From: Clostridium sp.
GTDB taxonomy: Bacteria > Bacillota > Clostridia > Lachnospirales > Lachnospiraceae
Length of the DNA stretch: 37,087 bases
Assembly (NCBI GenBank): GCA_023664775.1
Contig: JAMPEW010000030.1
Location: 1-37,087, forward strand
Reading direction: 5' to 3'
The notes below the pieces were generated by a model. That model searched no databases. It saw nothing but the letters and a program-made list of their open reading frames with translations, and was not told the DNA's origin. A program made the position numbers and the translations under genes. Every line of letters begins with the position of its first letter. The first letter of the stretch is position 1. Shown piece after piece: positions 1 through 37,087 of the stretch.

Positions 1-246
1 ATGTGAGGTATTCTTGCGGTCTTAAAAAGTTGCAATTCAAAATACACATACCGTTTGGCTGCATAAGGCTGTGTCCTCAAACAACAGTCCGTGCCCCACA
101 TAATAGAAAAGCAAAATATCAATATGCTAAAGATAGCCGGTAACCATAAAAATACAAAATATAAGAGACTTGTCAGTGTAATTTTATGTGTGCCTTAAAT
201 CCTTACTGTGGCAGCCCCATTTTTTTAGTGGACAGCCCTTTTTTTA
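1..246. other. Non-coding left edge with a tandem T-tract repeat
   Basis: I see no convincing gene here. The last 40 bases hold two imperfect copies of a 20-base unit, GTGGCAGCCCCATTTTTTTA at 208-227 and a close variant at 228-246. Each ends in a run of seven or more T. They directly precede the first gene. They could be a weak termination zone for something left of the window, but neither copy forms a strong hairpin. Confidence 0.4.
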
Positions 247-291
247 TTGTGTAAAATGGGGTTCATACAAAATAATGAATGGAGGAGGGCT

Positions 292-1266
292 ATGTGGGCT
301 TACACGGTTATCATTTCTATTTTTGCACTTTATTTTGCAGGGTTGTTCTTTTCTTTTATAAAGCTTTTGGTTGGCTGGAGTTGTGGATTTAGACTTTATT
401 GTTTTGAAACGTTATGGTTTAAATTTTATGATGAAGAATGTAAAAAAGATAATGAAAGAAAGTTTAAATATATAACAAATTGTCAAATGACAAAGGGAGA
501 TTTTATATACGATTCGGTTGGCGGATTTTTTCTTAGGCTTATAATAGTGATGTGCGTAATAGAAGTGCTTATGCTTTTTATTTGTGTTAAGACGTACAGA
601 AATGAGCTGGTTACATTACAAGACGTAGTATATTGCTTTTTTTTAATGCAAACTGCATTTCAACTGATTTTTATAGGTGAGCATATTTATACAACTGTGA
701 ACAAATATGCAAATAAGGAAAGAAAATTGGATTACTGGATTAAAAAAATTTGTTACCAATGGTTGTATGAAGATAAACCTTTGGAAAGTATTTCTATGCT
801 TCCCCATTGGCAGCTTGGGTACAAGGCTACATTAAAGGATAAAATGGATTATGAGCATATAAGGTTTTATCAAAAGCTCCTTTTAGGAGATTATGAAAGA
901 ATGCGACCGATTGCAGAGTTTTATGAAAATTATTTATATAGCAGTCCTACTGTGAAACAAATTTATAATTACTGTGATATAATTTTTTATTTTTCATTTG
1001 TTGAAAAGAATGTTGAAAAAGCAAAATTTTATTACGATAAGACAGAGTTTGTATTTAAAGAATCTAAGCTTGTATACATAAACATGGTTAATGCTTATTA
1101 TGAATGTTATATATTGGAACAAATGGAGCAGGCGAAAACAAAAGCTGTTGAAACCTTGGAATTGTGCAATAAAGCTAAATTAGGGACTCATAAGGCTGAA
1201 AGAAAGCTGCTGGGGGATTTGCTCGGTTATATTGAAAATGGCATGTGTAAAGAGGATGCTGAGTAA
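292..1266 (+). CDS. Membrane protein with TPR-like C-terminal region, unknown function
   Basis: I do not recognise a family. The protein (324 aa from this start) begins directly with a hydrophobic helix (residues about 1-28). Two more likely membrane helices follow near 76-100 and 110-135. The C-terminal half is soluble and rich in paired amphipathic helices with Tyr, Glu and Lys, similar to tetratricopeptide repeats, which suggests protein-protein contacts. The frame is open further upstream to a TTG at 247. I chose ATG 292 because GGAGGAGG at 281-288 precedes it closely and the TTG has no ribosome site. The gene lies 27 bases before a histidine kinase gene, so the two are probably cotranscribed. 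The protein may modulate that kinase or be one of its outputs, but this is inference from position only. Confidence 0.75.
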   Translation: MWAYTVIISIFALYFAGLFFSFIKLLVGWSCGFRLYCFETLWFKFYDEECKKDNERKFKYITNCQMTKGDFIYDSVGGFFLRLIIVMCVIEVLMLFICVKTYRNELVTLQDVVYCFFLMQTAFQLIFIGEHIYTTVNKYANKERKLDYWIKKICYQWLYEDKPLESISMLPHWQLGYKATLKDKMDYEHIRFYQKLLLGDYERMRPIAEFYENYLYSSPTVKQIYNYCDIIFYFSFVEKNVEKAKFYYDKTEFVFKESKLVYINMVNAYYECYILEQMEQAKTKAVETLELCNKAKLGTHKAERKLLGDLLGYIENGMCKEDAE

Positions 1267-1293
1267 CGATACCGCAGACGGAGGAACGGTGAT

Positions 1294-2415
1294 ATGTCAC
1301 AAATTATAGACAGGCTTATTATATTGTTTTTATCGCTGTATTTGTTTTATTGTTCAGGGGAAGCTGCTGTGGCAGATTCTTCTTGGGGAAAGGGAATTTA
1401 TGTAAGTCCTGTAGTGTTATTCCTCGTTTTAGTGATATTTGTGTGCCTGCTTTGTTATGTTGACAGCAGGAAAAATAAAGGTATAATAGTGCTTATTTAC
1501 AGCTTGGCGGCAGTTTTTATGCCGTCGTTTGCTGTTTTATCCCCTGCCATTATATACGACATATATGGCAGCCGCTTTATTTTTCAGGCGTTTATCATGG
1601 CTGTGGCAGTTATCAATGCAGGGAGATGCTATTCGGTAAAAATGCTTGTGGGCATAGGTATCTTAACCTGCCTTTCCTGCGTATTAAATTATAAAAGCAC
1701 GAAAAACGACAGGCTTTTTACTAAGGTTAAAAAAATCCGTGATGACGGACAGGAAAAAAATATGCTCCTTGCAGAAAAAAATAAGAGCCTCATTGAACAG
1801 CAGGACAATGAGCTTTATGTGGCAACCTTAAAGGAACGCAACCGTATAGCAAGGGATATACACGATAATGTCGGACATATGCTTACAAGGTCAATTTTGC
1901 AGACGGGAGCACTTATGACAATCTATAAGGAGGAGCCGTTACACGGACAGCTTTCTGCCGTGAAGGACAGCCTCGATATTGCGATGAACAACATAAGGGA
2001 AAGCGTCCATGACCTCCACGATGAGTCCATAGATTTGAAACAGGCGGTAAGCGACGTACTGCTGCCCCTTGCAGAAAAATTTGAGTATAAATTTGATTAT
2101 GATATGTCAGGCAGCGTCGGCAGGCAGTATAAATATGCAATCATAGGAATTGTAAAGGAGTCGGTATCTAACATAATAAAATACAGTAACAATGATATGG
2201 TTGACATAATACTAAGAGAACACCCTGCGATGTATCAATTGATTGTGCATGATTATTCAAAGCGGGCAAATAAAAGCGCTGCATGTGATATCAAATCAGA
2301 ACCCGGTATTGGACTGCAAAACATGCATGACAGGGTGAGTGGATTAAACGGTAATATTACAATAACAACAGAAAAAGGATATAAAATTTTCGTTACCCTG
2401 CCAAAGAAGCGTTAG
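1294..2415 (+). CDS. Sensor histidine kinase, NarX/DesK (HPK7) type
   Basis: This is a membrane sensor kinase of 373 aa. The N-terminal 135 residues form about four or five hydrophobic helices with short loops and no sizeable extracellular domain, as in intramembrane-sensing kinases. A short coiled-coil linker follows. The HisKA_3 dimerisation helix has the motif RIARDIHDNVGH with the phospho-acceptor His at about residue 190. The ATPase domain shows an N-box-like stretch (KESVSNIIKYS) and a G-box (GIGLQNMHDRV). Kinases of this type normally phosphorylate NarL-family regulators, so the natural partner is the NarL-type regulator at 3232 and not the OmpR-type gene in between. A GGAGG ribosome site precedes the ATG. 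The signal is unknown; cell-envelope stress is a common input for the group. Confidence 0.9.
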   Translation: MSQIIDRLIILFLSLYLFYCSGEAAVADSSWGKGIYVSPVVLFLVLVIFVCLLCYVDSRKNKGIIVLIYSLAAVFMPSFAVLSPAIIYDIYGSRFIFQAFIMAVAVINAGRCYSVKMLVGIGILTCLSCVLNYKSTKNDRLFTKVKKIRDDGQEKNMLLAEKNKSLIEQQDNELYVATLKERNRIARDIHDNVGHMLTRSILQTGALMTIYKEEPLHGQLSAVKDSLDIAMNNIRESVHDLHDESIDLKQAVSDVLLPLAEKFEYKFDYDMSGSVGRQYKYAIIGIVKESVSNIIKYSNNDMVDIILREHPAMYQLIVHDYSKRANKSAACDIKSEPGIGLQNMHDRVSGLNGNITITTEKGYKIFVTLPKKR

Positions 2416-2552
2416 CACAATATAAGGACATACAAAGAACATAATAAAGTACTATAATATATTGTGTTAGGATGCAGGCAAGGTCAGAGGTTAAGCTGTG
2501 ATAAGCGGAGCCGCTCTTTGCAGGCATAAGAAAACGTAAGGGGGAGGATAAC

Positions 2553-3230
2553 ATGTACAATATACTTTTAGTGGAGGACGACCTTCACATACGGGAGGCA
2601 ATCATGGACTACTTTTCCGAAAAGGGCAGTGACAGTATGAAGCTGTATTCTGCCATTGACGGCAATCGGGGTTTTGAAATGATATATGAGCAGGAATTTG
2701 ACCTTATTCTTCTTGACATTATGCTTCCGGGTTTGGACGGCTTTTCCTTATGCAGGGAAATAAGAAGGAAAAGCACTGTCCCGATTATATTCCTGACTGC
2801 AAAGGCAAGAGAGCAGGACGTGCTTTTTGGCTATGACCTGGGCTGTGATGATTACATGATAAAGCCTTTTTCCCTTGCAGAGCTGTTTGTTAAGGTTATT
2901 GCCATGCTGAAACGCTCAAAGGGACTTGTGGGTGCAAATCTGCTTACCTGTGGAGACATTTCCCTTAATCCTGCAACATATGTTGTTTGTGTATCGGAGC
3001 GTGAGGTAAAGCTTCCGCCCAAGGAGTATACATTATTAAAATATTTGTTGGAGCGTAAAAACAAGGTGATTGATAGGGAAACGCTGCTTGTAAACATATG
3101 GGGCTATGATTTTGACGGAAGCGACAGGGTTGTGGATAATCACATAAAAAAGCTGAGAAAGGCGCTGGGGACTTCCGGCAGCAGAATAAAGACGATTATA
3201 TCAAAGGGGTATAAAATTACGGAGGATTAA
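2553..3230 (+). CDS. Response regulator, OmpR/PhoB family
   Basis: This DNA-binding response regulator has 225 aa. The receiver domain occupies residues 1 to about 118, with the acidic pair ED at 8-9, phospho-acceptor Asp at about 55 (LILLDIMLPG) and the conserved Lys in the MIKPFS motif. The C-terminal winged helix (about 130-225) has the typical VWGYDFDGSDRVVDNHIKKL recognition segment. It starts at an ATG behind GGGGGAGGAT. The stop lies one base before the next regulator's ATG, so the two are translationally coupled. Its usual partner would be a HisKA-type kinase, but no such kinase is present in the window. It may receive phosphate from an unlinked kinase or cross-talk with the upstream one. 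A 137-base gap separates it from the kinase gene, so it may have its own promoter. Confidence 0.92.
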   Translation: MYNILLVEDDLHIREAIMDYFSEKGSDSMKLYSAIDGNRGFEMIYEQEFDLILLDIMLPGLDGFSLCREIRRKSTVPIIFLTAKAREQDVLFGYDLGCDDYMIKPFSLAELFVKVIAMLKRSKGLVGANLLTCGDISLNPATYVVCVSEREVKLPPKEYTLLKYLLERKNKVIDRETLLVNIWGYDFDGSDRVVDNHIKKLRKALGTSGSRIKTIISKGYKITED

Positions 3231-3231
3231 T

Positions 3232-3852
3232 ATGAGGGTCATTTTAGTAGATGATGATGCGCTTGTTGCAGTATCGCTGAAAACCATACTTGAAGCAAAT
3301 GGGGATATAGAGGTTACCGCCACAGGACACAGTGGTGAGGAGGCAATCAAGCTATATGGACAGTACAAGCCTGACGTTTTGCTGATGGATATAAGGATGA
3401 CGGGCATGAGTGGGCTTGAGGCAGGCGAAACGATACTTGCAGGGTATAACGATGCAAAAATTTTGTATCTTACAACCTTTATGGATGACGAGTATATCGT
3501 GAGGGCACTCAATATCGGAGCAAAAGGATATATTTTAAAGCAGGACTTTGAGGGGATTGTGCCTGCGCTTATGGCTGTGGCAAAGGGACAAAGTGTGTTT
3601 GGACAGGATATTGTTGAAAAGCTGCCCTGCCTTATGAGTAAAAAAGAAGCCTTTGATTATGAAAGCTATGGAATATCGGATAAGGAGTATGAGATAATCG
3701 TGGAGGTTGCGGCAGGAAAGAGCAACAAGGAGATTTCCGCAAAGCTTTTTTTAAGCGAGGGCACAGTAAGAAATTACATAAGCACCATATTGGAAAAGCT
3801 TGGGCTTCGTGATAGGACCCAGCTTGCAATTTTCTATTACAAGAACAAATAA
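3232..3852 (+). CDS. Response regulator, NarL/FixJ (LuxR HTH) family
   Basis: This response regulator has 206 aa. The receiver domain has acidic residues DDD near the N-terminus, phospho-acceptor Asp at about 53 (VLLMDIRMTG) and the conserved Lys in YILKQDF. The C-terminal LuxR-type helix-turn-helix (about 140-200) contains SNKEISAKLFLSEGTVRNYI, the normal recognition helix of the family. It starts one base after the stop of the OmpR-type regulator, so translation is probably coupled. As a NarL-type protein it is the expected partner of the HPK7 kinase at 1294. Its targets are unknown; the neighbouring signalling genes are candidates. Confidence 0.93.
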   Translation: MRVILVDDDALVAVSLKTILEANGDIEVTATGHSGEEAIKLYGQYKPDVLLMDIRMTGMSGLEAGETILAGYNDAKILYLTTFMDDEYIVRALNIGAKGYILKQDFEGIVPALMAVAKGQSVFGQDIVEKLPCLMSKKEAFDYESYGISDKEYEIIVEVAAGKSNKEISAKLFLSEGTVRNYISTILEKLGLRDRTQLAIFYYKNK

Positions 3853-3946
3853 GAAGTACAGTGTAAATTAAAATGAATGTTATTCAAAGCAATATTAAAA
3901 TTTAATTATTGTTACCATAAATTTTAGAAGATGATTCGTACATTAA

Positions 3947-3963
3947 GTGAGAGCAATTCTCAC
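3947..3963 (+). repeat. Short inverted repeat before sigma gene
   Basis: GTGAGA at 3947-3952 and TCTCAC at 3958-3963 are perfect inverted copies around a 5-base loop, ten bases upstream of the GGGAGG ribosome site of the ECF sigma gene. There is no T-run, so it is not a terminator. It could be a protein-binding dyad or a small 5' hairpin. Confidence 0.4.
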
Positions 3964-3985
3964 GTCATGGTTGGGAGGCTAATTT

Positions 3986-4588
3986 GTGACAGATGAGGAG
4001 TTTGCCTTATGCCTTGACCTCGTTTTAAAGGGCGACAAGGAGGGGCTTAGGAAAATATATGAGGCATACATAAAGCTTATCTACGCGGTTGTGTATAATA
4101 CGGTAGGCAGGCATGAGGACGCAGAGGATATAACCTCTGAGTTTTTTATCAAGCTTATCCGTGTGGCAAAAAGCTTTAAAAAGGGGTCGCCTCATAAAGC
4201 ATGGCTCGTGACAATAGCAAAAAATATGTCCGTGGATTTTTTAAGAAAAAACGGCAGGGAAATTTTGGTTGACATAAAACAAGATGACACGGAACAGAGT
4301 GAGGATGCCATTGACAAGGCCGCCCATAGCAAAAATGCAGTACAAAAGGGCGCAGGGAATGAAAATTCCGAGGTGGAGAACAAGGCTGTGCTTGCGGAGG
4401 ATATGCGGCAGGCACTAAAAACGTTGTCTCCGAAGGAACGGGAAATTGTCCACATGAAGCTTTTGGGCGAGCTTAGGTTTAAGGATATAGCAGAGGCTAC
4501 AAAGCAGCCTATGGGTACGGTAACATGGCTGTATAATCAGGGGATAAAAAAGCTAAGGAGGTGTCTGTCAGGCTATGAGAAAGAATGA
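3986..4588 (+). CDS. ECF-type RNA polymerase sigma factor
   Basis: This is a group 4 (ECF) sigma factor of 200 aa. Region 2 lies at about residues 15-85 and includes the AEDITSEFFIKLIR segment and the AWLVTIAKNMSVDFLRK segment, which is typical of -10 recognition. Region 4 (about 135-195) has the LSPKEREIVHMKLLGELRFKDIAE helix pair and a recognition helix ending in KLRRCL. The linker is longer and more charged than usual (about residues 90-130). The start is GTG 3986 behind GGGAGG; no ATG is better placed. Its 3' end overlaps the next gene by 14 bases, the usual arrangement of an ECF sigma with its anti-sigma. The target promoters cannot be read from this window. Confidence 0.92.
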   Translation: MTDEEFALCLDLVLKGDKEGLRKIYEAYIKLIYAVVYNTVGRHEDAEDITSEFFIKLIRVAKSFKKGSPHKAWLVTIAKNMSVDFLRKNGREILVDIKQDDTEQSEDAIDKAAHSKNAVQKGAGNENSEVENKAVLAEDMRQALKTLSPKEREIVHMKLLGELRFKDIAEATKQPMGTVTWLYNQGIKKLRRCLSGYEKE

Positions 4589-5351
4589 TAATATAGCAGA
4601 ATTGAACAGTGAAGCTTTGTCAGAGCAGGAAATGAACGCTTACCTTTCCATGACGGCTGAGGATACCCCTGATTTGTGGGACAGAATAGAGGAGGGCTTT
4701 GCCAAGGAAACAGAAAGTGTAATAAATAATGAAGACAACAAGGTTACGCCTATCACTGCAAGAAAAATAAAGACAAGGTATATTGGCATAATCGCTGCAT
4801 GTCTGCTTGCTGTTGTTATCGCAATTCCGGTTTTAAGCGGCGTGATGGGAGGCGAAAAAAAATCCAATGATTTTTTCAGCAAGAGCGATGAGATTGCATG
4901 TGATACTGCGGCAGCCATTGTACAGGAAGATACTGCCATAAGCGGCGATGCTTTAAATTATCCGGTATCTGACTCCGATTTAGGTGCAGCAGGGGATGAA
5001 GGTATTTTTCTTGATGCAACCGAAAGTGGCAATACGGCACAGGCAGCGGGAGATGCAAATGGTATGCAGAGCGCAGAGGAAAGTGTTGCGGAGCCTACGG
5101 ATAATTCGATTGAAAAATATATTATCGTTGACAATGCCGTATATGTATATGAGGGTGTGTATGTAAATGAATTGCCTGACGGATATACTGTTATAGGAAC
5201 GGTTCAAAAGGTAGACGGCGACTATCCCGATGAAAATTTTGAGGGCATGGGTCTTGCTGCCGGACTGAATATATATGGAAACAGCAGCGAGGAGGATATC
5301 ATATATATAGAGGTTCACGAAAATGGATATGAAAAATATATAAAAAAATAA
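4575..5351 (+). CDS. Putative membrane anti-sigma factor
   Basis: This 258-aa protein has a cytoplasmic N-terminal part (about 1-66), one transmembrane helix (about 69-90, RYIGIIAACLLAVVIAIPVL) and an acidic, low-complexity extracellular part with a small folded end (about 180-258). The N-terminal part contains helices like those of anti-sigma proteins, but no HxxxCxxC zinc motif. The 14-base overlap with the sigma gene and the topology are the main evidence for an anti-sigma role; sequence alone would not show it. The extracellular end (YIIVDNAVYVYEGVYVNELPDGYT) could be the sensing part. A strong hairpin terminator follows 30 bases after the stop. Confidence 0.7.
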   Translation: MRKNDNIAELNSEALSEQEMNAYLSMTAEDTPDLWDRIEEGFAKETESVINNEDNKVTPITARKIKTRYIGIIAACLLAVVIAIPVLSGVMGGEKKSNDFFSKSDEIACDTAAAIVQEDTAISGDALNYPVSDSDLGAAGDEGIFLDATESGNTAQAAGDANGMQSAEESVAEPTDNSIEKYIIVDNAVYVYEGVYVNELPDGYTVIGTVQKVDGDYPDENFEGMGLAAGLNIYGNSSEEDIIYIEVHENGYEKYIKK

Positions 5352-5381
5352 ATTATGAAAATAATTCCATAAAAATAAAGT

Positions 5382-5425
5382 CCCCTTTCGTATATTGATT
5401 ATAACAATATGTGAAAGGGGTTTTT
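5382..5425 (+). terminator. Intrinsic terminator that also pairs with the next gene's ribosome site
   Basis: The arms 5382-5397 (CCCCTTTCGTATATTG) and 5405-5420 (CAATATGTGAAAGGGG) pair over all 16 positions with two G-U wobbles and a 7-base loop. Five T follow. The 3' arm contains GAAAGGGG, the only credible ribosome site for the ATG at 5429. The hairpin therefore ends the sigma/anti-sigma transcript and, on readthrough, would hide the start of the VWA gene. Confidence 0.85.
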
Positions 5426-5428
5426 ATT

Positions 5429-7108
5429 ATGAAAAAAAATAAAAGAATTTTGTCAATATTGGTTTCGCTTTGTTTGGTCGCTTCCCTTTGCGGCTGTGGA
5501 AACGATGAAAAAAAGGGTGGAGAAAGGGAAGAAGGTACAACCGAGGGGGCCTATACACCGCAGCAATATGATACGCAACATTATGATACGGAAATGGCAA
5601 CTGAGGCAGCAGTGGAGGGCATGATGACGAATGATGCGGCCGGCGACTATGAAAACTGCGTCTTGTTATATCCGGAATATGAGGAGGACTACAATACAAA
5701 TGAGTACGATGATTTTGCGGAAAATTCGTGGATGTCAGTTGCAAATTCACCGCTTTCCACGTTTGGGGCTGATGTTGACACCGCCTCATATACACAAATA
5801 CGAAGCAATATAATGAACGGATATGAGGTTGCTCCGTCTCAGGTAAGAATTGAGGAAATGATAAACTATTTCCACTACGATTTAGAGGAGCCAAAGGCAG
5901 GAGAAAAATTTGGAGTTTATATGGAGTATGCGGACTGCCCTTGGTCGGAGGACACAAAGCTTGCGCTTATTTCGGTAAATACGGAGGCGATAGATTTTTC
6001 AGATGCGCCTGCCTCTAACATTGTGTTCCTTATAGATACGTCAGGCTCAATGTTTGACTCAAACAAGCTGCCGCTTGTACAGCAGGCACTTTGTATGCTT
6101 GCAGAAAATCTTACGGAGAAGGACACCATTTCCATCGTTACCTATGCAGGAAGTGATGAGGTCGTTTTGGAGGGTGCAAGAGGAAATGATTATTACACAA
6201 TAACGAAGGCAATTGAAGGACTTGAGGCATATGGCTCTACAAATGGTTCGGCGGGAATTAACACAGCATATGAGATAGCCCAAAAGTATTTCATAAAGGG
6301 CGGAAATAACAGAGTGATACTTGCCACTGACGGAGATTTGAATGTTGGAATAACAAGCGAGGGCGAGCTTGAAAGGCTTATTACCGAGAAGAAAGAAACG
6401 GGCGTATTTTTAAGCGTTCTCGGTGTCGGTTATGGCAATTATAAGGATAATAAGCTGGAAACGCTTGCAGACAAGGGAAACGGCAATTATTCATACATTG
6501 ATTCCGTATTTGAGGCAAAACGGGCGCTTGTGGATAATCTTGGCGCAAACATGATAACGGTGGCAAAGGATGTAAAGCTTCAGGTGGAATTTAACCCTGA
6601 AAATGTCAAGGGCTACAGGCTTATCGGTTATGAAAACAGAGTGATGGCGGCAGAGGATTTTAATGATGATACAAAGGATGGCGGAGAGATGGGAGCAGGT
6701 CATACTGTTACTGCAATATACGAGCTTGCGCTTTCTGATTCTGATATGGATATAAGCGAGGTTGACCTGAAATATCAAAATACAAAAAAGGATGACCTTA
6801 TATATGAAGAAAACGGTGAATACAAGGATGAGATTTTTACTTTAAGCATAAGGTATAAGGAACCGGATCAGGACGAAAGCAGTCTGTTGACATATGTTTG
6901 TGATAAGAATGCATATTCCGGGAATGGCTCAGATGATTTCAGATGGGCGGCTGCGGTTGCAGGGTTTGGTCTGGTACTCAAGGATAGTGAATATAAGGGA
7001 AGCTGTGACACAGAGCTTGTGCTGGAGCTTGCGAGATCCTGCGATTACCAAAAAGACGAATATAAAAAGGAGTTTATTGATTTGGTAAGCATGTATACCG
7101 ATATGTGA
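5429..7108 (+). CDS. VWA-domain lipoprotein (YfbK-like)
   Basis: This is a surface lipoprotein of 559 aa. It has a basic start, a hydrophobic stretch and a lipobox ending at Cys 23 (SLCGC), then an acidic, Thr/Glu/Tyr-rich linker to about residue 105. A YfbK-type N-terminal segment (STFGADVDTASY) follows. The VWA domain has an intact MIDAS motif DTSGSM starting at about residue 203, with a further conserved acidic site in ATDGDLN. A C-terminal DUF3520-like part ends in YKKEFIDLVSMY. Proteins of this type bind metal and protein ligands outside the membrane; the substrate is unknown. The frame also opens at GTG 5411, but ATG 5429 begins the signal peptide and has GAAAGGGG in front. Its position after a sigma/anti-sigma pair suggests it belongs to that regulon. 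Confidence 0.9.
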   Translation: MKKNKRILSILVSLCLVASLCGCGNDEKKGGEREEGTTEGAYTPQQYDTQHYDTEMATEAAVEGMMTNDAAGDYENCVLLYPEYEEDYNTNEYDDFAENSWMSVANSPLSTFGADVDTASYTQIRSNIMNGYEVAPSQVRIEEMINYFHYDLEEPKAGEKFGVYMEYADCPWSEDTKLALISVNTEAIDFSDAPASNIVFLIDTSGSMFDSNKLPLVQQALCMLAENLTEKDTISIVTYAGSDEVVLEGARGNDYYTITKAIEGLEAYGSTNGSAGINTAYEIAQKYFIKGGNNRVILATDGDLNVGITSEGELERLITEKKETGVFLSVLGVGYGNYKDNKLETLADKGNGNYSYIDSVFEAKRALVDNLGANMITVAKDVKLQVEFNPENVKGYRLIGYENRVMAAEDFNDDTKDGGEMGAGHTVTAIYELALSDSDMDISEVDLKYQNTKKDDLIYEENGEYKDEIFTLSIRYKEPDQDESSLLTYVCDKNAYSGNGSDDFRWAAAVAGFGLVLKDSEYKGSCDTELVLELARSCDYQKDEYKKEFIDLVSMYTDM

Positions 7109-7149
7109 AAGAAGTATTCTGTGACAGTGTGAAATCAAAGAAAAGGATG

Positions 7150-7182
7150 TGTCGTTTATGCATAAAACATGTCGTTTGTGCA
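7150..7182. repeat. Direct repeat, 13 bases with 20-base period
   Basis: TGTCGTTTATGCA at 7150-7162 and TGTCGTTTGTGCA at 7170-7182 differ at one position and are two helical turns apart. A weak promoter-like pair follows (TTGAAA 7190-7195, 17 bases, TTAAAT 7213-7218). The spacing suits binding of a dimeric regulator to one face of the DNA, for example an OmpR-type protein. Confidence 0.4.
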
Positions 7183-7189
7183 GCGTGAA

Positions 7190-7218
7190 TTGAAAATTTA
7201 TCCGTGTGTGTATTAAAT
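7190..7218 (+). promoter_or_regulatory. Possible sigma-A promoter in the VWA to GH13 gap
   Basis: TTGAAA at 7190-7195 is followed after 17 bases by TTAAAT at 7213-7218. Transcription would start near 7225 and could end at the terminator 7319-7358, giving an RNA of about 130 bases. The match is modest and the region may simply be the 3' untranslated part of the VWA gene. Confidence 0.3.
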
Positions 7219-7225
7219 TTGGAGC

Positions 7226-7384
7226 ATGGTTGAAAATTTTATTCTACTGCTCTGTATGTTGATAATCTTCGGCACACACCTTTATTCGCCCGGTTCAGGG
7301 CATGAACGCATAAAAAGAAAGCCGTACGCCTCTTATTTGGTGGATGGCTTCTTTTTTTACCTTGTCACTGATGTATATTTATGA
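7226..7384 (+). CDS. Possible small membrane peptide (very uncertain)
   Basis: An ATG at 7226, two bases after a GGAG, opens a frame of 52 codons ending in TGA at 7382-7384. The first 17 residues are hydrophobic (VENFILLLCMLIIFG) and the rest is basic and aromatic. The frame reads through the terminator at 7319-7358, which argues against it. The ribosome site is also too close to the start. I list it because it fits a candidate promoter at 7190-7218. Confidence 0.12.
   Translation: MVENFILLLCMLIIFGTHLYSPGSGHERIKRKPYASYLVDGFFFYLVTDVYL
7319..7358 (+). terminator. Intrinsic terminator
   Basis: AAGCCGT (7319-7325) pairs with ATGGCTT (7344-7350). Inside it, CGCC (7327-7330) pairs with GGTG (7339-7342) around an 8-base loop. 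A C and seven T follow. It separates the VWA unit from the glycosidase gene. Confidence 0.8.
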
Positions 7385-7397
7385 TAAAATACATCAG
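7363..7397 (+). promoter_or_regulatory. Candidate promoter with overlapping dyad operator
   Basis: TTGTCA (7363-7368) and TAAAAT (7385-7390), 16 bases apart, form a plausible promoter for the glycosidase gene. A perfect 9-base inverted repeat, CTGATGTAT (7368-7376) and ATACATCAG (7389-7397), starts at the -35 box and ends just past the -10 box. A bound repressor would block polymerase, which would suit a sugar-responsive gene. It could instead be a low-GC hairpin. Confidence 0.45.
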
Positions 7398-7436
7398 AAT
7401 TTTTGAAAATGCACATACAGGAAGGGAGACAATAAA

Positions 7437-8747
7437 ATGTGGGCTTATGAAAGCGTGTTTTACCAGATTTATCCGCTTGGATTTTGCGGAGCGCCATTTG
7501 AGAATGATGGTGTAAATAGATCAAGAATAAAAAAGGTGGAGGATTGGATACCGCACATCAAAAAATTAGGTGCAAACGCCATTTATTTTTCACCTGTGTT
7601 TGAGTCAGATACACATGGCTATAATACGAGGGACTACTCAAAAATTGATTGTCGTTTAGGTACAAATGAGGACTTTAAGGAGCTTTGCGGAAAGCTTCAT
7701 GAAAACGGAATCAAGGTAGTTTTAGACGGCGTGTTTAATCATGTTGGAAGGGGCTTTTGGGCATTTAAGGATGTTCAGGAGAAAAAATGGGATTCCCCGT
7801 ATAAGGATTGGTTCCATTTAAGCTTTGACGGTAATTCAAATTATAATGACGGCTTTTGGTATGAAGGCTGGGAGGGCAACTATGACCTCGTTAAGCTGAA
7901 TTTAAAAAATGAGGCTGTTATCAATCACATACTTGAAAATGTTAAGGGTTGGATAGAGGAATTTGACATAGATGGATTAAGACTCGATGTTGCGTACTGT
8001 CTTGACCATGATTTTATAAGAAGGCTCCGTGCCCACTGTGACGGCTTAAAGGAGGAGTTTCTTCTTCTCGGAGAGCTTCTTCACGGCGATTACAATGTAT
8101 TCGTAAATGACGGCATGCTTCACAGTGCTACAAATTACATGTGCTACAAGGGGCTTTACTCAAGCTTTAACAGCATGAATATGTTTGAGATTATACACAG
8201 CCTTTTACAGCAGTTCGGACCTGAGGAGTGGACACGCTACAAGGGAAAGCATTTTCTTTCCTTCGTTGATAACCATGATGTTACAAGGGTTGCAAGTATT
8301 CTTACAAATAAAAAGCATCTGCCTCTCATCTATACGCTTGCGTTTGGTATGCCGGGTATGCCATGTGTTTACTATGGCAGTGAATGGGGTGCAGAAGGCA
8401 GGAAGGAGGAGGGCGACCCGTCACTTCGCCTTTCCTATGACGAGCCGCAGTGGAATGAGCTTACGGATTTGATTTCGAGGCTTGCTGAGGCAAAGAAGAA
8501 CAGTGAAGCGCTTAATTACGGAGGCTTCCGTTCCGTCGTTCTCACAAATCATCAGTGTATTTTTGAGAGAAAGACCGATAATGAAAGGGTGCTCGTGGCA
8601 ATCAATGCGTCCGACCAGCCATACACAGCCCACTTTGATGCTGGCTGCGGAATGGCAGTTGACCTTATAACAGGCGAAAACCATGATTTCGGAGGAGGCT
8701 CGGAGCTTCCACCGTACAGTGCGGCACTGTGGAAGATGGAGCGGTAA
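7437..8747 (+). CDS. GH13 alpha-amylase family glycosidase, cytoplasmic
   Basis: This is a glycoside hydrolase of family GH13 (436 aa) acting on alpha-glucans or maltodextrins. All four conserved regions are present: region I DGVFNH (Asp about 97), region II GLRLDVA with nucleophile Asp about 184, region III LLGELLHG with acid/base Glu about 213, and region IV SFVDNHDVTR with Asp about 278. A short C-terminal beta domain ends the protein. There is no signal peptide and no N-terminal CBM34 domain, so it is probably an intracellular maltodextrin- or oligosaccharide-cleaving enzyme related to the neopullulanase/cyclomaltodextrinase group. The exact specificity cannot be read. ATG 7437 follows GAAGGGAG. 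The gene stands alone between two terminators and has its own promoter candidate with a palindrome, so it is probably regulated by a repressor. Confidence 0.93.
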   Translation: MWAYESVFYQIYPLGFCGAPFENDGVNRSRIKKVEDWIPHIKKLGANAIYFSPVFESDTHGYNTRDYSKIDCRLGTNEDFKELCGKLHENGIKVVLDGVFNHVGRGFWAFKDVQEKKWDSPYKDWFHLSFDGNSNYNDGFWYEGWEGNYDLVKLNLKNEAVINHILENVKGWIEEFDIDGLRLDVAYCLDHDFIRRLRAHCDGLKEEFLLLGELLHGDYNVFVNDGMLHSATNYMCYKGLYSSFNSMNMFEIIHSLLQQFGPEEWTRYKGKHFLSFVDNHDVTRVASILTNKKHLPLIYTLAFGMPGMPCVYYGSEWGAEGRKEEGDPSLRLSYDEPQWNELTDLISRLAEAKKNSEALNYGGFRSVVLTNHQCIFERKTDNERVLVAINASDQPYTAHFDAGCGMAVDLITGENHDFGGGSELPPYSAALWKMER

Positions 8748-8766
8748 TCTGAATTTAATTTTAAAA

Positions 8767-8820
8767 TGCCTGTACTAAAAACCGTAAGACATGACGTTTT
8801 TAGTACAGGCACTTTGTTTT
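8767..8820 (+). terminator. Strong intrinsic terminator, possibly bidirectional
   Basis: A perfect 16-base stem is formed by TGCCTGTACTAAAAAC (8767-8782) and GTTTTTAGTACAGGCA (8796-8811), with a 13-base loop. CTTTGTTTT follows on the plus strand. On the minus strand the stem is followed by TTTTAAAATT, which would also allow some termination. Confidence 0.85.
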
Positions 8821-8904
8821 AATGTGTTGAATTTTGGTATGTTATATGTTAAATTGAATATATATTTTTTGAGGCATGTATTACACTGAAAGGATATGGG
8901 AGCA

Positions 8905-11900
8905 ATGAAAAGAAAACCTGCACAGCAGATTGTTATAGTAATTTTTGGAATACTTCTAAACCTCATTGGCAAATACATAGCCGTAAAGCTTAACCTGCCT
9001 ATATGGCTGGATGTTACGGGAACATGTGTTGCCGCTTATTTTGCAGGACCAATTGGCGGAATGATTGCAGGAGCATCAAACAATATTATCTATGGTATCA
9101 TCACACCTGCTTCCTCCTCTCTTTTTTATATGCTTGTAAGCATTGTTGTCGGCATTCTTTTTGCATACTGTGCCAAAAAGAAATATTTGGAAGCATTTTC
9201 CACCGTTATGATTACAAGCTTTGTGATAGGTGTTTTTTCAATTGTGGTTTCTACGCCGCTTAATTTGATATTCCAGGACGGCAAATCAGGCAATATGTGG
9301 GGAGATGCATTATTTGACATGATGGACTGGTATGGAATGCCCCACGGATTATGTGCAGTAATGGCAGAGACAGTGGTTGAAATTATTGATAAGCAAATCA
9401 GTGTCCTTTTTGCTTTCCTTATTATACGCAGCATATTAAAAATCGGTAAAGAGCAGTCGGGAAAAAGGATGAAGCAGGCAGTTTCTGCTATCATCATATT
9501 TGCCATGCTTTTTGGAAACGGTGCAGATTACATTCAGACAAAAGCCGCTTCTGAAAGTGAAAATGAAGATTTGTTTGACAGCTATGTTGAGACAATTTAT
9601 GACAGCACAACGGGCATGGCGGCATCAGAGGCAAATGACATTGAGGAGACCTCGGACGGATATATATGGATTGGAAGCTATGCGGGACTTACAAGATATG
9701 ACGGCAGAGAATTTGAGTTTATCCGTGAGGGTGGAATATCCAGCGTAACAACCATGATGACGGACAGCATGGGAAGACTTTGGGTAGGGACAAATGACAG
9801 CGGCATTGCCTGCTATGAAAATGGAAGCTTTACATTCTACACTGTGGAGGATGGACTTCCTGTCAACTCTATCCGTTCCTTTGCCGAGCAGGACGACGGA
9901 ACAATTTATGTGGGAACAACTGATAAAATATGTAAGATAGATGCGGATGGCGTGATAAAGGGCGTGGGAGCAGACAATATCATGTATGTCAATTCAATGA
10001 CCTTCCATGAAAATCGGCTTGTGGGCGTTACGAATAACGGTAATTTGTTCATGCTTGATGAAAAGGATGAAGCTGCCACGGTAAGTGAGAGCACGGACGA
10101 ATATTATTATACGTGCATCACCAGTGTTGAGCAGGGGCTTATGGCAGGCACCTCTGAAAATTTTATTATTTCGGTTGACATTTCAGGGGGAACCATAAAA
10201 GCCTATCATAAGCAGAACACAGGCGATTTAACACGTGTCACAGATATCGAGTCTGACGCTTACGGAAGGCTTTGGGTCTGCGGTGAAAACGGACTTGGCT
10301 TCATAAATGACTCAGGGCAGGTATATATCAAGCATTATGTAGGCTTTGACAGCTCCATTGAGTGTATGCATCAGGATTATGAGGGCAACATGTGGTTTGC
10401 GTCCTCAAGATGTGGTGTTATGAAGCTTTCCCCGAATCGGTTTACAAATCTGTTTTATGTTGCGGATGTGAGTAACGCCGTTGTAAATGCAGTTGTTTTA
10501 TATGACGGAAGCTATTACTGCGGTACAGATTCAGGTCTTGTAATTATTGATGAGGCAAGCAACAAGGTACATAAAAATGAACTTACTGATATTTTGGAGG
10601 GAGACCGTGTCAGAAGTCTTTATGTGGACAGTAAAAACAGATTGTGGGTATGTACATACGGCAGCGATGGGCTTTTGCGCTATGATAACGGTAAAATTAC
10701 CATATTTAATACAGCCGAAAAGGGAACCATCTGCGACCGATTCCGATGTATCGTTGAGCTTGAAAACGGCATTATGGCGGCAGGCACAAGTGAAGGAATT
10801 AATTTTATACAGGACGATAAGGTTATCGGCAGCATAACAGAGGAGGACGGACTTGCAAATCCACAGATACTCTGTCTTGTTTGGGGCAGCGACGGAACGC
10901 TTTATGCAGGAAGTGACGGTGCAGGAATTTATGCAGTCAGGGATAGAAAAATCAAGGAGAATTATACGACGCATGATGGACTTACATCAGATGTCATACT
11001 TAGAATGACAGCATACAAGGACGGATTTATTGTGGTGGCAAGTAATTCGCTGTGTTATATGTCAAATGGTGAAATAAAGGCGTTGGAGCATTTTCCGTAT
11101 TTCAACAATTATGATGTTCAGATTTTGGGCGAAAACGCTTATGTTCTTTCAAGCTCGGGCATATATATGACAGGTGCAGAGGGGCTTGTATCGGGAGAAA
11201 ATTTCAGCTATAAGCTTTTTAACAGCAGTGATGGTCTTTTGGGAGGGCTTACGGCAAATTCATGGAATTATATAGATGAAAATGGCGTTTTATATTTCTG
11301 CTGCAATAACGGAGTGCTTGATTTTACACCTGAGGAAAAGGCACAAAGGGCGGACTATAAGTTTGGAATTGCATATATAACAGGGGACGGCGAAACCATT
11401 GTGCCAAAGGATGACACCTATGTTGTTCCGGCAGAGGCAAAGCTTATAACAGTTAAGGCATCGTTGCGGAACTATTCCTTAAATAATGTGAAGCTTAAAT
11501 TTTATATAGAAGGATTGGAGGATAATCCGAAGGTTGTATCACAAAATGAGCTGGAGGCGATACAGATTTCCAATCTGCGGCATGGCGATTATAAAATTCG
11601 TATTCAGATTATCAGCGATGATGAAAATACGGTTGTGCAGGAGCAGGTATATACGCTTGTAAAGGAGCCGCAGCTTTGGGAAAATTGGTGGTACAGGGTG
11701 TATCTTGTAATCGTTGTCATTTGGATTGTTGCATTTATTACATGGGGAATTATCATGCTTATCAATATGTCTAAGCGTAAAAAGCAGCTTGAGGAGCTTA
11801 GGAAGGAACTTGAGGAAACGGTAAGCATACAGACGGAGGAAATAAGGCAGCAGGCGGAACAGAGGGTCAACTTCCAGTGGCATGTAATCGACAGTATGGC

Positions 11901-12504
11901 ATCACTGATAGAAAGCCGTGACGGAAATACGGGCGAACACGTTATAAACACAAGAAATTATGTTGCCCTTTTATCAGGTGAGCTTTTGAAAAGAGGCATG
12001 TACCCTGACATTGTCACCGAGGAGTATGTTGATGCCTTGGCAAGGGTGGCGCCTCTCCATGATGTAGGTAAAATAAAGATTTCTGATGTGATTTTAAATA
12101 AGCCCGGCAAGTTTACGCCTGAGGAATTTGAGATTATGAAGGAGCATACCTTATTTGGCGACAAGGTTATCGGTGACATTCTTGTGGATGCGGAGCCTGA
12201 AATGCTGAAGGTTGCAAAGGAGGTAGCGCTCTGCCATCACGAAAAATGGGATGGCTCAGGCTATCCAATGGGAAAGAAGGGGGAGGAAATTCCACTTTCT
12301 GCCCGTATCATGGCTATTGCAGATGTGTTTGACGCACTTGTCTCCAAGCGTGTTTATAAGGAGGCATTTAAAATAGAGCAGGCATTTGACATTATAAAGG
12401 AAAGCGCAGGAACACATTTGGACGCAGAGCTTGTAGAGGTATTTTTAAGCATAAAGGATAAAATAATTGAGGCGCACGATGTCATTGTTGCGAAGAACAA
12501 ATAA
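8905..12504 (+). CDS. S-component-like / beta-propeller / Y_Y_Y / HD-GYP fusion sensor
   Basis: This membrane signalling protein has about 1,199 aa; residue numbers here are counted from the in-frame ATG at 8896. Residues 1-185 are a multi-helix membrane domain with LNLPIWLDVTGTCVAAYFAG and GPIGGMIAGASNNI segments, like the S components of ECF vitamin transporters. A further helix lies at about 195-212. Outside the membrane follow repeated propeller blades (GYIWIGS, GRLWVGT, NMWFASS, NRLWVCT) and a Y_Y_Y-type domain to about 925. A transmembrane helix at about 932-960 and a coiled coil lead to an HD-GYP domain (about 992-1202). That domain carries HD at 1055-1056, HHEKWDGSGYP at 1114-1124 and DVFDAL, so it is probably an active cyclic-di-GMP phosphodiesterase. 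The propeller arrangement is that of hybrid polysaccharide sensors. I prefer ATG 8905 because AAAGG at 8889-8893 is too close to ATG 8896. Confidence 0.88.
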   Translation: MKRKPAQQIVIVIFGILLNLIGKYIAVKLNLPIWLDVTGTCVAAYFAGPIGGMIAGASNNIIYGIITPASSSLFYMLVSIVVGILFAYCAKKKYLEAFSTVMITSFVIGVFSIVVSTPLNLIFQDGKSGNMWGDALFDMMDWYGMPHGLCAVMAETVVEIIDKQISVLFAFLIIRSILKIGKEQSGKRMKQAVSAIIIFAMLFGNGADYIQTKAASESENEDLFDSYVETIYDSTTGMAASEANDIEETSDGYIWIGSYAGLTRYDGREFEFIREGGISSVTTMMTDSMGRLWVGTNDSGIACYENGSFTFYTVEDGLPVNSIRSFAEQDDGTIYVGTTDKICKIDADGVIKGVGADNIMYVNSMTFHENRLVGVTNNGNLFMLDEKDEAATVSESTDEYYYTCITSVEQGLMAGTSENFIISVDISGGTIKAYHKQNTGDLTRVTDIESDAYGRLWVCGENGLGFINDSGQVYIKHYVGFDSSIECMHQDYEGNMWFASSRCGVMKLSPNRFTNLFYVADVSNAVVNAVVLYDGSYYCGTDSGLVIIDEASNKVHKNELTDILEGDRVRSLYVDSKNRLWVCTYGSDGLLRYDNGKITIFNTAEKGTICDRFRCIVELENGIMAAGTSEGINFIQDDKVIGSITEEDGLANPQILCLVWGSDGTLYAGSDGAGIYAVRDRKIKENYTTHDGLTSDVILRMTAYKDGFIVVASNSLCYMSNGEIKALEHFPYFNNYDVQILGENAYVLSSSGIYMTGAEGLVSGENFSYKLFNSSDGLLGGLTANSWNYIDENGVLYFCCNNGVLDFTPEEKAQRADYKFGIAYITGDGETIVPKDDTYVVPAEAKLITVKASLRNYSLNNVKLKFYIEGLEDNPKVVSQNELEAIQISNLRHGDYKIRIQIISDDENTVVQEQVYTLVKEPQLWENWWYRVYLVIVVIWIVAFITWGIIMLINMSKRKKQLEELRKELEETVSIQTEEIRQQAEQRVNFQWHVIDSMASLIESRDGNTGEHVINTRNYVALLSGELLKRGMYPDIVTEEYVDALARVAPLHDVGKIKISDVILNKPGKFTPEEFEIMKEHTLFGDKVIGDILVDAEPEMLKVAKEVALCHHEKWDGSGYPMGKKGEEIPLSARIMAIADVFDALVSKRVYKEAFKIEQAFDIIKESAGTHLDAELVEVFLSIKDKIIEAHDVIVAKNK

Positions 12505-12560
12505 GATATACAATAAAAAGTTTTTTTATGTGATATGTTCAAATCGGGGAGTAAATGAAA

Positions 12561-13256
12561 ATGAAGCTGAAAATGGAAAGTGAAGTTGATAATGAGACAG
12601 AGGAAGTGAAAGACAATTATCTTTACGATTATCAGATTACTACGCCTGAACAATGCATTATGCAGCTTAAATTTTATTTGGAGGCATACAAGGATCAAAA
12701 GGAAGGCGCTGATCTCAGATTATATCACATCAGGTTAAAAAAGAACGTATGGATTGTCACTGTGGCAGCAATGATGCTGCTTTGCGAGGGACTTATCGTT
12801 ATAACATTTAACCTGATAAAAGGATTTTCGGTATATGGGCTTGTTGCCTTTGCAATGGCTACGGTGGCATTGCTGAAAAGCGTTGAAATTATGATTGTTT
12901 CCATATATTCCTATGGCGTACATTTTGAAAGACCAAAATTTGAGCGGTATATAAAAAAATATAACATATTTACAATTCAGGACGAGAAAAACCACTGTGA
13001 TGTTGAAATTCTGAAGCTGAAACAGATGATAGAGGAGGTAAAGCGTAAGACTGCCGACACGCCTCAAATAGAAAGAAGATATTTTGAATATAAATACATC
13101 AATAAATATGCAGAAACAAAGGTCTGTCATTTTTTTGATGAACACAGTAAGCTTGTTGTCGCTGTGGGGGTTATTTTTTTGCTCATAATTTTCACGTTTG
13201 TTGTATATGTTTTGGTGCATAGTCCGAGAGGATTGACGGGAGGCGTTGGTTTGTAA
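12561..13256 (+). CDS. Three-TM membrane protein, unknown
   Basis: I do not recognise a family. The protein of about 231 aa has a charged cytoplasmic N-terminus, two close hydrophobic helices (about 62-86 and 91-115) and a central helical, Lys/Glu-rich part with coiled-coil character. One helix lies near the C-terminus (about 200-222), followed by a short Gly-rich tail. An ATG at 12555 is also possible; GGGGAG at 12546-12551 is better spaced for ATG 12561. It lies 50 bases after the HD-GYP gene with no terminator between, so it may be cotranscribed with it. It may be an output partner of that sensor, but only position supports this. Confidence 0.65.
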   Translation: MKLKMESEVDNETEEVKDNYLYDYQITTPEQCIMQLKFYLEAYKDQKEGADLRLYHIRLKKNVWIVTVAAMMLLCEGLIVITFNLIKGFSVYGLVAFAMATVALLKSVEIMIVSIYSYGVHFERPKFERYIKKYNIFTIQDEKNHCDVEILKLKQMIEEVKRKTADTPQIERRYFEYKYINKYAETKVCHFFDEHSKLVVAVGVIFLLIIFTFVVYVLVHSPRGLTGGVGL

Positions 13257-13346
13257 AATTTGTGATACATTTTTCCATTTTGAATTGTTCATATAGTGAA
13301 AGGCCTTTTAATTAGGAACTGTTAATATGGACAAGGAGGTATGGCT

Positions 13347-13829
13347 GTGAATGAAGCAAGGTATGTCAGCATTGTAAAGCAGTATTCGGATACAGTATAC
13401 CGGGTTGCACTGAGCTACACGAAGAAAGAAGCGGATGCGGAGGATGTTGTACAGTCGGTTTTTATGAAGCTGTTTGTTACGGATACTGTGTTTGCAGATG
13501 AAGACCATGTGAGAAAATGGCTGATAAGGGTAACTGTAAATGAGTGCAAAAATTTTTGGAAGTCTTTTTGGCAGCAGCGTGTAGACTCTATGGAGGCGCT
13601 TGACGGGGAAGTGAGCTTTTCATCGGAGGAAAAAAGTGAGCTTTATTATGCTGTGATGGACTTGCCGAAAAAATACCGGGTTGTTGTTCACCTGTTTTAC
13701 TATGAGGGGTATTCCACACAGGAAATTGCAGCCCTGCTGCATATCCGTGACAGCGCAGTCAGAAACCAGCTTGTCCGGGCAAGAAAAAGGTTGAAGCAGC
13801 AGTTAAGGGAGGCATGGAAAGATGAGTAA
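13347..13829 (+). CDS. ECF-type sigma factor (second)
   Basis: This is a compact ECF sigma factor of 160 aa. Region 2 has YSDTVYRVALSYTKKEADAEDVVQSVFMKLF and KWLIRVTVNECKNFWKS, as in SigV/SigW-like proteins. Region 4 has LPKKYRVVVHLFYYEGYSTQEIAALLHIRDSAVRNQLVRARKRLK. Each segment fits the family closely and the length is normal. An ATG at 13341 lies directly against AAGGAGGT (13333-13340), which is too close for initiation. The in-frame GTG at 13347 has a 6-base spacer and is the better start. The gene overlaps the next by 8 bases. It is not a copy of the sigma at 3986, which is longer with a charged linker. Confidence 0.92.
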   Translation: MNEARYVSIVKQYSDTVYRVALSYTKKEADAEDVVQSVFMKLFVTDTVFADEDHVRKWLIRVTVNECKNFWKSFWQQRVDSMEALDGEVSFSSEEKSELYYAVMDLPKKYRVVVHLFYYEGYSTQEIAALLHIRDSAVRNQLVRARKRLKQQLREAWKDE

Positions 13830-14436
13830 TAAATCATATTATAAGGGGACGTTTGATGAGGTTCATATCCCTAAAGCACTGCTGGGAAAGGTGGTTAATA
13901 TGGATATGGACAAAACGAAAAAACGTAAAACAAATAAGCTTAGGGTTGCGCTTGCAAGCGTTGCCGCATTTGCACTGTGCATGATAGTATCTAACGGAAT
14001 TTGCTTTGCCGCAACCGGCGAAACATGGGTAAGCAAGGTTATCATGACTATAAATGGCGAAGAAGTGGAGCAGGAAGTAACATGGCATCAGGAGGGCGAT
14101 GTAATTATCGGAGAGCTTGAATATGAGCTTGAGAACGAGGAGGATGAGATTTCCATAACAATGCAAGGTCAATATGATATGGAGATGGAGCTTTCTAACA
14201 ACGAGGATAATATAAAAGCTGAGATTTATGACAGTGGCGATTATATAAGTGCGGAGGTTGATACGGAGGCAGGAAAAACATATTTTTCAGTCGGGGAATG
14301 TAAAATTGACATCACTGACGATATTGTAGACGGCAAAGCAAGCGGAGAGTTTGATTACGATGGTAAGCGCTTTGGATATGAGGTTACCCAAAACGGTGAT
14401 GACTATGAGATTGCGCTCTATACCATAGGGGAATAA
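13822..14436 (+). CDS. Putative membrane anti-sigma factor (second)
   Basis: This 204-aa protein has a short cytoplasmic head (about 1-40) containing the FDEVHIPKALLGKVV helix, one transmembrane helix (about 41-64) and an acidic beta-rich extracellular part of about 140 residues. There is no zinc-binding motif. It overlaps the ECF sigma gene by 8 bases, which is the strongest evidence for an anti-sigma role. The short head of about 40 residues resembles the sigma-binding N-terminus of RsgI or DUF4179-like anti-sigmas more than zinc-binding ones. The repeated acidic strands outside may bind cations or cell-wall material; that is inference. A strong terminator follows. Confidence 0.65.
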   Translation: MSNKSYYKGTFDEVHIPKALLGKVVNMDMDKTKKRKTNKLRVALASVAAFALCMIVSNGICFAATGETWVSKVIMTINGEEVEQEVTWHQEGDVIIGELEYELENEEDEISITMQGQYDMEMELSNNEDNIKAEIYDSGDYISAEVDTEAGKTYFSVGECKIDITDDIVDGKASGEFDYDGKRFGYEVTQNGDDYEIALYTIGE

Positions 14437-14467
14437 GTATAGCCTTATTCTTGTTTATTCGATTTGT

Positions 14468-14526
14468 AAAATCTGCTATTATGCAAAAAACGGTTATAAC
14501 CTGTTTTTGTAAATAGCAGATTTTTT
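14468..14526 (+). terminator. Intrinsic terminator
   Basis: AAAATCTGCTATT (14468-14480) pairs perfectly with AATAGCAGATTTT (14512-14524). The inner part also pairs (CAAAAAAC with TGTTTTTG) and a run of six T follows. It ends the second sigma/anti-sigma unit. Confidence 0.85.
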
Positions 14527-14640
14527 CTTTGTGAATTGTCTGACGTTTTTTACAGACTGACGGAAGCCTTGGAAATAAAAAGTAACTAATTGCCACATAT
14601 CCCATATCATATTATAGAGTGAATGATTATGAGGTTTTAT

Positions 14641-15561
14641 ATGGCAATAAAGATAATAATAGATGCCGGTCATGGCGGATATGATGCGGGTGCTGTGTAT
14701 AATGGAAGGCGTGAAAAGGATGATAACTTAAATCTTGCGCTCGCTGTGGGGAATATACTGAAATCACAGGGCTATGATGTCGTTTATACGAGAACAGATG
14801 ATGTGTATGACTCTCCGGTTCAGAAGGCAAGGATAGGAAATGAGAGCGGGGCTGATTTTTTTGTTTCCATACACAGAAATTCCTCGCCCACGTCAAACCA
14901 GTATAATGGTGTTCAGACACTGATATATGATGATTCCGGCATAAAAAAGACTATGGCTGAAAATGTAAACAGACGTCTTGAGGAGGTTGGATATAGAAAT
15001 ATAAATGTTGATATAAGACCAGACCTTGCGGTGCTTAGAAGAACAAGCATGCCTGCAATCCTTGTGGAGGCTGGATTTATCAATAGTGACAAGGACAATA
15101 ATCTTTTTGATTCAAAATTTGAGGAAACGGCACAGGCGATAGCCGATGGAATTGATGAAACAATAAGAGCCGCAGGGATGACAGCCGCATCAGGAAGAAC
15201 AGCAGGAGGAAATGGCGCGGCTGCTGTAATGAGTTACAGTGCAAATAGGAATGATATGTTGGGTACGGGAGGAACGGAGAACGTAAGACCGCCTGCAAAT
15301 CAGGGAAATGGTACATCATCTGCAAACGGGAATGATAAAGAGGTGTATCAGATACTTGTAGGCATATATAGAAGCTTTGCTTCTGCATCCTTCCAAATGA
15401 ACAAATTTATCAACGAGGGCTATATGGCGGAAATATATGAGGACAATGGACTGTTTCAGGTAAGGGTAGGAAATTATGATGATGTGGACGAGGCACTGAT
15501 TGCACAGAGGACACTCCGGGATAAGGGCTATGAAACCCTGATTGTAAGACAGGGCGTTTAA
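14641..15561 (+). CDS. N-acetylmuramoyl-L-alanine amidase with SPOR domain (CwlC-like)
   Basis: This zinc amidase cuts the bond between muramic acid and the peptide stem of peptidoglycan. The Amidase_3 domain (about 1-180) has IIIDAGHGG with His 11, Glu 25 in RREKDD, His 78 in SIHRNS and Glu 143 in LVEAGFINS, the full set of zinc ligands and catalytic Glu. A Gly/Ala/Asn-rich linker follows, then a SPOR domain (about 235-306) for binding denuded glycan. There is no signal peptide, as in Bacillus CwlC, which acts in the mother cell late in sporulation. This suggests a spore-forming ancestry. I chose ATG 14641, which has GAGGT at a good distance; an upstream ATG at 14623 lacks a ribosome site. 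It stands alone before the ribosomal cluster. Confidence 0.9.
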   Translation: MAIKIIIDAGHGGYDAGAVYNGRREKDDNLNLALAVGNILKSQGYDVVYTRTDDVYDSPVQKARIGNESGADFFVSIHRNSSPTSNQYNGVQTLIYDDSGIKKTMAENVNRRLEEVGYRNINVDIRPDLAVLRRTSMPAILVEAGFINSDKDNNLFDSKFEETAQAIADGIDETIRAAGMTAASGRTAGGNGAAAVMSYSANRNDMLGTGGTENVRPPANQGNGTSSANGNDKEVYQILVGIYRSFASASFQMNKFINEGYMAEIYEDNGLFQVRVGNYDDVDEALIAQRTLRDKGYETLIVRQGV

Positions 15562-15619
15562 TATTCTGTCATTGTTGCCGGCTGTGGCAGGAAATAAAGA
15601 TAAAAATAAAAAATACCGG

Positions 15620-15648
15620 TTGACAACAATAATTTCATATGGTATTCT
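15620..15648 (+). promoter_or_regulatory. Promoter of the rplJ-rplL unit
   Basis: TTGACA at 15620-15625 and TATTCT at 15643-15648 are separated by exactly 17 bases. Transcription would start near 15655, just before the L10 leader. It shows that rplJ does not depend on an upstream ribosomal gene. Confidence 0.85.
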
Positions 15649-15659
15649 CATTTTCGATG

Positions 15660-15720
15660 TACTGCCGTAGACAGCAGGTGCCTGATGGCATAAGCAGTAA
15701 ACGCCTGCCGAGGAGGAATC
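15660..15720 (+). ncRNA. L10 ribosomal protein leader
   Basis: The sequence matches the L10 leader seen in Firmicutes, to which L10 (with L7/L12) binds to repress its own mRNA. A closing stem is formed by GCAGGTG (15674-15680) and CGCCTGC (15702-15708), followed by the typical CGAGGAGG. An attenuator hairpin follows at 15745. Confidence 0.85.
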
Positions 15721-15744
15721 GTAAATCTTTGATTAACGAATTTT

Positions 15745-15774
15745 AACTCCTATGTCTGGCATGGGAGTTTTTTT
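15745..15774 (+). terminator. Attenuator terminator before rplJ
   Basis: AACTCCTATG (15745-15754) pairs with CATGGGAGTT (15760-15769) with one G-U wobble around a 5-base loop. The stem runs into five more T. It lies between the L10 leader and the rplJ ribosome site, as expected for transcription attenuation controlled by the leader. Confidence 0.8.
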
Positions 15775-15823
15775 ATATCCATTACGCAGTTACATTCCAA
15801 ATAAAATAAGGAGGTGCGTGATT

Positions 15824-16312
15824 TTGGCAAAGGTAGAATTAAAGCAGCCAATCGTTGAGGAAATCAAGGAGAACATCAAGGATGCAAAATCAGTAGTGTT
15901 AGTTGATTATCGTGGACTCACTGTTGCACAGGATACACAGTTCCGTAAGACAATGAGAGAAGCAGATGTTATCTACAAGGTTTACAAGAACACCATGATT
16001 AAGCTTGCCATTGACGGAACAGAATTTGACAGCTTGAAGGATGACCTTGAGGGACCTACCGCAGTTGTAATTTCAAAGACAGACGCAACTGCACCTGCAA
16101 GGATTGCTTCCAATTTTGCTAAGGATAACCCTGCGCTTGAGCTTAAGTCAGGTGTTGTAGAGGGTATTCATTACGATGAGGCAGGAATTAAGGCAATTGC
16201 AAAAATACCTTCAAGAGAGGAGCTTCTTTCAAAGCTTCTTGGAAGTATTCAGTCACCTATTGCAAACTTTGCCCGTGTTATTAAGCAGATTGCAGATGCA
16301 AAGGAAGCATAA
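15824..16312 (+). CDS. rplJ: 50S ribosomal protein L10
   Basis: L10 forms the base of the ribosomal stalk and carries L7/L12 dimers on 23S rRNA. The protein (162 aa) starts with AKVELKQPIVEEI and contains the conserved VLVDYRGLTVAQDTQFRK and VYKNTMIKLA segments, with a C-terminal helix (SPIANFARVIKQIADAKEA) for binding L7/L12. The frame is open further upstream, but that would run through the attenuator. TTG 15824 follows AAGGAGGTG at a 7-base spacer and gives the normal N-terminus. It is the first gene of the rplJ-rplL unit and is controlled by the L10 leader and attenuator upstream. Confidence 0.98.
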   Translation: MAKVELKQPIVEEIKENIKDAKSVVLVDYRGLTVAQDTQFRKTMREADVIYKVYKNTMIKLAIDGTEFDSLKDDLEGPTAVVISKTDATAPARIASNFAKDNPALELKSGVVEGIHYDEAGIKAIAKIPSREELLSKLLGSIQSPIANFARVIKQIADAKEA

Positions 16313-16409
16313 TGACATTCACTGTTTTGTATAAGGCTGATTAAAAAGTAAAAAAGAAACCCATTCTTAAAAGTAAGAATGAAATTTTGAAAAATGGAGG
16401 AATTTAAAA

Positions 16410-16781
16410 ATGACAACTCAGGAAATTATTGAAGTTATCAAGGGATTATCAGTATTAGAGTTAAATGATTTAGTTAAGGCTTGTGAGGAGGAGTTTGGTG
16501 TATCAGCAGCAGCGGGCGTTGTTGTTGCAGCCGCAGCAGGCGGAGATGCAGCAGGCGCAGCAGAGGAGAAGGATTCCTTTGATGTTGAGCTTACAGAGGT
16601 TGGTCCAAACAAGGTTAAGGTTATCAAGGTTGTTCGTGACTGTACAGGTCTTGGACTTAAGGAAGCAAAGGACGTTGTTGACGGAGCTCCTAAGGTTCTT
16701 AAGGAAGGTGCTTCCAAGGAGGAGGCTGAGGACATCAAGACTAAGCTTGAGGCTGAGGGCGCAAAGGTTACTCTTAAGTAA
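16410..16781 (+). CDS. rplL: 50S ribosomal protein L7/L12
   Basis: L7/L12 is the multi-copy stalk protein that recruits translation GTPases. The 123-aa protein has the N-terminal dimerisation helices ([21 protein letters not shown]), an Ala/Gly-rich hinge and the C-terminal domain with [23 protein letters not shown] and the VTLK end. GGAGG precedes the ATG. It follows rplJ by 97 bases, and a hairpin terminator follows, which would lower transcription into rpoB relative to rplL. Confidence 0.98.
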
Positions 16782-16807
16782 TTAAGTGGCATAAGATAAT
16801 ACATGGC

Positions 16808-16864
16808 AAGGACGAAATTGTCTGATGCGGAATTTCGCAGATAGACAAGCTTCGTCCTTTCTTT
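16808..16864 (+). terminator. Terminator/attenuator between rplL and rpoB
   Basis: AAGGACGAA (16808-16816) pairs with TTCGTCCTT (16851-16859). Further inside, TTGTCT pairs with AGACAA, and GCG with CGC. A short TTTCTTT follows. Such an element between rplL and rpoB is known in other bacteria and sets the ratio of stalk protein to polymerase. Confidence 0.8.
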
Positions 16865-16916
16865 ACAAAGTAAAAAATACTTCTTGAAAAATCTTAAACT
16901 CGTGTCAAATTTCTTG

Positions 16917-16945
16917 TTGACACTTTTTTCCTATTGTGATAAAAT
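16917..16945 (+). promoter_or_regulatory. Promoter of rpoB-rpoC
   Basis: TTGACA at 16917-16922 and TAAAAT at 16940-16945 are 17 bases apart. A TG lies one base before the -10 box (16937-16938), making an extended -10. Transcription would start near 16952, about 100 bases before the rpoB ATG. Confidence 0.88.
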
Positions 16946-17053
16946 GCTAAAATGTCATTATTGTGGCTAGGTATGCCATAATTTTAGTATAGATGGGAAG
17001 CGGGACTTTCCAAATAAGCAAAAAATAAATAAGTTCAAGAGGTGAATGCGTCG

Positions 17054-20000
17054 ATGAAAAAGAACAGAATGCGTCCTGTGAAATCGGGTAGAGGAATGCG
17101 AATGAGTTTTTCAACTGAAAAAGAAGTTTTGGATATGCCAAATCTGATAGAAGTACAGAAAAACTCATACCAATGGTTTTTGGACGAGGGCCTGAAGGAG
17201 GTTTTCAGGGACATTTCTCCGGTAACTGATTACACCGGACAGTTGAGCTTGGAGTTTGTGGATTTCCAGCTCTGTGAGGATGATATTAAGTATTCCATTG
17301 AAGAATGTAAGGAAAGAGATGCTACATATGCAGCTCCTCTTAAGGTAAATGTTCATCTTCGTAATAATGAGACGGGCGAGATTGCGCAGCACGACATCTT
17401 TATGGGTGATTTGCCGCTCATGACAGCCACTGGTACATTTGTAATAAATGGTGCTGAGAGAGTTATTGTCAGCCAGCTTGTACGTTCACCTGGTATATAT
17501 TATGCAATCAGTCACGATAAAATCGGTAAGACGCTTTATTCGTCAACCGTTATACCGAACCGTGGCGCATGGCTTGAGTATGAAACGGATTCAAACGACG
17601 TATTCTATGTTCGTGTCGACAGAACAAGAAAGGTGCCGATTACGGTTCTTATCAGGGCGCTGGGCATCGGTACCAATCAGGAGATTATCGACCTGTTTGG
17701 TGATGAGCCTAAGATTATGGCAAGCTTAGAGAAGGATCCTTCCACAAATTATGAGGGAGGTATTCTTGAGCTTTACAAGAAAATAAGACCGGGAGAACCG
17801 GAGGTTGTTGAAAATGCGGAAAGCCTTATCAACAGCATGTTTTTTGATGCAAGAAGATACGACCTTGCAAAGGTAGGAAGATATAAGTTTAATAAGAAGC
17901 TTGCATTTAGAAACAGAATTGCAAATTATGTCCTTGCAGAGGATGTAACCGATCCGAGCACAGGAGAGATATTATTTAAAGCGGGTGTGACACTTAGCAG
18001 GGAGGACGCTAAGGCTATTCAGGATGCAGCCGTTCCTTTTGTATGGGTTCAGACTGAGGAGAAAAATGTTAAGGTTTTATCCAACATGGTTGTTGATTTG
18101 TCAGAGTATGTTGGGTTTAATCCAAGGGAGGCAGGCATTACTGAGGATGTTTATTATCCTGTATTGGAGCGGCTTCTTGAGGAATATGATGATGAGGAAG
18201 AATTGAAACGTGCAATAGAGGCATCTGTCAGTGAGCTTGTGCCAAAGCATATTACGAAGGAGGATATACTTGCTTCCATTAATTATAATATGCATCTCGA
18301 GTATGGCGTAGGCAACTCGGATGATATTGACCACTTGGGAAACAGGCGTATCAGAGCCGTGGGTGAGCTTCTTCAAAATCAGTATAGAATAGGCTTATCA
18401 AGACTTGAGAGAGTTGTCAGGGAAAGAATGACGACTCAGGATATAGATAGCATTACACCACAGTCTCTTATTAATATTAAGCCGGTAACAGCGGCAGTGA
18501 AGGAGTTTTTTGGAAGCTCCCAGCTTTCCCAGTTTATGGATCAGAATAATCCGCTTTCAGAGCTTACGCATAAAAGACGTCTCTCTGCACTTGGACCTGG
18601 TGGTCTTTCAAGGGATCGTGCAGGCTTCGAGGTTCGAGACGTACACTATACACATTATGGAAGAATGTGTCCGATAGAGACACCTGAGGGACCTAATATC
18701 GGACTTATCAATTCCCTTGCAACCTATGCAAGAATAAATGAATATGGGTTTGTTGAAGCTCCATACAGAAAATTGGACAAGACAGACCCGTCAAATCCTA
18801 TTGTAACGGATAAGGTTGTCTATCTTACCGCTGATGAGGAGGATAACTTTGTAGTTGCACAGGCAAATGAGCCTCTTGACGAGGAAGGACATTTTGTAAA
18901 GAATAATGTTTCGGGACGTTTCAAGGATGAAACATCAGAGTTTCCTAAGTCAAATGTTGACTTGATGGACGTTTCTCCTAAGATGGTGTTCTCCGTTGCA
19001 ACATCAATGATACCGTTCCTTGAGAATGATGATGCAAACCGTGCCCTTATGGGCTCCAACATGCAGCGTCAGGCTGTGCCGCTTCTTAAAACGGAAGCCC
19101 CTGTAGTGGGAACCGGTATGGAGGCAAAGGCTGCGGTTGACTCAGGCGTATGTATCGTTGCAAAGCATGACGGCGTTGTTGAAATAGCATCAAGTGAGAA
19201 AATTGTTGTTAAATGTGCAGATGGTACGAAGGACGAGTACCATATTATAAAATTTGACAGAAGTAATCAGGGTAACTGCATGAACCAAAGACCTATCGTA
19301 AAAAGAGGCGACAAGGTAACAGCAGGCATGGTTATAGCAGACGGTGCTTCTACGGCAGGCGGAGAGATTGCCCTCGGAAAGAACCCATTGATTGGATTTA
19401 TGACATGGGAGGGTTACAACTACGAGGATGCAGTTCTTCTTTCAGAACGACTTGTTCAGGAGGATGTTTATACGTCTGTTCATATTGAGGAATATGAGGT
19501 TGAGGCAAGAGATACAAAGCTTGGACAGGAGGAGATTACGAGAGACCTCGCAGGACTTGCTCCGGAAGCACTTAAGGATTTGGATGAAAATGGTATCATA
19601 AGAATCGGTGCCGAGGTTCGTGCCGGAGATATTCTTGTTGGTAAGGTTACTCCAAAAGGAGAGACAGAGCTTACCGCTGAGGAGCGACTTCTTCGTGCCA
19701 TATTTGGTGAAAAGGCAAGAGAGGTAAGAGATACGTCACTTCGTGTACCACACGGTGCGTTTGGCGTAATTATGGATACAAAGGTATTTACAAGGGAGAA
19801 TGGCGATGAGCTTCCTCCGGGAGTAAATAAGACTGTTAGAGTTTACATTGCCCAAAAGAGAAAAATCTCTGTTGGTGACAAAATGGCAGGACGTCATGGT
19901 AACAAGGGTGTTATCTCACGTATTCTTCCTGTGGAGGATATGCCATTTTTACCAAATGGAAGACCGCTTGACATCGTGCTTAACCCGTTGGGCGTTCCTT

Positions 20001-20890
20001 CCCGTATGAATATCGGACAGGTGCTTGAGGTTCACTTAGGACTTGCGGCGAAGGCGCTCGGCTTTAACATTTCAACTCCTGTATTTGACGGAGCAGATGA
20101 GTACGACATTATGGATACCCTTGAAATGGCGAACGATTATGTTAATGAGGATTGGGAAATCTTCCATGAAAAATATAACGACATTATTGATAAAGAGGTT
20201 ATGGATTACCTATATGAAAACAGGGATCACAGAGAGGAATGGAGAGGTGTTCCGATAAACAGAACAGGTAAGGTAAGGCTTCGTGACGGCAGAACGGGTG
20301 AGGAATTTGATTCACCGGTTACAATTGGATTTATGCATTACCTGAAGCTCCACCACCTTGTTGATGATAAGATACATGCACGTTCAACAGGTCCGTACTC
20401 ACTTGTAACCCAGCAGCCTCTTGGTGGTAAGGCACAGTTTGGTGGACAGAGATTTGGTGAGATGGAGGTATGGGCGCTTGAGGCATATGGAGCTTCCTAT
20501 ACCCTTCAGGAAATTCTTACGGTTAAGTCAGATGACGTTGTGGGACGTGTTAAGACCTACGAGGCTATTATTAAGGGCGATAACATTCCTGAGCCGGGTA
20601 TACCTGAATCATTCAAGGTACTTCTCAAGGAATTCCAGTCCCTTGGTCTTGATGTAAGGGTGCTTAAGGACGACCAGACCGAGGTTGAGCTTACGGAGAC
20701 TCTTGATTACGGCGATGAAAACGTAAAGGCTGTAATCGAAGGCGACAATGCAGATGTAAATGAGGATTTAGAGTCTCAGGGCTACAGCGGTGTTGACGAA
20801 AATGACGAGCTTACATCTCTGTCAGATAATGATTATGCATTGGAAGATGTCGGCGTTGATGATGCATATGATGATGTGGATGAATATTAA
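17054..20890 (+). CDS. rpoB: RNA polymerase beta subunit
   Basis: This is the beta subunit (1,278 aa) of RNA polymerase. The rifampicin pocket ([18 protein letters not shown] and [14 protein letters not shown]) has the normal residues at the common resistance sites, so the protein looks drug-sensitive. Other landmarks are [20 protein letters not shown], the GRHGNKG motif of the active site and the C-terminal [21 protein letters not shown]. The C-terminus carries an acidic tail of about 50 residues rich in Asp and Glu, common in Clostridia. The frame is open to a GTG at 17042, but ATG 17054 has AAGAGGTG at a proper distance. rpoC follows 17 bases later. Confidence 0.99.
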
Positions 20891-20907
20891 GAAAGGAGAT
20901 TTGTAAG

Positions 20908-23900
20908 ATGTCAGCTACAAACAATGAAACAGCAGTTCAAGAGCAGCCTATGAATTTTGATACGATCAAAATCGGACTCGCATCTCCTGAAAAGATTAGA
21001 GAATGGTCAAGAGGCGAGGTAAAAAAGCCTGAGACAATAAATTATAGAACTCTTAAGCCGGAAAAGGACGGATTATTCTGCGAAAGAATATTCGGGCCAA
21101 GCAAGGATTGGGAGTGTCATTGTGGAAAATATAAGAAAATACGGTTTAAGGGTGTTGTCTGTGACAGATGTGGTGTTGAGGTCACTAAGGCAAGTGTAAG
21201 ACGTGAGCGTATGGGACATATTGAGCTTGCTGCGCCTGTGTCACATATATGGTATTTTAAGGGTATTCCAAGCCGTATGGGACTTATCCTTGACATATCA
21301 CCGAGACTGCTTGAGAAGGTGCTCTATTTTGCATCATACATTGTGCTTGATCCGGGTGAAACGACCCTTGAGTACAAGGCAATATTAAATGAGCAGGAGT
21401 ACCGCAAGGCAGAAGAAGAATTTGGTTCAGGCAAATTCCGTGTAGGCATGGGTGCCGAGTCTGTAAAGGAGCTTCTTGAGGCGATTGACCTTGAAAAGGA
21501 GGCAGCGGAATTAAGGGAGGAGCTTGCGGACGCATCAGGTCAGAAGCGTGCAAGAATCATAAAGAGACTTGAGGTTGTTGAGGCATTTAGAAACTCAAAT
21601 AATAAGCCTGAGTGGATGATAATGGATGTTATTCCTGTTATTCCGCCGGATATCAGACCTATGGTACAGCTTGACGGAGGCAGATTTGCCACGTCAGATT
21701 TGAATGATTTATATAGAAGAATTATTAACCGTAACAACCGACTCAAGAGACTGCTTGAGCTTGGAGCACCTGACATTATTGTAAGAAACGAAAAGAGAAT
21801 GCTCCAGGAGGCTGTTGATGCTCTGATTGATAATGGAAGAAGGGGACGTGCAGTAACGGGACCTGGCAACCGTGCACTGAAATCACTTTCAGACATGCTG
21901 AAGGGTAAGCAAGGACGTTTCCGTCAAAATCTTCTCGGTAAGCGTGTTGACTATTCAGGACGTTCCGTTATCGTTGTAGGACCTGAATTAAAGATTTACC
22001 AGTGTGGTCTTCCGAAGGAAATGGCGATTGAGCTTTTCAAGCCATTTGTTATGAAGGAGCTGACTGCGCAGGGAAAGGCTAATAATATAAAGGCAGCTAA
22101 GAAAATGGTTGAAAAGCTTGAACCTGAGGTTTGGGATGTGCTTGAGCAGGTAATTAAGGAGCATCCGGTTATGCTGAACCGTGCCCCTACACTTCACAGA
22201 CTTGGTATTCAGGCATTTGAGCCAATACTTGTAGAGGGTAAGGCGATAAAGCTTCATCCCCTTGTATGTACTGCATTTAATGCGGACTTTGACGGTGACC
22301 AGATGGCAGTGCATCTCCCGCTTTCCGTTGAGGCGCAGGCAGAGTGCAGATTCCTTTTGCTGTCACCAAATAACCTTTTGAAGCCTTCAGACGGCGGACC
22401 TGTTGCCGTTCCTTCACAGGATATGGTACTTGGAATTTATTATCTTACAATGGAGAAGTATGCAGAGTTTTCACCTGAGGAGGCTGCTTCGGCTAAAATA
22501 GCCAAGGAGTACCTTAAGGAGGATGAGGCTGCAAACCTTGCGGATATTGCTAAGGACTGCGAGAAGGGAAAGCTTGAGCTTTCTGACGTGGTTAAGGTAA
22601 GAGTGATTGCAAAGATGTCCAAGGACAAAAAGGAGGTCTTTTACAAGGAGATAATAAGCTACGCAAGGGATTTCATGAAGCCAAAATTTGGAAGCACAAA
22701 TCTTGCAATGCTTGCATATGAAAATGGAGAGATAACGCTTCATCAGAGAATTTTAGTTAAAAAGACCATGGTTACGGCTGATGGTGAAAAACGCAGCAAA
22801 ATGATAGATTCCACCTTGGGAAGACTGATATTTAATGAGATTATTCCTCAGGATTTGGGATTTGTTGATAGGGAAGTAGAGGAGGATATGCTTGAGCCTG
22901 AAATAAATTTCCATGTTGGAAAGAAGGGCTTGAAGCAGATACTTGACAAGTGTATCAATACCCACGGTGCAATTAAGACTGCCGAGGTTCTTGATGACAT
23001 TAAGGCAATGGGCTATAAGTATTCCACAAGAGGAGCGATTACGGTTTCAATTTCCGATATGACTGTGCCTGCTGCGAAGAAGGATATACTTGAGGACGCA
23101 CAGAAGGTTGTTGATACGATAAACATGCATTTCAACCGTGGTAATCTGACTGACGAGGAAAGATATCAGGCAGTAGTAAGAGTTTGGGAGGATGCCGACA
23201 AGAAGCTTACAAAGGCACTTCTTGACGGACTTGACAAATACAATAACATTTATATGATGGCCGACTCAGGCGCCCGTGGTTCCGACCAGCAGATTAAACA
23301 GCTTGCAGGTATGCGTGGACTTATGGCTGATACAACGGGACGTACAATAGAGCTCCCTATCAAGTCAAACTTCCGTGAGGGTCTTGACGTACTTGAGTAT
23401 TTCATTTCTGCACATGGAGCCCGTAAGGGACTTTCTGATACAGCACTTCGTACAGCGGACTCAGGATATTTGACGCGTCGTCTTGTTGACGTATCACAGG
23501 AGCTTATTATACGTGAGGTTGACTGCTGCGAGGATATGGATGAGAAGCCTGGCATGTATGTAGAGGCATTCATGGAGGGCAACGAGGTTATTGAAAGCTT
23601 CCAGGAAAGAATTACGGGACGCTATGCTGCCGACAGTATATTTGATGCAGAGGGCAACATGCTTGTAAAGAAAAATCATATGATAACGCCTAAGCGTGCT
23701 GAAAATATAATCAAAAACGGTGTTGATGAAAACGGTGTGCCATTCCGTGAGGAAGGCTCATCTAAGCCAAGGCGTGATGCAAGACTTAGAATAAGGACAA
23801 TTCTTACATGTAAGTCACACCTTGGTGTATGTTCAAAGTGTTATGGTGCTAATATGGCAACAGGACAGGCGGTTCAGGTAGGCGAAACCGTAGGTATCAT

Positions 23901-24867
23901 TGCGGCACAGTCTATCGGTGAGCCTGGTACACAGCTTACAATGCGTACCTTCCATACGGGTGGTGTTGCCGGTGATGATATTACACAAGGTCTTCCTAGA
24001 GTTGAGGAGCTTTTCGAGGCGAGAAAGCCAAAGGGACTTGCCATCATCGCAGAGTTTGGCGGCGAGGTACAGATTAGGGAAACCAAAAAGAAGCGTGAGG
24101 TTGTCATAACTGATAATGAAAGCGGTAATTCAAAGGCATATCTGATACCTTATGGTTCAAGAATAAAGGTACAGGACGGACAGATATTAGAGGCAGGCGA
24201 TGAGCTTACGGAGGGCTCCGTAAATCCACATGACATTCTCAAGATAAAGGGTGTCCGTGCAGTGCAGGATTATATGATTAGAGAGGTACAGAGAGTTTAC
24301 CGTCTTCAGGGTGTTGAGATTAACGATAAGCACGTAGAGGTTATTGTCAGACAAATGCTTAAGAAGATAAGAATAGAGAACAGCGGAGATACGGATTATC
24401 TTCCGGGAACACTTGTCGATGCACTTGACTTTGAGGAAATCAATGAGATGCTCATTGAGGAAGGCAAGACGCCTGCTGAGGGTACACAGGTTATGCTCGG
24501 TATTACAAAGGCATCCCTTGCAACAAGCTCATTCCTTTCAGCAGCATCCTTCCAGGAGACGACAAAGGTTCTGACGGAGGCTGCCATTAAGGGCAAGGTT
24601 GACCCGCTTATCGGACTGAAGGAAAATGTTATCATCGGTAAGCTGATACCGGCAGGTACAGGCATGAAGCGTTATCGTTCGGTACAGCTTGATTCAGAAA
24701 AGCCTGAAATAGAAGTACAGGAGCAGGAATTGCAGGACGATGATGTCATACTTGATGTAGATACAGAGGAAACGGACAATGGACCGGACGAGGCAGTGGA
24801 AGCTGCCGAGGTAGAAGCGGGTGTTGTGGAGACGGCTGCTGCTGTCGAAGAAACTGAAAATGCATAA
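20908..24867 (+). CDS. rpoC: RNA polymerase beta' subunit
   Basis: This is the beta' subunit (1,319 aa) with the catalytic [12 protein letters not shown] motif that binds the active-site magnesium. The N-terminal zinc ribbon ([20 protein letters not shown]) is intact, as are the second zinc site ([13 protein letters not shown]) and the bridge/trigger region ([20 protein letters not shown]). The C-terminus has an acidic Glu/Val/Ala tail. It is preceded by GAAAGGAG and lies 17 bases after rpoB, so the two are cotranscribed. A strong terminator follows. Confidence 0.99.
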
Positions 24868-24898
24868 GACGGTTAAGCTTATATAAGTAAAATGAAGG

Positions 24899-24949
24899 CT
24901 GCTGCAATTAGGAATTAAGGAGAATTAACCTGATTGCAGCAGTTTTTTT
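24899..24949 (+). terminator. Terminator of rpoB-rpoC
   Basis: CTGCTGCAATTAGG (24899-24912) pairs with CCTGATTGCAGCAG (24929-24942) with one wobble; seven T follow. It marks the left border of the accessory island. Confidence 0.9.
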
Positions 24950-24983
24950 GTTTTGTGTAGAGCCAAACAACGGTGCTAGGAAA

Positions 24984-25016
24984 TAATTATTACATCTATA
25001 TGGGTAATTATTACAT
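24984..25016. promoter_or_regulatory. Direct repeat TAATTATTACAT with 21-base period
   Basis: TAATTATTACAT occurs exactly at 24984-24995 and 25005-25016. A 21-base period (two helical turns) is typical of paired sites for LytTR-type regulators such as AgrA, ComE or PlnC. A TATGAT box follows at 25025-25030 with no good -35 box, as expected for an activated promoter. The regulator is not in the window. Confidence 0.45.
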
Positions 25017-25143
25017 TATACTGATATGATAGAAAAAAATATGCTATATATAGATAATAGTAAGCAATACTTTGAGGAGGTGGTTGTGGAAAATAAAAAA
25101 AATTACTAAAGATAATAAGTAAATAATGTAACAATCAAATTAA

Positions 25144-25278
25144 GAAGTATTTAAGGTTTTTGACAATCATACGGCTTATAATTCTTTTGGCAAAGGTATA
25201 AAGATATTAGTTTATGAGCCTAGGATGCCACAGGCTTTAAAGAAGCAAAACGATGTAAACAAACGGGAAAAGAAGTGA
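25144..25278 (+). pseudogene. Decayed coding fragment, unknown
   Basis: A frame without start codon runs for 44 codons, beginning after a TAA. The peptide (EVFKVFDNHTAYNSFGKGIK, then ILVYEPRMPQALKKQND) has a normal, mixed composition and looks like protein. I cannot name its family. It may be the end of a gene whose start is the ribosome site near 25075. Confidence 0.3.
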
Positions 25279-25410
25279 TTATCCTGCGTAAAGGTGAGAT
25301 GTAGGACTTGAAGGGGGCAATCGAAAAGGATAAATAAAATTATTATCTTGCTTGAAATTATCGTTTTATTTGAAACATGTTGAGATTAAAAATGTTAGGA
25401 GGACAATACA

Positions 25411-25800
25411 ATGAAATACGGAAAATATATTATGACATTTGTTTTTTTATGCGTTATGTTTTTTTATTCGTCAGAAGATGCATCGGCATCAACAAGTAAA
25501 CCTTATGGAAGCTATAGTACAACTATTTCTGGAGGAATTATTGCAACTTCAACTATAACAAAATGTAGCTGTAATCCAGTGAATAATTATTTAATGGCAG
25601 CTATACAGATTCAATATAAGTCAGATGGTAATTATTATTGGACACCGTCTTCAACGACATATTATTATAGCGAGGGTAATGACACAGAGAGTAAAACAAG
25701 AAGTATAACGCATTCTGGTATTACATATGCAAAAGGCTGGTTTAAAGCAAGATGTGGTTCTGGTAGTGTAAAAGAATATTATGATACAGCCACAAATTGA
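25411..25800 (+). CDS. Small secreted protein, bacteriocin-like candidate
   Basis: This 129-aa protein has a clear signal peptide: a short basic head, a hydrophobic core (IMTFVFLCVMFFY) and a cleavage site after ASA at about residue 26. The mature part of about 103 residues is rich in Ser, Thr, Tyr and Gly, with three Cys (KCSCNP and ARCGSG) and a C-terminal pattern (KGWFKA, then EYYDT). Size, export signal and an ABC system with FtsX-like permeases directly downstream recall the lactococcin 972 group, whose mature end also has a W-x-K-A segment followed by aromatic pairs. The resemblance is weak, and the Cys residues are not typical of that group. AGGAGG precedes the ATG. It could also be a non-toxic surface protein or a signal. 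Confidence 0.8.
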   Translation: MKYGKYIMTFVFLCVMFFYSSEDASASTSKPYGSYSTTISGGIIATSTITKCSCNPVNNYLMAAIQIQYKSDGNYYWTPSSTTYYYSEGNDTESKTRSITHSGITYAKGWFKARCGSGSVKEYYDTATN

Positions 25801-25828
25801 CGTTTTTGTCAGAGAAAGTTTATTATAG

Positions 25829-25866
25829 ATTAGGGTTGCCCCCTAGTTTATGATATCACTAGGGGG
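25829..25866 (+). promoter_or_regulatory. Two mutually exclusive hairpins, one hiding the ribosome site
   Basis: CCCCCTAGT (25839-25847) pairs perfectly with ACTAGGGGG (25858-25866). The 3' arm holds AGGGGG, the ribosome site of the permease gene starting at 25872, so this fold blocks translation. Alternatively ATTAGGG (25829-25835) pairs with CCCTAGT (25841-25847) with one wobble, which frees the ribosome site. Both use the same bases, so only one can form. No T-run follows, so this is not a terminator. Confidence 0.6.
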
Positions 25867-25871
25867 TACAT

Positions 25872-26987
25872 ATGATTACATTCCATTTATTAAAAAAACA
25901 TATACAAATGCATAAGTCTGTATCGGCGCTGCTTTTTTGCGGGATTGTAGTATGTATATACTGCATAAGCGTAATGCTTGGAATTGCAGTTGGACAGTAC
26001 AATATGCTTGCAAGCACAAATACTTATGGTTCCATTACATTTGATATTGGTGAGGATACTTCAAAAAAAATGGACGAGGTGTCAGAATTTATAAATAATT
26101 TTTCAAAAAATGGCGTGATAAATGTTATTTATTTAAGCAGAATTTCAGATAACCTGATTGTTGTAGGCTGGGACGGAACAAAGGGGCAAAATTGGTTTCC
26201 TTTAACCACAGGCAGATTTTTCAATGAGAAGGAAATGTCCGATGGCGAAAAATCGGCACTTGTTTCGGACAATATTGGAAATGATATCTTATCAAATCAA
26301 ACCGTTGATATTGGACAAGCTTCTTATAATATTATCGGGACTGCATGGATTGTGCCATGGAATTTTTTGGCAGCCATTTCTTCAAATTCAAATGTTCATG
26401 TAATAAGGGAAGATGATACGGAGTGGACACTTTCTTTTGTTATTATCCCATTGAAATGCTATAAAGAGGAATTTATACCACAACAAATACTGATACAATT
26501 TAATTCTGCATCTTATTCCGAATTAAAAAAATATGCAGGTGAAATAGAAAGCAGATATGGGGATTCAAAGGCATATCCGCCTGTCAAAAATTCTGATGGC
26601 ATATTGTATGAGAATACAATAAAATATGGAAAAATGGCAGTGATTTTATGTTTAATTGCAGGATTGACAGTAATAAGGCTTATGGCTGAATGGATCAGGC
26701 TTTATCAAAAGGAGATGCGTGTGCTGAGACTTTGTGGAATGACAGGGCTGCGATGCACATTCAATATATATGGGCATTTGCTTTTGTATTTTATTTTAGG
26801 AATTGGCATTGCGATATTTCTGCATTATCATACATTTTTCCTGCTTAAAGCAGTATATGGAAATACTTTTCCTGCAATGAGCAAATTGATAACGCTGCTT
26901 GCAATACTGTTTGCATTGTCTGTTATTTTTACCATTCCGGTTACAAGAAAGGCAGTTGCTTTAGGAAAAGAGGTGACACTTACATGA
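25872..26987 (+). CDS. FtsX/MacB-like ABC permease, first subunit
   Basis: This membrane protein of 371 aa has the layout of FtsX-like permeases: one N-terminal helix (about 18-40), an extracytoplasmic domain of some 200 residues (about 45-250) and three C-terminal helices (about 255-275, 298-318 and 335-355). The domain has little similarity that I recognise. Its stop overlaps the next gene's ATG (ATGA type), so the two permeases are coupled and probably form a heterodimer. Transporters of this type do not import; they extract lipoproteins or peptides from the membrane or confer immunity. With a secreted protein upstream, export or self-protection is the likely job. The start ATG follows AGGGGG, which sits in a hairpin. 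Confidence 0.82.
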   Translation: MITFHLLKKHIQMHKSVSALLFCGIVVCIYCISVMLGIAVGQYNMLASTNTYGSITFDIGEDTSKKMDEVSEFINNFSKNGVINVIYLSRISDNLIVVGWDGTKGQNWFPLTTGRFFNEKEMSDGEKSALVSDNIGNDILSNQTVDIGQASYNIIGTAWIVPWNFLAAISSNSNVHVIREDDTEWTLSFVIIPLKCYKEEFIPQQILIQFNSASYSELKKYAGEIESRYGDSKAYPPVKNSDGILYENTIKYGKMAVILCLIAGLTVIRLMAEWIRLYQKEMRVLRLCGMTGLRCTFNIYGHLLLYFILGIGIAIFLHYHTFFLLKAVYGNTFPAMSKLITLLAILFALSVIFTIPVTRKAVALGKEVTLT

Positions 26988-28222
26988 ATTTTCTAAGAAT
27001 ATGTAAAAATCTTTATTCCAAATATTTTCTTAGTGAAGCGATTTTGCTGTTTCAGCTCGTATGCATGATAGGATTTTCCTTTGCTGTGCTTAATCCGATA
27101 GATGCGTTTATTCAGAAGAAAAATGCACTAAATCATGTGTATAAGCTTGATATAGCTGATACAATTCATTTTAGTAAGAGTAATGCGGTTTACGAACAGG
27201 AAATGCACGATGACTTTTCTTCGTCTGATGAAATATACAAAAAAATATGTGAAACGGAAGGAGTGGATCGTGTACTTCGGTTTCGTCTTGCCAATGGCAT
27301 GTACGAAACAGAAACGATAGACCCTAATACGAATAAAGCAAAATTGGCAAGTTCAAATTTGCTTATCTATTCGGAGGAAACATTACAAAATGTAAATATT
27401 CAACTGTCCTCTGGTAAAATTGAAAAAAATGTGCATGACGATATTCCTATATTAGTAGATAGCAGCTTGGCTGATGTCATGCCAATAGGGACAAAAAAGG
27501 AATTTCAGATTGGAATGACGGACAAGCGGATAAACTGCGTTGTAACAGGTATTATAAAAGAAAAAAGCGTGTTGCCAGTAATTATGAATTATGGGTCAAT
27601 ACCGGATTTAGGGGTATTGGGTGCTTTTCCGGAAGATGTAAAAGGATATAGTTTTATTATAGTATATGGAAATGATGATTTATTATCTGATATAGGCTGG
27701 GAATCAAATTTTCTTATATGTACAAAAAAAGGTGAACGTGGGGAAATAGTAAGCAAGCGGCTTGAGGAGGCTGTTGGAAATTACGGAACCATAAATATAA
27801 ATCGCAGAATGATTTTCTTATCGTTTAGGGAAATGCTGAAAGAAAATTCATGGAGCATTCTTACCTTTGCGATGTTAAGCCTGATAGCAGTTTTTGGCTT
27901 TGGAGGCTATCTGTTTTTGATGATTAAGCAGAAGCAGGTCGAATTTGCTGTTTTTTATATATTAGGCATGACACGAAGGAAAATGACGGTTACAATATTT
28001 CTTTCAAATCTAATTATGCTTGTTGTTGCATTTGTAGTCGCATCATTTACGACGCCGCAGTTTATTGGCGATGTTCTTCTGATCAAACAAAGCACGCCCG
28101 GATTTTTTAGTTATGCATTTTGTGGAGGCGTGTTAATGATTATTTTGTTGTTCAGCGTACTTGCAGCCTTTAGACTGTCGGGACGGCTTGAGGAAATAGC
28201 AATATATAAAGGGGGTGACTAA
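26984..28222 (+). CDS. FtsX/MacB-like ABC permease, second subunit
   Basis: This is the second permease, 412 aa, with the same layout: N-terminal helix (about 17-38), large outside domain (about 40-280) and three C-terminal helices (about 291-315, 333-355 and 370-392). It overlaps the first permease gene by 4 bases. The last helices carry the FtsX-like pattern, with the segment VEFAVFYILGMTRRKM between helices; this coupling segment touches the ATPase. Together the two permeases total 783 residues, close to the single large permease of lactococcin 972 loci, so the pair may be a split version; this is inference. The last bases contain AAAGGGGG, the ribosome site of the ATPase gene. Confidence 0.82.
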   Translation: MNFLRICKNLYSKYFLSEAILLFQLVCMIGFSFAVLNPIDAFIQKKNALNHVYKLDIADTIHFSKSNAVYEQEMHDDFSSSDEIYKKICETEGVDRVLRFRLANGMYETETIDPNTNKAKLASSNLLIYSEETLQNVNIQLSSGKIEKNVHDDIPILVDSSLADVMPIGTKKEFQIGMTDKRINCVVTGIIKEKSVLPVIMNYGSIPDLGVLGAFPEDVKGYSFIIVYGNDDLLSDIGWESNFLICTKKGERGEIVSKRLEEAVGNYGTININRRMIFLSFREMLKENSWSILTFAMLSLIAVFGFGGYLFLMIKQKQVEFAVFYILGMTRRKMTVTIFLSNLIMLVVAFVVASFTTPQFIGDVLLIKQSTPGFFSYAFCGGVLMIILLFSVLAAFRLSGRLEEIAIYKGGD

Positions 28223-28223
28223 T

Positions 28224-28910
28224 GTGCTTCAAATGAAAAAGGTAAATAAAATATATAATCAGGGTAAAAATTATGAGGTACATGCAATAAAGGATATTGA
28301 TTTGGAAATTAATGAGGGAGAAATGATTGCAATTACCGGACCGTCAGGCTCGGGTAAATCAACGCTGCTGCATATACTGGCAGGCATAAGCAGAGCAACG
28401 TCAGGTGAGTATTATTTTGATGGAGAAGATGTTTCAAAAATGTCAGACAGCGCCAGATGTAAAATCAGAAATAAAAAAATAGGAATTATTATGCAGGACT
28501 TTGGGTTGCTGGGCGATGATACCGTAATTAGAAATGTGTGCCTGCCGCAGATGATTAGTGGAGAATATAATAAGGCTGTCGCTGAAAAAGCAAAAAGAAT
28601 GCTTCATATAATGGGGCTTGATGATGTAGTTAAAAAGAAGGTTAATCAGCTTTCAGGAGGACAAAAACAGAGGGCTGCAATTGCCAGAGCACTCACAATG
28701 AATGCAAAGGTAATTATTGCCGATGAACCAACCGGTGCGCTTGATATACAAAACACTGAAATATTGATGAAGCTTTTTAGGGAAATCAATAGTCAGGGAA
28801 TCTCAATTATTATTGTTACCCATAATCCGTTGGTTGCTGATTTTTGCCCCATAAGGTATACATTAACAGATGGAGTAATAAAAAGAGCTGTGGTGGAGAG
28901 CGAAGGTTAA
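28224..28910 (+). CDS. ABC transporter ATPase, LolD/MacB type
   Basis: This is the ATP-binding subunit (228 aa) for the two permeases. It has Walker A GPSGSGKST (about 39-47), a Q-loop (MQDFGLLG), the signature LSGGQKQR, Walker B IIADEPTGALD and the switch His in VTHNP. The set is complete, so it should be active. GTG 28224 follows GGGGG (28211-28215) at a normal distance; a GTG at 28215 lies inside the ribosome site, and an ATG at 28233 is also possible. LolD/MacB-type ATPases work with FtsX-like permeases. No terminator is seen after the gene; a broken copy of a downstream gene begins directly. Confidence 0.95.
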   Translation: MLQMKKVNKIYNQGKNYEVHAIKDIDLEINEGEMIAITGPSGSGKSTLLHILAGISRATSGEYYFDGEDVSKMSDSARCKIRNKKIGIIMQDFGLLGDDTVIRNVCLPQMISGEYNKAVAEKAKRMLHIMGLDDVVKKKVNQLSGGQKQRAAIARALTMNAKVIIADEPTGALDIQNTEILMKLFREINSQGISIIIVTHNPLVADFCPIRYTLTDGVIKRAVVESEG

Positions 28911-28913
28911 ACA

Positions 28914-29093
28914 AAAAGTGGATAGTTACTAAAAGTAAAAAGAGAAGATGATATTGTTTTTGTGTTGTAAAACATATATTACATCAAAAGGGGTATGGAC
29001 ATATAAGTTGGACAAATATGTACAGTTTATATCATCATGTTTTGAATATAGTTTATTAGAGGTGCAAAACGAAAAAATGTTGAGTAAAGAGTA
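28914..29093 (+). pseudogene. Truncated copy of the 3' end of the 29455 gene
   Basis: This stretch is highly similar to 30383-30577, the last 60 or so codons of the five-TM gene downstream. The shared parts include AAAACATATATTACATCAAA and the end CGAAAAAATGTTGAGTAAAGA. A deletion of about 14 bases after GAGAAGATGAT shifts the frame, and only the 3' part of the gene is present. It starts just after the ATPase stop. It shows that a second copy of the gene once stood here and was mostly lost. Confidence 0.85.
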
Positions 29094-29454
29094 GGCATCG
29101 TTAAAGGTTGGGTTGCAGATGGCATGGGTAAACATCTATCTCATAAACTGTATTAAGTGGGCATTAAGTTTAATTGGTAAAATTTTTTAATAAAATTGCA
29201 AACACTACTGAAGGTAATGGAAACCAAACAATTAGTCTGTATAATGGCGGTTTAAGTTGTCCGCAGATTGATGTAAGGTTTACAGGTAATAACCTTAGCT
29301 TTGGGAACAATATGTTACTAAAATCAGTCAGATTGCAAATTAAACATATATTGAACAGAAAGGAAACCATGCTTACATGATTTGTTTTAGTGGAAAGCTT
29401 GCTAGTACTCGATCAAATTTTGAGTATATTCAGACAATGCATGGAGGATAAAGT
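29094..29454 (+). pseudogene. Decayed coding region, unknown
   Basis: No intact gene is visible. Short open stretches follow each other in different frames: IVKGWVADGMGKHL near 29097, then NGNQTISLYNGG and IDVRFTGNN (29174-29380), and lastly a frame ending in FEYIQTMHGG whose TAA lies just before the ATG at 29455. The last stop is placed like that of a gene coupled to the next one. I read the region as a small gene broken by frameshifts. I cannot name its family. Confidence 0.4.
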
Positions 29455-30588
29455 ATGAATGATATTTTTAATTTAATCATTAAATTGTTACAAATAGGTT
29501 TGAGTATTCCGATAATTTTTGGGATGATTTTTGTATTTGTTATATATAGGATATTGTTAATTGAAAGGAAAAATGTTTTTTGCATTGCAACAATATGGCA
29601 AAAAATATTGGTGACGATAAGAGATTTTTTATTGTTGTGGATGGCATTTATGTCTGTGGCATTGATTAGTGTTTTTTTCCCTTATAAATTAACATATAAT
29701 TGGATGATAGAAATAATTATCTCTATTATAACATGTTTATATTTTTTAATTCTGATATTACATTTATATGTTGGTGTAATTGCATTGGATTTTAGGATAA
29801 GCAGGAAGGTATTTAATATCCTTTTTATTACTTATTATGTGTTATCATTTGTAGAAATTTTCTTGCTTCCAATGAAATCCAGTGATTTTAAAACAAAAAT
29901 TTTGACGGGATTTGTTGTGGCTTGCATTTCATCCGGTACACTTATATATAGTAATAATGCACGATACAACAAAGGCACATGGGTGCGGAAAAAATCTTTT
30001 TATTATGTAAATGAAAAAAAGTTTTATATTCATAGAATAATGGGTAACGATGTAATATGTAGCTATAATAGACTTATTGATGAGAAAAAGGGATATAAGG
30101 TTGAAAAATTGGAAAATGTTAAAATGCATACAATACTTCAGGATGATGTAGAAATACCATACGATTATTTAACATATTTATTAAATAAGCGTAAATATGA
30201 AATAATTGATAAAGATGAATTTGTTGATTGCGGTATTGAAAAAATATTAGAAAGATTCAATGTAAAACAAATAAAAAATATTAAAATCGATTTATTTAAA
30301 CATAACTGGGCATTTTCAGTATTGCTTAAAGGAAAATACGAAAAAATAACAGAAAAAATGACTGTTAATAACGATAATAATAAGAAGTGGATGCTATTAA
30401 AGGTAAAAGGAGAAGATGATGTTGATTTATTGTTGTTGATTTTGTGTTGTAAAACATATATTACATCAAAAAGAGTATGGACATATAAGTTGGACAAATA
30501 TGTGCAGTTTATATCATCATATTTTGAATATAGTTTATTAGAAGAACAAAACGAAAAAATGTTGAGTAAAGAAGATGACTTCATTTAA
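29455..30588 (+). CDS. Five-TM membrane protein of the island, unknown
   Basis: This 377-aa protein has about five hydrophobic helices in its N-terminal half (about 12-36, 50-75, 82-110, 118-139 and 148-166) and a soluble C-terminal half of about 210 residues, rich in Lys, Ile, Asn and Asp. I do not recognise the family. The base composition is markedly AT-rich compared with the flanking ribosomal genes, which points to recent acquisition. GGAGGATAAAGT precedes the ATG. Its 3' end is duplicated at 28914-29093. Its place after a secreted protein and an ABC system, and the duplication, would fit an immunity protein that diversifies by copying, but this is only inference. Confidence 0.75.
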   Translation: MNDIFNLIIKLLQIGLSIPIIFGMIFVFVIYRILLIERKNVFCIATIWQKILVTIRDFLLLWMAFMSVALISVFFPYKLTYNWMIEIIISIITCLYFLILILHLYVGVIALDFRISRKVFNILFITYYVLSFVEIFLLPMKSSDFKTKILTGFVVACISSGTLIYSNNARYNKGTWVRKKSFYYVNEKKFYIHRIMGNDVICSYNRLIDEKKGYKVEKLENVKMHTILQDDVEIPYDYLTYLLNKRKYEIIDKDEFVDCGIEKILERFNVKQIKNIKIDLFKHNWAFSVLLKGKYEKITEKMTVNNDNNKKWMLLKVKGEDDVDLLLLILCCKTYITSKRVWTYKLDKYVQFISSYFEYSLLEEQNEKMLSKEDDFI

Positions 30589-30614
30589 TGGCTTCATTTA
30601 ATGGAAAAAACTAG

Positions 30615-30643
30615 TTGACAGACGAAAAACATAATAATATAAT
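30615..30643 (+). promoter_or_regulatory. Perfect-consensus promoter of the str operon
   Basis: TTGACA at 30615-30620, a spacer of exactly 17 bases, and TATAAT at 30638-30643. Transcription would start near 30650, about 100 bases before rpsL. Confidence 0.92.
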
Positions 30644-30645
30644 AC

Positions 30646-30680
30646 AACAGTGTGCGTTAAATTGTTTAATGCACACTGTT
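30646..30680 (+). repeat. 15-base inverted repeat at the str transcription start
   Basis: AACAGTGTGCGTTAA (30646-30660) pairs with TTAATGCACACTGTT (30666-30680) with one wobble. It lies on the likely start point of transcription, so the mRNA would begin with a stable hairpin. There is no T-run on the plus strand. It may stabilise the mRNA or act as a DNA operator. The element also lies at the right edge of the island. Confidence 0.6.
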
Positions 30681-30751
30681 ATTGTGTATAATTACATTTG
30701 ACGTTTGTTGTACACAAGGGATAATTATTTTATGGAATTGGAGGTGAAAAC

Positions 30752-31171
30752 ATGCCAACTTTTAATCAGTTAGTTAGAAAGGGTAGACATTCTATCGAGA
30801 AGAAGTCAACTGCACCTGCTCTCTTAAGAAGCTACAACTCTCTTAAGAAAAAGCCTACTGACACTGCTTCACCACAGAAGAGAGGTGTTTGTACCGCAGT
30901 TAAGACAGCTACTCCTAAGAAGCCTAACTCAGCTCTTAGAAAGATTGCCAGAGTTCGTTTGTCAAACGGAATCGAGGTAACAAGCTACATCCCTGGTGAA
31001 GGTCACAACCTTCAGGAGCACAGCGTTGTTCTTATCCGTGGCGGCAGAGTAAAGGACTTACCTGGTACAAGATACCACATTATAAGAGGTACGCTTGATA
31101 CAGCAGGTGTTGCTAAGAGACGTCAGGCACGTTCTAAGTATGGTGCAAAGAGACCTAAGGATGCAAAATAA
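30752..31171 (+). CDS. rpsL: 30S ribosomal protein S12
   Basis: S12 is part of the decoding centre. The 139-aa protein starts with [11 protein letters not shown] and contains the conserved [20 protein letters not shown] and [14 protein letters not shown] loops. The lysines where streptomycin resistance changes usually occur (in PKKPNS and VKDLPG) are normal. A basic C-terminal end ([13 protein letters not shown]) follows. TGGAGGTG precedes the ATG. It is the first gene of the str operon, with a perfect-consensus promoter upstream. The usual small L7Ae-like gene between rpoC and rpsL is absent; the accessory island is in its place. Confidence 0.98.
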
Positions 31172-31290
31172 GGTCGGACCATATATTAGTTTGTCTAAAA
31201 CTAAATAGTGCGAAAGTAGGTTATGTTTTCTAGTTATAGATAAAATGTAAGCAATTTTTGCACGAACACATTTGGTTTCCATTTTATGCC

Positions 31291-31319
31291 TGAACAAAGC
31301 AGGAGCGCTGTTTTGTTCA
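31291..31319 (+). repeat. Inverted repeat between rpsL and rpsG
   Basis: TGAACAAAGCAG (31291-31302) pairs with CTGTTTTGTTCA (31308-31319) with one wobble around a 5-base loop. It lies about 35 bases before the rpsG ribosome site. The rpsL-rpsG space is the site of S7 autoregulation in other bacteria, so this may be a binding hairpin; no direct evidence. Confidence 0.5.
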
Positions 31320-31369
31320 AAAATGTGAGTACCGTTGAATTAATTAAAATAATTAAGGAGGGAAGAACC

Positions 31370-31840
31370 GTGCCACGTAAAGGACATATTGCAAAGAGAG
31401 ACGTATTAGCGGATCCTATTTACAACAATAAGGTGGTTACAAAGCTTATCAATAACATTATGTTAGACGGTAAGAAGGGAGTAGCCCAAAAAATAGTATA
31501 CGGCGCATTTGACCGTATAGCAGAGGAGACCGGTAAGGATGCCTTAGAGGTATTTGAGGCGGCTATGAACAATATCATGCCGACCCTTGAGGTTAAGGCG
31601 AGACGTATCGGTGGTGCTACCTATCAGGTACCAATTGATGTAAGACCTGACAGGAGACAGGCACTTGCTCTTCGTTGGCTTACTACATTTTCTCGTGCGA
31701 GAAGTGAAAAGACAATGGAAGAAAGACTTGCCAAAGAGCTTATCGATGCATCAAACAACACGGGTGCAGCTGTTAAGCGTAAGGAAGATATGCACAAGAT
31801 GGCAGAGGCAAACAAGGCATTTGCCCACTACAGATTCTAG
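31370..31840 (+). CDS. rpsG: 30S ribosomal protein S7
   Basis: S7 nucleates assembly of the 30S head. The protein (156 aa from this start) begins [18 protein letters not shown] and contains [15 protein letters not shown], the [24 protein letters not shown] loop and a normal C-terminus. The frame is open to 31286, but GTG 31370 has AAGGAGGG (31355-31362) in front and gives the family's usual length. It is the second gene of the str operon, and fusA follows after 97 bases. Confidence 0.98.
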
Positions 31841-31937
31841 TAGTGCACTGCCTATATGATGTGTATAAATACGCATTATCGTTGTGCAAAAAACAGCGCA
31901 AATAGCGCACTGTCTATGATATAAGGAGGAAAAAACC

Positions 31938-34052
31938 TTGGCTGGAAGAGAATATCCACTAGAGAGAACAAGGAACATCGGTATCATGGCTCATATTGAT
32001 GCAGGAAAGACTACTCTTACTGAGAGAATTCTTTACTATACCGGTGTAAACTATAAAATAGGTGATACCCATGAAGGTACTGCTACCATGGACTGGATGG
32101 CTCAGGAGCAGGAAAGAGGTATCACAATTACTTCAGCAGCAACTACCTGCCATTGGACATTAGAGGATCATCATAAGAAAAAGGATGGCGCCTTGGAACA
32201 CCGCGTCAACATCATTGATACTCCGGGACACGTTGACTTCACTGTAGAGGTTGAGCGTTCACTCCGTGTACTTGATGGAGCTGTTGGTGTATTTGATGCG
32301 ATGGCTGGTGTTGAGCCACAGTCAGAGAATGTGTGGCGTCAGGCTGACACGTACAATGTACCACGTATGGCATTCATAAATAAGATGGACAAGATGGGTG
32401 CTGACTTTTTCTATTCAGTTCAGACCATCATTGATCGTTTGGGCAAAAATGCCATACCTGTACAGATTCCTATCGGAAAAGAGGAAAGCTTTATTGGTCT
32501 TATTGACCTTTTCGAGATGGAAGCATACTATTATAAGGATGATAAAGGTACTGACATTGAAATCACGGCAATTCCTGATGATTTAAAGGATGAGGCAGAG
32601 CTTTGGCATGCGAACCTTGTTGAAAAGTGCTGCGAGTTAGATGATGATTTAATGATGATGTATCTTGAGGATGAGGAACCATCCGTTGATCAGTTAAAGG
32701 CTGCACTTCGTAAGGGCACAATTGCCTGTGAGGCAGTTCCTGTATTCTGTGGTTCCGCATATAAGAATAAGGGTGTACAGAAGATGCTTGACGGCGTTAT
32801 CGAGTATATGCCGGCACCAACTGATATACCTGACATTAAGGGCGTTGATGCAGAAGGTAATGAGGTGGTTCGTAAATCATCGGATGACGAGCCGTTTTCG
32901 GCACTTGCATTTAAGATTATGACTGACCCGTTTGTTGGTAAGTTAGCATTCTTCAGAGTGTACTCCGGTACCCTGAATTCCGGTTCCTATGTATTAAATG
33001 CAACGAAGGACAAGAAGGAAAGAGTTGGACGTATCGTTCAGATGCATGCCAATTCCCGTACTGAGATTGATAAGGTTTACTCAGGAGATATTGCGGCAGC
33101 AGTAGGATTTAAGGTTACTTCAACCGGAGATACTATATGTGATGAGCAGCATCCGGTTATCTTAGAGTCTATGGAGTTCCCTGAGCCTGTTATTGAGCTT
33201 GCTATAGAGCCAAAGACGAAAAATGATCAGGGCAAGATGGGTGAGGCATTAGCAAAGCTTGCTGAAGAAGATCCTACATTTAGGGCTCATACAGATAAGG
33301 AAACCGGTCAGACAATCATAGCTGGTATGGGTGAGCTTCATTTGGAGATTATCGTAGACAGACTTCTTCGTGAGTTTAAGGTTGAGGCAAATGTCGGTGC
33401 ACCACAGGTTGCATACAAGGAGACATTTACTAAGCCTGTTGACGTAGACAGCAAGTATGCGAAGCAGTCAGGTGGTCGTGGTCAGTATGGTCACTGTAAG
33501 GTTAAATTTGAGCCTATGGACCCTAACGGTGAGCAGCAGTTTATTTTCGAATCAACGGTTGTAGGTGGTGCTATTCCGAAGGAATACATCCCGGCTGTTG
33601 GCGAGGGTATTGAGGAGGCTGCCCAGGCTGGTATTCTTGGAGGATTCCCGGTACTTGGCGTCAAGGCTACTGTATACGATGGTTCATACCATGAGGTCGA
33701 TTCATCAGAGATGGCATTCCACATAGCAGGTTCCATGGCATTTAAGGATGCAATGAACAAGGGTGGGGCCGTTCTTCTTGAGCCTATCATGAAGGTTGAG
33801 GTTACTATGCCTGAGGAATACTTAGGCGACGTAATCGGAAGCTTAAATGCTAAGCGTGGACAGATTGAAGGTATGGATGATATTGGCGGCGGTAAGATTG
33901 TAAGAGCTTACGTTCCGCTTGCCGAGATGTTCGGTTATTCAACACAGCTTCGTTCTGCAACGCAGGGACGTGGTAACTATTCCATGTTCTTTGAGAGATA
34001 CGAGCAGTGTCCGAAGAACATTCAGGATAAGGTCCTTTCCAATAAGGGCTAA
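31938..34052 (+). CDS. fusA: Elongation factor G
   Basis: EF-G is the GTPase that drives translocation (704 aa). It has the G1 motif [10 protein letters not shown], the switch segment [11 protein letters not shown]3 DTPGHVDF, G4 NKMDKMGAD and the following domains II-V; the segment [12 protein letters not shown] marks domain IV. The start is TTG 31938 behind AAGGAGG at 8 bases. It is preceded by an imperfect direct repeat around GCACTGCCTATATGAT and GCACTGTCTATGATAT in the rpsG-fusA gap. It is the third gene of the operon; tuf follows after 200 bases that contain a separate promoter. Confidence 0.98.
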
Positions 34053-34170
34053 GATAGCAAAGGCTATTGAAAAACAAAAGTGAAACCGAAGGTACGAGCA
34101 GATATTATTTGGATTATCTGCAAGTGCTTCGGCATGAAGTAAAATAATAGTAATTTTAGTTTAAAAAGGC

Positions 34171-34203
34171 TTGAAAATATTACCATATTTTAATATAATA
34201 TGG
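34171..34203 (+). promoter_or_regulatory. Separate tuf promoter with overlapping dyad
   Basis: TTGAAA (34171-34176), a 17-base spacer and TATAAT (34194-34199) form a strong promoter inside the fusA-tuf gap. CCATATT (34183-34189) and AATATGG (34197-34203) form a dyad across the -10 box. Transcription would start near 34206. Confidence 0.75.
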
Positions 34204-34252
34204 ACTAGCTGAAATTTAACCCGAAAAGGGGTAATTTAAGGAGGAAATAATA

Positions 34253-35440
34253 ATGGCAAAAGCTAAGTTTGAAAGAACTAAACCACATTGTAACATTGGT
34301 ACAATCGGACACGTTGATCATGGTAAAACTACTTTAACAGCAGCTATCACTAAGACTCTTAACGCAAGACTTGGTACTGGTGAGGCTGTTGCATTTGAGA
34401 ATATTGATAAGGCTCCAGAGGAGAGAGAAAGAGGAATCACTATCTCAACTGCTCACGTTGAGTACGAGACTGAGAACAGACACTACGCACACGTTGACTG
34501 TCCGGGACATGCTGACTATGTAAAGAACATGATTACCGGAGCTGCACAGATGGATGGCGCTATCCTTGTTGTTGCTGCTACTGATGGTGTTATGGCTCAG
34601 ACAAAGGAGCATATCCTTCTTTCACGTCAGGTTGGTGTTCCTTACATCGTTGTATTCATGAACAAGTGTGACATGGTTGATGATGAGGAGCTTCTTGAGC
34701 TTGTAGAGATGGAGATTACTGAGGTCCTTGAGGAGTACGAGTTTACAGGCTGCCCAATCATTAAGGGTTCAGCTCTTAAGGCTCTTGAGGATCCTTCAGG
34801 CGAGTGGGGCGACAAGATTCTTGAGCTTATGAAGACAGTTGATGAGTATGTTCCAGACCCACAGAGAGATACAGATAAGCCATTCCTTATGCCTGTTGAG
34901 GACGTATTTACTATCACAGGCCGTGGTACTGTTGCAACTGGTAGAGTTGAGTCAGGTGTAATCCACATCAACGAGGAAGTTGAGATTGTTGGTATCAAGC
35001 CTGAGGTACAGAAGACTACTGTAACAGGTATTGAGATGTTCAGAAAGCTTCTTGATGAAGGACAGGCTGGTGATAACATCGGTGCACTTCTTCGTGGTAT
35101 CAAGAGAGAGGAAATTGAAAGAGGACAGGTTCTTTGTAAGCCGGGTTCAGTAACCTGCCACACTAAGTTTACTGCTCAGGTTTACGTTCTTACTAAGGAC
35201 GAGGGTGGACGTCATACTCCATTCTTCAACAATTACCGTCCACAGTTCTACTTCAGAACTACAGACGTAACTGGTGTTTGTAACCTTCCAGCAGGTACTG
35301 AGATGTGCATGCCTGGTGATAACGTAGAGATGACAATCGAGCTTATTCACCCAATCGCTATGGCACAGGGTCTTACATTCGCTATCCGTGAGGGTGGTAG
35401 GACTGTTGGTTCAGGTAGGGTTGCTTCTATTATTGAGTAA
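34253..35440 (+). CDS. tuf: Elongation factor Tu
   Basis: EF-Tu delivers aminoacyl-tRNA to the ribosome (395 aa). It has G1 [10 protein letters not shown], the switch segment RGITIS, G3 [13 protein letters not shown]4 NKCDMVDD, domain II with [13 protein letters not shown] and a C-terminal domain ending in [12 protein letters not shown]. Its codon use is more biased than that of its neighbours, as expected for a very highly expressed protein. AAGGAGG precedes the ATG. It can be transcribed from the str promoter and from its own promoter, and a terminator follows. Confidence 0.99.
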
Positions 35441-35462
35441 TTAATAAAAAAGCTAGAATTAT

Positions 35463-35495
35463 AAGGACTTCGGGCGGTTTGCTCGGAGTCCTTTT
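35463..35495 (+). terminator. Terminator of tuf
   Basis: AAGGACT (35463-35469) pairs with AGTCCTT (35487-35493), with an inner CGGGC/GCTCG stem and a GGTTT loop. TTTT follows. Confidence 0.85.
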
Positions 35496-35614
35496 CTGAC
35501 TTGTTTTTGAGAAAGTGGAAGCGTGATAACAGAATGATAACAAAAATTCACAAATTCAATGAAGATTTGCATGTGGAGAAATTGGTTATTTACGTCGTTC
35601 ACTGGTGCTGTTAA

Positions 35615-36443
35615 TTATTTCTCTAGTTTAAGCAATTCCTTATTCTTTTTTATATATTCTTTCCAAATTGCTTCTTTGTCTTTTGACGAGTATTTTCATA
35701 TTTTTCAGTGTATTCGTCATGGGGTGCTTTCAGTTGATCCATGAGGGGTGTGTCGGCGGGCAGTTTATCTCTATAGATAAGGGCATACAACTTGTTGTAA
35801 GACTTTGTAAATTCTGTATGAATTGGATGGCTGAATAATTTCTCCTTATAGGATTTTCGGCTGGCATATTCGTTACATGCAGTGGAAGTATCTCTATATA
35901 TTCTTGTACAGTATTCTTATTTGGAAGTGTACTTCACACGAAAGTATCCGTTGCATAGTTTACATTTCTTGATAATAAATTCTTCCTCAAGCATTTGACG
36001 GATGACGATATACAAAAACTGTTTGAAAGAGGTAATAGGATATTTTGCCATTGAGTTGTCTGTAACAAAAGAAGATGTGTTATTCAGGTATTCGAGCCAA
36101 TTCTGTATGCTAGAATTGATATCTGACAAGGAAGAATCGGAGAAATTTTTGAACAGAAAAGCAGCCTTTAATTCCATAGAAGATAAGGCATCTGATTGAA
36201 AATCCTGTTTATGGGCATACAGACGGTAGAACTGATATATTTCAGTTATCACACAGCTTGGGAGTTGTATGCTTTTTTTGTTGGCTTTATGATAATAGCA
36301 TCTAAATAGTCCCTTGTCTGTGTATACAAGCTGTTAAGGTTTCCAATTTCTTCTGATAAAATGATTGTGAGAGAAGAAATTATATTTTGTCTATGAAAAT
36401 ATGTGGCAGAGAAATCAGCTTCTATTTCATGAATAAAGCACAT
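35615..36443 (-). pseudogene. Broken zinc-finger protein gene, DUF6076-like
   Basis: Read on the minus strand, a protein of about 275 residues appears in pieces: 36443-36249, then 36252-35650 with a TAA in frame at 35917-35919, then an end near 35615. One extra T in the T7 run at 36273-36279 joins the first two pieces. One extra T at 35693-35696 extends the end to KNKELLKLEK. The finger KKCKLCNGYF followed by EYCTRIYRD is the pattern of Clostridia hypothetical proteins grouped as DUF6076; that name is from memory. No ribosome site is clear and the N-terminus may be missing. The function of the group is unknown. Confidence 0.6.
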
Positions 36444-36595
36444 TCTCTACGGTTAATGATAGCGGAGCTGCATATGGTGCAATTGCATATAAGCAGGAAC
36501 TTTATGATGGAATTAAATTAATTTCGGAAGTAAATCGGATTAATTGTGGTGGTTTATTGAATAAGTATAAATTTGATGGTGGAAAAATAACATAG
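36440..36595 (+). pseudogene. C-terminal coding remnant, unknown
   Basis: A frame without start runs about 50 codons to TAG. It reads NDSGAAYGAIAYKQELYDGI, then KLISEVNRINCGGLLNKY, a normal protein composition. It lies against the 5' end of the broken minus-strand gene. I cannot name it. Confidence 0.3.
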
Positions 36596-36746
36596 CTTTT
36601 CTAATTGTTTATATTTTGTTGTTTAGTAATGCTGTCTTTAATTTTCATCAAAAATAAGTAAGGGACGTTTGCTGTAATAAATCAAGGAATGTTTTATTTT
36701 ATTGGTTAAAGGATAAAAAAATAGATTTGTGTAAGGCAGAAAGAAC

Positions 36747-36772
36747 AAAAAGTGTGATAAGATACACTTTTT
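36747..36772. terminator. Perfect hairpin, terminator-like in both directions
   Basis: AAAAAGTGT (36747-36755) and ACACTTTTT (36764-36772) are perfect inverted copies with an 8-base loop; each strand ends in five T. It stands between the remnant and the XRE gene. Confidence 0.5.
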
Positions 36773-36847
36773 ATTGAAGAGGGTACAAATGGGTGATATA
36801 ATATTGTAAATATAATTGTATAAGTTGATCTTAGGAGGAAACTAAAA

Positions 36848-37036
36848 ATGGCAATAAGTTACAAAAACTATGGAAAATGCTAATTGATAAAGAATTGAAG
36901 AAAAAGGATTTGGAAAAATGGCGGGAGTTAGCCATTATACAATAAATAAATTGAATAAAGGTGAAAATATAACAATCGATGTATTAGAAAAATATGTAAA
37001 GTATTAGATTGTACAGCTAGGGAAATTATGGATTGA
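36848..37036 (+). pseudogene. XRE/Cro-type HTH regulator, three single-base frame breaks
   Basis: The ATG at 36848 follows AGGAGGA at a good distance, but the frame stops after 11 codons. Adding one A to each of three A5 runs (36863-36867, 36914-36918 and the run in TTAGAAAAATATG near 36990) restores a 63-residue protein. It starts AISYKKLWKMLIDKE, has the helix-turn-helix DLEKMAGVSHYTINKL and ends ICKVLDCTAREIMD. This is a standard small XRE-type regulator of Clostridia. As read, it is broken. Confidence 0.7.
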
Positions 37037-37087
37037 GCAGAAAATGGAGTATAAACCATCCTCTATCATTATAACCACATTGTCAGC

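Follow-up and report, generated by a model that had tools for sequence, protein, structure and literature searches.

The lactococcin 972 and streptococcin B loci are among the described systems closest to the one considered here. As given in the passages cited, the order there is small Sec-exported protein, membrane permease, ABC ATPase, and a role in immunity and transport has been proposed for the transporter genes (PMC4055356, PMC11796350); orf2-orf3 of lactococcin 972 are termed immunity genes (PMC4055356), and the permease and ATPase functions are described as verified in no lactococcin 972 locus (PMC11796350). Mediterrocin of Mediterraneibacter gnavus, annotated in the lactococcin 972 family, is, according to the sections cited, a Lachnospiraceae bacteriocin with a Sec-type signal, an ABC ATPase gene in its cluster, a DUF1430 immunity protein and a clade-specific spread (PMC12345188). 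For enterocin DD14, the cited part of the report has a LolD/FtsX-type ABC system taking part in export and excludes it as the primary self-immunity (PMC7332713). A further comparison is with the LolCDE/MacB-type (FtsX) transporters, including BceAB. LolC and LolE are the two FtsX-type subunits of LolCDE, and systems of the LolCDE type extract substrates from the membrane and do not translocate them.

The locus lies in the window (the whole stretch of DNA analysed, 37,087 nucleotides) between the rpoC stop (24867) and the rpsL start (30752). These 5,884 bp have a GC content of 0.32, against 0.42-0.46 per 1-kb window across rpoC and between 31001 and 35500, so that the AT-rich DNA reported for this junction in the initial annotation is borne out. 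Its features are as follows.

24899..24949, + strand: terminator-like hairpin of rpoC, then a T run (arms 24899-24912 and 24929-24942, read by eye); left edge of the cargo
24984..25016, + strand: 12-bp direct repeat TAATTATTACAT, exact, period 21 bp; a possible regulator site
25159..25183, + strand: 25-bp promoter-like element, 23/25 identical to an element on contig C32 (same genome)
25411..25800, + strand: sp129, 129 aa, Sec-type signal-peptide features, predicted bacteriocin-like, Cys 52, 54 and 115 in the mature part
25821..25866, + strand: two RNA hairpins that exclude each other, lying between sp129 and ftsxA, from predicted folding
25872..26987, + strand: ftsxA, FtsX-type permease A, 371 aa, MacB-like periplasmic domain, from profile matches
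26984..28222, + strand: ftsxB, FtsX-type permease B, 412 aa, overlapping ftsxA by 4 nt
28215..28910, + strand: LolD/MacB-type ABC ATPase with catalytic motifs
28942..29094, + strand: fragment of another copy of the 377-aa gene, 3′ tail, 82% over 51 aa
29186..29293, + strand: relic matching the C-terminal portion of a secreted protein linked to agr, 69% identity over 36 aa
29312..29442, + strand: relic, two pieces of a membrane protein (first piece E 4e-7, second E 0.03)
29455..30588, + strand: orphan protein of 377 aa with four clear membrane segments; GC 25%
30615..30643, + strand: promoter of rpsL, TTGACA-17-TATAAT, bounding the cargo on the right

The 16-base loop of the rpoC terminator-like hairpin exceeds the limit of our hairpin scan, and hence it is absent from the scan list. 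In the junctions inspected, empty or filled, the same TTGACA-17-TATAAT promoter precedes rpsL, and the best explanation of the gap is a neutral site, downstream of one operon's terminator and upstream of the next operon's promoter. Both flanks are found in one stretch in 22 genomes of the genus; the gap is 111-481 bp in 12 of them and 1.56-7.4 kb in the other 10. The cargo is patchy and not constant in all relatives. Its first four genes (sp129, ftsxA, ftsxB and the ATPase) form a rare cassette: of 37 genus genomes, our own among them, 3 carry ftsxA (3 of 18 when the set is limited to a completeness of 90% or more), and sp129 occurs in 3 of 195 relatives, again counting our own. With 12 of 22 syntenic junctions short, the idea of an accessory island holds. 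Two of the three ftsxA copies are at the rpoC-rpsL junction, while the third, in genome G021, sits at another site beside genes for a GHKL kinase and a LytTR regulator, as in agr systems. The order of secreted protein, permeases and ATPase is kept in 2 genomes and, in the third, as far as the contig end within ftsxB. An exact peptide-pattern scan of 84,980 species genomes, a set that may omit the window's own genome, returned 2 loci, those of G014 and G021. The TAATTATTACAT repeat, matched once in the window and never in 100 shuffles, recurs in G014 as part of a 37-base form. DNA from 25060 to 25350 has poor coding character.

The exported 129-aa protein with three cysteines in its mature part was found as described: besides Cys 52, 54 and 115 there is Cys 14 within the signal-peptide-like start, and all four are conserved in both orthologues. 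In all three orthologues the start has Lys 2 and 5, a mean hydropathy of 2.8 over residues 7-18 and A-x-A at 24-26, features of a Sec signal peptide like that of the lactococcin 972 family, although a 19-residue membrane-segment scan left the region unflagged. Searched against the Pfam and NCBIfam profiles with E values up to 10 allowed (the HMMER filters remove most of those over 0.1), sp129 gave no family beyond chance, with no match to the lactococcin 972 profile PF09683 or to the mediterrocin model NF052268, and the whole genome gave no PF09683 match at E 0.001. The mature domain of lactococcin 972 is a beta-sandwich; the model predicted for sp129 is all-beta, though of low reliability (pLDDT 47.7), and had no fold match at E 0.001. 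Membership of sp129 in the lactococcin 972 family, as far as it could be recognized from such comparisons, is not supported; a new class of peptide is possible, if unproven. The mediterrocin likeness lies in the Sec-type signal, the ABC ATPase gene and the clade-specific spread.

Two coupled FtsX-like permeases are indeed present. The ftsxA product passes the MacB_PCD cut-off (32.5 bits against 27) and falls below that for FtsX (17.9 against 25.5); the ftsxB product is just under the latter (25.4 bits, E 1.6e-5). By hydropathy, each has a single membrane segment at the N-terminus and three at the C-terminus, flanking a large outer domain, as is typical of the FtsX type, whereas a DUF1430-type immunity permease has about seven segments. 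Only FtsX/MacB_PCD and chance-level families were matched in Pfam and NCBIfam at E up to 10, again with HMMER filtering. The ATPase is intact, with Walker A, LSGGQ, Walker B and H-loop, and is complete as first described; it is closest to LolD and MacB. It scores 217.6 bits against the LolD model (cut-off 307.75), more than the 191.6 bits against TIGR03608, where it also stays below the cut-off (254.85), a further difference from lactococcin 972. Initially, the pair had been taken for one large permease split in two. This is not supported: no lactococcin 972-associated permease model was matched in the same searches, and distant copies have the same order of two permeases and an ATPase. From sequence, ftsxA and ftsxB look like two FtsX-type subunits, as in LolCDE/MacB-type transporters, from which the locus differs in the adjacent secreted protein and in permeases with no solved relative detectable by sequence. 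Of the proposed lactococcin 972-like gene set, then, the arrangement of a secreted-type protein with an ABC transporter stands, and the split permease and the kinship of sp129 are not supported.

We read the cassette as encoding a bacteriocin-like protein and a transporter that protects its producer, at a probability of roughly 0.6. Exported through Sec, the three-Cys protein would most likely inhibit close relatives at the cell envelope, and FtsX-A, FtsX-B and the LolD-type ATPase would most likely shield the producer by moving sp129, or a complex of sp129 with its cell-wall target, off the membrane. An alternative is suggested by the four distant copies of the FtsX pair that were retrieved (one in G066, two in G790, one in G831). 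In the three whose upstream DNA was examined, a small secreted protein beside the pair is absent, and such pairs may have another job; BlaI and BlaR1 genes adjoin 2 of the 4, which fits protection against envelope antibiotics and agrees with the self-protection reading as well, and a sigma-70-family gene lies downstream of another. The transporter could then be a self-standing resistance pump, like BceAB, with sp129 as an accessory (sensor, decoy or shield) and no toxin. We think this unlikely, since sp129 accompanies the close ftsxA copies in 3 of 3 cases and, in G021, sits with agr-type regulators, which are commoner for secreted products than for resistance pumps.

These regulators bear on a further alternative, in which sp129 acts as a signal or surface protein with no antibacterial action and the transporter exports or matures it or some other cargo. 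In G021, a 146-bp block is duplicated (89%) upstream of sp129 and of the neighboring operon. In the window's own genome, the core of the block, AAAATGCATTTCATGTACG, is seen again in the agrB-agrD gap; by virtue of this shared block, sp129 is probably an agr target in G021. Upstream of sp129 in the window and in G014, the block had no match above chance, and we do not regard sp129 of the window as an agr target. An agr locus is present on contig C32, with AgrB (2.2e-30), a GHKL kinase and a LytTR regulator over cut-off and AgrD just under it (18.6 bits against 19). Agr-linked cassettes of a small secreted-type protein and a dedicated ABC transporter occur on contigs C32/C54 and C17 and in G036, G083, G048 and G068; the C32 counterpart of the 25-bp element is just upstream of one such secreted-protein gene (E 5e-6 in that comparison). 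These cassettes differ from ours in their secreted proteins, to which sp129 has no detectable kinship, and in their membrane proteins, read as ABC-2-type permeases, which match no Pfam family. The agr-type regulators would suit a signaling role too, and the neighboring LolD/FtsX-type system has its exporting precedent in enterocin DD14. However, sp129 carries its own signal-peptide features, so the transporter should be unnecessary for its export, and LolCDE-type systems work by extraction; we consider an exporter quite improbable.

Between sp129 and the pump genes, the alternative hairpins are conserved across three genomes (44 of 47 bases match G021). The third arm (25858-25866) contains the AGGGGG ribosome-binding site of ftsxA, and the choice of hairpin may set ftsxA translation. 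In the predicted folding, that site is mostly paired in both states.

Downstream, the decayed genes reported earlier are present and can be partly identified as pieces of a secreted-protein/ABC cassette (29186-29293, 29312-29392 and, weakly, 29380-29442); the parent of the membrane relic comes after the agr-linked secreted protein in the intact cassette. The relics belong to a cassette of a third kind; its intact relative adjoins a locus resembling agrBDCA in this genome. The last protein, proposed to have five membrane segments and a broken copy, is a membrane protein whose fifth segment is uncertain by hydropathy, and the second copy exists only as the 3′ tail, similar to one in G014. The 377 open codons of the full gene would arise by chance with P about 2e-18 at that base composition; as a guess, its product is possibly a second immunity protein. 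Relics, broken tail and low GC could also mean that the whole island is decaying, the leftovers of past insertions with no present function. This is very improbable: the frames are intact, the intergenic hairpin element is conserved, and dN/dS is 0.06-0.29 (three genomes for sp129 and ftsxA, two for the ATPase and full-length ftsxB, the latter partial in the third), showing purifying selection on the cassette genes.

The bacteriocin reading also has a wider form. Between G021 and the window, dS is 0.42-0.74 for the cassette and 1.1 for the rpoC end, a difference that suggests transfer of the cassette, and two long-gap junctions (G036 and G034) carry a different secreted-type protein, also with no detectable kinship to sp129, with an ABC transporter. 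The G036 protein hits the mediterrocin model weakly, far below cut-off (14.9 of 40 bits, E 0.021). Competition cassettes may thus be swapped into the rpoC-rpsL gap. In a broader and rather unlikely version, the group would keep exchangeable cassettes that are swapped between fixed housekeeping junctions and agr loci; every cassette would pair a Sec-exported protein, unrelated to the others, with an ABC immunity pump of a separate class, sp129 would be a new bacteriocin family, and translation of its pump would be set by a two-state hairpin. The likelihood of this version is slightly lowered because the ribosome-binding site is mostly paired in either state. The junctions named for such swapping are rpoC-rpsL, upstream of dnaA, and after the atp operon. 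If the bacteriocin reading is right, a family with no match in the searched libraries would be a candidate narrow-spectrum antibacterial of gut Lachnospiraceae, paired with self-protection by two FtsX subunits, distinct from the known lactococcin 972 permease, and with a testable RNA element between secreted-protein gene and pump; and the practical rule would be to look for such cassettes in the stretches that separate conserved housekeeping operons.

The gap between the end of rpoC (24867) and the start of rpsL (30752) measures 5,884 bp at 0.32 GC, in an assembly of 2.65 Mb and 60 contigs, and is laid out as follows.

directly after rpoC: terminator-like hairpin
24984-25016: exact 12-bp repeat, 21-bp period (none in 100 shuffles)
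25411-25800: sp129, 129-aa secreted-type protein
between sp129 and ftsxA: hairpin region
25872-26987: ftsxA, FtsX-type permease
26984-28222: ftsxB, FtsX-type permease
28215-28910: ATPase gene, LolD/MacB type
28942-29094: tail fragment of a copy of the 377-aa gene
29186-29442: relics
29455-30588: 377-aa gene, orphan
30615-30643: rpsL promoter, perfect

The direct repeat with 21-bp phasing between rpoC and sp129 is kept in G014, a genus genome with orthologues of the cassette (sp129 through the ATPase gene). A second-immunity role for the orphan 377-aa protein is a guess.

Signal-peptide features and three cysteines in the mature part mark sp129; its orthologues in G014 (91% identity) and G021 (84%), the latter another genus genome, share them all. 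No match beyond chance was obtained in Pfam, NCBIfam or solved-structure sequences, nor any match in the plasmids, phages or viral contigs searched, and the structure model is poor (pLDDT 47.7). FtsX-A and FtsX-B share a topology of one membrane segment near the N-terminus and three near the C-terminus; in Pfam, MacB_PCD is over cut-off in FtsX-A, and the FtsX profile reaches its cut-off in neither protein. The ATPase is nearest to LolD and MacB, with motifs present. Set against 0.01-0.05 for the rpoC end, dN/dS between genomes of 0.15-0.29 in sp129 and 0.06-0.21 in the remaining genes means that the cassette is maintained, though less tightly than rpoC.

The simplest reading is that sp129 would be exported through Sec and act outside the cell, and that the FtsX/LolD transporter would protect the producer. 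Lactococcin 972 orf2-orf3 are described as immunity genes in PMC4055356; streptococcin B is a further analogue, with the B and C functions verified in no such locus according to PMC11796350; and mediterrocin (PMC12345188) is a third. Counting against protection is the FtsX-type ABC system of enterocin DD14, which, according to PMC7332713, has a role in export and was excluded as the primary means of immunity. The protective reading draws independent support from distant copies of the FtsX pair: two of the four fetched (contig C89 of G790, and G831) adjoin genes for BlaI and BlaR1, regulators of envelope-antibiotic responses. The gene was found in three of 280 order genomes searched with an ftsxA alignment, the window's own included, and in two of 250 family genomes in an earlier search (its own and G066). 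No small secreted protein directly precedes ftsxA in three of the four distant copies; the G831 contig begins inside ftsxA. The G066 copy has a sigma-70-family gene downstream, and for that on contig C115 of G790 no regulator was recognised in the ORF list and the one neighbour scanned gave no match. The FtsX/FtsX/ATPase trio lies beside BlaI (PF03965) and BlaR1 (PF05569) at L145 2057-8072 and L146 1-3936.

Between sp129 and ftsxA, RNA folding predicts a hairpin of arms 1 and 2 (25821-25835 with 25841-25855) and an alternative, 2:3, that incorporates the AGGGGG ribosome-binding site of ftsxA. The best folds, with 1:2, and those with 2:3 enforced have energies of -25.2 and -24.3 kcal/mol in the window, the same in G014, and -23.6 and -18.4 in G021; with arm 3 forced fully single-stranded, they are -20.4, -23.7 and -20.2 (window, G014, G021). 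In the same order, shuffle z-scores are -3.1, -2.8 and -1.8, with 0, 2 and 6 of 200 shuffles folding equally well. Window and G021 agree at 44 of 47 bases here, exceeding the 86-87% of neighbouring genes. The hairpin structure remains a prediction from three sequences whose few changes are too few to prove it by covariation. In the 1:2 state, pairing of the ribosome-binding site tends to shift to bases further downstream, which leaves it a mean unpaired probability of only 0.12, 0.28 and 0.34, and in these models that pairing counts against a simple two-state switch.

The cassette is rare: ftsxA occurs in three of 37 genus genomes, own included (some are incomplete; the count stays at three when only the 18 that reach 90% completeness are considered), and sp129 in three of 195 relatives, again with its own. 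G014 carries the cassette at the same rpoC-rpsL junction, with the 377-aa gene reduced to its tail. The G021 gap is only 261 bp and the cassette lies at another site, where sp129-ftsxA-ftsxB, truncated by the contig end, adjoin a GHKL kinase, a LytTR regulator, a C39-like protein (17.2 bits vs a cut-off of 24) and a 353-aa gene. Synonymous divergence between the window and G021 is 0.42-0.74 in the cassette, below the 1.1 of the rpoC end, which fits transfer. At L005 6700-8600, in G021, the 353-aa protein beside the C39-like protein has a lipobox-like start, and their operon has a promoter block in common with sp129.

The G021 LytTR regulator has a 78% identical counterpart on contig C32 of the window's own genome, in a locus of GHKL kinase, LytTR regulator, AgrB (E 2.2e-30), AgrD-like peptide (18.6 bits vs a cut-off of 19) and a secreted-type protein truncated by the contig end. 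Contig C54 starts with the bases that end C32, though the two remain separate contigs; beyond this overlap come genes for two membrane proteins and an ABC ATPase, and then one more gene; the membrane proteins, without a Pfam match, are read as ABC-2-type permeases from size and position. Matches in the window to the C32 secreted-type protein (29186-29293, 69% identity over 36 aa) and to the start of the first C54 membrane protein (29312-29392, 63% over 27 aa) thus indicate that the junction formerly housed all or part of a second cassette. Upstream of the window's sp129 stands a 25-bp element that agrees at 23 of 25 positions with one 5′ of the C32 secreted protein. In G021, sp129 and the C39-like operon are each preceded by a copy of a 146-bp block whose core is also present in the agrB-agrD gap on C32; neither the window nor G014 has this block ahead of sp129, so that agr control of sp129, judged from these shared blocks, is likely for G021 and unproven for the window. 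Across the exactly overlapping contig ends (L117 7952-11711 and L133), an agrBDCA-type locus leads into a cassette of a secreted-type Cys protein and an ABC transporter. The same cassette family lies, by ORF reading, directly upstream of dnaA-dnaN in the window's genome and G036 (L134 841-4296, L135 7588-11028) and shortly 3′ of the atp operon in G083 (L136 7572-10967).

An rpsL match was found in 32 genus genomes, of which 30 were examined, two with partial matches being left out; in 22 a single stretch covers both the rpoC end and the rpsL start, and the other eight have no rpoC end there (contig ends or different gene order). The gap is 111-481 bp in 12 of the 22 and 1.56-7.4 kb in 10, and nine of these long gaps contain open frames of at least 60 aa, the exception being G033, with a gap similar in size to that of G030. 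A TTGACA...TATAAT promoter precedes rpsL in both the empty and the filled junctions displayed. The cargo of the G030 gap (L038 8719-9948) is a gene with a Fic domain, encoded on the opposite strand. In the gaps of G036 and G034 a 161-aa secreted-type protein precedes further genes and an ABC transporter; a DUF2705 match there scores 20.0 bits, just under the 22.4 cut-off. At L036 811-5098, and at the same junction in L037, the 161-aa protein, which resembles the mediterrocin model weakly and below its cut-off, is accompanied by two more proteins with hydrophobic starts and the transporter. From the differing cargo at one place, we infer that genes may be swapped in and out of the rpoC-rpsL junction.
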